DNA of 64,000 bases, taken from the NCBI GenBank assembly GCA_944390575.1, contig CALXQJ010000002.1, forward strand, positions 434,001-498,000, read 5' to 3'. Below the pieces are notes generated by a model, which worked only from the letters and a program-made list of their open reading frames with translations, had not been told where the DNA came from and did no database searches. Shown piece after piece: positions 1 to 64,000 of the stretch. How positions within the stretch are numbered: position 1 is the stretch's first letter; each line of letters starts with the position of its first letter. Source of the stretch: an uncultured Spirochaetota bacterium. Lineage in GTDB: Bacteria; Spirochaetota; Brachyspiria; Brachyspirales; Brachyspiraceae. The translations under genes were made by a program, and so were the position numbers.

Positions 1-184
1 GATATTTTCTGGGGTTGAGCTTATTATTGGGGCTGCTGAGTTTAATATTAGACAAGAATATAAGGCTATTACTTTTTTTGAGGCTGATGGAATTATTCAA
101 AGTGAAAAGTATAGAGGTGAAGCTGTGATAGATACTAAGTATGATAATAAGCCTGTTGCTGAGTTTAAGGGGTATGAAAGTTAA
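1..184 (+). CDS. 3' end of an unidentified protein (partial)
   Basis: An open frame enters from the left edge and stops with TAA at 182-184, giving about 60 C-terminal residues ending in FKGYES. The tail is acidic and mixed, with no membrane segment and no motif I recognise. Its stop codon shares one base with the ATG of the next gene (TAATG), so the two are probably translated in series from one message. Family and function cannot be assigned from this fragment; the body of the gene lies outside the window. Confidence 0.7.
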   Translation, partial: IFSGVELIIGAAEFNIRQEYKAITFFEADGIIQSEKYRGEAVIDTKYDNKPVAEFKGYES

Positions 185-1152
185 TGAGTAATTTTTTTAA
201 GATAGATGAGTTTTATAAATGTGCTATTTCTTGTGCTATAGAGAATGATCCTCGAGGGATTGATATAGTAAATAGAGAACTTGATTATGTAAATAAAGAA
301 TATAATTCTATTTCTTCTGATAAAGAATTATTTGATAGAGATAGATTATTTAATCCTTATTCTGATAGTAGAATACTTAATATTGCAGAAGATAAAGAAA
401 TAAAAAAGATTTTCTGTGGTATTGATATGCAAACTCCTGAGCTTTTACTTGCTGATAGGCTTAATGAGCGTGGAGCTAATATAGATTTGGTTATTACTCA
501 TCATCCTAATGGTTATGCTTATGCTAAATTTTATGAAGTAATATCTATGCAAGCAGACAAGAATGCTATAAATGGTGTTGCTATAAATGTTTCTGAGAGT
601 TTAACTAATAAGAGACTTGCTGAAGTTGAGCGTTCTGTTTCATCATCAAATCATCATCGTGATGTAATGACGGCATCTTTGCTTAATATTAATTATATGT
701 GTATGCATACTTTAGCTGATAATTGTGTTGAAACTTTTTTGACTAATGAAATAAGAAAATTAAATCCTTATAGAGTTTCTGATATTGTAGATTTTCTTAA
801 TACTCTTGAGGAGTATAAACTTTCTGCTAAGGGTGGTAATCCTGTAAAGTTATTTAATGGTTCTTTAAAAAATAGAGCGGGTAAGGTTGTTGTTGATATG
901 ACTGGTGGGGCTTGTTTTGATTTGGCTTTTATTTCTGCTTTAGCTAATAGTGGGGTATCTACTCTTGTTGTTATGCATTTGAAGGACAATTTTATTGATG
1001 AGTGTAGGAAGTATAATATTAATGTTGTAGTTGCAGGGCATATGTCTTCTGATAGTTTGGGGCTTAATTTACTTTTTAAATATATTAAAGAGAAGAGTAA
1101 TAAGAGTTTTGATATTATACCTGCTTCTGGGTATATATTTGTAGATAGATAA
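184..1152 (+). CDS. NIF3-like (DUF34) metal-binding protein
   Basis: A 322-residue cytoplasmic protein resembling the NIF3/DUF34 family, a widespread group binding a dinuclear metal site whose biochemical role is unsettled. Visible family features are the VITHHP segment near residue 103, the histidine-containing MHTLADN stretch near residue 178 and the C-terminal GHMSSDSLGLN segment; these His, Asp and Glu residues would supply metal ligands. About 80 residues precede the first conserved block, so the N-terminus is longer than in short family members. The ATG overlaps the upstream stop by one base, suggesting translational coupling. It is followed convergently by recO after a 17-base gap. Assignment to the family is fairly secure; no specific reaction should be inferred. 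Confidence 0.75.
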   Translation: MSNFFKIDEFYKCAISCAIENDPRGIDIVNRELDYVNKEYNSISSDKELFDRDRLFNPYSDSRILNIAEDKEIKKIFCGIDMQTPELLLADRLNERGANIDLVITHHPNGYAYAKFYEVISMQADKNAINGVAINVSESLTNKRLAEVERSVSSSNHHRDVMTASLLNINYMCMHTLADNCVETFLTNEIRKLNPYRVSDIVDFLNTLEEYKLSAKGGNPVKLFNGSLKNRAGKVVVDMTGGACFDLAFISALANSGVSTLVVMHLKDNFIDECRKYNINVVVAGHMSSDSLGLNLLFKYIKEKSNKSFDIIPASGYIFVDR

Positions 1153-1169
1153 TATATAGCTTTTTTATA

Positions 1170-1952
1170 TTATACTGTTAATAATATTTCTTCTAATACT
1201 TTTAGACTTTTTATTTCTTTATGTATATGATTATTAATAGACTTTATCATAATATCTCTTACATTGTAAATTGAATTATTGTAGTATGATATTAAGTCTT
1301 TATTTTTTACTATATCTATTAATGGATTATATTTTATTATACGCATAAATTGTATGTCATCATTTGTTATTTTTATAAAGTATTTAGACATAACTTTGCA
1401 TCTTTCACAAATTAATCCCCCATCTATTATAGAATAATAATTTTCTTTTATATCTTGTTTTTCACACATTATACATCTATTAACCTCAGGCGATATACCT
1501 GCTATATGTAGAACTTTCATTTCAAAAGCTCTTAGTATAATGCTTATATATTTTATTGATAAATTCTGATTTTCTTTTTCATTTTCTATTAATGCATTTA
1601 ATACCTTTTCCATTAGAATGAAGTATCTATTATCAAAATCTTTTGCATTATGCATTAGCACTTCTCTTATATAAAATACCGCTAATGATGAGTATATAGA
1701 CTTTTCTAATATTTTATAATTATCTATAATAGATGTTTCTTTTAGTATTGATAGAGTATTTTCTTTTTTTTCATATATATTTATATTTAGCTTTGATATA
1801 GTTTCTAAGTCATATCCAAATGCTTTGCTATTTTTCTTTGATTGATGTGATATTGCTTGTATTATTGATTTATCTGTTAGAAGTGTGACTATTTGAGATG
1901 AAGTTTTATATTGATTTAATGCTAATACATAAGCTTGATAATTTTTTATCAA
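1170..1952 (-). CDS. recO: DNA repair protein RecO
   Basis: A 260-residue protein with the RecO layout: an N-terminal OB-fold region (YQAYVLALNQYKTSSQIVTL) and an alpha-helical C-terminal part carrying a zinc site, CIMC near residue 163 and CERC about 20 residues later. RecO works with RecR to load RecA onto SSB-coated gaps in the RecF recombination pathway. Length is typical. The start is TTG at 1952-1950, preceded by an AAGGA ribosome binding site about eight bases upstream; no ATG occurs nearby in frame. It lies just downstream of the ferredoxin gene on the same strand, but the ferredoxin terminator overlaps its leader, so it may depend on read-through or on a promoter I could not pick out. 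Confidence 0.88.
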   Translation of the reverse strand: MIKNYQAYVLALNQYKTSSQIVTLLTDKSIIQAISHQSKKNSKAFGYDLETISKLNINIYEKKENTLSILKETSIIDNYKILEKSIYSSLAVFYIREVLMHNAKDFDNRYFILMEKVLNALIENEKENQNLSIKYISIILRAFEMKVLHIAGISPEVNRCIMCEKQDIKENYYSIIDGGLICERCKVMSKYFIKITNDDIQFMRIIKYNPLIDIVKNKDLISYYNNSIYNVRDIMIKSINNHIHKEIKSLKVLEEILLTV

Positions 1953-1968
1953 AATAAAATCCTTAAAA

Positions 1969-2003
1969 TAAAAAAGGGTAGGCTACAATAATATAACCCA
2001 CCC
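1969..2003 (-). terminator. Rho-independent terminator of the ferredoxin gene
   Basis: On the reverse strand GGGTGGGTTA (2003-1994) pairs with TAGCCTACCC (1985-1976) over ten positions, two of them G-U, around an eight-base loop. A run of T (CTTTTTTATTTTAA) follows directly. It starts about 20 bases after the ferredoxin stop codon and ends just before recO. Confidence 0.82.
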
Positions 2004-2024
2004 ATTAATGCCAAACAGCTATTA

Positions 2025-2192
2025 TTAAGCTGGATGTATAGAGTTTGTAGGACAAACTGGCTCACAAGCTCCACAATCAGTACATTTTGCAGGATCTATC
2101 ACATAGATATCTCCCTCACTAATAGCATCGAATGCACATTCAGGTAGACATGAACCGCAAGCTATACAAGTATCTTCTATTACACGTGGCAT
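2025..2192 (-). CDS. 2[4Fe-4S] ferredoxin
   Basis: A 55-residue protein beginning MPRVIEDTCIACGSC. It carries two complete CxxCxxCxxxC iron-sulfur motifs, C9-C12-C15-C19 and C37-C40-C43-C47, each followed by a conserved proline or short helix, the classic clostridial bacterioferredoxin arrangement. It would carry electrons at low potential, for example for pyruvate:ferredoxin oxidoreductase or hydrogenase in an anaerobe; no partner is encoded next to it. A strong GGAGGG ribosome binding site sits five bases before the ATG, and the gene has its own promoter (2228-2255) and terminator (1969-2003), so it is monocistronic and probably highly expressed. Confidence 0.95.
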   Translation of the reverse strand: MPRVIEDTCIACGSCLPECAFDAISEGDIYVIDPAKCTDCGACEPVCPTNSIHPA

Positions 2193-2227
2193 ATTTTCCC
2201 TCCATAAAAAATTAAACTGTTGTCTAT

Positions 2228-2255
2228 ATTATAACATAATAGAATATGAATTCAA
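2228..2255 (-). promoter_or_regulatory. Sigma70-type promoter of the ferredoxin gene
   Basis: On the reverse strand TTGAAT (2255-2250) and a perfect TATAAT (2233-2228) are separated by 16 bases, about 35 bases before the ferredoxin ATG and its GGAGGG site. Confidence 0.7.
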
Positions 2256-2349
2256 TAGTCTTTTTTTATTAAAATATAATATCAATTTATGTGTTAATAT
2301 TTTGTTTTTATTGTATTGTATTATTTATATTTTTTTATATAATTATTGT

Positions 2350-3336
2350 ATGTTTTATATTTTAGAATTTACAGAAATAGAAAAAGAAGTTATATGGGGA
2401 GGTAATTCTTTAGCTTCTTTATATTCAAAACCATTTTCTAAAGATAAGGCAATAGGTGAAAGTTGGGAAGTTGCCGATTTAAAAGTAGAAAAAAGTATAA
2501 TAAAAAATGGGGAATATAAAGATAGAAGTTTATCATCTCTAATAGAAGAATTTGGTTTAGATTTGTTAGGGTCTAATTGTGAAACGTTTGTTCAAGAAAA
2601 GTATTTTCCTCTTCTCATTAAGCTTATAGATGCTAAAGATAAGCTTTCTATTCAGGTTCATCCAGATGAAGAGTATGCTCAAAAGAGACATAACAAACAT
2701 GGTAAAAGTGAAATGTGGTATGTTATGGAGGCTTCTGAGAAATCTAAGCTTCTTATTGGAATGAAGGAAGATGTTAGCAAATCTACTTTAGAAAAAGCTA
2801 TATCAAATAAAGAAAATATAGAGAATATGTTTAATTATTTTGATGTAAAAAAAGGAGATGCTTTTTATATACCTACTGGGTGTATACATGCTATTTTAGG
2901 TGATGTTGTTATAGCTGAAATTCAAACTCCAAGTGATGTTACTTATCGTCTTTATGATTGGAATAGAGTAGATAAAAATGGGAACTCTAGAGAGCTTCAT
3001 TTAGAAGATTCTTTTAATGTTATAAGAGATATTAATGCTTTTGATCTTAGAAGTAAGAGAGTAGAAAAAATAAAAGATAATAATATAACTGTAACAGAGA
3101 TATTTAGTAATGAGTTTTTTACTACAGAAGAGTATAATATTATAAATAATTATTCTTCTACTACTAATTGTGATTCATTTGAAATTATTATGGTTATGGA
3201 TGGTAATGGAAGTATTAAATCATCTGTAGAAAATAATATTATAGATTTATATAAAGGTAAAACTGTGTTCATACCTGCTAAACTTGGTAAGTATGATATA
3301 GAAGGTGATATTAAATATTTAAGAGTTACTGTATAA
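2350..3336 (+). CDS. manA: Mannose-6-phosphate isomerase, class I
   Basis: A cupin-fold zinc enzyme interconverting mannose-6-phosphate and fructose-6-phosphate. The type I signature is clear: KLIDAKDKLSIQVHPDEEYA with the metal-binding QVHPD, followed by KSEMWYV and later PTGCIHAILGDVVIAEIQTPSD. At 328 residues it matches the short Bacillus-type enzymes. The frame is open back to a TTG at 2302, but the 16 extra residues would be a hydrophobic run unlike the family; the ATG at 2350, giving MFYILEFTEIEKEVIWGG, fits the family N-terminus, although no good ribosome binding site precedes it. The MlaF-like gene follows after nine bases, suggesting a shared message. The enzyme would link mannose use, or mannose-containing glycan synthesis, to glycolysis. 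Confidence 0.9.
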   Translation: MFYILEFTEIEKEVIWGGNSLASLYSKPFSKDKAIGESWEVADLKVEKSIIKNGEYKDRSLSSLIEEFGLDLLGSNCETFVQEKYFPLLIKLIDAKDKLSIQVHPDEEYAQKRHNKHGKSEMWYVMEASEKSKLLIGMKEDVSKSTLEKAISNKENIENMFNYFDVKKGDAFYIPTGCIHAILGDVVIAEIQTPSDVTYRLYDWNRVDKNGNSRELHLEDSFNVIRDINAFDLRSKRVEKIKDNNITVTEIFSNEFFTTEEYNIINNYSSTTNCDSFEIIMVMDGNGSIKSSVENNIIDLYKGKTVFIPAKLGKYDIEGDIKYLRVTV

Positions 3337-3345
3337 GGTATTATA

Positions 3346-4122
3346 ATGCATATAATAGAATTACAGGATGTATATAAGACTTTTGGTACACAAAAAGTTT
3401 TGAATGGAGTTAATTTAAAAGTTAACAAAGGAGAGACTTTATCTGTTATCGGTAATTCTGGTTGTGGAAAAAGTGTACTTATTAAGCATTTAATAGGTTT
3501 ATTGCAACCTGATTCTGGTTCTATTGTTGTTGATGGTAAAGATATTAATAGAATAAGTTCTGACGAGCTTGCCGATGTTCGTAAAAAATTTGCTATGGTT
3601 TTTCAGGGCGCTGCTTTATTTGACTCTTTGAATGTTTATGAGAATGTTAGTTTTGGTCTTAGACGTATTAATAAAGATATGCCTGAGAGTAGAATTAAAG
3701 AAAAAGTTGCTGAAGTTTTGGATATGGTTGGTATGCCAAATACAGAACATAAGATGCCTTCAGATATTTCTGGTGGTATGAAAAAAAGAGTTGGACTTGC
3801 AAGGGCTATTGCTATGGATCCTGAAATACTGCTTTATGATGAACCTACTACTGGGCTTGATCCTGTTATGTCGAGGGTCATTGATGATTTGATAGTAAAG
3901 ATGCAAGAATTACTTAATGTTACTAGTATTGTTATTACTCATGATATGACTAGCGTTTTTAGAATGTCTGATAGGGTTGTTATGCTTTATAATGGTAAGA
4001 TAATAGAGGGTGGTTCTCCTGAAAATTTACATGAAGTGGATGAACCTCATTTGAAATTTTTCTTTACTAGTAGTATTGCTAAAAAAGGAGAAGATATAGA
4101 AAAACTTAGACCTGTTGATTAA
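3346..4122 (+). CDS. MlaF-like ABC transporter ATP-binding protein
   Basis: A 258-residue ABC ATPase of the Mkl/MlaF type, which powers phospholipid movement between the inner and outer membranes. Walker A is GNSGCGKS at residues 36-43, the signature is ISGGMKKRVGLARA, Walker B is ILLYDEPTTGLDP, and the H-loop is TSIVITHD. The SGGMKKR form of the signature and the closing region with FFTSSI resemble MlaF rather than amino-acid transporters. AAGG eight bases upstream supports the ATG. The next gene, 30 bases on, encodes the MCE-domain partner, which strengthens the assignment. No MlaE-type permease is present beside it, as it would be in the usual mlaFED order. Confidence 0.88.
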   Translation: MHIIELQDVYKTFGTQKVLNGVNLKVNKGETLSVIGNSGCGKSVLIKHLIGLLQPDSGSIVVDGKDINRISSDELADVRKKFAMVFQGAALFDSLNVYENVSFGLRRINKDMPESRIKEKVAEVLDMVGMPNTEHKMPSDISGGMKKRVGLARAIAMDPEILLYDEPTTGLDPVMSRVIDDLIVKMQELLNVTSIVITHDMTSVFRMSDRVVMLYNGKIIEGGSPENLHEVDEPHLKFFFTSSIAKKGEDIEKLRPVD

Positions 4123-4152
4123 TAAGTATTTTTATAAAAGGGATGTAAAATT

Positions 4153-4935
4153 ATGAAAAATAGAATAAAACTTGGGGTATTTTTTATTTTAACTTTAGTG
4201 CTATTTGTATTTGCTGTTACTGTTTTTGGGAAGTTCAAAGTTAAAGGTAATGGATATAGAATATTTGTTGATTACTCTTTTATTGGAGATTTAAATATTA
4301 ATGGTAAGGTAGCTTATAGAGGTGGTGGTATAAAGATAGGTTTTGTAGATGCTATTACTATTAATCCTGATGGAACTATAAGAGTTTCTTTATTTATTAC
4401 AGATAAAAATGTTATTCTTCCTGAAGGAACTCGTTTTTCTATAGCTACTGTTGGTTTGGGTCTTGGTGAAAAATATATTTTAGCATCTCCTCCTAATAAT
4501 ATAGCTTCTGGAGCTCCAAATATTACACCTAATAGTATTGTTAAGGGTGTTGAGCCTTTTACTTTAGAGAGTACTTTAGGATCTATTGGGAATGTTGGAA
4601 AGGATTTGAATCTATCTGATATAGGTGGGGCTATTACAAACTTTTCTGGAATTGTTTCTGTTATTAATGATATTATAAGTGATAATGAACTTGATATTAA
4701 TGATGTTATAGATGATCTTCATAGTACAGCTTCTAATATTAGCATTATAAGTACACATTTAGCAAATATAGTTCAAGATATAGATAATGGTAATGGTACT
4801 ATTGGAGTTGCACTTAGAGATGAAAGTGTAAAAACTAATATAGTGAGTATTATCTCTAACTTAACTATATTCAGTGCTAAGGTTAAGGATAATCCTTCTG
4901 TTTTATTATTTAGAGAGAGTAGAAATAGGAGATAA
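4153..4935 (+). CDS. MlaD-like MCE-domain lipid transport protein
   Basis: A 260-residue protein with one N-terminal membrane anchor (residues 7-26) followed by an MCE domain: DYSFIGDLNINGKVAYRGGGIKIGFVDAI, then VSLFITDKNVILPEGTRFSIATVGLGLGEKYI. The C-terminal hundred residues are predicted helical or coiled-coil, as in larger MCE proteins. MCE proteins form periplasmic hexamers that hold or shuttle lipids, powered by the MlaF-type ATPase encoded immediately upstream. AAGGGATG lies nine bases ahead of the ATG. It shows the cell to be diderm with lipid traffic to the outer membrane. The permease partner is absent from the window. Direction of transport cannot be told from sequence. Confidence 0.85.
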   Translation: MKNRIKLGVFFILTLVLFVFAVTVFGKFKVKGNGYRIFVDYSFIGDLNINGKVAYRGGGIKIGFVDAITINPDGTIRVSLFITDKNVILPEGTRFSIATVGLGLGEKYILASPPNNIASGAPNITPNSIVKGVEPFTLESTLGSIGNVGKDLNLSDIGGAITNFSGIVSVINDIISDNELDINDVIDDLHSTASNISIISTHLANIVQDIDNGNGTIGVALRDESVKTNIVSIISNLTIFSAKVKDNPSVLLFRESRNRR

Positions 4936-4959
4936 TTTATTTTTTAGAGGTTTTTATTT

Positions 4960-7250
<2,291 letters not shown>

Positions 7251-7311
7251 ATTTTAAGCATAATATAGCCGAAATATAATATGTTATAATATATTATATA
7301 TAGGTTTGTAT

Positions 7312-10125
7312 ATGTTATTTAGAATGAATGAGAGCTTGCTTAAAAAGAGTTTGAAGTATTATCTTTCTTTTAGCTTTTTATTAGTTTTTATTATTCCTGC
7401 TTTAGTATACACGGTATTGCTTAGAACTATATATCAGCAAGCCTCTTCTCTAACTATATACTCATATATTATAGTAGCTGTTATTACTATTATAGGAGCT
7501 ATTAGTGTATTTATAGACTGTGTCAAAGTAGAAAATGGGAAGTCTATTAGACTTGGTGTTATTTTCGTTCTTAAAGCTCTTTCTGCTTCTATACTTGTAA
7601 CCATTGTGGCATATCCTATTTATATTTTTGAAGGAACTATGACTGTTTTTGAAATCTTAAATATAAGATTGATAATGGTTATATTTCTTATGGCTATGAC
7701 TTCTTCTATGGCTGCTATGGTTTTTAATTTCTTTACCTATCCTCTTTATAAGAAATATGGTACTAGAGAATATAGTCTTCCTATGATATATAGTTTTTTA
7801 CCTATATCTTTGTCTACTGTTGTTTTTATTATAACTTTGATTAGTGGTATATATTATAGATCTGAACTTAAATTTTATGAAAGATATAGTATATCATATC
7901 AAAAAGATACAACTGCTGATTTTTCTAATCTTTTAAGAGATAAAATAGATTATTATGTAAATATAGTTGAAAACTTATCTGAGTTCTTACCTATTATAAG
8001 ACAAAGTTCTACTACTTTTGATAATTATTTAGAGAGTTTATCTAGCTATTTATTAAGTAGATATTCTAATGATAGAAATATTAAATCTTTTTCTATATAT
8101 GTAAATGATACAAAAAATAGATATATAGATATTGGAGATAAAACTATTAATAATATATATTTTGATTTACTTAGAGATGATAATGAATATTTCCTAACAG
8201 TATCTACAAATTATAATATAGCACCTTTTAGAGATAAAATTACAAGATTAAACTCTGCTACTAACTCTATTGTATATTTAGAAAGAAATGCTTCATCATT
8301 TTTTATTTATTATCCATTAATATATAATAACGTTAATGTTGGTTTTGTTTCTATGGAAGCTAACTCTGATATATATAATGAACTTCTTCAAAATGATAAG
8401 TATGGAAGAGATTTAAACATATTTTTAATAGATGATTCATATACTATTAATGCTTATAATAATCCTTCAGCATTAAGAAATATGCAGAGATTATTATCTG
8501 ATTATGGTGTTTCTGATATTATTAGAAATAATAATAACACTACTTATATTAATAATATTAATGATACTAAGATTATTAGAAATGATAGTGAGAATTTATT
8601 GTTTATTAAATATTTTATTTATGAAAACTTATATGTACTTACTTCTTGGAGTTATGTAGATCCATTAAATACTAATCAGTCTTTTAGAAGTACAGTAATA
8701 GGAACTTCTTTAACTATATACCTTGGACTTGCTATTTATTTAATAGTATTATTATTATTAATATTTACAAATAGAAAAACTATAGTTTCTATCAAAAATG
8801 TTGCCGAGTCGCTAAGTGAAAAAGATGGAGATCTTACTATTAGACTTCCTATTTCAAGTAATAGTGAGGCTGGAGAACTTGCTTGTTCTTTTAATATATT
8901 TTTAGATAAACTTCAAGATATTATTTTAAGTATTAAGAATAATGCTTATACATTGACAGGTAATATTAAAAACTTACGTTCATCTATTAATACAAGTATT
9001 TCTGATTTTGAAACTATGAATATAGAGTTTAAAAACGAAATAGATTATTCTAATAAAATAGCAGATTCTTCATCAAATGCAGCTAGAGTAAGTTTTATGC
9101 AGAGAACAAGAATAGCATCTGTTAATGAGATAATACTTTCTCTTTTGGATAATATTAATAATATTACAGACAAGATGAAAGATCAGTCGGAAGCTGTAAA
9201 CAAAACTACAAGCTCTGTTCAGGAAATGATGGCAAATATTGTAACAGTAAGTCATGGTTCTTCTAAGGCTAATAATTATGCTAAAACATTAAATGAAGAA
9301 GCTCGTGAAGGTTCTGATATTGGAGAGATGGTTGTAGATTCTATTCAAAGCATTAAAGAATATTCTAAACAGATTATTAATATAACTCAGGTTATTCAAA
9401 ATATTGCAGAGCAAACTAACTTACTTGCTATGAATGCTGCTATTGAGGCTGCTCATGCTGGTATACATGGTAAGGGATTTGCTGTTGTTGCTGATAAGAT
9501 TAGAAAACTTGCTGAAGATACTGGTGAAAACTCTAAGATTATTAATGATATTATCGAAGAAACTACTCAGGCTATAGATAATACTGTAGCACTTGCTTTT
9601 AGAAGTGCTTCTTCTTTGGATAAGATATTAGATGGTTCTAATACTTTAGCTGAGCTTATTTCTACAATATCTGATGCTAATGATGAGCTTGATGTTGGTA
9701 GAAGAGAAATTTTAAATAATATCTCTAACTTAAATAGTATTACTGAATATGTACAAGAACTTTCTATTAAACAAAAACAGATGAGTTCTACTGTTAGCAA
9801 TAATATATATGGTGTAGATAAATTGGCTGAGGATGTTGTGGAGGTTGTTAATAATACTGAAAGTAAGATTAAAACTCTTGTAGACTCTATAGAGAATGTT
9901 ACTTCTTTATCAAATACAAATATTAATAATATGGAGACTATGGATACTCGTATTAAAGAGTTGCAATATATATTCTTACAACTATATAAATTAGTAGTTT
10001 CTTTTAAAACAGAAAAAGTAATAGAAGATATTGATTCACCTACTGTTATTAAAAAAGAAAAAACTCCTTCTGTTAAAAAGAATAAATTTAAGTTTAAGTT
10101 TGGAAATAAAAAGAGTAATCAATAA
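7312..10125 (+). CDS. Methyl-accepting chemotaxis protein with multi-span N-terminus
   Basis: A 937-residue chemoreceptor. The N-terminus carries about five hydrophobic segments in the first 180 residues, then an extracytoplasmic sensing region of about 270 residues, a further membrane segment near residues 465-485, a HAMP linker, and a long signalling domain whose hairpin tip contains [20 protein letters not shown] near residue 700, where CheA and CheW dock. The C-terminus is basic ([16 protein letters not shown]) with no NWETF-type tether for CheR. I chose the ATG at 7312 because ATAGG lies seven bases ahead; a TTG six bases earlier is also in frame. The OmpA-like gene starts immediately after its stop codon. 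The ligand is unknown. Confidence 0.9.
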
Positions 10126-11325
10126 ATGAAAAATATTTTACTTTTATTATTAAGTTGTAATATATTATTTTCTATTACTACTCATAATTTTTATTGGAAC
10201 CTTAAGCAGGGTCAAAGAATAGAGTCTGTAAAAACTGCAGATGTTGAGTATTATGAGAATGGTATTAGAAAAAAAGTATATCAAGAGAGAAATATTGTTG
10301 ACTTAACTGTTATTGGTATTACTTCTAAAGGTGGGTATAGAGTTTATGGCGTTTTTAAAATATTTAGAAAGGAAAACAGAGATTCTGTATTTAATTTAAT
10401 TGAAGAGTATACTACTGATTTTATTATACACACTAACGGTAAGTATGAAGTTCCATCACATTATTTTATGCCTAATGTTCGTCATATACCTACTTTTTTA
10501 GGTTCTGAAGTAAAAGTATCTGATACTTGGAACTCTGAATCTTTAGAGATTATTAAAGTTAATAATGCTCCTAATATTGTTATGTCACTTTTAGTTAATT
10601 ATTCTTTTGTTGGAGTTGTTACTAATAGTTTAGGAGTAAGTAATGCTATTATACAGTATACTACTATTACTGATAAAGACTTAGTTCAAGCAGGACTTAC
10701 AAAACAAACATTATATCCAGAAAGAATATATGGTTTTAATTATGGTACTTTGCTATGGGATATGGAAAAAAATATTCCAACAGCACAAGAAGAAAAATAC
10801 CAAATATTATTTGGATATGGAAAATCTTTAGCTTATAGTAGTTTACAATATAAAATGAATATATTAAGTTCATATAAAATATATGATAATATAAGTAAAG
10901 AAGAAGAAGAAAAAAATAAGGTATTATTAGCTAATGAATTGTCATTAGAAAATAATATAACAATAGATACAGTAGATGAAGGTATAGTTTTACGTCTTGG
11001 TGAAATATTATTTGATACAGATTCATATCAATTAAAAAGTGATTCTAAGGATACTATAGATACTATCATTGAATCTATAAAAAAAATATATCCAGATAGA
11101 GAGTTAATTATTAAAGGTCATACAGATAATACAGGAAGTTCAGAATATAATCAAAAATTATCACAGTCGAGAGCAAAAACAGTAGCTGATTATATACTAC
11201 CACAACTAAATCATGACAAAGTTTCATATATAGGTTTAGGCGATAAAGAACCAATAGATTCAAACTCTACATCTTTAGGTCGTCAAAGAAATAGAAGGGT
11301 AGATATAATCATTAAGCTTAGATAA
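10126..11325 (+). CDS. OmpA-family peptidoglycan-binding envelope protein
   Basis: A 399-residue exported protein with a C-terminal OmpA/MotB domain of about 110 residues: LGEILFDTDSYQLKSDS, IKGHTDNTGSSEYNQKLSQ and SRAKTVADYI, then GRQRNRRVDIII. The aspartate in GHTDN and the arginine in SRA are the residues that grip diaminopimelate in OmpA, so peptidoglycan binding is expected. The N-terminal 270 residues are a mostly beta-rich region I do not recognise. A signal peptide spans about the first 16 residues; a Cys at position 11 could alternatively be a lipobox cysteine, but that would be unusually close to the start. The ATG abuts the stop of the chemoreceptor with no gap, implying coupled translation. 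Its 3' end overlaps the convergent oxidoreductase by eight bases. Confidence 0.85.
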   Translation: MKNILLLLLSCNILFSITTHNFYWNLKQGQRIESVKTADVEYYENGIRKKVYQERNIVDLTVIGITSKGGYRVYGVFKIFRKENRDSVFNLIEEYTTDFIIHTNGKYEVPSHYFMPNVRHIPTFLGSEVKVSDTWNSESLEIIKVNNAPNIVMSLLVNYSFVGVVTNSLGVSNAIIQYTTITDKDLVQAGLTKQTLYPERIYGFNYGTLLWDMEKNIPTAQEEKYQILFGYGKSLAYSSLQYKMNILSSYKIYDNISKEEEEKNKVLLANELSLENNITIDTVDEGIVLRLGEILFDTDSYQLKSDSKDTIDTIIESIKKIYPDRELIIKGHTDNTGSSEYNQKLSQSRAKTVADYILPQLNHDKVSYIGLGDKEPIDSNSTSLGRQRNRRVDIIIKLR

Positions 11326-12925
11326 ATAGTTTTAATAATAAAGCTATTACTCCAGCACTCAATCCTATACAAGTTAATATTCTTAAAGTCATATAAAGTG
11401 GAATAGGGAACAATATATTTTTAGCCACCAAATATCCATTTACAATAACACCAGTGAAACCTCCACCAGGAAAGCCCCAAGCTCCACAGAAATATAAATT
11501 CTTTATAGTTTTTGATTTTAAATCTGCTCTATCACCTTTTAGAAAACCATTTTGTTTAAATCCATAAAGAGTTCCTTCAGGAGTTTTTACATATCTTTTC
11601 ATAGTTTTTGCTGTTGCTACTTCATAATATTCTATATTATCTCTTACATTAGGAAAATATTGCTCTAACCTATCTATCATTTTTTGAGCAAATATTTCCT
11701 TTTTTTCTTTGTATTCTTCAGGAGATAAATTTTCCCACTCATCTAAATATGCAGAACCACATAATACTCCAACAGAACGATTATCTCCTTCTTCTACAAG
11801 ACCACTATCCAATGCATCATAGTTAGTAAATGACATATCTCTATCATATATATTAACACTTTTTAAGCCTTTAGACTTTTCAGAGAATTTTTCATTATAT
11901 GTAGTTGTAAAAAAAGTACTATACTTACTATCAGGGTAAACTTCTGTAAATTTATTTTTAAATATTAAATAAATACTAAATAATGATAAAGAATTTTCTA
12001 GTTTATCATACTTTTCTTCTTTTAGGTTTGTTTTATCTGATAAAAACTCATTATATGTTACAGTAGGTGATGCATTAGAAATAATTTTATTTGCATATGC
12101 TACTACATCTTGTTTAGCTCTTTTATCATGGTAAACAACTCCAGTAGCTTTATTTCCCTCTGTAGTTATTTGTTTTACATTACATAATGTTTTTACTTCG
12201 CCACCATTTTCTAATATAATATCTCTTAATGCATTTGATAACTCTTGACTTCCACCTTTTACAAATACAGTTCCATTATAATAAGCAGCTTGTCCAACAG
12301 AATGATACCACCAAGAAAATTCATAAGGATTATCATGATAATAGCTAAGGTTTACATCTAATATTCTTTTTAGTTTATCATTTTTTATTAATGAATCTAG
12401 TATAGGTCCTACTTTATCTTGTCTTTTTTTAGCTTTTATTTTTGAAGGTATTACTTTTACAAGAGAAGCAAAAAATTGTAATAGATTCATATTATATGGA
12501 AGTCTAGATGAACTAGATAGGTATTCATCTATCATAGCAAAATATTTTTTTATTCCTTCCTTGTCTTCTGGGAATTTTTCTGATAATACATTTATAACAT
12601 TTTCATATCCATAAGGAATTGTTATATCAAGTCCATCAGCTTTTATACTCCATAAAGAGTCTGCATGTACAAATTTTACTCTATCATAAATACCTAAGTG
12701 CTTAAAAATAGGGTGCTTAATACTTTTATGCTCAGGCGGCCAATCCATTTTATGTAATCCAACTTCTATTTTTAATCCTTTTCTCTTAAAAATAGTAGCA
12801 CATCCACCAACTATATTATGCTGTTCTAAAACGAGAACTTTTTTTCCAGCTTTTGCTAAAGTAGCACCAGCTGTTAATCCTGCAAGACCAGCTCCTATAA
12901 TAATAATATCAAACTTGTTATTCAT
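11318..12925 (-). CDS. FAD-dependent phytoene desaturase/retinol saturase-like oxidoreductase, paralogue 1
   Basis: A 535-residue flavoprotein of the CrtI/RetSat superfamily. The Rossmann dinucleotide-binding motif GAGLAGLTAGATLAKAGKK begins near residue 11, followed by LEQHNIVGGCATIF; the C-terminal FAD segment reads LYFCGAWGFPGGGFTG. A hydrophobic C-terminal tail (IPLYMTLRILTCIGLSAGVI) suggests membrane attachment. Relatives saturate or desaturate isoprenoid and retinoid C=C bonds; the substrate here is unknown. Two paralogues lie upstream on the same strand (13112-14740 and 16317-17993), sharing nearly all conserved blocks. It is separated from them by 186 bases holding a long inverted repeat, so it may be expressed separately. 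An AAAGGA ribosome binding site precedes the ATG. Confidence 0.85.
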   Translation of the reverse strand: MNNKFDIIIIGAGLAGLTAGATLAKAGKKVLVLEQHNIVGGCATIFKRKGLKIEVGLHKMDWPPEHKSIKHPIFKHLGIYDRVKFVHADSLWSIKADGLDITIPYGYENVINVLSEKFPEDKEGIKKYFAMIDEYLSSSSRLPYNMNLLQFFASLVKVIPSKIKAKKRQDKVGPILDSLIKNDKLKRILDVNLSYYHDNPYEFSWWYHSVGQAAYYNGTVFVKGGSQELSNALRDIILENGGEVKTLCNVKQITTEGNKATGVVYHDKRAKQDVVAYANKIISNASPTVTYNEFLSDKTNLKEEKYDKLENSLSLFSIYLIFKNKFTEVYPDSKYSTFFTTTYNEKFSEKSKGLKSVNIYDRDMSFTNYDALDSGLVEEGDNRSVGVLCGSAYLDEWENLSPEEYKEKKEIFAQKMIDRLEQYFPNVRDNIEYYEVATAKTMKRYVKTPEGTLYGFKQNGFLKGDRADLKSKTIKNLYFCGAWGFPGGGFTGVIVNGYLVAKNILFPIPLYMTLRILTCIGLSAGVIALLLKLFI

Positions 12926-12976
12926 GATTGAAATCCTTTTATAATTTATTATTTTGTAAATAGTTATATAATGATT

Positions 12977-13033
12977 TGTACTATCTAATGTTATTTATAC
13001 TACCTTATAAGTATAAATAACATAGATTGTACA
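12977..13033. repeat. Long intergenic inverted repeat (hairpin) between two oxidoreductase genes
   Basis: ATGTTATTTATACT (12988-13001) is followed, after the eight-base spacer ACCTTATA, by its exact complement AGTATAAATAACAT (13010-13023). Pairing continues outward through ATCT/AGAT (one bulged A at 12987) and TGTAC/GTACA (one mismatch), giving about 23 base pairs in all. No T-run follows directly on either strand, so it does not look like an ordinary terminator. It may be a message-stabilising hairpin, an attenuator or a protein-binding site controlling the gene at 11318-12925. The rest of the 186-base gap holds nothing I recognise. Confidence 0.7.
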
Positions 13034-13111
13034 GTTTTTATTAAAGTATTTTTAGTTTTTTAAGATTAGTTTATATAATAATATATAATTATTATTGTAT
13101 TGTATAACTCA

Positions 13112-14740
13112 CTATTTAATAAATAGTTTTGTTATTAAAGGTAGCCAACTATGGGCAGTACCAAATATTGTTCCTACGATAGAACATAATATAATTCTAT
13201 AAATAGTATACGCTTTAATATTAAATAGAATATGTTTAGCTACAAAATATCCATTAATTATAGCTCCACTGAAACCACCACCAGGAAAGCCCCATACTCC
13301 TACAAAATACAAGTTTTTTACAGTAGAAGATTCAAATCCAGCACGACCCTTATTAGCATAATCATTTTGTTTGAATCCATAAGCAGTTCCACCAGGTGCT
13401 CTTGTATATCTTTTTATTGTTTTTGGAGTTGATACTTCATAATATTCTATATTATCTTTAAATCCTGGATAGTGTTTTTCAAATCTATCAAAAACATCTT
13501 GTGCTAACTTTTCTTTCTTTTGTTTATATTCTTCTTTAGTTAAATTTTCCCATTCATCTAAGTATGATACTCCAAGTAATGCAGCAAATGATCTATCATC
13601 ACCTTCTTTTACTAATCCACTATCTATAGCAGAATAATCAACAAGTAATGCACCTCTATCTACTATATCTACAACTTTATAAGTTTTAGATTTATCTGAA
13701 TATGGTGCATCTATAGCTGAATCTGGACCTACAAATGTTGAGTATGCATTACCTTTATATATAGATGAAAAGTTCTTTTTAAATATTAAATATATACTAT
13801 ATAATGATGAAGAGTTTTCTAATGAAGTTATTTTTTTATCTTCAAACTCAGATGGTAGCATATTCTTATATACATTGTAAGGAGCAGAGTTAGAAATTAT
13901 TTTCTTTCCCTCTACAGTTATTTCATTTTTTGTTTTTCTATCTATGTATGTAACACCTTTTGCTTTATTACCATCTAAATTAATTTTTACAACATCAGTT
14001 AAAGTCTTTACTTCTCCACCATTTTTTATTATTATATCAGCTAAAGAGTTGGATAATTCTTGACTACCACCCTTGATAAAATATGCATTATTATAATATC
14101 CAGATTGACCAAATGCATGAAAAAACCAACAAAACTCATAAGGATTATCATGATAATATCCTAAGTTTACATCTAATAATCTTTTTAATCTATTATTCTT
14201 AAAAGTTTTGTCTAAGACATCTCCAACTTTATGCTGTTTTATTATATGATAAATATTAAGAGGTAGAGTAGTTATAGGGTAGAAAAAGAAATCCCAAAAT
14301 TTTAAATCATATGGAAGTCTTCTACTCATATATGCTATTCTGTTCATAGAGGCGAAATACTTCTTTAAGTTCTTTCTCTCCTCAGGAAAGTATTTAGATA
14401 GTTCATTTATAACATTTTTATGACCATGAGGTATAGTTATATCAAAACTATCTGTTTTTACTCTCCAAGTTTCCTTAGACTTTACAAACTGAATTTTATC
14501 ATAAATGCCAAGTTTCTTAAATATAGGATATTTAGTATCTTTAGATTTAGGTTGCCCTTCCATTTCATGAAGACCTACCTCAAACTTAACACCTTTTCTT
14601 TCAAAAGTAGTAGCACATCCACCTACTATATTATGCTGTTCTAAAACCAAAACTTTCTTTCCAGCTTTAGCTAAAGTAGCTCCTGCAGTTAATCCTCCTA
14701 AACCTGCACCTATTATTATTATATCATATTTATTTTCCAT
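13112..14740 (-). CDS. FAD-dependent phytoene desaturase/retinol saturase-like oxidoreductase, paralogue 2
   Basis: A 542-residue paralogue of the proteins at 11318-12925 and 16317-17993. The N-terminal dinucleotide fold GAGLGGLTAGATLAKAGKK and LEQHNIVGGCATTF, the central NPYEFCWFFHAFGQSGYYN block, GGSQELSNSLADII, and the C-terminal NLYFVGVWGFPGGGFSGA are all intact, and a hydrophobic tail ends the protein. The frame stays open 13 codons further upstream, but the ATG at 14740 follows AAAGGAAATAAT, a good ribosome binding site, and gives the same N-terminus as the paralogues. It begins 23 bases after the end of the beta-barrel gene, so the two are probably co-transcribed. Redox chemistry on a lipid-like C=C bond is the family expectation; substrate unknown. 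Confidence 0.85.
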   Translation of the reverse strand: MENKYDIIIIGAGLGGLTAGATLAKAGKKVLVLEQHNIVGGCATTFERKGVKFEVGLHEMEGQPKSKDTKYPIFKKLGIYDKIQFVKSKETWRVKTDSFDITIPHGHKNVINELSKYFPEERKNLKKYFASMNRIAYMSRRLPYDLKFWDFFFYPITTLPLNIYHIIKQHKVGDVLDKTFKNNRLKRLLDVNLGYYHDNPYEFCWFFHAFGQSGYYNNAYFIKGGSQELSNSLADIIIKNGGEVKTLTDVVKINLDGNKAKGVTYIDRKTKNEITVEGKKIISNSAPYNVYKNMLPSEFEDKKITSLENSSSLYSIYLIFKKNFSSIYKGNAYSTFVGPDSAIDAPYSDKSKTYKVVDIVDRGALLVDYSAIDSGLVKEGDDRSFAALLGVSYLDEWENLTKEEYKQKKEKLAQDVFDRFEKHYPGFKDNIEYYEVSTPKTIKRYTRAPGGTAYGFKQNDYANKGRAGFESSTVKNLYFVGVWGFPGGGFSGAIINGYFVAKHILFNIKAYTIYRIILCSIVGTIFGTAHSWLPLITKLFIK

Positions 14741-14763
14741 ATTATTTCCTTTATATATATTTA

Positions 14764-15675
14764 TTAATAAAACTTCCACTCTAAACCAGTATCTATCTGT
14801 ATAGCAAATTTATACTGTATATGTCTTTCTATTAACCATGTACCAACTTTTAAGTTTATAAAAGGAGCTAAAGAAGTAAGTGAGTCTAAATTTTTCTTAT
14901 AAGAGAATACACCGAATAAACCAACTCTATACAAATCTTTTTGAGAAAGCATATGTTCTATTGTAGAGTTAATACCAAAAGACATACCAAGACTTGGTAA
15001 AGCATATCCTAATTTTAAATCATGATTAAACCATATATCTTGCCCTTTTACTACAATAGCTTCTCTTGTAAGATAGTAATAATCATTTTTATCTACTCCA
15101 ATTATATTTATATATGTTATAAATGGTTGATATATTAATGCTATTAAACCTGGTCCTGCTCGAGCACCTATAGTTAATGTTGGAGCAACTTGTAATTGTA
15201 CAGAATCATTTCCTACGTACATTGGTTTTTTATTTTGTGGATTTAATCCTGTAAAAGGAGGTAGAGCAAAGTCAAATCTTCTAGTATCATCTGTTAATAC
15301 GGGTTTTGCTGATTCTGCAAATGCTGTTTCGTATGTAGCTTTAAATAAGAAACTTAATGCTATTAGAGGTTGAAATATCAAATATCCAGAAGTTCTTGAG
15401 AAAGTACTAAACTCTTGTTCTAATCCAAATGTTATATGAGATTGAGCAAAGAAAAAATTATTCTTTTCTCTAAATAAAGCTTTTTTATAAAATAATTGTC
15501 CTTGATATAAGGCCCCAAAATGATTCCATCTTGCTAATATGTGATTAGAAAAATAGAATCCTTCATCTTCTGTAGAAGTATAGTCTTTTTGTGGTTTTTG
15601 ATTGTTAGTTTCTTGAGCAAAAATATTAATGCTAGTAAATACCATTATCATAATTATAGAGAATATCTTTTTCAT
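14764..15675 (-). CDS. Predicted outer-membrane beta-barrel protein
   Basis: A 303-residue exported protein: signal peptide MKKIFSIIMIMVFTSINIFA followed by QETNNQ. The mature part is rich in alternating aromatic and polar residues (FFFAQSHITFGLEQEF, DLKLGYALPSLGMSFGINS) and ends in EWKFY, the C-terminal aromatic residue typical of proteins inserted by the BAM machinery. No named family is recognisable. The open frame extends 26 codons upstream, but the ATG at 15675 follows AAGGA and is the one that yields a signal peptide. It lies between the DUF2147 gene and oxidoreductase paralogue 2, on the same strand, so a role in moving a hydrophobic substrate or product of those enzymes through the outer membrane is a reasonable but untested guess. 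Confidence 0.7.
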   Translation of the reverse strand: MKKIFSIIMIMVFTSINIFAQETNNQKPQKDYTSTEDEGFYFSNHILARWNHFGALYQGQLFYKKALFREKNNFFFAQSHITFGLEQEFSTFSRTSGYLIFQPLIALSFLFKATYETAFAESAKPVLTDDTRRFDFALPPFTGLNPQNKKPMYVGNDSVQLQVAPTLTIGARAGPGLIALIYQPFITYINIIGVDKNDYYYLTREAIVVKGQDIWFNHDLKLGYALPSLGMSFGINSTIEHMLSQKDLYRVGLFGVFSYKKNLDSLTSLAPFINLKVGTWLIERHIQYKFAIQIDTGLEWKFY

Positions 15676-15702
15676 AACATAATCCTTAAAAGTATAATAG
15701 AG

Positions 15703-15746
15703 GTATAATAAAATAGTGCATAGAATCATTATAACTCTATACACTA
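15703..15746 (-). terminator. Probable terminator or attenuator after the DUF2147 gene
   Basis: On the reverse strand TAGTGTATAGA (15746-15736) pairs with TCTATGCACTA (15724-15714) over eleven positions including one G-U pair, with an eleven-base loop, and TTTTATTATA follows. The stem is AT-rich, so termination is likely partial; it would lower expression of the beta-barrel gene relative to DUF2147. Confidence 0.5.
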
Positions 15747-15767
15747 CATTCACAACTTAATAGAAAA

Positions 15768-16253
15768 TTAATTTAATTTTCTTAATTCATTTTTTGGAAG
15801 TGGAGTATATTTAGATGCTTCTGAAGCAGGAATCTTTGTATACTCTAATGTTTTTCCTATTCCAACAACACTAGCTCTTATCATCAACTTATTTCCTTTT
15901 AATGTAGCTTTAGCATCAAATGTTTTTCCATTATCAGGATTATATATTTTACCACCAGTCCACTCATTCTTACTGAACTTTAATCCCCATAAGTATACAA
16001 GACCTTTTAAAGGTTTATTTCTTTCACTTGCTTTAGGGTTATTAACATCATTAACAGTAGCAGGACCTTCTTTATAGTTGAAAGCATAAGCATTGTATGC
16101 AGAACCATCTTTGTATATTTCTACAATAGGTGTTCTACCTTGCTCATCTTTTTCACCATACCATAAACCTGTAATGTCATCAGCAGATTGAGCAAAAACA
16201 GTAACCTGCATTAAAGCAATAAGCATAGATAATAAAATTATTTTGTTTCTCAT
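15768..16253 (-). CDS. Secreted DUF2147 family protein
   Basis: A 161-residue protein with a signal peptide (MRNKIILLSMLIALMQVTVF, cleaved after AQ-like sequence) and a DUF2147 domain: DDITGLWYGEKDEQGRTPIVEI near residue 25, the central LKGLVYLWGLKFSKNEWTGG, KIYNPDNGKTFDA and LKGNKLMIRASV. The family is small, periplasmic and of unknown biochemical function; the fold is thought to be a lipocalin-like or related beta-barrel. AAGGAGAAAA provides an excellent ribosome binding site. It lies 63 bases after oxidoreductase paralogue 3 on the same strand, which makes a shared transcript likely. A hydrophobic-ligand carrier role would fit the neighbours but is inference. Confidence 0.8.
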   Translation of the reverse strand: MRNKIILLSMLIALMQVTVFAQSADDITGLWYGEKDEQGRTPIVEIYKDGSAYNAYAFNYKEGPATVNDVNNPKASERNKPLKGLVYLWGLKFSKNEWTGGKIYNPDNGKTFDAKATLKGNKLMIRASVVGIGKTLEYTKIPASEASKYTPLPKNELRKLN

Positions 16254-16316
16254 TTTTTTCTCCTTATTTTATATTTTTTTTATATTTTATTATTTATTTG
16301 TAATTTAATTTATTTT

Positions 16317-17993
16317 TTAGTGTCCACCGCTACCAATACCAATTAGTTCTAATACACTTGGAAGCCAGAGATGTGCAGTACCTATTGAAGTACCAACTAT
16401 AGTACATAATAATGTTTTTAGTGGTACATACCAATTAATAGGGAATAATATATTCTTTCCTGCTAAATAACCACCTAATAATGCACCAGTAAATCCACCA
16501 CCAGGGAAAGTCCAAGCTCCAGTAAAGTGTAGATTTTTTACTGTGTTAGACATTCTTGGAGCACGAGTACCCATTAGGTATCCATTTTGCTTATAGCCAT
16601 AAGCAACACCAGAAGGTGTTTTAATATATCTCTTAATAGTTTTAGGAGTAGCTACTTCATAATAATCTATATGTTCTCTAATACCAGGATAGTATTTTTC
16701 TGCTCTATCAATTAAATCTTCTGCTAATTTTGTCTTTTTAGCTTTATATTCTTCTGTAGTTAAATTTTCCCAATCAGACATAAAAGAAGCACCTGTAAAT
16801 ACACCGAATGAACGAGGATCATCTTCTTCTGTTAGACCACTATCTATAGTAGAATAGTCAACTAATACAAATCCTCTTTCTTCTATAGGAATATTTTTAT
16901 ATCCTTTAGACATTTCTGAGAATGGAGCATTGAATTCTTTTTCTGTAAACATAAATGTAGAATAAGCATTACCTGGATATAGCTTAGATAATTTTTCTTT
17001 AAATATTATATAAACTGTATATAGTGAAACAGAATCTTCTACTTCTTTATTTAATTTTACAGTTCTCTTATCTTCAAAACCTTTAGGTAATAATTCATTA
17101 TATACATTATAAGGTGAAGCATTAGATACTATATACTTACCATCTACAGATATTTCTTCTTTAGTTTTTCTATCTACATAAGTAACCCCTGTAGCTTTGT
17201 TTCCTTTAAGATTAATCTTTTTAACATCAGCTAAAGTTTTTACTTCTCCACCATTTTCTTTAATAATATCAGCTAAAGCGTTAGATAACTCTTGGCTACC
17301 ACCTCTAACAAATTTTGCAGAGTTATAATAAGCTCCTTGAGCACAAGCATGATAATACCAACCAAATTCATAAGGGTTGTCATGGTAGTAAACAATATTT
17401 GCATTTAAAACTCTCTTTAACTTATCATTTTTGAAAAGAGAATTCATTACATCAGATGTTTTCTTTTGAGTAAACATCTGATAAAGATGCATAGGGAAAG
17501 TAGTTATAGGATAAAACATAAAGTCTAAGAATTTTAATTCATAAGGAACTCTTCTTATCATATATCCCATTCTCTTAAGACCAGCAAAATATTTTCTTAT
17601 ACCAGCTTTTTCACTAGGGAATTGTTTTTCTAAAGCTTTCATAGCTTCTTTATGACCTTCTGGTATTTCTAAATCCATACCTTTTGATTTTATTCTAACA
17701 AATTGAGGTGTTGATATTAATTTAATTTTTTTATATAAACCAAGCTTTTTAAAAATGACATGTTTCATTTCTACAGAATTATCAGCCCAATCCATTTCAT
17801 GTAAACCAACTTCAAATTTTACAAATTTATCAGGACTAGAACCTCTTCTTTTATATACAGTAGCACATCCTCCTACTATATTATGTTGCTCTAATACTAA
17901 AACTTTTTTACCTGCTTTAGCAAGAGTAGCACCAGTAGTAAGACCACCTATACCAGCTCCTATAATAATAGCATCGTATTTTATATTGTTCAT
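16317..17993 (-). CDS. FAD-dependent phytoene desaturase/retinol saturase-like oxidoreductase, paralogue 3
   Basis: A 558-residue flavoprotein, first gene of the reverse-strand cluster. Motifs: GAGIGGLTTGATLAKAGKK near residue 12, LEQHNIVGGCATVY, NPYEFGWYYHACAQGAYYN, GGSQELSNALADII, and NLHFTGAWTFPGGGFTGALL near the C-terminus, then a hydrophobic tail ending in a glycine- and histidine-containing GIGSGGH. An insert after GGCATVYKRRG (SSPDKF) distinguishes it from the other two copies. An in-frame ATG lies five codons upstream at 18008, but its own first codons contain AAGGAG, which is the ribosome binding site for the ATG at 17993; the latter also matches the paralogues. The promoter at 18026-18053 probably drives the whole cluster down to 13112. 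Confidence 0.85.
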   Translation of the reverse strand: MNNIKYDAIIIGAGIGGLTTGATLAKAGKKVLVLEQHNIVGGCATVYKRRGSSPDKFVKFEVGLHEMDWADNSVEMKHVIFKKLGLYKKIKLISTPQFVRIKSKGMDLEIPEGHKEAMKALEKQFPSEKAGIRKYFAGLKRMGYMIRRVPYELKFLDFMFYPITTFPMHLYQMFTQKKTSDVMNSLFKNDKLKRVLNANIVYYHDNPYEFGWYYHACAQGAYYNSAKFVRGGSQELSNALADIIKENGGEVKTLADVKKINLKGNKATGVTYVDRKTKEEISVDGKYIVSNASPYNVYNELLPKGFEDKRTVKLNKEVEDSVSLYTVYIIFKEKLSKLYPGNAYSTFMFTEKEFNAPFSEMSKGYKNIPIEERGFVLVDYSTIDSGLTEEDDPRSFGVFTGASFMSDWENLTTEEYKAKKTKLAEDLIDRAEKYYPGIREHIDYYEVATPKTIKRYIKTPSGVAYGYKQNGYLMGTRAPRMSNTVKNLHFTGAWTFPGGGFTGALLGGYLAGKNILFPINWYVPLKTLLCTIVGTSIGTAHLWLPSVLELIGIGSGGH

Positions 17994-18025
17994 TTGAATC
18001 TCCTTCATTACAATTCTTGTTTATA

Positions 18026-18053
18026 TTTATATACTAAAAATAAAAAATATCAA
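18026..18053 (-). promoter_or_regulatory. Promoter of the oxidoreductase/DUF2147/beta-barrel cluster
   Basis: On the reverse strand TTGATA (18053-18048) and TATAAA (18031-18026) are 16 bases apart, 33 bases upstream of the ATG at 17993. A perfect TTGACA lies ten bases further upstream but has no -10 box at a workable distance. Confidence 0.55.
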
Positions 18054-18412
18054 GTATTGTCAAAATCATATTTTTTATTAAAAAGTAAATAATATTTATT
18101 TTGATAGTAAAAAATATTTGTTCGTAATCATTTTTTTTATATAATAAATATATTATATTTTTTTACTTTTTATATTAAAAAAATATAATAATGGTAGATA
18201 ATTGTGAAGTTTTTATAAATTATATTTCTAATAACGAACTTTTTATTTTTATACTATTTTATTTTAAGATTTTAATTATAAATTTTATTTTATTATTATT
18301 TAGAGTTCAATATTTTATAATTTTATTTATTACTACTTATATATTTACTTTTATATTATAGGTGTAAATATACTTTACTTTTAACTTATATTTGATTGTA
18401 GTAATATTTACT

Positions 18413-18463
18413 TAAAAAAATTTAAAAAAAATTTAAAAAAATTTAAAAAAAATTAAAAAAATT
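18413..18463. promoter_or_regulatory. Five helically phased A-tracts (predicted bent DNA) in a 0.5 kb gene-free region
   Basis: The stretch between divergent genes, 18009-18516, holds no gene I can support. Near its right end A-runs of 7, 8, 7, 8 and 7 bases begin at 18414, 18424, 18435, 18445 and 18455, spaced 10, 11, 10 and 10 bases and separated by TT or TTT. Runs of this length in phase with the helix bend DNA. The tract ends about 55 bases before the ATG at 18517, so it probably acts as an UP-like or nucleoid-protein-binding element for that gene. A weak TTACTT-17-TATTAT promoter lies between tract and gene. Confidence 0.6.
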
Positions 18464-18516
18464 AATATTTTACTTTTAAAATAAAAATCGATTATTATAT
18501 ATGATAGGATTTTGTT

Positions 18517-19038
18517 ATGATTAGAAGTATTATTATTTTTCTTTTTTCACTTCAAATATTGTATTCTCAAAATATAAGTTTGGATAGTGATTATTCTAAA
18601 AATTGGTTAAACCATATTAATAGAAAAACTATAGATATGAAAGGTGCTTTATATGAGGCTATACCTGGTGGTAATTGGGCTTTGATACAAGGTAGTTCTC
18701 CATTTTTTTTAATAAGGCAATATAAGTTTTTAGGTGCAAGATCGGACTTTCAAGCTTATTACTCACATCAAAGACCTATTAGTGAATTTTATGATAATGC
18801 TCCAAGTGCTGGAATAGTACTTGTAGAAGGTTATTCTATTAAAGGAAGTACTATTACTCGTTATTCTAAGTATGTAGCTAGGTATAATGATAGAGTTGAT
18901 GATTGGAATAGTAAAAATACTGTAGAAAAAGATGGACGTTTAATAGCTAAGTCTAATGCTAGTTGGGGAACTTATCCTGTACCACAACCTGAGGATATTA
19001 ACTGGGCTGAGGGTGATTATGCGGGAGAATTATATTAA
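18517..19038 (+). CDS. Exported protein of unknown function, tandem paralogue A
   Basis: A 173-residue protein with a signal peptide (MIRSIIIFLFSLQILYSQ). The mature part is aromatic-rich and has no domain I recognise. Its last 40 residues, with RLIAKSNASWGTYPVPQPEDINW, closely parallel the end of the next gene (WIAKKDINWKTFPAPTSKDINW), and both have a preceding R-x-N/D-D-W segment (DRVDDW and KRLNDW), so the two look like diverged tandem duplicates. The ATG follows GATAGGA at a suitable distance. The next gene starts nine bases after its stop. Periplasmic or outer-membrane-associated location is inferred. Bent DNA lies upstream. Confidence 0.75.
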   Translation: MIRSIIIFLFSLQILYSQNISLDSDYSKNWLNHINRKTIDMKGALYEAIPGGNWALIQGSSPFFLIRQYKFLGARSDFQAYYSHQRPISEFYDNAPSAGIVLVEGYSIKGSTITRYSKYVARYNDRVDDWNSKNTVEKDGRLIAKSNASWGTYPVPQPEDINWAEGDYAGELY

Positions 19039-19047
19039 AGATTTATA

Positions 19048-19581
19048 ATGTATATTTTATTTTTTATTATTATAATTATTATTTTAGTATTATTTTTTAT
19101 AACAAATAATACTAGTAATGATAGTAGAGTTGTTTTTGATAATAATGATTGGATGAAGCTTATAAAAAATAAAAAAATTAATACTTATGATGGTAGAAAA
19201 TATAGCTTTATAGATAAATGTGATATATTAATAGATAATGAAAAGAAAATATCTTTCATATCATATTCTGGAAATAATAAGGCTATATATAGTAATACAG
19301 ATTATATTAATAAGTTTATGCTTGTATTTTCAAATTATCCTAATATAAAAACTACTTTTATGGAAGGATATATTATAGAAGATTCTAAATTATATTATAC
19401 ATACGCATTTAGGGATAAGTATTATAAGAGATTAAATGATTGGTTAATTACAAATGGTAGTTTTCAGGCTGATGAAGTTTGGATAGCGAAAAAAGATATT
19501 AATTGGAAAACTTTTCCTGCACCTACTTCTAAGGATATTAATTGGGAGAAAAAAGCTTTTATAGGTGATATTGTTAATTAA
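19048..19581 (+). CDS. Exported or membrane-anchored protein of unknown function, tandem paralogue B
   Basis: A 177-residue protein starting with a hydrophobic segment of about 20 residues (MYILFFIIIIIILVLFFI) that lacks a clear cleavage site, so it is probably an N-terminal anchor. The soluble part shares its C-terminal pattern with the gene just upstream: KRLNDWLITNGSF, a WIAK motif, then FPAPTSKDINW and a short acidic end. The N-terminal half has diverged beyond easy recognition. It lies nine bases after paralogue A and is followed by a fresh promoter for the bat genes. No function can be proposed from sequence. Confidence 0.75.
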   Translation: MYILFFIIIIIILVLFFITNNTSNDSRVVFDNNDWMKLIKNKKINTYDGRKYSFIDKCDILIDNEKKISFISYSGNNKAIYSNTDYINKFMLVFSNYPNIKTTFMEGYIIEDSKLYYTYAFRDKYYKRLNDWLITNGSFQADEVWIAKKDINWKTFPAPTSKDINWEKKAFIGDIVN

Positions 19582-19596
19582 TATATATACTAATTA

Positions 19597-19624
19597 TTGA
19601 TTTATGATTTTTATTTAGTATAAT
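19597..19624 (+). promoter_or_regulatory. Promoter of the bat operon
   Basis: TTGATT (19597-19602) and a perfect TATAAT (19619-19624) are 16 bases apart, 31 bases before the ATG of the VWA-domain gene. The run of four bat genes has no other obvious promoter. Confidence 0.7.
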
Positions 19625-19655
19625 ATAGTAGCTTATATAATTTTGGGTATTTATA

Positions 19656-20660
19656 ATGATTATTTCTGATTTTAAGTATGTATTTTTATATTTACTTTTG
19701 CCTGTTTTAATATTTCTTTTTATTTTGTCTAAGAAAAAGGTAAAAAAGATTCTATTATTATTTGCTAAGGATTTTAGTATAGATAAGAGTTATAAAAGAT
19801 TATCTCTTATTAGAAATCTTTCTATTATATTTTTATTTGTTTCATTATCTTTTTTAATATTTTCTATGATGCAACCTAGATGGGGATTATCAGAACAAGA
19901 GCTTAAAACAGAAAATTATATGATAACTATAATGTTGGATTTATCTCGTTCTATGGATGCTACAGATGTTTTTCCTTCAAGATTAGAAAGAGCAAAACTT
20001 GAAATAGAGAAGTTTATTAAAAGTGCAGATAATATTTCTGTATCATTAGTAGGATTTGCAGGAACTAGTTTTATAGCTTCTCCATTTACAGAAGACTTTG
20101 ATACTCTAACATATATACTTCAAACATTATCTACAAAATCTGTATCATTACAAGGAACAAGAATAGCAGATGCTCTTATAACAGCTAGAAATACTTTTAA
20201 TATTAATAATGATGATAAAAAGTCTATTATACTTATTACAGATGGAGAGGATCATTTTGGATCTTTTGATAGTATATTAAAAGAATTAAAAAAAATGAAA
20301 ATTAGTATATATACTATAGGCGTTGGTAGTGAGAAAGGAAGTACTGTTATTTCTCATGTAAATCCTGATAGTAGAACTATTATTTCTAAGAGAGATGATA
20401 AAACATTAGAATATCTTGCTAATGAGACTGGTGGTAAGAGTTATATATCAGCTAATATATCACTTAATAATGTATTTGAAGATATTAAGAAAAATATGAA
20501 ATCTGTTAGTAGTATTAGAAATACAAAGGATTATAAGGATAGGTATCAAATATTTTTATCTATATCTATAATTTTTATTATTATTTCTATAGTATTAAAT
20601 CTTTGTACACAAATTAGTTTTTCAAATAAAAATCGTAAACTGGATGTTGCTAATGAATAG
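19656..20660 (+). CDS. batB: BatB-like von Willebrand factor A domain membrane protein
   Basis: A 334-residue protein with an N-terminal membrane segment (7-25), a second at about 50-70, a VWA domain from about residue 88 to 270, and a C-terminal membrane segment. The metal-ion-dependent adhesion site is intact: DLSRSMD (DxSxS) with the later threonine in QGTRIADAL and aspartate in ITDGEDHFG. MDATDVFPSRLERAK is characteristic of Bat proteins and is closer to BatB than BatA. In Bacteroides and Leptospira Bat proteins form a membrane complex linked to oxidative or aerobic stress tolerance. Here only one of the usual two VWA genes is present. The start of batC lies inside its last codons. Confidence 0.82.
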   Translation: MIISDFKYVFLYLLLPVLIFLFILSKKKVKKILLLFAKDFSIDKSYKRLSLIRNLSIIFLFVSLSFLIFSMMQPRWGLSEQELKTENYMITIMLDLSRSMDATDVFPSRLERAKLEIEKFIKSADNISVSLVGFAGTSFIASPFTEDFDTLTYILQTLSTKSVSLQGTRIADALITARNTFNINNDDKKSIILITDGEDHFGSFDSILKELKKMKISIYTIGVGSEKGSTVISHVNPDSRTIISKRDDKTLEYLANETGGKSYISANISLNNVFEDIKKNMKSVSSIRNTKDYKDRYQIFLSISIIFIIISIVLNLCTQISFSNKNRKLDVANE

Positions 20661-21408
20661 AGTATTATTTTATATATTTTGTAACTTATTTATTATATTT
20701 AGTGTTTCTTATACATTTTCTTTTGATGAGTTTACTGCAAAAATCGATGTAGATAAGGCTAATAGATTATTTAAAAAAGGGGATTATAATAATGCTATAT
20801 CTTTATACGAAAAGGCTTTAAGTAAAGTTACAAACTCTTCTGAAATATACTATAATATAGCAACTACTATGTCGCAAGTTGGAGAAGTAGATAATGCTAT
20901 ACAGCTTTTTGATATAGCAAAAAAGAATTTTAATTCAAAAACAAAGTCATATTTTAAAAATGCAACATATTATAATTCTGGTTTATTAAAAATAGAAAAA
21001 GAAGATTATGAAGGTGCAATTAATGATCTTATAAATGCTTTAGTAGAATCTCCAAATGATACAAACTCTAAAACAGCATTAGAATATGCATTAAAAAAAT
21101 TAAAAAATCAGCCAAAGAACTCTGGAGATAATAAAGAAAACAATAAAGATAATAGTAAGGATAATAATCAAGATAATAATAATCAATCTGATGACAATCA
21201 AAAATCAGATGATAATAGTCAAGATAATAATGAAAATAAACAAGATAATCAAGATAATAATAATAACAACAATAATAGTGGAAATGAAGAAGAGGAAGAA
21301 GTAAAAACAGATGTAGATAGAATTTTAGAGTCTCTAAGACAGTATAGAGATGATAAAAATAAAGATAATCAGTATTATGGTGGAGGTAGAATTGATAAGG
21401 ATTGGTAA
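20653..21408 (+). CDS. batC: BatC-like TPR protein with Asn/Asp-rich tail
   Basis: A 251-residue exported TPR protein. MNRVLFYIFCNLFIIFSVSYTFS is a signal peptide; tetratricopeptide repeats span roughly residues 33-145 (KANRLFKKGDYNNAISLYEKAL and later repeats). The remaining third is a hydrophilic run dominated by Asn, Asp, Lys and Gln, then Glu, before a short conserved-looking end (TDVDRILESLRQYRDD). An upstream in-frame ATG at 20644 is possible; I prefer 20653 because GGA lies nine bases ahead and it gives a better signal peptide. It overlaps batB upstream by 8 bases and batD downstream by 17 bases. BatC is thought to scaffold the Bat complex in the periplasm. Confidence 0.8.
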   Translation: MNRVLFYIFCNLFIIFSVSYTFSFDEFTAKIDVDKANRLFKKGDYNNAISLYEKALSKVTNSSEIYYNIATTMSQVGEVDNAIQLFDIAKKNFNSKTKSYFKNATYYNSGLLKIEKEDYEGAINDLINALVESPNDTNSKTALEYALKKLKNQPKNSGDNKENNKDNSKDNNQDNNNQSDDNQKSDDNSQDNNENKQDNQDNNNNNNNSGNEEEEEVKTDVDRILESLRQYRDDKNKDNQYYGGGRIDKDW

Positions 21409-23059
21409 TATATTTTTATATTTGTTATTTTCTTATTCTTTATTATTTTCTCAAACTAATATAGTTGCTGAATTATCTCATACTAAAGTTAGGGTTGGGG
21501 AAGTATTTACACTATCTGTTTCTGTAGATGGTGGAGCTGAGGTTAGAGTTGGTGATGTTGATGGTCTTCTTTCTAGGGGTAGTGGTAAGAGTGTGAGTGT
21601 TGTATTTTCATCTGGTGTACTACAGCGTATGGAGACTTATAGTTTTAATTATGTTGCTTTAGATAAGGGTGTATATACTATAGATGATATAGAAGTAAAA
21701 ATAAAAAATAAGAAATATAAAGCTAATTCTGTAAGTATAGAAGTTGTAGAAGATAGTAGTGATATTGATAATTCTGATTCATTAGACAATTTTTTAGATT
21801 ATAAAGATGATGTTATAGCTACAAATATAATAAGTAAAAAAGAAGTATATGTATATGAGCCTATATATATAGAGCAGAAATTATATACTCATATATATGT
21901 TAATGTATTAGGTAGTATTCAAGCTCCTGATAGGAATGATTTTATTTCTTATTCTGATACTTCTAAAAGAGCATATACTGAAATTATTAATGGTAAAAGA
22001 ATTAGCATTGTACCTTTAAAAAGAGAAGTATTATACCCTATAAAAAAAGGAAAAAAGAAAATAGAGACTACAGAGTTTGTTATAGAAAAAGATAATATGT
22101 TCTTTGATAGAGTTCAAATAGGTAGAGAGGTTTTTGATATTAATGTTTTACCACTTCCTAAGAATGATACTGGTAAAAAGTTTTCTGGTGCTGTTGGGGA
22201 TTTTGATTTTAGAGTGAGTGCTAATAATACAAATATAAATACTGGAGATGAAGTTATTGTTACACTTGAAGTATTTGGGGAGGGTAATGTTTCTGTTATA
22301 GACATACCAAATTTAGATAGTAGTATTAGTAATTATTTTTCTGTATATCAACCTAAAACTTTTGAAACTAATTGGTTTGAAAATGGCAAAATATTTGGAC
22401 GTAAAACTAAAGAGTATATATTAATAGCTACTAATAGTGGAAATTATTCTATTTCTAATATTTCATTTTTGTATTTTTCTCCAAATATAAAAAGATATAC
22501 TAATACTTATTCTACTCAATTGAACTTTAATATTTCTGGAGAAGCTATTTCTCATTTTGACAATAATAGTAGAGAAGATTCTATTAGTAGTGAAGATAGT
22601 AATGACGTTATAAAATATAATATATCTAATAGAGTAATAAAAAATGAAGATAAAGATTTTATTTTACTAAATATTAAGTATGTATATTATATATCACTTC
22701 TGTTTTTATTAATATATATTACTATTTTTGTTTTTGCTAAAATAAAGAAAAAAGATAAAGTTATTGTTATTAATGATACAGTTCAGTATGATAAAATATT
22801 AGAATATTATAACTCTAATAATAGAGTAGAGTATTGTAAGAGTATTTTGGATTATTTGACTTTTAATACTAATTCTAATCTTAATACTATTTATAGTGAA
22901 TTAAAAAAGTATAATATTGATGAAGAGATAATTAAAAATATAAAGTCTATTATAGATTCTTGTCAGTTTGAGTTATACTCTGGAAATAATTTTAATAATC
23001 AAAATTATCATAGTGACTTACCATCTATAATAGAAACTATTAAAAAGAGTAGGAAATAG
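21392..23059 (+). CDS. batD: BatD-like exported protein
   Basis: A protein of about 555 residues matching the BatD family: signal peptide, N-terminal immunoglobulin-like beta domains (AELSHTKVRVGEVFTLSVSVDG, then YKANSVSIEVVED), a second pair (GDFDFRVSANNTNINTGDEVIVTLEV), one membrane segment at about 75-80 percent of the length (YYISLLFLLIYITIFVFAKI) and a cytoplasmic tail of about 100 residues. The frame is open back to an ATG at 21350, but that start gives a poor N-terminus. The TTG at 21392 is preceded by GGAGG at five bases and yields a signal peptide, so I use it. batE begins eight bases after the stop. Confidence 0.78.
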   Translation: MIRIGNIFLYLLFSYSLLFSQTNIVAELSHTKVRVGEVFTLSVSVDGGAEVRVGDVDGLLSRGSGKSVSVVFSSGVLQRMETYSFNYVALDKGVYTIDDIEVKIKNKKYKANSVSIEVVEDSSDIDNSDSLDNFLDYKDDVIATNIISKKEVYVYEPIYIEQKLYTHIYVNVLGSIQAPDRNDFISYSDTSKRAYTEIINGKRISIVPLKREVLYPIKKGKKKIETTEFVIEKDNMFFDRVQIGREVFDINVLPLPKNDTGKKFSGAVGDFDFRVSANNTNINTGDEVIVTLEVFGEGNVSVIDIPNLDSSISNYFSVYQPKTFETNWFENGKIFGRKTKEYILIATNSGNYSISNISFLYFSPNIKRYTNTYSTQLNFNISGEAISHFDNNSREDSISSEDSNDVIKYNISNRVIKNEDKDFILLNIKYVYYISLLFLLIYITIFVFAKIKKKDKVIVINDTVQYDKILEYYNSNNRVEYCKSILDYLTFNTNSNLNTIYSELKKYNIDEEIIKNIKSIIDSCQFELYSGNNFNNQNYHSDLPSIIETIKKSRK

Positions 23060-23067
23060 TAGGTTTT

Positions 23068-23724
23068 ATGTTTAGACAATTTTTATTATTAATTTTTATT
23101 GTTCAAAGCTCTATTTTATTTTCTGAAGTAGATTATGAAAATATAAATAAAAAAAATCAATATGCTAATAATCTTTATAATGAGGATAAGTTTTTAGAAG
23201 CTAATGATATTTATAAAGAACTAGCTAAAGATATTAAATCAAGAGATTTATATTATAATCTTGCAACTTCTTATAAAGCTATTGGTAGTAATTCTTATGC
23301 TGTTGCTTGGTATGAGAGGGCTATAAAGATTAATCCTTTTGATTTTGAATCTATAAAAAATATTAAAGAAATAAATGCCTCTTATAATTATAACTTTATA
23401 TTTGTTATAATTTATTATGTATCTATATTTTTATTTATATTATCATTTATTTTATTTATTATAAAAAGAAAATTATTTATAACTATTTTTTTGATTATAT
23501 TTTTTATATCTTCTTTTATTTCTTATAACTTGTTTAATAGAGACTATGTAGTAGTTATTAATAATTCTCCTCTTTATAATGGTATGAGTGTTCGCTCTGA
23601 TAAGGTTATAGATTTAAAAGATGGTAGCAAACTAAGAATATTAGAAGAGAGAGAATCTTGGTATTATATAAAGTTTAATCAATATAAGGGATGGATTAAT
23701 ATAGAAAATACTGTAAAAATATAA
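23068..23724 (+). CDS. batE: BatE-like TPR and SH3-domain membrane protein
   Basis: A 218-residue protein: signal peptide (MFRQFLLLIFIVQSSILFS), two tetratricopeptide repeats (about 28-95, with LYYNLATSYKAIGSNSYAVAWYERAIKI in two parts), two closely spaced membrane helices (about 108-158), and a C-terminal SH3-like domain (NNSPLYNGMSVRSDKVIDL, then GSKLRILEERESWYYIKF and KGWINIENTVKI). This order is the standard BatE design. It closes the operon and ends two bases from the convergent rdgB stop. The SH3-like end probably contacts peptidoglycan or another Bat protein. Confidence 0.8.
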   Translation: MFRQFLLLIFIVQSSILFSEVDYENINKKNQYANNLYNEDKFLEANDIYKELAKDIKSRDLYYNLATSYKAIGSNSYAVAWYERAIKINPFDFESIKNIKEINASYNYNFIFVIIYYVSIFLFILSFILFIIKRKLFITIFLIIFFISSFISYNLFNRDYVVVINNSPLYNGMSVRSDKVIDLKDGSKLRILEERESWYYIKFNQYKGWINIENTVKI

Positions 23725-23725
23725 A

Positions 23726-24316
23726 TTAAATTTTATATATAGATTCAAGTATATTTTTCATTTTATTCATAGCAATAGCTCTATGACTTATTTTATTTTT
23801 TTCTTCTAATGACATTTCAGCATAAGTTATATTATAATTATCAGGTATGAAAATAGGATCATATCCAAATCCTTCAACACCCCTCTCACATTCTATAATT
23901 CTACCATTTACTATACCCTCAACAGCAATAAAATAATTATCATTAATCATACAAACAGCAGAAGTTATAAAATAAGCACTTCTATCAGATTTATTTTTTA
24001 ACTTCTCTAAAATTAACTTCATTTTTTCTTTATATGATAATTCTTCACCACCATATCTAGCAGAATATATACCAGGCTCCCCACCTAAAGCATTAATACA
24101 AAGTCCAGAATCATCAGCAAGCGAAGGTAATTTAGTATGATAATAAACAGCTTTAGCTTTAATTAAAGCATTATCAAAGAAAGTATTCCCATTTTCTATA
24201 ATATCATCAATATCATTAGGCATTTTTAAAACTTCTTTTATAGAGTTATCAAAAATATTTTCAATCTCTTTTACTTTATGATTATTTGTTGTTGCTATAA
24301 TAAGTTTTTCAATCAT
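23726..24316 (-). CDS. rdgB: dITP/XTP pyrophosphatase (RdgB/HAM1 family)
   Basis: A 196-residue enzyme that hydrolyses non-canonical purine nucleoside triphosphates (dITP, XTP) to monophosphates, preventing their use in DNA. Family motifs are complete: IATTNNHKVKEIENIF at the N-terminus, LADDSGLCINALGGEPGIYSAR in two blocks near residue 67, the Lys-rich central part and GVEGFGYDPIFIPD near residue 150, with SHRAIAM near the end. AAGGAATAAAG precedes the ATG. It is downstream of the GyrI-like gene on the same strand, 26 bases away. Length is standard. Confidence 0.93.
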   Translation of the reverse strand: MIEKLIIATTNNHKVKEIENIFDNSIKEVLKMPNDIDDIIENGNTFFDNALIKAKAVYYHTKLPSLADDSGLCINALGGEPGIYSARYGGEELSYKEKMKLILEKLKNKSDRSAYFITSAVCMINDNYFIAVEGIVNGRIIECERGVEGFGYDPIFIPDNYNITYAEMSLEEKNKISHRAIAMNKMKNILESIYKI

Positions 24317-24342
24317 AGAACTTTATTCCTTATAATATTATT

Positions 24343-24816
24343 TTATAAATTTTCTATCTTAAAAAAGAGATAAAAATCTTTAGAGTTTGGTATATAGTAC
24401 TCCATAACATTTCCTATAACTGTATAACCATTTTTAGGAATATAGTCATTTATAATTTTTTTAAATATTTCATTATAGTTTTGTATATTACATTTTACTT
24501 TTAAAAACTTGCCACCATCAATATACCACTTAATCCATCCATTTGGAGTATTAGCTCCTTCAATAACCTCAACTCCAGCCATATATTTACCCATATCAGA
24601 CCAAGGTGAAAAAGTTTCGTCTATATCATTCATTATTCCCCAAAGTCCAGCTAATATACCATTATCATCAATTTTTATAACATTAACTATTTCTTTAATA
24701 TTCTCATTAAAAGTTTTCCAAAGTGGAAGCACCCACTTAGAATGATCATCACTTTTCCCCATAGCAACTTTTCCTACTACTTCAAAATCTTTTTTTTCTA
24801 CAATTTCTATTTTCAT
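24343..24816 (-). CDS. GyrI-like / AraC-type effector-binding domain protein
   Basis: A 157-residue stand-alone domain of the SOUL/GyrI-like superfamily, which forms the ligand-binding half of AraC- and MerR-type activators and also occurs alone. Typical features are the opening IEVVxKKxFxVVGK-type strand (KIEIVEKKDFEVVGKVAMG), the central GLWGIMND and MAGVEVIEGANTPNGW, and the closing YYIPNSKDFYLFFKIENL. It has no DNA-binding domain, so it is more likely a small-molecule-binding or hydrolase-like protein than a regulator. It follows the sugar permease gene by 18 bases on the same strand and could be part of that operon. Confidence 0.72.
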   Translation of the reverse strand: MKIEIVEKKDFEVVGKVAMGKSDDHSKWVLPLWKTFNENIKEIVNVIKIDDNGILAGLWGIMNDIDETFSPWSDMGKYMAGVEVIEGANTPNGWIKWYIDGGKFLKVKCNIQNYNEIFKKIINDYIPKNGYTVIGNVMEYYIPNSKDFYLFFKIENL

Positions 24817-24834
24817 TTTATTTACTTTCCTTTT

Positions 24835-25662
24835 TTATTTGCCAAAACCATTAGTTATACCTTTTATTAAAAAACTTCTAAAAATAAGAGCTAATATTAC
24901 AGGAGGTATTATAGCAAGTAGTCCTGCTGTAGTTGTAAGTCCATATCGAATAGTATCTCTAGCTACAAACTCTGATGTAACTACAGATATTGGTTTTGTA
25001 TATGCAGAACTTGATAAAATTAAAGGTACTTGAAATTGTCCCCAAGACATCAAAAACACTATTAAAAATGTAGATACTATAATAGGTATAGATATAGGAA
25101 TCATTATTTTATATATAACACTTATTTTATTACAACCGTCTATATATGCAGCTTCTTCTATTTCTGTTGGTATAGTATCAAAATAATTCGATATTATCCA
25201 TACACTTATAGGTAGAAATGAAGATATATATACTAATGATAGTGCTAAAAAATTATCAAGCAAAGAAAGAATAGAGTATATTCTATATATTGGAATTATA
25301 GTTGTAAATACTGGTATAGACATTGTTATTAGTATAAATATTTTTATTTGTTTTTTTAGTTTAAAGTTCATTCTTGATATAGAATATGCACACATAATAG
25401 AAAATGGTATTATTATTAATATTGTAATTAATGCTATTTTTATAGAGTTAATTATTCCTGTAAAAAATATTTTAGAGTTTCTTTTTGATAAAGTTAGTAT
25501 TTCTATATAGTTTGCTATTGTAGGATCTTTTGGTATTAATGAACTGTTATTTTTAAACATCTCATATTCTGGAGTTATACTTATAATTATAGCCCATACT
25601 ATAGGCAAAAGAACTATTATGAGAAAAAATATTACACTACTATAATATATTAATTTTTTCAT
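24835..25662 (-). CDS. Sugar ABC transporter permease (MalG type)
   Basis: A 275-residue inner-membrane permease of the carbohydrate CUT1 family with six predicted membrane helices. The cytoplasmic EAA loop that contacts the ATPase is visible as EIEEAAYIDGCNKISVIYKI with the conserved G, followed by IMIPISIPIIVSTF. The ATG at 25662 comes two bases after the stop of the partner permease (TAATATG), indicating translational coupling; a TTG five codons earlier is in frame but has its ribosome site too close. Together with the next two genes it makes a sugar importer. The sugar is not deducible. Confidence 0.87.
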   Translation of the reverse strand: MKKLIYYSSVIFFLIIVLLPIVWAIIISITPEYEMFKNNSSLIPKDPTIANYIEILTLSKRNSKIFFTGIINSIKIALITILIIIPFSIMCAYSISRMNFKLKKQIKIFILITMSIPVFTTIIPIYRIYSILSLLDNFLALSLVYISSFLPISVWIISNYFDTIPTEIEEAAYIDGCNKISVIYKIMIPISIPIIVSTFLIVFLMSWGQFQVPLILSSSAYTKPISVVTSEFVARDTIRYGLTTTAGLLAIIPPVILALIFRSFLIKGITNGFGK

Positions 25663-25663
25663 A

Positions 25664-26536
25664 TTATATATACTCAATCCTTTTAGACATAGCTTTTATG
25701 TATAAAATTCCAAATATCCCAGAAATTATCATAATTAAATATGTTAAAGCACTTCCATATCCAAAATTTAAAAATGAAAAAGTATTAATATAGTTTTCAA
25801 CTAATAATGTTTTTCCTAAATTACTATACTCTATAAGTGCAATAACCTCATCAAATACATTTATTGCAGATATAGAAGTAAATGTAAATATAATAGAAAA
25901 AGCAGGTATTAATAATGGTATTGTGATTTTTGTTAGAGTTTGTATCTTATTTGCTCCATCTATATTAGCTACATCATATATAACATTTGGTATTGCTCTT
26001 ATAGCTGATAGTAGAACTATAGAGCAGAAAGGTATATTTCGCCAAGCTACTATTATACCTATAATTATCATTATATAATATCTATTAGAAAAAAATTGAA
26101 TAGGTTCTTCTATTAAGTTTAGAGAATATAGTATTTTATTAATAAATCCAAATCCTGGATAGAATATCCATTTCCATAGAATACCATTTATATAAGGTGG
26201 TAATGCCCAAGGAATAATCGAAATAGCCATTAGTATATTCTTCATTTTACTTTCTACATTAAGCATCATAGCAAAAATAAAACTAATTATAGCACATAGT
26301 ATAATAACAACTATCATAATTATCATTGTATTTTGAAATGAATACCAAAAGTCATATTTATTTATAATATCTATATAATTTTTGAATCCTAAGAAATAAT
26401 AATTATTAGGTTCTGTTAATTTCATTTTTCTTAGAGAATAATAAAATGTAACTATTATTGGGTATAAAACTAAACTTATTAAAATAATCATTACTGGAGT
26501 AATTAATAAATATGGTAGTAAAGATTTTTTTTTCAT
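25664..26536 (-). CDS. Sugar ABC transporter permease (MalF/UgpA type)
   Basis: A 290-residue six-helix permease beginning MKKKSLLPYLLITPVMI, the usual opening of CUT1 MalF/UgpA proteins. The EAA loop is present as VIYDVANIDGANKIQTLTKI followed by TIPLLIPAFSII. It heterodimerises with the MalG-type permease encoded immediately downstream. The substrate-binding lipoprotein gene lies 34 bases upstream. No ATPase gene is found in this cluster, so a shared multi-sugar ATPase (MsmK/MalK type) encoded elsewhere is expected to energise it. Confidence 0.87.
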   Translation of the reverse strand: MKKKSLLPYLLITPVMIILISLVLYPIIVTFYYSLRKMKLTEPNNYYFLGFKNYIDIINKYDFWYSFQNTMIIMIVVIILCAIISFIFAMMLNVESKMKNILMAISIIPWALPPYINGILWKWIFYPGFGFINKILYSLNLIEEPIQFFSNRYYIMIIIGIIVAWRNIPFCSIVLLSAIRAIPNVIYDVANIDGANKIQTLTKITIPLLIPAFSIIFTFTSISAINVFDEVIALIEYSNLGKTLLVENYINTFSFLNFGYGSALTYLIMIISGIFGILYIKAMSKRIEYI

Positions 26537-26570
26537 ATTTTAATAATATAGTTTTATACCACTTAGTATA

Positions 26571-27791
26571 TTATAATAATTCTTTTATTTTTGTATCCAT
26601 ATCATCAAATGCTTGCTGTGGAGTTAATACACCTAAAGCCATTTGATTTACAGCATTAAATATAATAGTAGTCATTTGAGAGTAGTAAGTAGGTACTCCA
26701 TTTACAAATGGACTTGCTATTAGTTTAGATTCTTCTATAAGAGGTTGTGCATTTTTTAGTTTTCCTTCATCTATAAGCTCTTGCATAACATCTATTCTTG
26801 TTGGCATTGTATTTTGTATATAGTTTAATTCTTTTTGTATTTTAGCTGAATTATACCATTTAACAAATTTTAAAGCTGCTTCTTTGTTTTTAGATAATTT
26901 TAATACACCAAGCCCTTCAGGTAGAGCAAAAGTTTTATCAGATGTAGAAGTGCTTCCAGGTAATAAAGTAGGTAAAACTTCACCAACAACAGTAGATTCA
27001 TTAGGATCCTGTACTCTACTAACAAAAGATGTAGGTCCTACAATAAAGCTTGCCTCACCATTATTTATTTTTCTATAAGAGTCTAATCCATTTGCAGTAT
27101 TATTAGCAGGATCTATTAATTTATCCACATTTAATAATTGATTTATAAACTCTAATGAGCCTAATACAGCTTCTTTATTTAAAGATCCATCATCATTAAA
27201 TACTCTACCATACTTAGAATATGCAAGCCATATTAATGAAGTAGTAGTATTTTCACTAGCACTTAAAGATATAGAAAATGGATATTGAGTTATACCAGCT
27301 TCTTTAATCTTTTTTATACTCTCATAAACTTCATCCCAAGTTTGAGGTGCTTTTTCAATACCTGCTTTGTAGAAATGATTTGTATTATAAAATGCAATTC
27401 TAAAATCATTAGCATAAGGTAATGCTAATACTTTATTGTCTACAGTAAAAGGAATAATAGAAGGCATAGACTTTTTGTCTTCTTCACTAATTTCTATAGG
27501 CTCTAAAAAATCAGCACTATAAAACTCGCCAACCCAAGACCAATCAACTTCAACAACATCAGCAGCAGCCAATCCACCAGCAGCAGCTATTGCTATTTTA
27601 TCTTTAATGTCATCCCAAGATAATATATTCATATTAACTTTTATTCCATTTTCTTCCTCAAAAGCATTGAGCATTTCTTCACTTGGTACCGCCCAATCTG
27701 GAACCATTACTGTTATAGTATTTTTATTTGTCTCTTTTGAAGAACAAGATAATATCAAAATAGATAATATAAAAGAAATAATTTTTTTCAT
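26571..27791 (-). CDS. Sugar ABC transporter substrate-binding lipoprotein
   Basis: A 406-residue extracytoplasmic solute-binding protein of the CUT1 type. The N-terminus MKKIISFILSILILSCSSKE is a lipoprotein signal peptide with the lipid-carrying Cys at residue 16 in a relaxed spirochaete-style lipobox (LILSC). The mature protein starts with TITVMVPDW and shows ADVVEVDWSWVGEF, PQTWDEVYESIKKIKEAG and GLGVLKLSKNKEAALKFVKW, all standard for the family. It captures a sugar and hands it to the two permeases downstream. The intergenic region upstream (27792-27958) is shared with the divergent ABC exporter. A possible reverse promoter TTGACT-15-TATAAT lies at 27857-27831 but its spacing is short. 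Confidence 0.88.
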   Translation of the reverse strand: MKKIISFILSILILSCSSKETNKNTITVMVPDWAVPSEEMLNAFEEENGIKVNMNILSWDDIKDKIAIAAAGGLAAADVVEVDWSWVGEFYSADFLEPIEISEEDKKSMPSIIPFTVDNKVLALPYANDFRIAFYNTNHFYKAGIEKAPQTWDEVYESIKKIKEAGITQYPFSISLSASENTTTSLIWLAYSKYGRVFNDDGSLNKEAVLGSLEFINQLLNVDKLIDPANNTANGLDSYRKINNGEASFIVGPTSFVSRVQDPNESTVVGEVLPTLLPGSTSTSDKTFALPEGLGVLKLSKNKEAALKFVKWYNSAKIQKELNYIQNTMPTRIDVMQELIDEGKLKNAQPLIEESKLIASPFVNGVPTYYSQMTTIIFNAVNQMALGVLTPQQAFDDMDTKIKELL

Positions 27792-27898
27792 TATAATTTA
27801 CCATCCAAAGTATAAAATATTTTTATAAATATTATAATTACTATAAATAAAAGTCAAATTTATGAATTTATATTAAAATATCTATATTATTTTATCTA

Positions 27899-27927
27899 TT
27901 GAAAATAATATTATATTTTTATATAAT
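27899..27927 (+). promoter_or_regulatory. Promoter of the ABC exporter gene
   Basis: TTGAAA (27899-27904) and a perfect TATAAT (27922-27927) are separated by 17 bases, 31 bases before the ATG at 27959. The leader contains TTAGGAAA as ribosome binding site. Confidence 0.72.
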
Positions 27928-27958
27928 AAGTGGAATATATATGTATTAGGAAATTATT

Positions 27959-29911
27959 ATGGTAAAAAAGATAAAAGAGTTCTTTAAAAAAAGTGATAAG
28001 CCTTTTAATTATGGTGCAGTTACAGAAGAACATAGAAATAAATATTATGGAAAATTAGAAAAACACCCGTATAGAAGAATGATATCTTATGCTATGCGTC
28101 ATAAAAAATTATTTATACCTTCTTTTATACTAAGTGTTGGCTTTACTATTATAAATATAATACCGCCATTTTTTGGTCAAATGGCAATTGCTGTTACCGG
28201 TGGAAAAAGAGTTGCTATTTTAGATAAAATAAATAATTTGCCAATATTAAAGCAAATATCAAGTTTTAGTACTAGGAGATTTTTTGAAAGTATTGCTTCA
28301 AATACTGATTCTTTAGTTGATCCTATTATAATTCTACAATTTAGTGTTGTTATAATTATTGGATTTATTTATGTTATTTTAAGGGTTAGTTTTGATTATA
28401 TAAAAACATTTTTATTTCAATTTACTGCTCAAGAGATAGGTAAAGATGTACGCGCTGATATGATGAGAGGACTTCTTAATACAGATATAGCATATTTTAA
28501 ACAAGAGAAAGAAGGAGATATTATGAGTAGAGTAATTAATGAGTCTTCTTCTATTGAGAATTTTATATCTAACACTTTACCTAATATGATAACAGTACCT
28601 CTTACATTAATTCTTACTTTAACAATGCTGTTAATATTAAATGTAAAATTAACACTTGCTTGTTTTGTAGCGGCTCCATTAATTGCTATTGGTATAGATA
28701 AGATTTCTAAGCTTGTAAAAACAAGAGTATCTGCACAACAAAATATGCTTGGTTCAGCTGTTTCTATAGTTCAAGAAGATATTCGTGGAATTGAAGTTAT
28801 AAAAATATTTTCTAAGGAAGATGAAGAAGTTAATAGATATAAAGAGTCTTATAATAATCTTCTAACTTTAATGCGTAAGATATCTCTTCTAACATCTTTA
28901 AATAGACCTATGACAGAATTAGTGATGATAGTAGCTATGCTTATAATACTTTCATATGGTGGTTTTTTAATTTTTAAAGGTGAAATGCCTTTTGAGTATT
29001 TATGGGGATTTTTACTTTATATGCTTAATATATCAACTCCTGTACGTGATTTATCTGGTATATTTATAGGGCTACAATTTACTAAAGGTATAGCACAAAG
29101 AGTTTTTCAAATTATAGATTTACCATCTGAAAATGTAGATGATAAAACTAAGAAACCTATGAAAAAAATAGAACATTCTATTACATTTGAAGATGTTAAT
29201 TTTGAATATCCTAAAAGAGCCGATACTCAATCATTTCATTTAGGGCCGATTAATTTAAAAGTAAAAAAGGGTGATGTTGTTGCTTTTGTAGGTAATTCTG
29301 GAGGAGGAAAAACTACCCTTATAAGTTTGATTCCAAAATTATTTTCTCCAACTTCTGGAACTATAAGGTTTGACGGCATAGATTTGCAGGAACTAAATAC
29401 AAGAAGTGTTCGTAATGAAATAGGAGTTGTATCTCAAGAGAATATTTTATTTTATGGTACTGTAAAAGAAAATATTTTATATGCTAATAAGAATGCATCT
29501 GAGGCTGATCTTATGAGAGCAGCTCAAATAGCTCATTCTGATGAGTTTATTAAAAAACTTCCGCACGGATATGACACTCATATAGGTCCGCGTGGTGTTA
29601 TGTTATCTGGTGGACAAAGACAGAGATTAGCATTAGCTCGTGCGGTTCTGCAAAAACCTTCTATTTTAATACTTGATGAGGCTACTTCTGCACTTGATAC
29701 TGAATCTGAAATGTATGTACAAAAAGCTCTTAATGATATTATACATTTTCAAACTACGTTTGTAATTGCTCATAGACTTTCTACTATAAAAAATGCTACT
29801 CTTATTTGTGTAGTTGAAAATGGACAAATTATAGAATCTGGTACTCATGAGGAGCTTATTAAGAAGGGTGGTAAATATCAATATCTTTATTCGCTTCAGT
29901 TTAGAGAATAA
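27959..29911 (+). CDS. MsbA-like ABC exporter (fused membrane and ATPase domains)
   Basis: A 650-residue half-transporter. A roughly 50-residue cytoplasmic lead precedes six membrane helices (about 50-350), then the ATPase domain: Walker A GNSGGGKT, Q-loop VVSQENILFYGTV, signature LSGGQRQRLALARA, Walker B ILILDEATSALDTES, H-loop VIAHRLST. It would act as a homodimer exporting lipids, drugs or peptides; MsbA-type lipid A or lipo-oligosaccharide flipping is possible but unproven. It carries an unusual insert between the first two membrane helices (about residues 75-115, GKRVAILDKINNLPILKQ), presumably extracytoplasmic. It has a clear promoter at 27899-27927, and a TPR protein gene follows 31 bases downstream. 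Confidence 0.88.
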   Translation: MVKKIKEFFKKSDKPFNYGAVTEEHRNKYYGKLEKHPYRRMISYAMRHKKLFIPSFILSVGFTIINIIPPFFGQMAIAVTGGKRVAILDKINNLPILKQISSFSTRRFFESIASNTDSLVDPIIILQFSVVIIIGFIYVILRVSFDYIKTFLFQFTAQEIGKDVRADMMRGLLNTDIAYFKQEKEGDIMSRVINESSSIENFISNTLPNMITVPLTLILTLTMLLILNVKLTLACFVAAPLIAIGIDKISKLVKTRVSAQQNMLGSAVSIVQEDIRGIEVIKIFSKEDEEVNRYKESYNNLLTLMRKISLLTSLNRPMTELVMIVAMLIILSYGGFLIFKGEMPFEYLWGFLLYMLNISTPVRDLSGIFIGLQFTKGIAQRVFQIIDLPSENVDDKTKKPMKKIEHSITFEDVNFEYPKRADTQSFHLGPINLKVKKGDVVAFVGNSGGGKTTLISLIPKLFSPTSGTIRFDGIDLQELNTRSVRNEIGVVSQENILFYGTVKENILYANKNASEADLMRAAQIAHSDEFIKKLPHGYDTHIGPRGVMLSGGQRQRLALARAVLQKPSILILDEATSALDTESEMYVQKALNDIIHFQTTFVIAHRLSTIKNATLICVVENGQIIESGTHEELIKKGGKYQYLYSLQFRE

Positions 29912-29942
29912 AAATTTTTTGGTTAAAATATTTTGTTAGTAT

Positions 29943-31673
29943 ATGAATGAGCTTAATAAGTATTTAGATAGTATTAATAAATATATATATGAAAAAGAAT
30001 ATAAGTATGCTATTAGTATTTGTGAGTATGTAATTAAAGATATTGGATCTACTGATATTATTTTTATATATAAAAAAGCTTATTGTTATTATAAATTAGA
30101 AAAGTATAATATTGCTTTAATTAATTTCTTTAAAGTTGATAGTATAGATAATAATAATGCTATGTGTAAATATTATATTGGTAAATGCTACTATAAGCTT
30201 AATTCGGTGCGTAAATCTATAGAATATTTTAAAGATGCATTAAAGTTGGATGCTAGTAATGAATATTTTTTTCTTTGGGTTGGTATATCATATATACAAA
30301 TAGCGAAGAATAATAATGACTATAATATAGCTTTAGATTATCTTTTTAAAGCATTAGCTTTTAGAAATTATTTGGCTTATGAGTATATTAGTTATTGTTA
30401 TATTAAGCTTGAAAATTATAAAGATGCTTTGATATATTTAGAAAAATCTATAGAGTATAATGGAAATGATTATTCTACTCGCTATTATCTTTTTTATGTT
30501 TATTTTATATTAAGAAATTATGATGAGGCATTATATCATTTAAAGATTTCTATAGAGTTAAAAAAAGATGAGTTTGATAGTTGGTTTATGCTTGGGATTT
30601 TATACAAGATAAGAGGGGAGGATAAAAAGCTTTATCGGAGGGCTTTTAGTAATGCTCGTAAAATAGCTATTCATTGTAATGATGATAGTCTTACAGTTGT
30701 TTATTTAGAGAAGTTGATGAAAGCTGATGTTAATAATTATTTTAATTATTTATATCTTGGTATATTTACTTGTAGAGCTTCTAAAAATATTAGTGATTTA
30801 AAATATTCTTTATTTTTATTAAATAAGGCTTTGAAACTTAATAAAAAGCATAGAAAAACATATTTAGTATATTATACTATTGGACATATTAATTATGAGT
30901 TTGAAGAGTATAAGAAGGCTATTTATTATTTACTTAAGTCTATAAAGTTTAATAAGAATAAAGATAATTATTTTAAGAGATTTTATATTGGTATGTCTTA
31001 TTTTAAACTTGGAAAATATAAAAAAGCATTAATACATCTATTAAAAGCATCTAAATTTAATTCTACTATTGAGGTTTATAATCTTATTAAAGATATATAT
31101 AAAATAATTGGTAATAATGATAATTATGATAAGTATTTAAAAAAGATTCAAAATCTAAAAAGTATGAAAAAAGAAAAAAAATCTTATATTAATAATAAGT
31201 ATTTAGAACATTTTAATTCTATTAATTCTGATAGTATTTTTTATGATAAGGCTTTTTATAATAGAGTTGATGTTAAGAGACTTTTTTCAAATTTTGATAA
31301 TAGTATTATTAATATAAATAATTTTGTTAATTTTTTATTTGAAGATATTGAGTCTAGTAAAATATATAATAGCAGAAAGGCTGATAGTTTTGTTAATTTT
31401 GATAATTTAAAACTTAATGAGTTTATTAAATTGAGTATCAGAGTAAAAAATACTACTTTTAATAGTTTTATAAAAAATGATTATAATATGAGTATTATAT
31501 CTATTATAGATGATAGTACTGATGTATCTTATATAGAAAATATGATAAAGAATATAGATTCATTCTTTGAATATGCCTCTATTGCAGTACTTAATAATAT
31601 GCATCTTTATTATGGCAAGTATGATATAAAGTTGTATTATATTTTAATGCGACTTATGATAAAGAATATTTAA
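29943..31673 (+). CDS. Tetratricopeptide-repeat protein
   Basis: A 576-residue protein made almost wholly of tetratricopeptide repeats in its first 400 residues; repeated patterns such as YKLEKYNIALINFFKV, IEYFKDALKLDASNEYFFLWVG, ALIYLEKSIEYNGNDYSTRYYL and KKAIYYLLKSIKFNKN are visible. The remaining 175 residues are hydrophilic, Asn- and Ser-rich, and have no recognised domain. There is no signal peptide, so it is probably cytoplasmic and mediates protein-protein contacts. Its ribosome binding site is weak. It lies between the exporter and a lipoprotein gene, 22 bases before the latter. Codon use is biased strongly to A/T. Confidence 0.82.
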   Translation: MNELNKYLDSINKYIYEKEYKYAISICEYVIKDIGSTDIIFIYKKAYCYYKLEKYNIALINFFKVDSIDNNNAMCKYYIGKCYYKLNSVRKSIEYFKDALKLDASNEYFFLWVGISYIQIAKNNNDYNIALDYLFKALAFRNYLAYEYISYCYIKLENYKDALIYLEKSIEYNGNDYSTRYYLFYVYFILRNYDEALYHLKISIELKKDEFDSWFMLGILYKIRGEDKKLYRRAFSNARKIAIHCNDDSLTVVYLEKLMKADVNNYFNYLYLGIFTCRASKNISDLKYSLFLLNKALKLNKKHRKTYLVYYTIGHINYEFEEYKKAIYYLLKSIKFNKNKDNYFKRFYIGMSYFKLGKYKKALIHLLKASKFNSTIEVYNLIKDIYKIIGNNDNYDKYLKKIQNLKSMKKEKKSYINNKYLEHFNSINSDSIFYDKAFYNRVDVKRLFSNFDNSIININNFVNFLFEDIESSKIYNSRKADSFVNFDNLKLNEFIKLSIRVKNTTFNSFIKNDYNMSIISIIDDSTDVSYIENMIKNIDSFFEYASIAVLNNMHLYYGKYDIKLYYILMRLMIKNI

Positions 31674-31695
31674 TTATTATAAAGGCTTTTTATTT

Positions 31696-32073
31696 ATGAA
31701 AAATATTATATTTTTAATTTGTATTATTGTTATGCTATCATGTTATAATAAAAATAATGATAGTTCTTTTATAGCATTAGATTCTCCATTATCATTTCAA
31801 AATATAGGTATAAAACAATATATACCAAATGAGGTTAATAATAAAAAATATTATATTGTAAATACAAATATTGCTAAATTAGATTTTATATATCAGAATA
31901 TCGAATATATATATGTTGCCTCTACAAATAGTAATAGTTTATTTGTATATTTAGGTACAAATAGTATTTATTTTTATAATGATACTTTTTATTCTTTTTT
32001 ATCTAAAAAGAATAAATTATCAGATGAAGTACTCAATAAATTGAATATTATTTTTAATATTACTAATAAGTGA
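31696..32073 (+). CDS. Small lipoprotein of unknown function
   Basis: A 125-residue protein with a lipoprotein signal peptide: MKNIIFLICIIVMLSCYNKN, lipid-modified Cys at residue 16. The mature part, about 110 residues, contains ISPL-like hydrophobic strands (KYYIVNTNIAKLDFIYQNIE) and no recognisable domain. Its TGA stop overlaps the GTG start of the GntR regulator (GTGA), so the two are translationally coupled. A membrane-anchored periplasmic or surface location is expected. Confidence 0.72.
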   Translation: MKNIIFLICIIVMLSCYNKNNDSSFIALDSPLSFQNIGIKQYIPNEVNNKKYYIVNTNIAKLDFIYQNIEYIYVASTNSNSLFVYLGTNSIYFYNDTFYSFLSKKNKLSDEVLNKLNIIFNITNK

Positions 32074-32792
32074 AAATGAATTCAAAGTACGAGTATATTT
32101 ATAATTTAATCTTAGATAAAATTAGAAATGGATTTTTTAAAGAGGGAGATACTTTACCAAGTGAGTATACACTTATGAAAGAGTATAATGCCTCAAGAGA
32201 TACTATTAGAAAATCTCTTCAACTTTTATCTAATAATGGGTATATACAAAAAAGTAAAGGTAAGGGTTCTATAATTATAAACTCTGATATATATAATTTT
32301 GAGTTTAATGGTATTTATAGTTTTAAAGAAGTTGCATCAAAGATATATGGTAAAAAAGTAGAGACTATAGTACATAAGTGTGAATATATAAAAGCAGATA
32401 ATTTTATAAAGAAAGTATTAAAACTTAATGATAATAATGATATGATATGGTATATAGAGAGGGTTAGAAATATTGATAATGAAAAAATTATCTTAGATAT
32501 AGATTTTATTAATTCGTATATAATAAAAACTCTTGATAAAAAAATAGTTTCTAATTCTCTATATGAGTATATAGAAAATGAATTAAATCTTAAAATATCG
32601 TATGCAGAGCGAAATATTTTTTGCACATTTCCTACAGACTATGAGAGAAGTTTATTAGATATTAATAATTATAATATGCTTATAACTGTAGAGTCTAAAA
32701 CATTTTTATCAGATACAAGATTATTTCAATATACGCTTTCTAATCATAGACCTGATAAGTTTAGGTTTAAAGATTTCGCAAGAAGAAGATAG
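32070..32792 (+). CDS. treR: GntR/HutC-family regulator, probable trehalose repressor
   Basis: A 240-residue transcription factor with an N-terminal winged helix typical of GntR proteins (YIYNLILDKIRNGFFKEGDTLPSE, then TLMKEYNASRDTIRKSLQLLSNNGYIQKSKGKG) and a C-terminal UTRA ligand domain (IWYIERVRNIDNEKIILDIDF, ISYAERNIF, RPDKFRFKDFARRR). The UTRA ending RPDxFRFxxFARR is typical of TreR, which senses trehalose-6-phosphate. The trehalose PTS and hydrolase genes lie 3.8 kb downstream beyond the reverse-strand DUF445 gene, with a palindromic operator in their promoter. GTG at 32070 overlaps the preceding stop; an ATG two codons later is an alternative start. Confidence 0.82.
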   Translation: MKMNSKYEYIYNLILDKIRNGFFKEGDTLPSEYTLMKEYNASRDTIRKSLQLLSNNGYIQKSKGKGSIIINSDIYNFEFNGIYSFKEVASKIYGKKVETIVHKCEYIKADNFIKKVLKLNDNNDMIWYIERVRNIDNEKIILDIDFINSYIIKTLDKKIVSNSLYEYIENELNLKISYAERNIFCTFPTDYERSLLDINNYNMLITVESKTFLSDTRLFQYTLSNHRPDKFRFKDFARRR

Positions 32793-32794
32793 AA

Positions 32795-35700
32795 TTATAT
32801 TTTTTTTATAGTAGTATTTTTTACTATATTAATAATCATATTTATAAAGTAAACTATTGTGATAATTATTAATATTATAAAAAGTATATTTGATAGAGGT
32901 TTATTTGGATATTTTATTATAGCTAAATAAATACCTACAATACCACCAAAAGCACCATATATTTTTAATCTATTTAAATATTTTTTTGCAAATGAATTAA
33001 ATAAATCTTCTATATTTTTAGGATCCATATTATTTATTTCTTCTTTTGCTATATTTGAAAAATTAATATCATCTATTATTAAGTTAATATTTTCTTTGCA
33101 AGATGATAATACAGTGTTAAATAAATAATTTTTTGTTTCATCATCTATAATATTAGCTATATTAGAAGAGAAGTTTATAAATATATTATTTAATTCAGTA
33201 TTAGCTATTTTTATAAATATTTCATCATTATTAAGTTTATTTATTAAATTATTTATAGAAGTTTTGAACTTATTTATATCTATTATATTTTTATCTTGTA
33301 AGCTTAGTAGAAAATTATCAATATCTTTTTTATAGTTACTTATAAATATATTATTTACTATACTGTCTATGTTTTCTAATATAAAGTTTATTATATTTAA
33401 TTTTTCTAAATGAGCTAATATACTATTATAACTTTTTATATTTGTAATTTCTATAATAGAATTTTTTACATATATAGATACATACTCTAATAAATTATTT
33501 ATATACTTTTTTATTATCTTATTATCTACACTATTAAACAATAATATCATAGATTCTGATATATATTTTTTGTTTCCATAAAAAATATCTTCAATATAAT
33601 TTATCATTATCTCTTTTTTATAAATAGAGTTTCCATTTGTAAACTCAGATACATTTTTTTCTAAAATATTTTCATTAATAAAGCTTGATATTATTGATGT
33701 TAAGTTGTTTTTTATTTCTATTATAAATTTAGGTAGTTTTTTATTTATTATATTATAAACTATATTATGCACTAAATTTCTTGCCATATTAGCAGATGGG
33801 AACTCTCTAATTATAGAATTAACAATATTTTCTATATCATTATTTAGAATCTCTAATAATTTATTTTGTAAGCTACTTACTATATATTCACTATTATGCT
33901 TAAAAATATATATTAGCTCACCATTAAATAATTCTTTTACTTTCTTATTATTTGATTTTATAATAGAATTGTCTAATAATCTATATATAGCAAATCTAAA
34001 ATCTTTAGAGTTTGTAAATTTTAGAATAAAGTATAATATATAGTGTCTCACTTTACTAATGTTATTATCAACATAATCTATAAATAATTTATAAATATTA
34101 TCACTATTTTCTTTTATATATAAAAATAAATACTCTAATATTGATTCAATAATTTCTTTTCTATATTTAATTATTTCATCTTTGCTTATTATATTTTTAG
34201 TATTTTCTAAGTAGTTTATATTTATAATATAATTAATAATATTTTCATTAGATAGAATATTATTTATATTATTTTTTATATATACTATAATTTTATTAAT
34301 ATCTATTTCATCATAATTAGCTATATACTTTAAGAATATTTTATAATTATCCTTTATTATATTATTTTCTATTTCTTCTTTATTACTTATTATTTCTAAT
34401 ATTCCATCACGCTCCATCAATTTATCATTTACAAAGTCTGCCATAGAGTTAGCAAATCTCTCTTTTTCTGAAGCAACAGCACCCCAAAATACTTTTTTCT
34501 TTATTCCAAATAAAGGTTTATATGGCTTAAAAATAGAGTATATAGCAAGTACGTTTGTTATAACTCCAATAGATGCGTATAGTATAGGCTCTATTATATA
34601 ATTAAAAATACCAAAGTTTGTGTTGACATAATTTAGTGGAATAATATAAACAGATATAATGCCAAATATAGCACCTAAAAAAGCACCAACTATATTTATA
34701 GGTTCTAATTCCTTTCCCATAAAATCATTAGCCATGTTTGCTATTTTTTCATTACTAAGTTTATACATATTTTTCTTTATTGTATTTACAACTATAGATT
34801 CTAATATTTTAGATATTATGCTTTTTTCTTTTTCTATAAAGTTAATAATAGATTTATAAGACTGATTATTTATAAACTTATTTATATTATTTTCTTCTTT
34901 TATTATTAATTGATTTAAATAGTTCTCAGAGACTTTTTCTATTAGATTATCTAATAGCTTAAATATAGAGTTTAGTATGTTATCTATATCATTATATATA
35001 TCATACAAATATTTGCTTTTATTATTATCATATATTTTATTTATTATATTTATAATATATTCTTTACTATTTTCCAAAATAGAATATAAATTATTTATGT
35101 GTATACTTTCTAAGTTATCAATTTTATTTAATATCTTTATTTTTAGTGTATTATTTTTGTATATTATGTTTATAGCTTCTTTATATAAAAAGTTGTATAT
35201 ATTATCAATTATTTCTTCATTTATAATATTTTTTAATTTTATAGAAAGAATATTATTTATACAATTATCTGGTATATCATTAAGATTAAATATTATAATG
35301 TTATATATTGAGTTTTTTGCTTTTTCTATATTTACACTATCAAACTTATTTATAATATCAGCTATATTATTTTCTTTTAAATATTGAATTATATTATTTG
35401 TTATAATAATGCTACTATTTTTATTATTTTTATATTCATCTATATATGATATTATTTTTTTTATAATATCATACTTAGAAGATATATTTTGTAAAAAACT
35501 ATTTCTTATAGCATAAGCAATACCTTTAATCAAAATATTATCAATATTTTCAATTTCTTCATCTATAGCATTTTCAATTAAAGAATCAATTTTATTTTTA
35601 TTTTCTTCTATAAGAGTTATTATAGTATCTATAAGTTTTGGAAAATTATTTTTTAATATTTCTTGTAATTTTATAGATATATTATCATCTAATATTTCAT

Positions 35701-36514
35701 ATATTGTTTTATTTGTGTTTTTTAATTTATCAATAGCTATATCTAATAAATTATTAATTATATAATGTAGATTTTGATTTTCTGCTATATTTTTTATTAT
35801 ATTTTTTACTTCTATTTTATTTTCTATTTTTAGAATACTATATAAATCATTTTCTATTATATTATTGCAGAGATTATAAAATATTTTTTTAAGTTCAATT
35901 TCTTCAGAGATATTTATTATTAATTTATTTATATCTTTATTAAATAAAAATTTATTTAAAAATTCCTTTATAATTTTATCATATTCTTTTTTATTGCTTG
36001 AGTATGATTTATTTATTATATTGCTTATTAATTTATAATCTTTTTCATAATTTATTATTTCAGAGTATAGTTTATTAATAGAGTAGTAAAAATTTTCTTT
36101 ATCTATTAAGTCTTCCAATTTTATATTTCTTAAAACATAGCTTAGTATATTATCAAGATTATTACTTGTATTATCTTTTATATATTTTCTAAAATTATTT
36201 TTAGTATTTATAAATCCATTAATATTTTTAATTTTTATAGAAGTATTTGATATTATAGATTTTAATGTATTTTGAAAAAAACTTATAAGAGCATTTTCAA
36301 ATATATATTTTTTTATTTCTTTTAGAACAGTATGATAATTAATAATTTTTTCAGATATCATTATAGATACTGCGTCTATAAAATTATTTTTCTCACGTGC
36401 TATAATTCCATTTTTAGAAAATAATTTTTTTAAAGCTATAACATTAGTATAATACCCAGCAACAGCACCGAGAACTCCTGCAAATATTATCTGAAAAAGA
36501 AAAGAGTTTATCAT
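32795..36514 (-). CDS. Giant duplicated DUF445 membrane protein
   Basis: A 1239-residue protein. The N-terminus FQIIFAGVLGAVAGYYTNVIALKKLF followed by FSKNGIIAREKNNFIDAVS is the opening signature of DUF445 proteins, which are normally some 400 residues. A second, closely similar unit begins near residue 625: GAFLGAIFGIISV, SIGVITNVLAIYSIFKPYKPLFGIKK in two blocks, and GAVASEKERFANSMADFVN. A third hydrophobic part closes the protein (KIYGAFGGIVGIYLAI, then a membrane helix pair). Between them lie long helical, Ile/Asn/Lys-rich stretches. It therefore looks like a tandem fusion of two DUF445 units. The family is membrane-bound and of unknown function. It has a strong promoter (36526-36553) and lies between treR and the trehalose genes. 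Confidence 0.75.
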   Translation of the reverse strand: MINSFLFQIIFAGVLGAVAGYYTNVIALKKLFSKNGIIAREKNNFIDAVSIMISEKIINYHTVLKEIKKYIFENALISFFQNTLKSIISNTSIKIKNINGFINTKNNFRKYIKDNTSNNLDNILSYVLRNIKLEDLIDKENFYYSINKLYSEIINYEKDYKLISNIINKSYSSNKKEYDKIIKEFLNKFLFNKDINKLIINISEEIELKKIFYNLCNNIIENDLYSILKIENKIEVKNIIKNIAENQNLHYIINNLLDIAIDKLKNTNKTIYEILDDNISIKLQEILKNNFPKLIDTIITLIEENKNKIDSLIENAIDEEIENIDNILIKGIAYAIRNSFLQNISSKYDIIKKIISYIDEYKNNKNSSIIITNNIIQYLKENNIADIINKFDSVNIEKAKNSIYNIIIFNLNDIPDNCINNILSIKLKNIINEEIIDNIYNFLYKEAINIIYKNNTLKIKILNKIDNLESIHINNLYSILENSKEYIINIINKIYDNNKSKYLYDIYNDIDNILNSIFKLLDNLIEKVSENYLNQLIIKEENNINKFINNQSYKSIINFIEKEKSIISKILESIVVNTIKKNMYKLSNEKIANMANDFMGKELEPINIVGAFLGAIFGIISVYIIPLNYVNTNFGIFNYIIEPILYASIGVITNVLAIYSIFKPYKPLFGIKKKVFWGAVASEKERFANSMADFVNDKLMERDGILEIISNKEEIENNIIKDNYKIFLKYIANYDEIDINKIIVYIKNNINNILSNENIINYIININYLENTKNIISKDEIIKYRKEIIESILEYLFLYIKENSDNIYKLFIDYVDNNISKVRHYILYFILKFTNSKDFRFAIYRLLDNSIIKSNNKKVKELFNGELIYIFKHNSEYIVSSLQNKLLEILNNDIENIVNSIIREFPSANMARNLVHNIVYNIINKKLPKFIIEIKNNLTSIISSFINENILEKNVSEFTNGNSIYKKEIMINYIEDIFYGNKKYISESMILLFNSVDNKIIKKYINNLLEYVSIYVKNSIIEITNIKSYNSILAHLEKLNIINFILENIDSIVNNIFISNYKKDIDNFLLSLQDKNIIDINKFKTSINNLINKLNNDEIFIKIANTELNNIFINFSSNIANIIDDETKNYLFNTVLSSCKENINLIIDDINFSNIAKEEINNMDPKNIEDLFNSFAKKYLNRLKIYGAFGGIVGIYLAIIKYPNKPLSNILFIILIIITIVYFINMIINIVKNTTIKKI

Positions 36515-36525
36515 AAGATATTTTT

Positions 36526-36553
36526 ATTATATTCTATAACTAAAAATTGTCAA
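36526..36553 (-). promoter_or_regulatory. Promoter of the DUF445 gene
   Basis: On the reverse strand a perfect TTGACA (36553-36548) and a perfect TATAAT (36531-36526) are 16 bases apart, beginning 12 bases upstream of the ATG at 36514, so the transcript leader would be very short or absent. Confidence 0.7.
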
Positions 36554-36582
36554 AAAGATTGTTTATATATTTGTTATATTTC

Positions 36583-36611
36583 TTGACAAAGTTGTACGTA
36601 CATGTTGTAAT
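36583..36611 (+). promoter_or_regulatory. Trehalose operon promoter with internal operator palindrome
   Basis: TTGACA (36583-36588), a 17-base spacer and TGTAAT (36606-36611) form a near-consensus promoter 33 bases before the start of the PTS gene. The spacer holds the perfect palindrome TGTACGTACA (36593-36602), resembling TGTATATACA-type TreR operators of Firmicutes. A repressor bound there would block polymerase. This is the expected target of the GntR regulator encoded at 32070-32792. Confidence 0.75.
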
Positions 36612-36643
36612 ATATTTTAGTATTGTAAGTAGAGGGTATTTCT

Positions 36644-38542
36644 ATGGGAAAATTTACTAAAGATGTTAATTTATTAATTGAGTATTTGGGTGGTAAGGAT
36701 AATATAAAGGCAGTAACGCATTGTATGACAAGAATGCGTTTTGTACTTATAGACGAAAAAAAAGCAAATATAAAATCTATAGAGAACTTACAATATACAA
36801 AAGGCACTTTTACACAGTCGGGTCAGTTTCAAGTTATTATAGGAAATGATGTTTTAGAATATTATAATGAGTTTATACAAATTTCGGGTATAGAGGGTGT
36901 TAGTAAAGAGAAAATAAAAGAAGATGCTAAAGGCAATCAAACTTTATTACAGCGTTTAATGTCAAATCTTGCTGAGATATTTTCACCTCTTATTCCTGCT
37001 ATTATTTGTGGTGGATTTATTTTAGGTTTTAGAAATATTATATCTGATATAAAGTTTTTAGAAGATGGTACAAAGTCATTAGTAGAGATTTCACAGTTTT
37101 GGTCTGGAGTTAATTCTTTTTTATGGCTTATAGGTGAGGCTATATTTCATTTTTTACCAGTTGGTATAACTTGGTCTATAACAAGAAAAATGGGTACCAC
37201 TCAGATTTTAGGTATTGTACTTGGTATTACACTTGTATCCCCTCAGCTTGTTAATGCATATTTAGTTGGTAGTGTAGAGGCTAAGTTTTATGATTTTGGA
37301 TTTTTTTTAATGCCTATGGTTGGCTATCAGGCACAGGTTATACCTGCTATAATGACTGGTTTTATATTAGTTTATCTTGAGAAATTTTTTAGAAAAATTA
37401 CTCCTGAGTATATATCTATGGTTGTAGTTCCTTTTGCTACTTTAATCCCTACGGTTTTTATAGCACATGCTGTAGTAGGTCCTATAGGTTGGAAGATAGG
37501 CGACTTTATTTCTTCTATTGTATATGCAGGACTTAATTCTAATTTTAGAGTAGTGTTTGCAGGTATATTTGGTTTTTTATATGCTCCACTTGTTATTACA
37601 GGTTTGCACCATTTATCAAATGCTATAGACTTACAATTAATGAGTCAGTTTGGAGGCACTATACTTTGGCCTATGATTGCATTGTCAAATATAGCACAAG
37701 GTTCATCTGTTTTAGCTATGTCTTTATTACAAAAGAAAAATAATAAAGCGAAACAAGTTAATATACCAGCTTTAATATCTTGTTATCTTGGAGTTACAGA
37801 GCCTGCTTTATTTGGTGTAAACTTAAAATATGGTTTTCCATTTGTTTGTGCTTTAATAGGTTCATCACTTGCTGCTATTACTTCAGTTGGATTTAAGGTT
37901 ATGGCTACATCTATAGGTATTGGTGGTATACCTGGTATTTTATCTATTAAACCACAGTTTATATTACAGTTTTTTATAGCTATGATGGTTTCTATTTGTG
38001 TTCCTTTTATACTTACACTTATAGTTGGAAAAAAGAAATTATCATTAGAGGATTTAGTTTCTGTAGATATAGATTCTGATTGTTTTAATATTGATAATGA
38101 TGATTTTGTATCTCCTATGAGTGGTAAATTATATAAGCTATCTGATATATCTGATGAAGGTTTTGCTTCTGGTGCTTTAGGAGAAGGTTTTGCTATTGAG
38201 ATTGATGATAATAAAATAATATCTCCTTGTGATGGTGTTATAGTATCTACATTTCCTACTAATCATGCTTATGGTATAGAAAATACAAATGGTAAAGAGA
38301 TTTTAATACATATTGGTATGGATACTGTTGAACTTAAAGGGGAGGGATTTACTTCTTTTGTAAGTATTGGGGATAAAGTAAGAAAGGGCGATATTATAGC
38401 GAGAGTAGATTTAGATTTTGTTAGAAATAATAATAAGTCTTTAGTATCTCCTGTTGTATTTACAGATGGTAGCAAAATAGAGTTGTTAAAGAGTGATTGT
38501 AGTGTACGACATGGTGAAGGTAATATTATAAAAATAAATTAA
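36644..38542 (+). CDS. treP: Trehalose-type PTS permease, EIIBCA fusion
   Basis: A 632-residue phosphotransferase permease. The EIIB domain comes first with the phosphorylated cysteine at residue 27 (AVTHCMTRMRF). The EIIC domain follows with about ten membrane helices from residue 105 to 465, including GLHHLSNAIDLQLM and YLGVTEPALFGVNLKYGFP. A glucose-type EIIA domain ends the protein (VSPMSGKLYKLSDI, then LIHIGMDTVELKGEGF with active His 556). The order B-C-A and the adjacent trehalose-6-phosphate hydrolase identify the trehalose/sucrose branch of the glucose superfamily. It imports trehalose as trehalose-6-phosphate. AGAGGG precedes the ATG. Many trehalose permeases lack EIIA, so having it makes this one self-contained. 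Confidence 0.88.
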   Translation: MGKFTKDVNLLIEYLGGKDNIKAVTHCMTRMRFVLIDEKKANIKSIENLQYTKGTFTQSGQFQVIIGNDVLEYYNEFIQISGIEGVSKEKIKEDAKGNQTLLQRLMSNLAEIFSPLIPAIICGGFILGFRNIISDIKFLEDGTKSLVEISQFWSGVNSFLWLIGEAIFHFLPVGITWSITRKMGTTQILGIVLGITLVSPQLVNAYLVGSVEAKFYDFGFFLMPMVGYQAQVIPAIMTGFILVYLEKFFRKITPEYISMVVVPFATLIPTVFIAHAVVGPIGWKIGDFISSIVYAGLNSNFRVVFAGIFGFLYAPLVITGLHHLSNAIDLQLMSQFGGTILWPMIALSNIAQGSSVLAMSLLQKKNNKAKQVNIPALISCYLGVTEPALFGVNLKYGFPFVCALIGSSLAAITSVGFKVMATSIGIGGIPGILSIKPQFILQFFIAMMVSICVPFILTLIVGKKKLSLEDLVSVDIDSDCFNIDNDDFVSPMSGKLYKLSDISDEGFASGALGEGFAIEIDDNKIISPCDGVIVSTFPTNHAYGIENTNGKEILIHIGMDTVELKGEGFTSFVSIGDKVRKGDIIARVDLDFVRNNNKSLVSPVVFTDGSKIELLKSDCSVRHGEGNIIKIN

Positions 38543-38556
38543 TAAGGTATTTTATT

Positions 38557-40242
38557 ATGAGCTTTAAAGATAAAGTTGTTTATCAAATATATCCTAAGTC
38601 TTTTATGGATAGTAATAATGATGGTATTGGTGATATTAGAGGTATTATATCTAAGTTGGATTATTTAAAAGATTTAGGTGTTGATATTATTTGGACTACA
38701 CCATTTTTTGTATCCCCTCAAAATGATAATGGTTATGATGTTGCTGACTATTATAATGTTGATCCTATATATGGTAGTATGTCTGATGTTGAGGAGCTTA
38801 TAAGAGAAGCTAAGAATAGAAATATAGATATTATGTTTGATATGGTTTTTAATCATACATCTACTTATCATCATTGGTTTCAAAAAGCTTTATCTGGAGA
38901 TGAAAAATATAAGAGTTTTTATATATTTAAAAAGGGTAGGGTTGTTAATGGAAAATTAGAAGCTCCTACTAATTGGAAGTCTAAGTTTGGTGGTAGTGCT
39001 TGGGAGTATGTAGAGAAATTTAATGAGTATTATTTACATTTATTTGATGTTACTCAGGCTGATTTAAATTGGGATAATGAAGAAGTTCGAAATGAGATAT
39101 ACAAAATAGTTAATTTTTGGATAGAAAAGGGAGTTTATGGTTTTAGATTTGATGTTGTAAATCTTATTTCTAAACCTCAAGTTTTTGAGGATGATTTACT
39201 TGGAGGATTTGAGGGAGATGGTAGAAGATTTTATACTGATGGAGTTAATATACATAAATACTTAAAAGAGCTTAATAGAAATACTTTTGGTAGGTATGAT
39301 AATTCTATAACTGTTGGTGAGATGTCATCTACTACTATTGATAATTGTATAAAATATGCTGGTGAAGATGAGAATGAACTTAGTATGGTATTTAATTTTC
39401 ATCATTTAAAAGTAGACTATAAAGATAAAGATAAGTGGCAATTAATGGATTTTGATTTTTTAGCCCTTAAAGATATTCTTTTCTCTTGGCAGGAGGGTAT
39501 GCAAGATGGCAATGCTTGGTCTGCTTTATTTTGGTGTAATCATGATCAACCTCGTATAGTTTCAAGGTTTGGAGATGATAAGAGATATCATAAAGAATCT
39601 GCTAAGATGCTTGCTACTGTTGTTCATACTTTAAGAGGAACTCCTTATATTTATCAGGGTGAAGAGATTGGTATGACTAATGCTTATTTTGATAGTATTG
39701 ATAAGTATAGAGATGTTGAATCTATTAATTATTTTAATATTTTAAAAGAAAAAAATATTAAAGAAGAAGATATATATAAAATACTAAGTGAACGTTCAAG
39801 AGATAATTCTCGAACACCTATGCAGTGGAATAGTGGTAATAAGAATGCAGGATTTTCTAATGCTTCTTCTACTTGGATAGATGTTACTCATAATTATAAA
39901 TATATAAATGTAGAGGATTCTTTAAAGGATGAAAACTCTATATTAAATCATTATAAAAAGCTAATTAAACTTCGTAAGGAATATAAATCTATTTCTGAAG
40001 GTAGAATAGTACCTTTATTAAAGTCTGATAAGAATGTTTTAGCATTTATGAGAAGATATGATGAGTTGAATGAAAAAATATTAGTTATTAATAATTTTTA
40101 TGGGAGAGAAGTTAATATCTATCTATACTTTAATATTGAAAATTATAAGTGTATATTATCTAATTATAGTATAGATAGAGATATAACTAATAATATGACA
40201 TTAAAACCTTATGAGTCTTTGGTATTTTATAAGAATCAATAA
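38557..40242 (+). CDS. treA: Trehalose-6-phosphate hydrolase (alpha,alpha-phosphotrehalase), GH13
   Basis: A 561-residue GH13 enzyme. Conserved blocks are DGIGDIRGIISKLDYLKDLGVD, the region I DMVFNH at residue 95-100, catalytic nucleophile Asp199 in YGFRFDVVN, acid/base Glu255 in TVGEMS, and Asp330 in NHDQPR. Also typical of phosphotrehalases are SRDNSRTPMQWN and TPYIYQGEEIGMTN. The enzyme cleaves imported trehalose-6-phosphate into glucose and glucose-6-phosphate in the cytoplasm. The gene starts 15 bases after the permease with AAGG upstream. Oligo-1,6-glucosidases of the same family look similar, but the PTS partner decides the assignment. Confidence 0.88.
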   Translation: MSFKDKVVYQIYPKSFMDSNNDGIGDIRGIISKLDYLKDLGVDIIWTTPFFVSPQNDNGYDVADYYNVDPIYGSMSDVEELIREAKNRNIDIMFDMVFNHTSTYHHWFQKALSGDEKYKSFYIFKKGRVVNGKLEAPTNWKSKFGGSAWEYVEKFNEYYLHLFDVTQADLNWDNEEVRNEIYKIVNFWIEKGVYGFRFDVVNLISKPQVFEDDLLGGFEGDGRRFYTDGVNIHKYLKELNRNTFGRYDNSITVGEMSSTTIDNCIKYAGEDENELSMVFNFHHLKVDYKDKDKWQLMDFDFLALKDILFSWQEGMQDGNAWSALFWCNHDQPRIVSRFGDDKRYHKESAKMLATVVHTLRGTPYIYQGEEIGMTNAYFDSIDKYRDVESINYFNILKEKNIKEEDIYKILSERSRDNSRTPMQWNSGNKNAGFSNASSTWIDVTHNYKYINVEDSLKDENSILNHYKKLIKLRKEYKSISEGRIVPLLKSDKNVLAFMRRYDELNEKILVINNFYGREVNIYLYFNIENYKCILSNYSIDRDITNNMTLKPYESLVFYKNQ

Positions 40243-40250
40243 AGTTTTAA

Positions 40251-41879
40251 TTATTTTTTAGCATAATAAAGTATACTTGTTTCATAGTCACGTTTTGATA
40301 TTGGGCTGTTGCTATATACTATATTCTTATATTTATTGTGATAAGTATTTTTATTTCTAACACCACCATTCATTCTTATAGCATATAGTATATTTCCTAT
40401 TGTAATTAATTCTGCTCTACAAGCTAATGTATATGATACAGTATTTGATGAGTCTGTTATTTTTATAATATACTTTGCCTTTTCAAGACTTTCAGCTATT
40501 TCCATTATTATTGTAGGGGCAGTTTTTAATTCTTGTGCTAGATTGTATATTGTTATAGCTTTTTCTTTATTTAGAAATCTATATGTTATAATATGCATAA
40601 GTTCTAATGCTATTAATTCTTTTTCTGCAAATGATAGTTTTATATTTGTTTTATCTACACCGTATGCTCTATAATATTGTAGGGCGTATGTTAGTTCTGC
40701 ACCAAATAGTATAATTATCCATATAATATATACTAAAAGAAGAATTACAGGTATTTGAGCGAATGCAGATGCTGAAGAAAATTCTTCTGGACTTATACTT
40801 GTAAGAAGAGTGTTTTCATTACTAATTATAACACTATCTTCTAATTGAAAATTATACTTATATAGCTGTTCTAATACATTAGGAGAGAATTCATTAAATG
40901 TTAGTACAGTTGTAGATAATATAGATTTTTCATACGTAGGTGCATTTAAAACATTTTCTGTACTTTCTATTATTTGATAGCTAATTCTCTCTATTACTAT
41001 TTCTTTTATATTTTTATTATCCTCTGAATCTTCATCATATTTTATGTCTTTAATGATGTATTCTATTTTATATGTATCACTATCAAATATTTGTTTATAG
41101 TTTTTCACATTTATATTCATTTTAAAATATACACTACAAAGAGTAATTATAGTTATACCTATAATTACTGAAGATATTAAAGCATTAGACCAATTTACTT
41201 TTGTTTGTGGTGTTAGCATATACGAGAACAATATTAGTATTGATATTGATATTGTTGGCATTACCCAAGATAGTAGTATTGAAAATGCTGGAGGCAGTAT
41301 ACGTAAAGTAACATTTGTGTATGCTACTAATGATAATGCAACACCCATTAGAATTGGAATTAAAAATATCATAGCAGTGTAATTTACTATAGCTCTTGAT
41401 ATAGAAGTTTTTACTTTAACACGCCATATTTTTTTTAATGCTACTTGAATGCTATGAAGAATTAATGCTGTACTCACTATTGTAGATATTACTCCTACTA
41501 TTCCAAAACTTGCTAAGTTTGTATTGTCTGCTATGTTTAGAATTTGCCTTACCATAGGCTCATAAAAAGGAGCATTTTTTTCCATCCATTCAAATATGAT
41601 ACTAAATATATTATTGTATACATTAAATATTCTAAGTACAAAAAGACCAAATATTAATGCAGGGATAAAAGAAAGCATAACTAAGTATGTTAAAGAAGCT
41701 GCTCTTATAGGGCAGTCATCTTTAAAAAAGTCTGTAATTGCAAATGATATTACTCTAAAAATATTAATAAGAAATCTGTTAAACTTATTATATTTCTTAA
41801 TATCTGCAGTATATATATCTTCTGTAAAAAAAAGTATAATTTTATCTAATTTTTTTCTCATTTTCTTCATAATATTCAT
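40251..41879 (-). CDS. YihY/BrkB-type membrane protein with winged-helix tail
   Basis: A 542-residue inner-membrane protein of the YihY/UPF0761 family. The core of about six membrane helices includes the family landmark RAASLTYLVMLSFIPALIFGLFVL in two parts near residue 60 and LHSIQVALKKIWRVK near residue 145. A large hydrophilic insertion (about 260-370) precedes the last helices. The C-terminal 120 residues resemble a winged helix (TIYNLAQELKTAPTIIMEIAESLEKAKYI), as in several bacterial YihY proteins. Function is unproven; the old ribonuclease BN label is a misassignment. I use the ATG at 41879; a TTG two codons earlier is in frame. It ends convergently nine bases from the hydrolase. Confidence 0.82.
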   Translation of the reverse strand: MNIMKKMRKKLDKIILFFTEDIYTADIKKYNKFNRFLINIFRVISFAITDFFKDDCPIRAASLTYLVMLSFIPALIFGLFVLRIFNVYNNIFSIIFEWMEKNAPFYEPMVRQILNIADNTNLASFGIVGVISTIVSTALILHSIQVALKKIWRVKVKTSISRAIVNYTAMIFLIPILMGVALSLVAYTNVTLRILPPAFSILLSWVMPTISISILILFSYMLTPQTKVNWSNALISSVIIGITIITLCSVYFKMNINVKNYKQIFDSDTYKIEYIIKDIKYDEDSEDNKNIKEIVIERISYQIIESTENVLNAPTYEKSILSTTVLTFNEFSPNVLEQLYKYNFQLEDSVIISNENTLLTSISPEEFSSASAFAQIPVILLLVYIIWIIILFGAELTYALQYYRAYGVDKTNIKLSFAEKELIALELMHIITYRFLNKEKAITIYNLAQELKTAPTIIMEIAESLEKAKYIIKITDSSNTVSYTLACRAELITIGNILYAIRMNGGVRNKNTYHNKYKNIVYSNSPISKRDYETSILYYAKK

Positions 41880-41889
41880 ACTCAACTTC

Positions 41890-41918
41890 TTGCAATAAAA
41901 TTTTTTATATAGTATAAT
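41890..41918 (+). promoter_or_regulatory. Promoter of tRNA-Leu
   Basis: TTGCAA (41890-41895), a 17-base spacer and perfect TATAAT (41913-41918) lie ten bases upstream of the first tRNA base. Confidence 0.7.
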
Positions 41919-41928
41919 TAAAGCACTT

Positions 41929-42009
41929 GCGAGGGTGGCGGAATTGGCAGACGCGCTAGACTTAGGATCTAGTGCCCTAGGCGTGAGGGTTCGACCCCCT
42001 CCTCTCGTA
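41929..42009 (+). tRNA. tRNA-Leu (anticodon TAG)
   Basis: An 81-base class II tRNA. The acceptor GCGAGGG pairs with CTCTCGT (two G-U pairs) and the discriminator base is A, the usual leucine identity base. The D-arm holds AATTGGCAGACGC. The anticodon stem CTAGA/TCTAG encloses the loop CTTAGGA with anticodon TAG (reads CUA and other CUN codons). A variable arm (GCCCTAGGC) and a T-arm GAGGGTTCGACCCCC follow. CCA is not encoded. It stands alone with its own promoter between divergent YihY and a convergent small gene. Confidence 0.95.
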
Positions 42010-42034
42010 AATACTTATCTTTCTTTCCATAATC

Positions 42035-42289
42035 CTATAAATCCTTATCCTCAACTTCTACAGAAAACTTACATCTACTACATACTTTTTTATATCCATT
42101 TCTACTTTGAATCATACGCATAGAATTCTTAGCTTTACAAAAAGGACAACTCTCTGTATTTCTAAATATGATATTAACAATAAAATCTTTAATTTTTGTA
42201 ATACCAGATACAAAAAATAGTAGTCCAAACATTAAAATGATAACAAAAAAAATAAGGATAATAAAAATAACAACTAATAAATTAAACAC
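42035..42289 (-). CDS. Small membrane-anchored zinc-ribbon protein
   Basis: An 84-residue protein: an N-terminal hydrophobic stretch (residues 4-29, probably one long or two short membrane segments) and a soluble end with two CxxC pairs, CPFC near residue 49 and CSRC near residue 70, spaced as in a zinc ribbon. It ends with an acidic tail. No named family is evident. Pairing of a membrane anchor with a zinc ribbon is common in small stress or quality-control proteins, but no role can be given. It is convergent with tRNA-Leu, 25 bases away. Upstream spacing to the AlkD-like gene is about 100 bases with no further gene. Confidence 0.65.
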   Translation of the reverse strand: MFNLLVVIFIILIFFVIILMFGLLFFVSGITKIKDFIVNIIFRNTESCPFCKAKNSMRMIQSRNGYKKVCSRCKFSVEVEDKDL

Positions 42290-42388
42290 TTTTCAATAAT
42301 TCCAAGCTATAATATAATTTCGTGTATTATATATTATTTTACTAATAAATTAAAGTAAATAAATTATATTTTTATAGGTTTTTATATT

Positions 42389-43045
42389 GTGGATATTGAT
42401 AACTTTATATTTGAGTTTGATAAACTTAAAGATGAGAATAGAGCTAAGCAAATGAAAGCTTATATGAGGGGTAAGTTTGAATTTTTGGGTATTGGTGCGG
42501 TAGATAGAAAAAATATAGAAAATATATTATTTAAAAATGAAGATAAAGCATATATAGATTTTAACTTTGTAGATGATTGTTATGATAATGAGTATAGAGA
42601 ATTACAACTTGTGGCTTTGAATTATTTAAAATTAAAAAAGAAATATCTAAAATATGATGATATTGATAAGCTTAAAAGATATATATTAACAAAATCTTGG
42701 TGGTATAGTATAGATGTTCTTGATAAGATAGTTGGTGATATTGCTTTAAGAGATAGTAGAGTTAATGATATATTATTAGAATGGTCTTTGGATGATAATA
42801 TTTGGCTTAGGAGAGTTGCTATAGATCATCAAATACTTAGAAAAAATAAAACTAATACAGAGCTTTTAGAAAAAATTATAGTAAATAATTTATATCAAAA
42901 AGAATTTTTTATTAACAAAGCTATAGGTTGGAGCTTAAGAGACTATAGTAAAACAAATAAAAAATGGGTTTCAGATTTTATAGAAAAATATAAAAATGCA
43001 GGTCTTTCTAATTTAAGTATTAGAGAAGCTAGTAAGTATTTATAA
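42389..43045 (+). CDS. AlkD-like DNA alkylation repair (HEAT-repeat) protein
   Basis: A 218-residue all-helical protein of the AlkC/AlkD DNA glycosylase family. Recognisable parts are the N-terminal RAKQMKAYMRGKFEFLGIGAVDRK, the central KSWWYSIDVLDKIVGD and WLRRVAIDHQILRKNKT, and the end KEFFINKAIGWSLRDYSKTNKKWVSDFI split over repeats. The W, D and R residues that line the AlkD active site (the tryptophans in KSWWYSID, the aspartate in SIDVLD, the arginine in WSLRDY) are all present. It would remove bulky or cationic alkylated bases. Start is GTG at 42389, preceded by ATAGG at a rather long distance. Confidence 0.82.
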   Translation: MDIDNFIFEFDKLKDENRAKQMKAYMRGKFEFLGIGAVDRKNIENILFKNEDKAYIDFNFVDDCYDNEYRELQLVALNYLKLKKKYLKYDDIDKLKRYILTKSWWYSIDVLDKIVGDIALRDSRVNDILLEWSLDDNIWLRRVAIDHQILRKNKTNTELLEKIIVNNLYQKEFFINKAIGWSLRDYSKTNKKWVSDFIEKYKNAGLSNLSIREASKYL

Positions 43046-43126
43046 TTTATTTTTTTGATAATAGTATTTACAAAAAAAGTAAAAAAATATATATTATTAG
43101 CATCTTTTTTGGAGAAAATACTATAT

Positions 43127-44131
43127 ATGATAATATTAGGTATAGATACTTCTTGTGATGATACATCTGTATCAATAGTAGAGAATGGCAATAAAGTTTT
43201 ATCTTCTTTATTAACATCATCAATCAATGCACATAAAGATTTTCAAGGAGTGGTACCTGAAATAGCAGCGAGAAAACATTTAGAATCTATAATGTATGTA
43301 TTAGATAGTGCATTAAAAGAGGCTAATTGTTCTTTAGATGATATAGATATGATTGCGGTAACTAATAGACCTGGTCTTTTAGGTTCATTACTTGTTGGAG
43401 TATCTACAGCTAAAGCTCTTTCTTTTTCATTATTAAAACCATTAATAGCTATAGATCATATAGCAGCTCATATATATTCTCCTCATCTTAGTCAGGATAT
43501 AGAGTTTCCATATATAGCATTAGTAGTGTCTGGAGGGCATACTATTTTAACTGAAGTTGAGGATTATGGAGTATATAAATTAATAGGCACTACTTTAGAT
43601 GATGCTGTTGGTGAAGCTTATGATAAAGTTGCAAAGTCATTAAATCTTGGCTATCCTGGTGGTCCTATTATAGATAAACTTGCAAAGGAAGGTCAATTAG
43701 GTGCTATTGAATATCCTATAATATCATTAAATGGGGTTGATAAGTATAACTTTTCATATAGTGGGCTTAAAACTGCTTGTATTCATTCTACAGAGAAATA
43801 TTTAAAGGATGGATATGAAATTAATAATGAAAATATATCTTTAGCATTTCAAGTTAGTGCTATAGAACCACTTTATCTTAAAACTTTAGAGTATGTTAAA
43901 GAAAGTGGTATTAATAGAGTAACACTTTCTGGAGGTGTTGCTTGTAATAGTTATTTAAGAGAGAGATTTTCTAATTCTAATGATTTTGAGTGTTATTTAC
44001 CAGAATTAAAATATACTACAGATAATGCAGCTATGGTAGCAGGGCTTGCATATCATCTTAGAGAAGAGGTTTCGGATTTTAGTTTAGATTGTTTTTCTCG
44101 AGTTTTAAGTAAAAAGTATAATAGAAAATAG
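43127..44131 (+). CDS. tsaD: tRNA N6-threonylcarbamoyladenosine transferase TsaD
   Basis: A 334-residue ASKHA-fold protein that, with TsaB and TsaE, adds threonylcarbamoyl to A37 of ANN-decoding tRNAs. Motifs: LGIDTSCDDTSVSIV at the start, HIAAHIYSPHL with metal-binding histidines, YIALVVSGGHT, DDAVGEAYDKVAKSLNLGYPGGP split in two, and SGGVACNSYLRE, followed by the DNAAMVA end. The frame extends 24 codons upstream, but the ATG at 43127 matches the usual N-terminus and follows GGAG. Length fits the family. It is ten bases after the AlkD-like gene if the longer start were used, 81 otherwise. Essential gene in most bacteria. Confidence 0.95.
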   Translation: MIILGIDTSCDDTSVSIVENGNKVLSSLLTSSINAHKDFQGVVPEIAARKHLESIMYVLDSALKEANCSLDDIDMIAVTNRPGLLGSLLVGVSTAKALSFSLLKPLIAIDHIAAHIYSPHLSQDIEFPYIALVVSGGHTILTEVEDYGVYKLIGTTLDDAVGEAYDKVAKSLNLGYPGGPIIDKLAKEGQLGAIEYPIISLNGVDKYNFSYSGLKTACIHSTEKYLKDGYEINNENISLAFQVSAIEPLYLKTLEYVKESGINRVTLSGGVACNSYLRERFSNSNDFECYLPELKYTTDNAAMVAGLAYHLREEVSDFSLDCFSRVLSKKYNRK

Positions 44132-44161
44132 TATATATACTTTATAATAGGGGGATATATT

Positions 44162-44953
44162 ATGAATATAAAAGATGAGGTAGAAAAAGCTATAAGTAGT
44201 ATAAAAACTGTAAATCCATTAGTACATAATATTACTAATTCTGTTGTTATGGAAATTAGTGCTAATGTATTATTAGCTTTGGGGGCTTCACCTGTTATGA
44301 GTGTTGAGGGTGATGAATTTGAAGATATGTTATCTATTGCTTCATCACTTGTTATTAATATAGGGACATTAGATAGAATATCTATATATAATATGTTTAA
44401 GGCTATTGAAATTGCAAATAAAAATAATGTTCCTTTTGTTTTAGATCCTGTTGGGGTTGGTGCTACTAAATTAAGAACTGATACTGCTCTTAGAATTATT
44501 AGAGAGGGTAAACCTAAAGTTGTTCGTGGTAATGCTTCTGAGATTATGGCTTTGGCTGGTGCTAGTGTTAAGACTAAGGGTGTTGATAGTACGGCTACTG
44601 TGAATATGGCTTTAGAGGCTGCTAAGAATTTGGCTATTAATTATAATATGATAGTTTCTGTTAGTGGGGAGACTGATATGATTACAGATGGTAAAAGTAT
44701 TTATTATGTTAGTGGTGGTTCTGAGCTTATGACTTATGTTACTGGTTGTGGTTGTAGTGCTACTGCTATTACTGGTGCTATGCTTGCTGTTACTACTCCT
44801 TTGATTGCTGCTGTTTCTGCTATGGCTATAATGGCTGATGTTGGATTTAATGCTTCTAAAATAGCTAATGCTCCTGGTAGTTTTAAGGTTGCTCTTATTG
44901 ATGAACTTTATAGACTTAATATTTCTGATATTGTTAATAGAATTAGTGAGTAG
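44162..44953 (+). CDS. thiM: Hydroxyethylthiazole kinase ThiM
   Basis: A 263-residue kinase that phosphorylates 4-methyl-5-(2-hydroxyethyl)thiazole, the thiazole salvage step of thiamine synthesis. Features are NPLVHNITNSVVMEISANVLLALGASPVMS in two blocks at residues 19-48, LDPVGVGATKLRT, GNASEIMALAG, and the catalytic VTGCGCSATAITGAMLA near residue 198 with the conserved cysteine. GGGGG lies seven bases ahead of the ATG. It is 30 bases downstream of tsaD. No other thiamine gene is nearby and no TPP riboswitch fits in the short leader, so expression probably depends on the tsaD transcript. Confidence 0.93.
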   Translation: MNIKDEVEKAISSIKTVNPLVHNITNSVVMEISANVLLALGASPVMSVEGDEFEDMLSIASSLVINIGTLDRISIYNMFKAIEIANKNNVPFVLDPVGVGATKLRTDTALRIIREGKPKVVRGNASEIMALAGASVKTKGVDSTATVNMALEAAKNLAINYNMIVSVSGETDMITDGKSIYYVSGGSELMTYVTGCGCSATAITGAMLAVTTPLIAAVSAMAIMADVGFNASKIANAPGSFKVALIDELYRLNISDIVNRISE

Positions 44954-44998
44954 TTTTATATTATAGGACAATAAATTACAAAAAAATGATAAAAAAGT

Positions 44999-45027
44999 TT
45001 GACATATTAAGTAATTTATAATATATT
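44999..45027 (+). promoter_or_regulatory. Promoter of the FMN-binding protein gene
   Basis: TTGACA (44999-45004), a 17-base spacer and TATATT (45022-45027), 35 bases before the ATG at 45063. A TATAAT nearer to the -35 box is only 12 bases away and is therefore less likely to be used. Confidence 0.65.
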
Positions 45028-45062
45028 AAAAATATCCTAAATAACGTTTAAAGGTGTATATT

Positions 45063-45392
45063 ATGAAAAAAAAGATTATAGCTTTATTAGCAATTATAAG
45101 TGTAGTAGCATTTTCTCAAACTTCAATTGATGTATCAAAAATTAAAGATGGTACATATACAGGATCGTATAAAGCTTCTTTTGGACTTTTAAAGGGTGAC
45201 TATCAAGCTAGAGTAAATGTTAGAGGTGGAAAAATTGAATCTATAACAGTTATTAAATCTGCTCATAGCAGTGGTACTACTAGAGCTAAAAAAGCTTATG
45301 AAAAAGTAATAGGTAGCAGTATAGTAGATATAGACTCTATAACAGGTGCTACTTGGAAAGCTTTAGTTGTGGATGCTCTTAAAACAAAATAA
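45063..45392 (+). CDS. Secreted FMN-binding domain protein
   Basis: A 109-residue protein: signal peptide MKKKIIALLAIISVVAFSQ, then an FMN_bind domain that starts KDGTYTGSYKASFGLLKGDY, continues NVRGGKIESITVIKSAH and ends with SITGATWKALVVDAL. The TGAT segment is the place where related NqrC/RnfG-type domains carry covalent FMN attached by ApbE. It would be a small periplasmic electron carrier, though flavin attachment is inferred. GTG at 45054 is in frame, but AAAGGTG lies upstream of the ATG at 45063 and fits a start there. It has its own promoter and a strong terminator, so it is expressed alone. Confidence 0.82.
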   Translation: MKKKIIALLAIISVVAFSQTSIDVSKIKDGTYTGSYKASFGLLKGDYQARVNVRGGKIESITVIKSAHSSGTTRAKKAYEKVIGSSIVDIDSITGATWKALVVDALKTK

Positions 45393-45406
45393 TTTATAAA
45401 AGTTAT

Positions 45407-45437
45407 AAGGTGCATATTTATATGCACCTTTTTTTAT
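45407..45437 (+). terminator. Rho-independent terminator after the FMN-binding gene
   Basis: AAGGTGCATA (45407-45416) and TATGCACCTT (45421-45430) form a perfect ten-base stem with the loop TTTA, followed by TTTTTATTTT. The last codons and stop of the convergent comEC-like gene lie inside this hairpin. Confidence 0.88.
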
Positions 45438-46986
45438 TTTCTATAATAATTCTAAAAATAAATCCTAATATCACTATTAATACTATAATTAATAATGTAG
45501 TATATAAGTTAATCTCTATTTTATATCTAAAATAATCAATATTAGAAAAGTATTTAGAGATATTAATTAATAAATTAGTAAAGTACTCTGATGTTTTTAG
45601 TGTGTAATATGATATTGGTCTATAAAAAAAAGCAAAAAATATAGTTATAAAAGATGAAAATATTATAATGAAAGTAAGTGGTATTGCAAAAATATTTGTT
45701 ATTAATGATGTTAGATTTATAATAGAAAAGTGATATATATTAAATGGTGTTATAAATATGAGTGTTATTATATTTATAAAAATAAAGCTTAGTATTGTAT
45801 ATAATATTTTTTTTATATAGAAATTATTAATATTTTTTATTTTGTTTAAAACTAAATATTCAAATATAGGATAGTATAATACTATTGATAGTGTTGCTAA
45901 AAATGAAAATTGAAAGCTCACTTCTCTAATAGCATTTGGTGATATTATTAATATAATAAGGCATGCTAAAAATAAAGCATTTAGAGTATTTTTATTTCTA
46001 TCATAATAGTATGAAATTAGTATACAAAGTGCCATTATACTTGCACGAATTACTGATATACTAAATAGAGTAATTGAGGTATAAAATATTATTGTTGTTA
46101 TTGTTGCTATAGTAATTTTAGTATAAAAGTTAATATTAAAAAAAGATAAAATAAATGATACTATTAGAATAATCATTGATATATGAAGTCCTGATATTGA
46201 TAGAATATGTGCTATACCTGAATCTACAAAATTTTGATGAATATCTTTTGGAATTATATTATCATCTCCTGTTATAAGGGCTTGTATTATTGAGTATGTT
46301 ATTGTATTGCTTTGATTGAATAAATATTTTTTTATTTTATTTCTTATTGGTAGGAATATTTTATTTATATAGTTTATTATAGAAAATGATGTATATTCTA
46401 TATTAAAATTTATATATGGATAAATATTAGAAACTCCATATAACATTTTATTTTCTAATACATTAATAATTTTATCACTATCACTAAAGTTTGTTAGTAT
46501 ATTTTTGTATAAGTTTATTTTAGACTGAACCACTATTTTATCACCAATATAAATAGGTTTTGTATGTGTATAATAGAGTCTAATATATCCCGAATAATTA
46601 TACCAGTCATATCCATCATATACCAAATCTACATAAGCTATATATCTATCTTTAAAATTAACAACACCATCATAAAATATAATCTTAGCACTATAAGCTT
46701 CTATATCTCTATTAAACTTATTAAGTGGATTTAGAAATATATCATAATACTTCATTGTTGTATAAGAAAATGAGATAAAAATAAAGGATAAATAAAAAAG
46801 AAAAATATAGTTTTTGTTTTTTATAATAAAAAATAGTATAAATATTGTAAGTAGAATAAATGCTATTATTGTAGATATAATAGCCATAAATATATTTTTA
46901 AAATAAAAAGATAATGATATTCCAATTATAAAAGCAGTAGTTATATATATAATATAAGTAAATGGGTATTTATGAAATTTATTCAT
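45418..46986 (-). CDS. comEC: ComEC/Rec2-family membrane protein, without nuclease-like domain
   Basis: A 522-residue membrane protein. After several N-terminal helices comes an OB-like extracytoplasmic part (about 75-175), and then the Competence domain with its landmark SGIAHILSISGLHISMIILI near residue 265 and about eight further helices. Family members usually reach 700 residues or more because a metallo-beta-lactamase-like domain follows; here the protein stops after the membrane region, as in other short ComEC proteins. It would form the inner-membrane channel for incoming single-stranded DNA if competence operates. The TetR gene lies nine bases upstream on the same strand, so they share a transcript. 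Confidence 0.83.
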   Translation of the reverse strand: MNKFHKYPFTYIIYITTAFIIGISLSFYFKNIFMAIISTIIAFILLTIFILFFIIKNKNYIFLFYLSFIFISFSYTTMKYYDIFLNPLNKFNRDIEAYSAKIIFYDGVVNFKDRYIAYVDLVYDGYDWYNYSGYIRLYYTHTKPIYIGDKIVVQSKINLYKNILTNFSDSDKIINVLENKMLYGVSNIYPYINFNIEYTSFSIINYINKIFLPIRNKIKKYLFNQSNTITYSIIQALITGDDNIIPKDIHQNFVDSGIAHILSISGLHISMIILIVSFILSFFNINFYTKITIATITTIIFYTSITLFSISVIRASIMALCILISYYYDRNKNTLNALFLACLIILIISPNAIREVSFQFSFLATLSIVLYYPIFEYLVLNKIKNINNFYIKKILYTILSFIFINIITLIFITPFNIYHFSIINLTSLITNIFAIPLTFIIIFSSFITIFFAFFYRPISYYTLKTSEYFTNLLINISKYFSNIDYFRYKIEINLYTTLLIIVLIVILGFIFRIIIENKKRCI

Positions 46987-46995
46987 TATAAAAAA

Positions 46996-47571
46996 TTATT
47001 GTCTTTTTAATATACCATAAAATATAATATGTATTATTACATCTAAATCTTTTTCATTATTATAAGGATCTTCATAGTTTTTAGCCCATTGAAGTTCAAA
47101 GCCCTTAATAATAGCAAGAATAGACTCTGTAGCAAGACGTACATCAATATTTAAAATACCTTTTTTTACACCACTTCTAAGTATCATTTTTATAGTATCA
47201 AACTCTTCTTTATGATATTTAGCTCTCATATGTTCTATTAATGTAAAGTCTTCAAATATTTCACTATGAAGTGCTTCATAGAGATTTGCTAATTTTATAT
47301 ATCCTTTTTGTCTTGTTAGAATATATGCTCTTAATTTTGATTCTGGAGTATCTTCTTTTTTTATAGCTTCATATATATCTGTTTTTAAATCTTCTGCTTC
47401 TTTTTCTGCTATGGCAAAAAATACTTCTTCTTTACTTTTGAAATAATGATATATACTACTTTTAGATTTATGAACCATTAATGCTATATCATTCATTGAA
47501 GCTTTTTTATAACCATATTTTTTAAAAAGTTCTTTTCCTGAATTTATAATTTGTTCTCTTGTAGTATTCAT
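46996..47571 (-). CDS. TetR-family transcriptional regulator
   Basis: A 191-residue regulator. The N-terminal helix-turn-helix is typical: TREQIINSGKELFKKYGYKKAS followed by MNDIALMVHKSKSSIYHYFKSKEEVFFAI. The C-terminal ligand domain (residues 60-190) is all-helical and has no diagnostic residues. It is divergent from a GNAT acetyltransferase gene and upstream of the ComEC-like gene, with which it is probably co-transcribed. Two palindromes with ACTTTA half-sites in the divergent region (47599-47662) are the likely operators, implying autoregulation and control of the acetyltransferase. Confidence 0.88.
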   Translation of the reverse strand: MNTTREQIINSGKELFKKYGYKKASMNDIALMVHKSKSSIYHYFKSKEEVFFAIAEKEAEDLKTDIYEAIKKEDTPESKLRAYILTRQKGYIKLANLYEALHSEIFEDFTLIEHMRAKYHKEEFDTIKMILRSGVKKGILNIDVRLATESILAIIKGFELQWAKNYEDPYNNEKDLDVIIHIIFYGILKRQ

Positions 47572-47598
47572 AATTTAGTATACATAAATAAAAAATAA

Positions 47599-47662
47599 AC
47601 TTTATTAAAGTATAAATAATATTTCTTTATTTGTCAAAAATATATATGTAAAGTTGACTTTA
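47599..47662. promoter_or_regulatory. Paired palindromes, probable TetR-family operators
   Basis: ACTTTA-T-TAAAGT occupies 47599-47611 and TAAAGT-TG-ACTTTA occupies 47649-47662; both are perfect inverted repeats built from the same six-base half-site. They sit between the divergent TetR (47571) and GNAT (47713) genes. Confidence 0.6.
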
Positions 47663-47712
47663 AATCTTTTTTTTATAGACTTTTAAATATTAGTACTATT
47701 TCGGAGTAATAT

Positions 47713-48291
47713 ATGTTAAGTTTAATAGATGTGAAAAATAATAGTGAGTATATAGATAAGAGTAGAGTTGTATATAATGAGGCTTTTCTTCCTGAAGAAA
47801 GATGGAACTTTGATTTGACTATAGAAAACAGAGAAAATTTTAATTATACATTTTACTCTATAGTAGATGATGAAAATAATAATTTTGTTGGTATAGTTAT
47901 GATTTGGACTTTTGATGAGTTTTATTATATAGAATATATTGCTATAGATAAGAATTTAAGAGGTAATAATTATGGTTCTAAGGCTATTAGTAATGTTTTA
48001 GATATGTTGAATGATAAGTTTACTGTATTAGAAGTGGAGCCTTATGATTTAAATGAAATAGCAAAAAAAAGAATAGAGTGGTATAAGCGTTTTGATTTTA
48101 TATTATCAGATTATGAATATAATATGCCTTCTATTGATAAAGAAAATAAAGCTTCTACTATAAAAATGCAGATTATGACTAACAAAGAAATAAAATCAAA
48201 AGATGAGTTTGATAATATTACAAAAATATTAATAGACAATGTTTATAAACCAAGATTGGATAATATTGCAAAGTGGAGCAAAATAGATTAA
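47713..48291 (+). CDS. GNAT-family N-acetyltransferase
   Basis: A 192-residue cytoplasmic protein with a GNAT core: FVGIVMIWTFDEFYYIEYIAIDKNLRGNNYGSKAI near residues 58-94 contains strands beta3 and beta4 and the R/Q-x-x-G-x-G/A acetyl-CoA loop in the form RGNNYGS, followed by EVEPYDLNEIAKKRIEWYKRFDF, the usual C-terminal helix and strand. The acceptor (small molecule, peptide or protein) is not evident. It has TTTCGGAG upstream as ribosome binding site. Divergent from the TetR gene, whose product probably controls it. A 50-residue tail beyond the usual GNAT end is unexplained. Confidence 0.82.
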   Translation: MLSLIDVKNNSEYIDKSRVVYNEAFLPEERWNFDLTIENRENFNYTFYSIVDDENNNFVGIVMIWTFDEFYYIEYIAIDKNLRGNNYGSKAISNVLDMLNDKFTVLEVEPYDLNEIAKKRIEWYKRFDFILSDYEYNMPSIDKENKASTIKMQIMTNKEIKSKDEFDNITKILIDNVYKPRLDNIAKWSKID

Positions 48292-48366
48292 TAATTAACT
48301 TTACAAAAATAAATTCTTAATATAAAATTAATTATGTTACTTTTTATATATTAGGAATTATAATAA

Positions 48367-50481
48367 ATGAAAAAAATAAATTTAATATTAGGAAATCATA
48401 ATCATCAGCCAGTAGGTAATTTTGATTTTGTTTTTGAAAATACATATAATAAATCATATAAACCCTTTTTAGATATATTAGATAAATATAAAGATATTAA
48501 ATTTAATTTTCATTATACAGGTCCTCTTTTGCTTTGGATAGAACAAAATAGGCCAGAACATTTTGAACTTATAAAAAAATTAGTAAAAGAAAAAAGAATA
48601 GAGCTTCAAAGTGGTGGATTTTATGAACCTATACTTCCATCTATAAAAGATTCTGATAAAGATATGCAGATTCAAAAACTTAATAAGTATATTAAAGATA
48701 AGTTTAATTATAGTGTTAATGGTGCTTGGATTGCTGAGAGAGTATGGGAGCCTACACTTGTTAAGAATTTAGCTAAGAATGGAATAAAGTATATTATGCT
48801 TGATGATTCTCAGTTTTTAACATCAGGTATAGATACAAAGAATATGTATGGATATTTTATTACAGATAGTGAAAACTATACATTAAATATTTTTCCAATA
48901 TCACAAGAACTTAGATATTTAATACCTTTTAGAAATGTTGAAGAGTCTATAGAGTATTTGAAATCTATAGCTACAGAAGAAGGTGATAGAGTTGTAGTAT
49001 TACATGATGATGGTGAAAAATATGGAGATTGGCCTGGTACTTATAAATGGGTTTATGAAGATAAGTGGCTTGAAAAGTTTTTTGAAGCTCTAACAAAAGA
49101 AAAAGATATTATTAACACTACTACTTATAGTGAGTATATGAGTAAATATGCTCCTATATCTCGTATTTATATTCCAACAGCTTCTTATGAAGAAATGCTT
49201 ACTTGGGTTTTACCTTCTAAAATACAAGAAGAGTTTCATAGAAAACAAGAAGAGTTAAAAAAATATTCTCCAAACTCTATTAATACAAGATTTATGCGTG
49301 GTGGTTTTTGGAGAAATTATTTTTATAAATATTCTGAAAGCAATAGAATGAATAAAAGAATGATGTATGCTTCTAATATGTTGGATGAGGTTTCTGATTC
49401 TAAAAAGGATAAAAAAGAAGCTATAGACTATTTAATGCAAGGTCAATGTAACTGTCCTTATTGGCACGGTACATTTGGGGGGCTATATCTTAATAATTTA
49501 AGACATTCTACATATTCAAATCTAATTAAGTCTACTATTATATCTGAGAAAAATATATATGGAAAAAGTTATTTTTATAATAAAAATATAGATTTTGATT
49601 TAGATGGAAGAGATGAAGTTATAGTATCTTCACCTAAAGAGACTTTTTATTTTCATTCATTAAGTGGTTCTATTATAGAGTGGGATTTAAAAAATAAAAA
49701 TCCTATAAACTTAATAGATTGTTTTAAAAGAATAGAAGAGGCTTATCATATACCAGCACTTAATAATTCTAATAAAAATACTGTTCAAGAAGAAAATGCT
49801 GAGCATGTATCTATTCACGAAATTACTAAGAATGTTTCTGAAGATATTCTTAAGTATTTGGTATTTGACAAAAATGAGAAAGTTTTTGCTGTTGATCATT
49901 TTTTAAGTAAGGTTCCTACTGCTGAAGAGTTTCAATTGTTAAAGTATGATGAAAAGTATGATTTTTCTAATTTATATTATGATATTATAGAAAATAAAAT
50001 AGATGATAATAATGCTACTATTTCTTTTAGAAAGGATTGTAGTGGGCTTATATTATATAAAAGGTATATTATAAATAAAAAAGGTGTTTTTAGTTTAGAT
50101 ATAGAAATTGAAAATAATACAGACTCTGATATTGATTTTGTTTATGCATTAGAAAATAATATTACTTTACTTGCTGGAAATGAGAATGATAGATATTATA
50201 CTGATGGAAAAAATAGAATATCTAATAATTTAGTAGAGAGTGGCTCTTATGTTGGTAAATCTATTGGTATGATTGATGAAAGCTATATTAAAGTAAAAGT
50301 TATGATAGAAGCAAATGAAAAATCTATGTTTTTATATATGCCTAATTTTACTATATCTGATGCTGTAGATAGGTTAGAAATGAATTATCAAAACTCTACT
50401 TTGGTGTATTTAAAAGAAGTAAGTTTAAAAAGAAAAGAAAAAGCTAATTTTAGTATAAAAGTATATACAAAGGATATTTAA
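48367..50481 (+). CDS. GH57 4-alpha-glucanotransferase / alpha-amylase
   Basis: A 704-residue GH57 enzyme. The opening LGNHNHQPVGNFDFVFE is motif 1. Catalytic nucleophile Glu124 lies in GAWIAERVWEP and acid/base Asp214 in VVLHDDGEKYGDWPG; both positions coincide with the pair known in the Thermococcus litoralis 4-alpha-glucanotransferase (Glu123, Asp214). After the barrel come a helical domain with WGxF-like PYWHGTFGGLYLNNLRHS and a beta-sandwich C-terminal part (residues 420-704). It rearranges or degrades alpha-1,4-glucans in the cytoplasm, feeding maltodextrin or glycogen use. No signal peptide. TTAGGA is the ribosome binding site. The BioD-like gene follows two bases after its stop. Confidence 0.87.
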   Translation: MKKINLILGNHNHQPVGNFDFVFENTYNKSYKPFLDILDKYKDIKFNFHYTGPLLLWIEQNRPEHFELIKKLVKEKRIELQSGGFYEPILPSIKDSDKDMQIQKLNKYIKDKFNYSVNGAWIAERVWEPTLVKNLAKNGIKYIMLDDSQFLTSGIDTKNMYGYFITDSENYTLNIFPISQELRYLIPFRNVEESIEYLKSIATEEGDRVVVLHDDGEKYGDWPGTYKWVYEDKWLEKFFEALTKEKDIINTTTYSEYMSKYAPISRIYIPTASYEEMLTWVLPSKIQEEFHRKQEELKKYSPNSINTRFMRGGFWRNYFYKYSESNRMNKRMMYASNMLDEVSDSKKDKKEAIDYLMQGQCNCPYWHGTFGGLYLNNLRHSTYSNLIKSTIISEKNIYGKSYFYNKNIDFDLDGRDEVIVSSPKETFYFHSLSGSIIEWDLKNKNPINLIDCFKRIEEAYHIPALNNSNKNTVQEENAEHVSIHEITKNVSEDILKYLVFDKNEKVFAVDHFLSKVPTAEEFQLLKYDEKYDFSNLYYDIIENKIDDNNATISFRKDCSGLILYKRYIINKKGVFSLDIEIENNTDSDIDFVYALENNITLLAGNENDRYYTDGKNRISNNLVESGSYVGKSIGMIDESYIKVKVMIEANEKSMFLYMPNFTISDAVDRLEMNYQNSTLVYLKEVSLKRKEKANFSIKVYTKDI

Positions 50482-50483
50482 TA

Positions 50484-51155
50484 GTGAATATTACTTGTAT
50501 TATATCAAATAAGAAATATGCGGGAAAAACATTTCTTGCTTCTCATATTATATCATCCTTTCAGATACTTAATATGAGTGTATGCTATTATAAACCTTTT
50601 ATTATGGGTGTTAAAGATTCTAAACTTTATGATATAGATTGTATAAAGACAAGAACTTATTTGAATGCTTCTGATATTTTTGTTTCGTATGCTTCAAGTG
50701 GAATAATTTCTCCTATGCATTCTATTAATATACAAATAGATGAAAGAGATATTACTGATACTATATATGAAAATAGTCTTAATTATGATAATATGATATT
50801 AGAGTCTCTACCTCTTTATGAACCTATTAAATCTAATTATAATTTTTATGATATGATATTAGATATAAAATTAGAAAATAAATTAAATATTATACCTGTA
50901 ATAGAATATGATGAAAATATTATACATTCTATAATAGAGCAGGTTGAGTTATTTTTTAATAAGAAATTAAAAATACCATTTATAGTTATAAATGTTAAAA
51001 GAAATCTTTTTATATCTAATGATATAATAGAATATATTAAAAGAGAGATATCTCCTATAAAGATTTATATAATTGAGTTTAGTAGTGAAAATAATCAAAA
51101 GATAGAAGATATAAAATATAGCGATTTAATAAAGCATTTAGTATCTTTATATTAA
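50484..51155 (+). CDS. Divergent BioD-like (AAA_26) P-loop protein
   Basis: A 223-residue protein resembling dethiobiotin synthetase: an N-terminal P-loop-like SNKKYAGKTFLASHII, then MSVCYYKPFIMGVK matching the YKPVxxG strand, and LIVNVKRN-like IPFIVINVKRNLF in place of the later base-recognition strand. The GKT is intact but the preceding loop is unusual and several of the BioD substrate residues cannot be seen. No biotin gene is nearby. The start is GTG at 50484, two bases after the GH57 stop, so the pair is translationally linked. It may be a genuine BioD or a regulatory or CobQ/cobyrinic-type P-loop enzyme; the evidence does not decide. Confidence 0.6.
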   Translation: MNITCIISNKKYAGKTFLASHIISSFQILNMSVCYYKPFIMGVKDSKLYDIDCIKTRTYLNASDIFVSYASSGIISPMHSINIQIDERDITDTIYENSLNYDNMILESLPLYEPIKSNYNFYDMILDIKLENKLNIIPVIEYDENIIHSIIEQVELFFNKKLKIPFIVINVKRNLFISNDIIEYIKREISPIKIYIIEFSSENNQKIEDIKYSDLIKHLVSLY

Positions 51156-51568
51156 TTTTTTATATCTAAAAATAAATTTTTTTTCTCTACACAAGCACTT
51201 ACTCTGTAGTATCTATTATCTACATATTTTTCTTCTAATACTTTGAAGTTGGAATTAATAATTTCTTTTATCTCTTTTATTTTATTTTCATCTATATTTT
51301 TTACTTCTTTTAATAATGCTGTTTCTATTTTTATTTTTGCAAGTGTAATAGCAGCATTATATGCACTTTCTTTATTATTTTTATTTTCTACATTACTATT
51401 TGGGTATCCTATTGCTGATGTTATATATTTATCTTCTGATACCCATCCTTCAGATAAGGTTATATTTTTTGCTTCTTCTTTCTTTACTGTATTTTCTATA
51501 TTTTTGCAGGATATAGAGCATATAATAGCTATTATTAATAGTATATGATATTTCACTTTTTTCCTCAT
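51152..51568 (-). CDS. Small lipoprotein of unknown function
   Basis: A 138-residue protein with a lipoprotein signal peptide (MRKKVKYHILLIIAIICSISC), lipid Cys at residue 21. The mature part begins KNIENTVKKEE and contains a helical region (NAAITLAKIKIETALLKEV) and ends RYYRVSACVEKKNLFL, a pattern reminiscent of LPP20-type lipoproteins with a repeated-helix and a beta strand end, though I would not assign that family firmly. It converges with the BioD-like gene, overlapping it by four bases. A reverse-strand promoter was not resolved in the 132-base gap to the next gene; an ACTATT-TTTT-AATAGT palindrome lies there. Confidence 0.68.
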   Translation of the reverse strand: MRKKVKYHILLIIAIICSISCKNIENTVKKEEAKNITLSEGWVSEDKYITSAIGYPNSNVENKNNKESAYNAAITLAKIKIETALLKEVKNIDENKIKEIKEIINSNFKVLEEKYVDNRYYRVSACVEKKNLFLDIKN

Positions 51569-51700
51569 AAATAATATTTAAAGTACTATTTTTTAATAGT
51601 CGTCAATATTTATTTTTGTTTAATCAATTAATTATAAAGTATTAGTTTTCCGATTAATATTAAGAAGTAATAAATAATTTTTTGGTGAGAATATACTTTT

Positions 51701-53272
51701 ATGAAAAAATATGTATTATTTTTGTTTTTGTTTATATGTTCAATATCATTTGCTCAAATATATACATTAAATAATAATGAAAAAATAGTAAATTCATATA
51801 TAAATCAATATACTAATTATGCAATTATTTTAGAAAAAAATAGTTCTATTTATGGAAAAAGTTTTGATATACTATATCAAGGCAAACGATTAGAGGGGTA
51901 TAAAGATTCTGGTGTAGTAAGAGTATTACCAAATAATACATTAGTTGCTACTATGTTAAAGCCTTCACTTGTTAAAGATATGTGGGTTGTTATTTATGGA
52001 AATAAGGAACAGGAGTTTGACTCTATAGAAAAAACTATATTTTCATCTAATAACTCTATAATATTTACTAGGTATATGAATTATGGTATAGCTGTTATTA
52101 ATGGAGAATCTACTGTACAATATGATACATTATTTGATGCTATTATTAATGATTCTCAGTATGCTTTTTCTTATTCGAGAAATGGTGAATATTTTGTAAA
52201 TATTAATGGTGAAGAGAAAAGTGTTTCTGGATTTGTTGATAGATTAAGATTTTCTTTAGATGGTAGATCTTTAATCTATGTTATAAATGGTGAAGATTCT
52301 GCTATAATATATAATGGTAAAGAAGATACAGAAAGTTTTAAGGTTGTTGAGGATTTGTTTGCTTATAATAAAGATCTTTTAGCATATAGTGTGAAGCCTC
52401 TTCCGGAGATAACTGAGGTAATAGAAGAGGGAGTAGAAGAAGAATTAGTAGATACTAATGAAATTACAAATACTTCTATTATTACAAATTATGATTTATC
52501 AAATATTAGTGTTCTTACTAATGAAGAGGGAGTTACGGTAAAAGGCATTTCTAATACTATAGCTCTTGTTATGGTTACAAATGTTATTACAAATATAGTT
52601 TCTCATAATTTAGATATTCCTTTTGATGAGAGTAGTTCTAATATTAATATAACTAATGAGTTTGTTAGCAGTAGTATTATAGTTAATAATATAAATTATG
52701 GAAATTTTGATTTTATTACTAATATTTCATTTTCTCCAAATGGTAGAACATTATTATTTGTAAGTATTGATACTAATAATACTCAGAGATTATTTGTTGG
52801 TGGAAACTCTACTACTAATTATGATAATATTTTATTGTATAAATATTCTGATGATTCTAAGAATTTAGCTTATGCTGTTTTAGATAATGATGAGGCTTTT
52901 ATAGTATTAAATGGTAGACGATTATCTGATGTTTATGAAAATATTAATGATTTATACTTTTCTAAAAATAATGATTTAGTTTATAATATTAGCAAAAATA
53001 ATAGAGAATATTTAATAGCACCAAATTTTGAAAGTCCGCATTATAATTCTATAAATTCATTTAAGTTTATAGATGATAATTCTTTTGTCTTTACAGCAGA
53101 AAGACTTGGCAAGCATTATTATTTTTTATTAGATGCTAATAGAGGTATTAGAAAAGAGTTAGGTGGATATAGTTATATTTCTCATTTTGATGATGATAAT
53201 AACTCTTCACTTTCTTTAGCTTCTGATGGTAGAAGTGTATTTATAATTGATAGGGGTAATATATTAAAATAA
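51701..53272 (+). CDS. Exported protein with WD40/PD40-like beta-propeller repeats
   Basis: A 523-residue protein: signal peptide MKKYVLFLFLFICSISFAQ, then repeated blades of the pattern (F/Y)S-x-(N/D)-G-(R/K)-x-L-x-(Y/F)-x: FSLDGRSLIYVINGEDS, FSPNGRTLLFVSIDTNN, YSDDSKNLAYAVLDNDE and others, together with (A/F)IVLNGRRLSDVYENI-type closing strands. These match TolB-like propellers. A hydrophilic insert rich in Thr, Asn, Ile and Val (about residues 230-320) separates the blades. No catalytic residue is visible. It is a periplasmic or surface protein, probably for protein-protein contact. Two exported small proteins follow on the same strand. Confidence 0.72.
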   Translation: MKKYVLFLFLFICSISFAQIYTLNNNEKIVNSYINQYTNYAIILEKNSSIYGKSFDILYQGKRLEGYKDSGVVRVLPNNTLVATMLKPSLVKDMWVVIYGNKEQEFDSIEKTIFSSNNSIIFTRYMNYGIAVINGESTVQYDTLFDAIINDSQYAFSYSRNGEYFVNINGEEKSVSGFVDRLRFSLDGRSLIYVINGEDSAIIYNGKEDTESFKVVEDLFAYNKDLLAYSVKPLPEITEVIEEGVEEELVDTNEITNTSIITNYDLSNISVLTNEEGVTVKGISNTIALVMVTNVITNIVSHNLDIPFDESSSNINITNEFVSSSIIVNNINYGNFDFITNISFSPNGRTLLFVSIDTNNTQRLFVGGNSTTNYDNILLYKYSDDSKNLAYAVLDNDEAFIVLNGRRLSDVYENINDLYFSKNNDLVYNISKNNREYLIAPNFESPHYNSINSFKFIDDNSFVFTAERLGKHYYFLLDANRGIRKELGGYSYISHFDDDNNSSLSLASDGRSVFIIDRGNILK

Positions 53273-53307
53273 TATTTTTTAATTTATTATTTTTTCGGAG
53301 TAAAGTT

Positions 53308-53727
53308 ATGAAAAAGATTATACTATTATTTTTATTATTTACTATAATTTCTTGTAGTTCTAAAAAGAATAATATTTTGGAGTTTATAGAAAATGGTTTT
53401 GAAGAAAATACATATCTTAGTATTTCTATAAACACTAAAGATTACTTAAAATCAAGTATTAAGATTATAAATCATAAAATAAAAGCTAATACAGAGTATA
53501 TATTTGCTATAGGTAGAAATGAAGGACCTATTAGATTTACATATCAAGCTACAAATGATGGTGAGTTTTTTGTTAATGCTAATGAGTTAAGTTTGGGTGA
53601 TGATTCTTTTATCGATACATTGAAAAAAGCTAATTATATGTCTATAGGTATATATCAATCTGAGCATTATACTGATTATTATGAGTTAAAAGGTTTACAA
53701 GATTTTTTAAGTAAGAATAGTTTATAA
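53308..53727 (+). CDS. Small lipoprotein of unknown function
   Basis: A 139-residue protein with a lipoprotein signal peptide, MKKIILLFLLFTIISCSSKK, lipid Cys at residue 16 in the lipobox IISC. The mature part contains beta-rich sequence (YLKSSIKIINHKIKANTEYIFAIG in two parts) and ends ELKGLQDFLSKNSL. Its end and the KIKAN segment weakly resemble parts of the next gene (KIKAKNKYFFLIS and LKGLENVF), suggesting a distant pair. TTTTCGGAG precedes the ATG. Function unknown. Confidence 0.72.
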   Translation: MKKIILLFLLFTIISCSSKKNNILEFIENGFEENTYLSISINTKDYLKSSIKIINHKIKANTEYIFAIGRNEGPIRFTYQATNDGEFFVNANELSLGDDSFIDTLKKANYMSIGIYQSEHYTDYYELKGLQDFLSKNSL

Positions 53728-53740
53728 TTTTGAATATATT

Positions 53741-54295
53741 ATGAAAAAAGTATTAATATTCTTTTTATTTTTTATTTCATTATATGCAAATACAACAAAT
53801 AAGTCATCTACAGAAACAAAAACTAATACTATAAATAATAATAAAGATAGTTCTATTGTTTCTGGTAAGGTTGGTAATTGGTCTTATAAGCAATTTTCTA
53901 CTAAGATAGGAATAAAGTCAGAATTTGTTTTTTTAGATAATATAAATCAATCTAAAATAGAGATAGTTTTTGGAGAAAAAGTTAATGAAATATATATTGC
54001 AATTAATAGTAAAAAAATAAAAGCAAAGAATAAATACTTTTTTCTTATATCAAATAATGTTTATAATCCTCAGAATATAATAGACTATCTTAAGGATAAA
54101 AATATCAATATACTTAATGGTGGTATACGTATAACTGATAAAACAGCACATGACTTGATATTATATAAATTTCTTGATTATGATAGCATTATTTTATATG
54201 ATAATACATCAGAAGTTCCAGTTGAGATTATTAGATTTAATTTAAAAGGTTTAGAGAATGTATTTATAAAATTAGGTATTATTCCTAATAGTTAG
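53741..54295 (+). CDS. Exported protein of unknown function
   Basis: A 184-residue protein with a signal peptide (MKKVLIFFLFFISLYANT), then a Ser/Thr/Asn-rich linker (residues 20-45) and a beta-rich domain (about 50-184): KVGNWSYKQFSTKIGIKSEF, KIKAKNKYFFLISNN, DKTAHDLILYKFLDYDSIILYD and the closing EIIRFNLKGLENVFIKLG. It may be distantly related to the lipoprotein just upstream. The gene begins 13 bases after that stop, so the two are co-transcribed. Its 3' end overlaps the convergent pseudouridine synthase by 11 bases. No function can be assigned. Confidence 0.7.
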   Translation: MKKVLIFFLFFISLYANTTNKSSTETKTNTINNNKDSSIVSGKVGNWSYKQFSTKIGIKSEFVFLDNINQSKIEIVFGEKVNEIYIAINSKKIKAKNKYFFLISNNVYNPQNIIDYLKDKNINILNGGIRITDKTAHDLILYKFLDYDSIILYDNTSEVPVEIIRFNLKGLENVFIKLGIIPNS

Positions 54296-55289
54296 ATATT
54301 TTTCTTATAAGCTCTTTTAAATCCTTAGTCAATGGAGCTTTTACTTTTATTTTTTCTTTTGTTATGGGATGATTAAATTCTAAGCTATAAGAATGTAGAG
54401 CTTGTCTATTAAAAAAATTATCTGGTATTTTATCTTTTTTAATAAAATCTTGAAATACAGCAGGTCCATATTTTCCATATACTTTATCTCCTATCATATA
54501 ATATCCAAGAGAGTGTAAGTGAACTCTTATCTGATGCATACGTCCTGTATATAAACGACATAAAACAATTGCATACTCATTTCCAATTCTTTTTAGTGTT
54601 TTAAATTTAGTTTTAGAGTATTTAGAGTTTTCTGTTTTCTCTTTTTTTAATACCTGATATCTTCTAAAATCTTTATGACCCACTTCTTGCATATATCCTT
54701 CTACTGTAAATGAGTCTTCTATATCTTTTGCATTTTCAATTATTGCAATATAAGTTTTTTTTATCAAGCTTTTATTTTTATTTTGCAACATCTTACAAAA
54801 TAGAGAAGCAACTTTATTACCACGTGATAATACTACACATCCACTTGTTTCTCTATCTATTCTATTAAGCATATTTATTTTACAATTAAATTTATCTTTT
54901 ATAATAGTGTGTAATGTATTATAATAATATTTTCCAGAAGGTATAACAGGAAGATTTGCAGGTTTATTAGCAATAATTAAATCCCCATCATCATATACTA
55001 TTTGAACATCTTTATTAACATCAGGTTCTTTTAATCCTATAAGATGATATGTAATTTCATCACCTTTTTTTACTTCTCTTGTATACTTAATTTTCTCTCC
55101 ATTAAGAAGTACAAGACCTTGACCTATTAAATCTTGCCATTTATTTCTTGAGTAATATGAGAATCTATTACCCATATATTTATCAATACGTATAATACCA
55201 ATATCTTCCTCTATTTTTGATTTTCTTATAACAGAAGTTTTGTATATCTCTTCAAGATTTTCATTAAGTTTATTTTTATATTTTCTCAT
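54285..55289 (-). CDS. RluA-family pseudouridine synthase with S4 domain
   Basis: A 334-residue enzyme. The N-terminal S4 RNA-binding domain is visible as IRIDKYMGNRFSYYSRNKWQDLI followed by QGLVLLNGEKIKYTREVKKGDEI. The catalytic domain opens VYDDGDLIIANKPANLPVIP and has the active-site aspartate in MLNRIDRETSGCVVLSRG; later RLYTGRMHQIRVHLHSLGY and LHSYSLEFNHPITKE are the usual substrate-binding blocks. It converts uridine to pseudouridine in rRNA or tRNA. Assignment to RluC, RluD or a tRNA enzyme needs a tree. The gene follows dcd on the same strand, 20 bases away. Confidence 0.9.
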   Translation of the reverse strand: MRKYKNKLNENLEEIYKTSVIRKSKIEEDIGIIRIDKYMGNRFSYYSRNKWQDLIGQGLVLLNGEKIKYTREVKKGDEITYHLIGLKEPDVNKDVQIVYDDGDLIIANKPANLPVIPSGKYYYNTLHTIIKDKFNCKINMLNRIDRETSGCVVLSRGNKVASLFCKMLQNKNKSLIKKTYIAIIENAKDIEDSFTVEGYMQEVGHKDFRRYQVLKKEKTENSKYSKTKFKTLKRIGNEYAIVLCRLYTGRMHQIRVHLHSLGYYMIGDKVYGKYGPAVFQDFIKKDKIPDNFFNRQALHSYSLEFNHPITKEKIKVKAPLTKDLKELIRKISNY

Positions 55290-55309
55290 AAATATGATAA
55301 TAGTAGTAA

Positions 55310-55828
55310 TTAGTTAAAATCTTTATAGAGCATACTAGCTTGTACATCTGTATTATTTTGATACTTACTACTATTATATTTTTCATAATTTCCTTCTATG
55401 GAATGATAATACAGCTGAGCTATTTCTACATCAGGATATATAGTAATAGGCTTAATACAAAATATTTCAAGAGTCCAATATCCAGCAAATCCAACATCAC
55501 CAAATCCCGCAGTAACATGAATAAATATTCCAAGCCTACCTATAGAAGATCTCCCTTCAATCATAGGTACATAATTATCAGTTTTTGTATATTCAACAGT
55601 ACGTCCTAAATATAGTTGATTTGGTTGTAGAGTATATCCAGATTCAGGAATAATAATTTCTTCTACTTCATTATTTACTTTCATATCTAAAATATCATTT
55701 TTATATACAAGTAGCTTATTGTGTAATTTTACATTATAGCTATTTGAGTTTAATTGCTTTTTATTATAAGGTTCTATTATAATATTTTTTCCTAAGTTTT
55801 TTTCAATTTCAAGTCCCGATAGAATCAT
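55310..55828 (-). CDS. dcd: dCTP deaminase
   Basis: A 172-residue enzyme of the dUTPase/dCTP deaminase fold, converting dCTP to dUTP and ammonia for thymidylate synthesis. Motifs: the opening ILSGLEIEKNLGKNIIIEPYNKKQL, GRTVEYTKTDNYVPMIEGRSSIGRLG in two parts with the catalytic Ser-Arg region, and HVTAGFGDVGFAGYWTLEIFC with the catalytic glutamate. The sequence fits a monofunctional deaminase; bifunctional deaminase-dUTPase forms cannot be excluded. TAGGAC lies about ten bases before the ATG. It is upstream of the pseudouridine synthase on the reverse strand. Confidence 0.92.
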   Translation of the reverse strand: MILSGLEIEKNLGKNIIIEPYNKKQLNSNSYNVKLHNKLLVYKNDILDMKVNNEVEEIIIPESGYTLQPNQLYLGRTVEYTKTDNYVPMIEGRSSIGRLGIFIHVTAGFGDVGFAGYWTLEIFCIKPITIYPDVEIAQLYYHSIEGNYEKYNSSKYQNNTDVQASMLYKDFN

Positions 55829-55934
55829 ATTTTTTTAGTCCTATTTTTATAAATAATTATTATTTTATTATCTTTATTTTTATATAGTATTATAGTATAA
55901 TAAGCACAAAAATACAAATTAGGAGTATTATAAA

Positions 55935-57266
55935 ATGCTATCTATTAACTATAAAAATGTATTGGGATTTTTTAGAGAGCACGAATTAGAATATTTACAT
56001 TCTTCAGCACAGTATGCAAATGAACTTTTGGAGACTAAAAAAGGTGCTGGTAATGATTTTTTAGGTTGGGTAAATTTACCAACTGAGGCTTTAAAGCAAG
56101 TAAAAGAGATTAATGAACTTGCTAAGGAAATACGTGAGAATGCTGAGGTTTTAGTATCTGTTGGTATAGGTGGTTCTTATCTCGGTGCTCGTGCTGTTAT
56201 AGAAGCACTTTCAAATCCTTTTTCAAAGGCTTCTAAGGGAAATACTCAGGTTATATATGCAGGACATAATATGAATGGTGAGTATTTTAAGCATTTATTA
56301 GACTATTTAGAAGATAAAGATTTTTATATTAATGTTATATCAAAAAGTGGTACTACTACAGAACCTGCTATTGCTTTTAGATTTTTAAAAGAATATGCTC
56401 AAAAAAGATACGGTAAAGATGGTGCTTCTAAAAGAATAATAGCTACTACTGATGCTAATAGAGGAGCTTTAAAAACTTTATCTACTGAAAATCAATATAG
56501 AACTTTTATTATTCCTGATGATGTTGGTGGTAGATATTCTGTACTTACACCTGTTGGTTTAATACCTATAGCTGTAGCTGGTATTGATATTGAAGAGTTT
56601 ATTAAGGGTTTTGATTCTATGGCTAAGATAACTAAGGATATGGATTATAAGAAAAACCCTTCTATGTTGTATGCTATGATTAGAAACTCTTTATATAGTA
56701 AAGGATTTTCTACAGAAATTATGGTTAATTATATACCTCGTATGCATTTTGTTTCTGAGTGGTGGAAACAATTATATGGTGAAAGTGAAGGTAAAGATCA
56801 AAAGGGTATATTACCACATTCTGTTGATTTTTCTACAGACTTACACTCTATGGGGCAGTTTATTCAAGATGGTAAGAGAGGGTTATTTGAGACTGTAATT
56901 AAAGTTCAAAATGAAGATATAGATTTAATTCTAAAAAAAGATGATAATGATTTAGATGGTTTAAACTATTTAGATGGTAAGAGTTTACATGAAATTAATA
57001 AAACAGCATTAGATGCTACTGTATTAGCTCATGTAGATGGTGGTGTTCCTAACTTAATTATAGAGATGGATAAAATAACAGCTTTCACTCTTGGAGAGCT
57101 TTTATATTTCTTTGAGAAAGCTTGTGGTATTTCTGGTCATATTCTTGGTGTTAATCCTTTTGATCAGCCTGGTGTTGAGGCTTATAAAACTAACATGTTT
57201 GCTATGCTTGGTAAAAAAGGATTTGAAGAGATGGGCAAACAATTAAGAGATAGATTAAACAAATAA
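55935..57266 (+). CDS. pgi: Glucose-6-phosphate isomerase
   Basis: A 443-residue glycolytic enzyme interconverting glucose-6-phosphate and fructose-6-phosphate. Shorter Bacillus-type Pgi. Key blocks: SVGIGGSYLGARAVIEAL, ISKSGTTTEPAIAFRFL with the SIS-type sugar-phosphate loop, VGGRYSVLTPVGLIP, the HSVDFSTDLHSMGQFIQDG region and NPFDQPGVEAYK with the catalytic lysine. TTAGGAG precedes the ATG by nine bases. A strong terminator follows, so the gene is monocistronic and likely well expressed. It links the glucose released by the trehalose and GH57 enzymes in this window to fructose-6-phosphate. Confidence 0.96.
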   Translation: MLSINYKNVLGFFREHELEYLHSSAQYANELLETKKGAGNDFLGWVNLPTEALKQVKEINELAKEIRENAEVLVSVGIGGSYLGARAVIEALSNPFSKASKGNTQVIYAGHNMNGEYFKHLLDYLEDKDFYINVISKSGTTTEPAIAFRFLKEYAQKRYGKDGASKRIIATTDANRGALKTLSTENQYRTFIIPDDVGGRYSVLTPVGLIPIAVAGIDIEEFIKGFDSMAKITKDMDYKKNPSMLYAMIRNSLYSKGFSTEIMVNYIPRMHFVSEWWKQLYGESEGKDQKGILPHSVDFSTDLHSMGQFIQDGKRGLFETVIKVQNEDIDLILKKDDNDLDGLNYLDGKSLHEINKTALDATVLAHVDGGVPNLIIEMDKITAFTLGELLYFFEKACGISGHILGVNPFDQPGVEAYKTNMFAMLGKKGFEEMGKQLRDRLNK

Positions 57267-57279
57267 GTTTTTAATAACG

Positions 57280-57313
57280 AAAGAGTAGGGTATTAATCCT
57301 TACTCTTTTTTAT
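57280..57313 (+). terminator. Rho-independent terminator after pgi
   Basis: AAAGAGTAGGG (57280-57290) and CCTTACTCTTT (57298-57308) pair with one G-U in an eleven-base stem around TATTAAT, followed by further T. The stop codon of the convergent EamA gene lies inside its descending arm. Confidence 0.82.
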
Positions 57314-58181
57314 TATGCTTTCTTATATTTTCAAGTTCACATACAAATATTGCAATTATAATTAAAGATCCACCAATTACAAGATTGATATTTATATCTT
57401 CTTTTAGAAATATAATTCCCATTATAGCACCCATTAATGACTCTAAGCTTAATATTATACTTGTTTTAGTTGGTGCTACATATTTTTGAGACACTGTTTG
57501 AAGTAGATATGCTATTGCTGATCCAAATAATGCTAAGTATAGAAATGAGAATATTGATTTTGATGATATTGAATCTATATTAATATATGCTGAAGTTGTT
57601 AGTGCAAATATAAGAGATACTACTCCTGATATTAATAATTGTAATACTGTAAGTTTTATACCATTTACTTTTATAAGAGTTATATCTATTAGTACTAAAT
57701 GTATAGCTAATGATAGTGAAGATAATATAAGATATATATCACCAATATTTATACTATCAAAACCTTTAAATGAGCTTAATAAATATATGCCTACTAATGC
57801 TATAAAAGTAGATGCAAATGTTAATATATGTGGTGCTTTTTTATATAGTATCCAAGTTATAAACGGTATAAATATCATATATGCACCTGTTATAAATGCT
57901 ACTTTAGATGCGGTCATAGTTTGAGAGCCTAATGTTTGAAGAGAAAATCCTCCAAATAGTGCTAAAGCAACAGGTGTACTATATATTATATCTTTTATTT
58001 TTATATCTTTTGTATATTTAATAAATATCAAAAATAAAATAGAGCCTGCGAGTATATTTCTAAACCCTACTATAAAAAAAGGATGTAATGTATATAATAA
58101 AACTTTTATAGCAACAAAAGTATATCCCCATATAATAGAAGTTAAAAATAAGCCTATACTTCCTAATTTTTCTTTATTCAT
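57300..58181 (-). CDS. EamA/DMT-superfamily transporter
   Basis: A 293-residue inner-membrane protein with ten predicted helices arranged as two EamA repeats, each about 140 residues: KLGSIGLFLTSIIWGYTFVAIKVLLYT in the first and GDIYLILSSLSLAIHLVLIDITLIKV in the second. The family exports or imports small metabolites such as amino acids, purines or sugar conjugates; no substrate is indicated. Its ATG overlaps the stop of the ankyrin gene in the form ATGA, so the two are translationally coupled. Confidence 0.86.
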   Translation of the reverse strand: MNKEKLGSIGLFLTSIIWGYTFVAIKVLLYTLHPFFIVGFRNILAGSILFLIFIKYTKDIKIKDIIYSTPVALALFGGFSLQTLGSQTMTASKVAFITGAYMIFIPFITWILYKKAPHILTFASTFIALVGIYLLSSFKGFDSINIGDIYLILSSLSLAIHLVLIDITLIKVNGIKLTVLQLLISGVVSLIFALTTSAYINIDSISSKSIFSFLYLALFGSAIAYLLQTVSQKYVAPTKTSIILSLESLMGAIMGIIFLKEDININLVIGGSLIIIAIFVCELENIRKHNKKE

Positions 58182-59776
58182 AGAATATTAAGTTTACCAA
58201 TTTTTTCTTTAAGCAAGTTTCCAATACTTTCTAATTCATTAGTGTCATAATGTTTTAATAATTCTTCACAAATTTTAGAATGATTATTAGATACAGCAAT
58301 ACTAAGAGCAGTATCATTATTATTATTTTCTTCTCGTATAGAAGCCCCATTTTTTATCAATAGTTTTAATATTTCTAATCTGTTTTTTTCAGAAGCTATC
58401 ATTAATGGTGTTTCTAATGAATTACTCTTTTGATTTACTATATTAGGATTTATCTTAATCATATACTTAACAATATCATAATACCCCTTAGCACATGCAA
58501 ACATAAATGCACTCCATCCATTTTCATCAGTCTCTGTAATAGAGTTAGGATCATTTTCTATTAGGTATTTTACTGCTTTCATATTATCATATATAACAGC
58601 CCACATAAGATATGATATTTTATTATTACTATTAAATAATATATTTCTACATTTAAATAGTTCTATAACAGTTATATTTCCAGATATTAAAGCATGTATA
58701 TAAGCATCTCTACCTATATTGTCTAAAGAATCTATACTAGGCTTTTTATTTAGTATTCTATCTACTATTTCTAAATTTCCACTAAATGATGCATACATTA
58801 AAGGAGTAATATAATCATCGCAAGCTAAGTTAATATCAGCATTATACTTTAATAATAACTCAACCATATCTAAATTATAAAGTTTTATAGCATATATTAA
58901 AGCCGTTTTACCTTCATCCGATAGACCATTAGGATCAACATCATTTTCTAAAAAATACTTCACAATATGTAAATGTCCATTAGAAGCAGCCATAGCCAAT
59001 GCCTTAGGAGCTTCTTTTTGTGAATTATCAAAAAAATATCTAACTATATCTAAATAGCCATTATGTGCTGCAGATATTAATGCTGTAGAGAAAACATTAG
59101 ATTTTTTATTTCCTATCTTAGAGTGTATATAATGAACTAAAGATAGATTTCCACTAATAGTAGCCAAAGTTAAAGAGTATTTTGGTATCTCAAGATTACA
59201 CTTATTAAGTAAATACTCTACTATATCTATATTTCCACTTGATATTGCATATGATAGAACAGTCTCTTCATAAATATCTTTATCTTCTAATATAGCATTG
59301 TTTTCTGCTAATAATTTAACAGCCTCAAAATTAGATTTTTGACAAGCATACATTATAGGAGTAATATCATTTTCTGTTTTTATATTAACATCAGCATTAT
59401 TTTCTACTAATAACTTTGTTATATCAAAATAATTTTCTGAAGTTGCATAATGTAACGCTGTTTCACTATTTATATTAAGAGCATTTATATTTGCTCCATT
59501 TTCTATTAAAACTTTAGCTATATCTATAAATCCATTAGCACAAGCATACATTAAAGCAGTAATATTTAATTTATCTGATTTATTAACATCAGCACCTTCT
59601 TTTATAAGAAGTTCAACAGCCTCTAAACATCCAGATTTTGATGCTTGTATTAAAGGAGTAAGTCCTAATACATTATTAGATTCTATATCTATATTTTTAT
59701 TTCTTAATAAAATTTCAACTGCTAATAAGTTACAATTCGCAGTAGCTTCGTGTAGTTCTATTTCTATTTCTTTCAT
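58178..59776 (-). CDS. Ankyrin-repeat protein
   Basis: A 532-residue protein made of about fifteen ankyrin repeats from near residue 5 to 515; typical units are GLTPLIQASKSGCLEAVELLI, NITALMYACANGFIDIAKVLI, SETALHYATSENYFDITKLLV and GWSAFMFACAKGYYDIVKYMI. No signal peptide or membrane segment is visible, so it is probably cytoplasmic. The protein ends soon after the last repeat and has no catalytic domain. The downstream transporter gene overlaps it by four bases. Ankyrin proteins of this kind occur in several intestinal spirochaetes in number; target proteins are unknown. Confidence 0.88.
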   Translation of the reverse strand: MKEIEIELHEATANCNLLAVEILLRNKNIDIESNNVLGLTPLIQASKSGCLEAVELLIKEGADVNKSDKLNITALMYACANGFIDIAKVLIENGANINALNINSETALHYATSENYFDITKLLVENNADVNIKTENDITPIMYACQKSNFEAVKLLAENNAILEDKDIYEETVLSYAISSGNIDIVEYLLNKCNLEIPKYSLTLATISGNLSLVHYIHSKIGNKKSNVFSTALISAAHNGYLDIVRYFFDNSQKEAPKALAMAASNGHLHIVKYFLENDVDPNGLSDEGKTALIYAIKLYNLDMVELLLKYNADINLACDDYITPLMYASFSGNLEIVDRILNKKPSIDSLDNIGRDAYIHALISGNITVIELFKCRNILFNSNNKISYLMWAVIYDNMKAVKYLIENDPNSITETDENGWSAFMFACAKGYYDIVKYMIKINPNIVNQKSNSLETPLMIASEKNRLEILKLLIKNGASIREENNNNDTALSIAVSNNHSKICEELLKHYDTNELESIGNLLKEKIGKLNIL

Positions 59777-59812
59777 ATATTTCTTTTATTATAATTTTAT
59801 TTTTCATTATAT

Positions 59813-59830
59813 ATGTTTTTATAAAAACAT
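59813..59830. repeat. Perfect 18-base palindrome upstream of the ankyrin gene
   Basis: ATGTTTTTATAAAAACAT reads the same on both strands. It lies 36 bases upstream of the ankyrin ATG and 22 bases after the mgtE stop, so it may be a protein-binding site or a weak terminator. Confidence 0.5.
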
Positions 59831-59852
59831 CAAATATTAAACTAATAATTTT

Positions 59853-61211
59853 TTAATTTATTAGTATAAATATAGTAGTAGCTATAGCACAATATATAGC
59901 AGTACCTATTATATCACAAATGGATGTAAGTACAGGTGCTCCACTAATTGCAGGATCTAATTTGAACTTAGTTAAGATAAATGGAAGTATAGTCCCTGTT
60001 AAACTACCTATAAATACTATACTAAACATAGATATAGCAACTATAAAAGCTATTTCACTACTACTTCTTATTATTCCAAGTATATATGCAGATATAGCCA
60101 TACTTATACCTAATATTGAAGATACTAAAATTTCTTTTTTAGTCATAAAAAACCAATCTCTAACATAAATATCACCAACAGCAAGAGAACGTATAATCAA
60201 TGTAGCAGTTTGACTACCCGCATTACCACCACTACCTATTAGTAAAGGTAAGAATGATACTAATATAATATGTTCTTGTAATGTATTTTGAAATATTCCT
60301 ATTATACCTCCAGAAAAAATATTTATAAATACAAGAGATAAAAGCCACATAATTCTTTTTTTATATATACTAAAAATAGGAGTTGCTTTTAAATTATCAT
60401 CAAAGTCATCTTCTGTTGAAGTAATACCTGCCATTTTATGAAAATCTTCTGTATATTCTTCTTCTGCTATATCTAATATATCATCTACGGTTACTATTCC
60501 TATTAATGAGTGTTTATTATCTACTACCGCTAATGAGTGTATATTATATTTTTTAATAATTTCTATTGCATTTTCTTGATTATCATTTGCTGATATATAT
60601 GGGGAAGTATCTATAATATTTGATATTAATTCATCTTGTTCTGTAAAAAAAAGCTTTCTTATTGATATAGATCCCATAAGTGTTCTTTTGTTATCGACTA
60701 CGTATAGAGTTGTATATGTTTCAGCATCATCTATATTATTTCTCACATACTCAAAAGCTTGTTTTATATTCCAATGAGGCAGTATTGATATATATTTTGT
60801 AGTCATTAATCTACCTATACTATACTCTGGGTATGATAATAACCAAGAAGCTATTTCTCTATCTTCCGTTTTTAGTAGCTTTATAATTTCTTCTGATGTT
60901 TCTTTTGTTAGAGAAGAAAGAAATGATGTTCTATCATCTGGGTCTATATTTTCTAATAGGTCTTTTATTAGAAAATTTGGCATATTTTTTATTATAATTT
61001 GTTGATCTTTATGTATTAATTCTGTAAATACTTTTGTATAATAATCTTTTGGTAGTATTATAAAAACTTTATACTTATCTTCTGACTTTAGAGTTGTTAT
61101 TAAATTTGCAGTTTCTACCTCATTCCACAAAGTTAATATTTCTTTAAGATATTCCCATTTTTTTTCTTTTATTAATTCTTCTATTTCAGGTTGTAAAAGT
61201 TCTTGCAACAT
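59853..61211 (-). CDS. mgtE: MgtE magnesium transporter
   Basis: A 452-residue Mg2+ channel. N-terminal helical MgtE_N domain (about 1-125), then two CBS domains (about 130-255; GRLMTTKYISILPHWNIKQAF opens the first and VDDILDIAEEEYTEDFHKMAG closes the second), then five membrane helices with the signature PLLIGSGGNAGSQTATLIIRSLAVGDI and PAISGAPVLTSICDIIGTAIY, whose aspartate and Asn line the pore. Length and domain order are standard. The Mg2+-sensing acidic residues in the N and CBS domains are present in part. An uneventful forward gene begins about 100 bases upstream. Confidence 0.93.
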   Translation of the reverse strand: MLQELLQPEIEELIKEKKWEYLKEILTLWNEVETANLITTLKSEDKYKVFIILPKDYYTKVFTELIHKDQQIIIKNMPNFLIKDLLENIDPDDRTSFLSSLTKETSEEIIKLLKTEDREIASWLLSYPEYSIGRLMTTKYISILPHWNIKQAFEYVRNNIDDAETYTTLYVVDNKRTLMGSISIRKLFFTEQDELISNIIDTSPYISANDNQENAIEIIKKYNIHSLAVVDNKHSLIGIVTVDDILDIAEEEYTEDFHKMAGITSTEDDFDDNLKATPIFSIYKKRIMWLLSLVFINIFSGGIIGIFQNTLQEHIILVSFLPLLIGSGGNAGSQTATLIIRSLAVGDIYVRDWFFMTKKEILVSSILGISMAISAYILGIIRSSSEIAFIVAISMFSIVFIGSLTGTILPFILTKFKLDPAISGAPVLTSICDIIGTAIYCAIATTIFILIN

Positions 61212-61313
61212 ATTAAAATTATATATTAATAGTATATATTAAGCAATTAGAGTTAAATATTTATTTTTTTATAATACTTGAATTTTTATTATTATAAGTT
61301 AATATATTGCATT

Positions 61314-62333
61314 ATGAAGCTGATAAAAAATTTATTATGTTTATTATTTCACAACTTTATTTTTTGTGTAATATTAACACTTATATACTTATTTGAACTT
61401 TTAGATTTTGATAATAAACATTTAAGTTTTCTTACTTTGTATAGTTTCTTAAGAGATTACTTCTTTATTGTATTTGTTATATCTTCTATAATATCATTTA
61501 TATATATAGGAGCTTTAAATAAGTTTGATGGATTTATTTCCCCATTTTTATCTATAGTTATATTTTCATTTTTTATTAGTGTATACTATATAAATAGAAC
61601 AGATACTTATAATAATATTAAGTATTTAAAGAGTAATTTAGATTCTAAAGCATTAAACTCTATAGATTTAAGTAATAATATATTTACTAAGTTTAATAAT
61701 TATTCTTTAATGGCTAATAGTAGAATAGAAAATAATTTATATAAAGATGTTATTGTAGTTTATAATAATGTTTATTTTGCAAACTTTATTAGTTTTGATG
61801 ATTCTGATATACTTATGAGTAATGTATCTTATATAGAAGAAGGTACTAATGTAAAGTATAAAAATACCATTTCATTAAATAAAAAATCTTTGTATGATTA
61901 TTTTTATACCACATCTAGAGATATATTGTTTGGATTTAATATAGTTCCAGTTTTATCTTATGTTTTTAGATATGATATAGATACTAATATATCATTTTTT
62001 CTATTTATGATAATTTATTTTAAGTTTTTTCTTTTATTTTTAGCACTTTATATGTTATCTTGGTCTTTAAGTAGTAATATTTATAAGTATCATAACTTTC
62101 TTGTTGCATTTTTAATTTATTGTTTTTTACAAGTATTGTCAAAAATTATAGTATCTAAATATCATTTGCTTAGTTTGGTAGATATGGAGTCTAAGTTTTG
62201 GAGTATTACTATAATCCTTTACTTAGTATCTTTATTTGTACTTATTTTCTCTTTGATTATTAAAAATCTTTTTAAGATGTCTAATAATATATATGAAGAA
62301 GATATCGATGTTATTGATAATGATAAAAGTTAA
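61314..62333 (+). CDS. Membrane protein of unknown function
   Basis: A 339-residue protein with six predicted membrane helices: three near the N-terminus (about 8-29, 45-64 and 72-95), a soluble middle part of some 110 residues, and three more at about 205-310. This topology resembles the LptF/LptG permease layout, but I see no conserved motif to support that family. The frame is open to a TTG twelve codons upstream; the ATG at 61314 (MKLIKNLLCLLFH) gives a more typical start, though neither has a good ribosome binding site. It precedes ribF by 43 bases and may be co-transcribed with it. No function can be assigned. Confidence 0.65.
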   Translation: MKLIKNLLCLLFHNFIFCVILTLIYLFELLDFDNKHLSFLTLYSFLRDYFFIVFVISSIISFIYIGALNKFDGFISPFLSIVIFSFFISVYYINRTDTYNNIKYLKSNLDSKALNSIDLSNNIFTKFNNYSLMANSRIENNLYKDVIVVYNNVYFANFISFDDSDILMSNVSYIEEGTNVKYKNTISLNKKSLYDYFYTTSRDILFGFNIVPVLSYVFRYDIDTNISFFLFMIIYFKFFLLFLALYMLSWSLSSNIYKYHNFLVAFLIYCFLQVLSKIIVSKYHLLSLVDMESKFWSITIILYLVSLFVLIFSLIIKNLFKMSNNIYEEDIDVIDNDKS

Positions 62334-62376
62334 ATATTTTTTATTTTAATTATAATTATGGAATAAAAATAGTTTT

Positions 62377-63288
62377 ATGAGTACAGTTGTTTATGATTTT
62401 TGTCCAATAGAAACGGGAGATTTAGGTAGTGTTGTTACTATAGGTAAATTTGATGGAGTTCATCGAGGTCATAAAAAACTATTATCTGAAAACTTAAAAA
62501 TAGCTAAAAAAAAGAATCTTCTATCTGTAGCTATATTAATTAAGAAGCGTAATGTAGCTATATATAGAGTAGAAGACAGTATATCTTTTATGGAAGAACT
62601 TGGCTTTAACTATATAATAGTTATTGACTTTTTACCAGAATTTTATACAATGGAAGCTAAAGAGTTCTTTAATAAATTGATAGAATATTATAATATGAAG
62701 CATATAGTTGTTGGTGTTGATTTTGCTTTTGGTAAAGATAGAGTAGGTGATAAATATTTCTTGGAAAAATATGCTAATGAAAATGATATAGGAGTGACAG
62801 AAGTCTCTTTCTTATTATATAAAAAAGAGCGAATATCAAGCTCTAGAATTAGAGAAGCTCTTTCTAATGGTAAAATTTATGATGTTAATAAAATGCTCGG
62901 TAGAGAGTATTCTATGACAAGTAAAGTTATACATGGTAATGCCTTAGGTCGTAAGATAGGCTATCCTACAGCAAATATGGAACTTTTTCCTAATCTATTT
63001 GTTCCTAAAATGGGTGTTTATAGTTCTTATGTTAAGATTGAAGGCTCTGACAAACTTTATGAAGCATTAACTTTTATTGGTATTAGTAATATCAATAATG
63101 AACTTAGAGTAGAAAGTCATATATTAGATTTTTCTGCAAATATTTATGGTAAAGAAATAACTCTTATCCCTCTTAAATATATAAGAGATAATATTAGAGT
63201 TAATGGTATAGAAGAATTGAAAAAGATACTAAAAAAAGATGAACAAAATATAAGAAATTATTTTAAAAGGAGAACAAAATGTCTATAA
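62377..63288 (+). CDS. ribF: Bifunctional riboflavin kinase / FAD synthetase
   Basis: A 303-residue RibF. The N-terminal FAD synthetase part shows [16 protein letters not shown], an HxGH-type nucleotidyltransferase loop, and [18 protein letters not shown]. The C-terminal riboflavin kinase part opens with [18 protein letters not shown] and includes [12 protein letters not shown]. It makes FMN and then FAD, the cofactor of the three flavoproteins at 11-18 kb. The stop codon overlaps the rpsO start region by ten bases, the usual ribF-rpsO order in many bacteria. Length is standard. No FMN riboswitch is seen upstream. Confidence 0.92.
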
Positions 63289-63548
63289 TGGCAGAAGAAA
63301 AATTAAAAATAGTAAAAGAATTTGGTAAAAATGAGAAAGATACAGGTTCTACAGAGGTTCAAATAGCTTTATTAACTAATCGTATAACTTATTTGAAAGA
63401 TCATTTCCAAAAACATACTAAAGACAATCATTCAAGAATGGGACTTCTTAAAATGGTTGCAAAAAGAAGAAAGCTTCTTAATTATTTGAGAAAGACAGAC
63501 TTAGAATCTTATAAGTCATTAATTCAAAAATTAAAGTTAAGAAAATAA
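63279..63548 (+). CDS. rpsO: 30S ribosomal protein S15
   Basis: An 89-residue S15 protein. It starts [16 protein letters not shown]; conserved parts are [49 protein letters not shown] in two blocks. It binds 16S rRNA helices 20-22 early in small-subunit assembly. The ATG at 63279 has AAGGAG seven bases ahead and lies inside the end of ribF; a second ATG three codons later is less well placed. pnp follows 66 bases on, as in many bacteria. Confidence 0.96.
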
Positions 63549-63614
63549 TAAGTTAATAAATTACATTAAGAATCCCATCTTGGTGTTTTACGTGTTTTTA
63601 TATAGGAGAGGAAT

Positions 63615-64000
63615 ATGATAACGGTTAAGGGTATGTTTTGTGGAGAAGAGCTTATTTTAGAGACTGGGCTTTTAGCTAAGCAGGCTCATGGTTCTGTTAC
63701 TTTGAGACTTGGAAATACTACTATACTTGCTACAGTAGTTGCTTCTAAAACTCCAAATTTAGAGTCTGACTTTTTTCCATTAACAGTTAATTATAATGAA
63801 AAATATTATGCAGGTGGTAAAATACCGGGTGGATTCTTTAAAAGAGAGGCTAAGCCTAGAGATAAGGAGATATTAATATCTCGTATCATAGATAGACCTT
63901 TAAGACCTTTGTTCCCTGAAGGTTTTAGAAATGAAGTTCAAATTATACCTACTGTTTTGTCTGTTGATGTAGATATGCCTACAGATGCTTTAGCTGTTAT
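63615..64000 (+). CDS. pnp: Polynucleotide phosphorylase, 5' part (partial)
   Basis: The first 128 codons of PNPase, cut by the window end. Recognisable PNPase blocks are the start [18 protein letters not shown], the [23 protein letters not shown] segment in two parts, [21 protein letters not shown] and [17 protein letters not shown]. It is a phosphorolytic 3'-5' exoribonuclease of mRNA decay. AGGAGAGG precedes the ATG by four bases. It closes the ribF-rpsO-pnp order. The 66-base spacer after rpsO has no clear terminator. Confidence 0.95.

Follow-up and report, generated by a model that had tools for sequence, protein, structure and literature searches.

What controls the trehalose genes of this uncultured spirochaete, and is the palindrome in front of them an operator? 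The window, by which we mean the whole stretch of 64,000 nucleotides analysed, carries treP and treC behind a promoter whose spacer contains the perfect palindrome TGTACGTACA. Our reading, to which we give a probability of about 0.93, is that TreR uses TGTACGTACA as its operator at the promoter of treP-treC. The features on which the argument draws are as follows.

32076 to 32792, plus strand: treR, encoding a GntR/HutC-type (UTRA) trehalose operon repressor (TIGR02404, 256.8 bits against a cut-off of 211.95; PF07702 and PF00392).
32795 to 36514, minus strand: DUF445 gene (PF04286) between treR and treP, outside the switch.
36583 to 36588, plus strand: -35 box TTGACA of the treP promoter, from the letters; invariant in 10/10 relatives.
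36593 to 36602, no strand: predicted operator O1, the perfect palindrome TGTACGTACA in the promoter spacer, from the letters; in the 10 relatives, TGTACGTATA occupies this place.
36606 to 36611, plus strand: -10 box TGTAAT, from the letters, after a 17-bp spacer and with TG before the box.
36608 to 36613, plus strand: rival -10 box TAATAT, from the letters, after a 19-bp spacer.
36624 to 36633, no strand: TGTAAGTAGA, a possible but weak second operator with two mismatches to the operator.
36644 to 38542, plus strand: treP, encoding a trehalose PTS transporter (EIIBC) whose C-terminus carries a fused EIIA (TIGR01992, 658 bits against a cut-off of 591.95; PF00358 at residues 488-610).
38557 to 40242, plus strand: treC, encoding trehalose-6-phosphate hydrolase (TIGR02403, 831 bits against a cut-off of 799.05).

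The scores of treR, treP, and treC all exceed curated equivalog cut-offs. An initial annotation of this DNA had placed a TreR-type regulator 3.8 kb upstream of the palindrome; the end of the regulator gene indeed lies there, and its product passes the TIGR02404 cut-off. Alignment with relatives favors the ATG at 32076 over the GTG at 32070 as the start of treR. TreR is the one UTRA protein found in the whole genome, which holds two GntR proteins over the cut-off, and the nearest solved chain by sequence, 2ogg, is named trehalose operon transcriptional repressor and matches its effector part. A PTS EIIBC paralogue of treP (35%) was also observed at G000:C16:34505-35911 (L032), with one TAA stop within the match.

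The letters agree with the initial annotation that a perfect palindrome lies between TTGACA and TGTAAT: TGTACGTACA sits at 36593-36602 in the 17-nt spacer, and treP starts 41 bp downstream of it. TTGACA is the consensus box that had been noted, whereas the -10 box is weaker than implied: TGTAAT has no A at position 2, and TAATAT, two bases on, is a rival. In the relatives, TAATAT or a near form stands at 17 bp from the -35 box. TTGACA-17-TGTAAT was absent from the output of a promoter scan of the window because TGTAAT lacks the A at -10 position 2 that the scan demands. Further upstream, at 36526-36553 on the minus strand, is a perfect TTGACA-16-TATAAT promoter (12/12), facing the DUF445 gene and away from treP. 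Downstream of O1, TGTAAGTAGA is centered 31 bp from the center of O1 and overlaps the likely ribosome-binding site AGAGGG; sites that, like it, carry two mismatches are expected at 0.028 per 60 positions.

Palindromy alone is nothing special here, because the window contains 136 perfect 10-nt palindromes, nine of which, TGTACGTACA among them, have four or more G/C. By a first-order Markov estimate, 0.005 copies of TGTACGTACA are expected per window and 0.16 per 2.0-Mb genome; one was observed in the window and two in the genome. The second exact copy lies inside the coding frame of a 484-aa ORF, presumably pyruvate kinase from a reading of its translation. At up to one mismatch the genome has 45 places (2 exact, 43 with one mismatch), 44 of them in coding frames, and the tre site is the sole intergenic one. 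Automatic ORF assignment had placed 42 of the 45 within ORFs, so that three were provisionally intergenic; among these, C16:2756 was rejected as an intergenic operator since it reads as an open coding frame, and C16:31261 since it falls within a 509-aa frame. Further sites before sugar genes, which had been proposed as a check, are not supported: no second intergenic place with up to one mismatch occurs in the window's genome, and a wider TreR regulon is rejected at this threshold by the genome-wide scan. As far as the letters tell, O1 would control the tre operon alone. What raises TGTACGTACA above chance is its position together with its conservation.

That conservation was followed through 26 genomes of the genus Brachyspira. 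The nearest relatives of TreR are those of B. innocens and uncultured Brachyspira, and on this ground we assign the window to Brachyspira. Besides the window's genome, nine others carry a full treP orthologue (77-78% identity); in G020, treP is cut by a contig end, and in G018 it survives as decayed pieces. The remaining 14 of the 26 genomes have no treP orthologue, their matches being paralogues or shared domains. Orthologues of treR (69-70%) occur in the same genomes as treP, and G018 retains a 30-residue remnant. The "10 relatives" referred to here are the nine genomes with full treP plus G020. The initial annotation had staked its proposal on conservation before treP in relatives, and the site is kept in 10/10 of these genomes: each treP promoter reads TTGACA, a spacer with TGTACGTATA, a -10 box, and then a second operator copy, the operator centers being 18 bp apart. 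The first operator of the relatives is one mismatch from a perfect palindrome, and the second is TGTACGTACA, perfect in 9/10 and replaced by TATACGTACA in G020; in G017, the second operator, which contains an ATG in frame with treP, was counted as promoter. Across the 10 relatives, the 40-bp block from TTGACA has 37 invariant columns, compared with 20/43 in the left flank and 13/37 in the right, and mean pairwise identity is 0.98 in the block vs 0.70 outside it. Because the relatives are close kin, conservation in 10/10 does not amount to ten independent tests.

Three further observations concern the genus. The 11-mer TTGTACGTAYA shows no genome-wide enrichment in Brachyspira (53 places, 21 of which fall at tre promoters, as against 101 places for the reversed 11-mer used as control). 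At L089 (G006:C4:1115404), an intergenic TTGTACGTATA follows TTGCAA in a genome with neither a treP nor a treR orthologue and may be another regulator's site. A decayed tre locus, with a treR remnant and broken treP pieces, is seen at L058 (G018 contig C85) and L118, and no operator was seen there.

The same word recurs beyond the genus. A scan based on the TreR alignment, with patterns that included the peptide DTIRKSLQ, reached 17 loci: 5 from Brachyspira, 10 from Gottfriedia/Bacillus (L105-L114), and 2 from Tissierella. All ten Gottfriedia/Bacillus loci have two copies of TGTACGTACA in front of treP, spaced 25 bp apart, the first of them within the promoter spacer (e.g., TTGCAA-17-TATACT); these loci are closely related among themselves. 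The recognition-helix stretch SRDTIRKSLQ is identical in eight aligned regulators, which proves little because the loci were picked partly by the DTIRKSLQ pattern. In both Tissierella loci, a pair of TGTACGTACA 26 bp apart precedes another gene (L116 near 5025, L117 near 8295), which in L117 encodes a 523-aa membrane protein, and a TreR-like regulator lies some 3 kb from the pair. Because the Tissierella pair precedes a different gene, TGTACGTACA is not unique to trehalose, and further regulators of this kind may also use it.

A broader sample of Bacilli comprised 121 genomes, 47 with treP over the cut-off, from which the best 30 loci were examined (L151 = L105). Within 300 bp upstream of treP, exact TGTAYRTACA was present in 17 of these best 30 loci, compared with 0.08 on average across 200 Markov controls, and two exact sites were present in 9/30, a second operator being customary but no defining trait; the exact motif was absent from the other 13. 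In 13/30 loci, a site with up to one mismatch to TGTACGTACA or TGTATATACA lies inside the promoter spacer. By eye, TTGTCTAGACAA occupies a like place in L165 and L177, as does ACTTATATAGATAAGT in L176 and L179, and no like site was seen in seven loci (L171-L175, L178, and L183).

Set beside its relatives, the window species differs in several respects. It lacks the second operator or keeps it in a much decayed form, the nearest candidate being TGTAAGTAGA, and the remaining O1 is a perfect palindrome. Loss of the second operator in the window species appears to be the simpler reading, because two operators are often present in Bacilli and always in the ten relatives. The relatives' treR has its own TTTACA-17-TATAAT promoter (10/10); this is absent from the window, where treR begins immediately behind the stop codon of a 125-aa ORF. 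Control of treR by its own product through the operator motif was rejected because the motif is absent before treR: TGTA-NN-TACA occurs nowhere in up to 300 bp upstream in 10/10 relatives (149 bp in G015), and the window's 250 bp were inspected by eye. The interval from treR to treP seems prone to acquiring genes, since a minus-strand ORF of 239-242 aa lies there in 6/10 relatives (G022, G017, G014, G020, G025, and G015); the window has the DUF445 gene (1239 residues) in its stead. Near full-length relatives of this DUF445 gene occur in six relatives, with a partial match in a seventh, G016, at places other than tre loci. An inherited two-operator switch may have been rebuilt to one operator, the downstream operator having decayed, the spacer operator being a perfect palindrome, treR being read with an unrelated upstream gene, and the DUF445 gene having been inserted between regulator and target. 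We offer this history tentatively and consider it somewhat doubtful; if it is true, the supply of repressor may have shifted along with the number of operators.

Given this pattern, could the palindrome be the operator of another regulator, such as the genome's second GntR-type protein? This protein, the product of a 236-aa ORF, passes the family cut-off, the adjoining gene looks by its translation alone like one for a TRAP-type solute-binding protein, which we take it to be, and the Tissierella pair shows the same 10-mer before a different membrane-protein gene. Yet the search of the whole genome found no UTRA domain in it, TGTACGTACA before treP goes with TreR in Bacillaceae, and the Brachyspira genomes with treP are those with a treR orthologue, all of which make such an assignment very improbable. 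That the word is a functionless chance palindrome in an AT-rich promoter is scarcely credible: the abundance of 10-nt palindromes in the window and the loss of the relatives' second copy would fit it, but the place is kept in 10/10 relatives despite diverged flanks, the Markov expectation is 0.005 copies per window, and the identical word stands before treP in Bacillaceae.

An unlikely but more serious alternative is that O1 is a TreR site by descent and regulation has been weakened or lost in the window species, because the second operator and the treR promoter are gone. The absence of that second operator, the position of treR right after the stop of the 125-aa ORF without the relatives' promoter, and the off-consensus -10 box are consistent with it; the intact treR frame with its conserved helix argues against it, as does the window's O1, a perfect palindrome where the relatives' O1 has one mismatch. 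We retain the TreR operator at the treP-treC promoter as the preferred reading. The sequence shows what the regulator is, where the site lies, that it is conserved in Brachyspira, and that it matches the TreR boxes of Bacilli. The initial annotation was right about the letters and very probably right about their meaning.

How such a switch would work can be proposed from known TreR proteins, by analogy with which TreR here is expected to bind as a dimer, to repress, and to let go in response to trehalose-6-phosphate. Without trehalose, a TreR dimer would cover the palindrome in the promoter spacer and deny RNA polymerase access. Trehalose entering through TreP would become trehalose-6-phosphate, whose binding to the UTRA domain would release TreR, so that treP-treC could be transcribed. 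For Brachyspira, which are gut spirochaetes, this provides a concrete, conserved candidate for the operator of a named sugar repressor. The treP promoter is usable at once in a gel-shift or reporter test.

The kind of operator is itself known, and what is new is very probably its occurrence in a spirochaete; no paper on such an operator was found among the matches listed for literature on Brachyspira with trehalose or regulation. The tre operator of B. subtilis was reportedly the subject of work by Schoeck and Dahl in 1996 and by Buerklen in 1998. For the TreR of C. difficile, promoter binding and a response to trehalose-6-phosphate as effector are described in the portion of PMC10569727 consulted. 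Among other Brachyspira (e.g., B. innocens, L115), TTGACA, an operator in the spacer, and treR and treP in one locus are shared with the window, whereas their O1 is TGTACGTATA, a second copy follows 18 bp downstream, and treR has its own promoter. The Gottfriedia/Bacillus sp. loci (L105-L114) share the identical TGTACGTACA with its first copy in the spacer, and differ in having two perfect copies 25 bp apart; their TreP can be matched to that of the window up to residue 466-507 of the latter, and the fused EIIA is not matched there. As given in the consulted part of PMC11356801, the B. licheniformis TreR boxes are TTGTATATACAA and ATGTATATACAA, and they resemble the site described here as palindromic TGTA-NN-TACA elements, paired with a TreR-family regulator, before trehalose PTS operon genes; 8/10 letters of the box core equal those of TGTACGTACA. 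These boxes and the 30 Bacilli loci uphold the likeness to Firmicutes TreR operators that had been noted at the outset. The center is TA in B. licheniformis and CG here, there are two sites there and one clear site here, and the window's treR stands away from treP, outside the operon. The spirochaete locus appears to keep the operator logic of Bacilli, which would fit a shared or transferred tre cassette.
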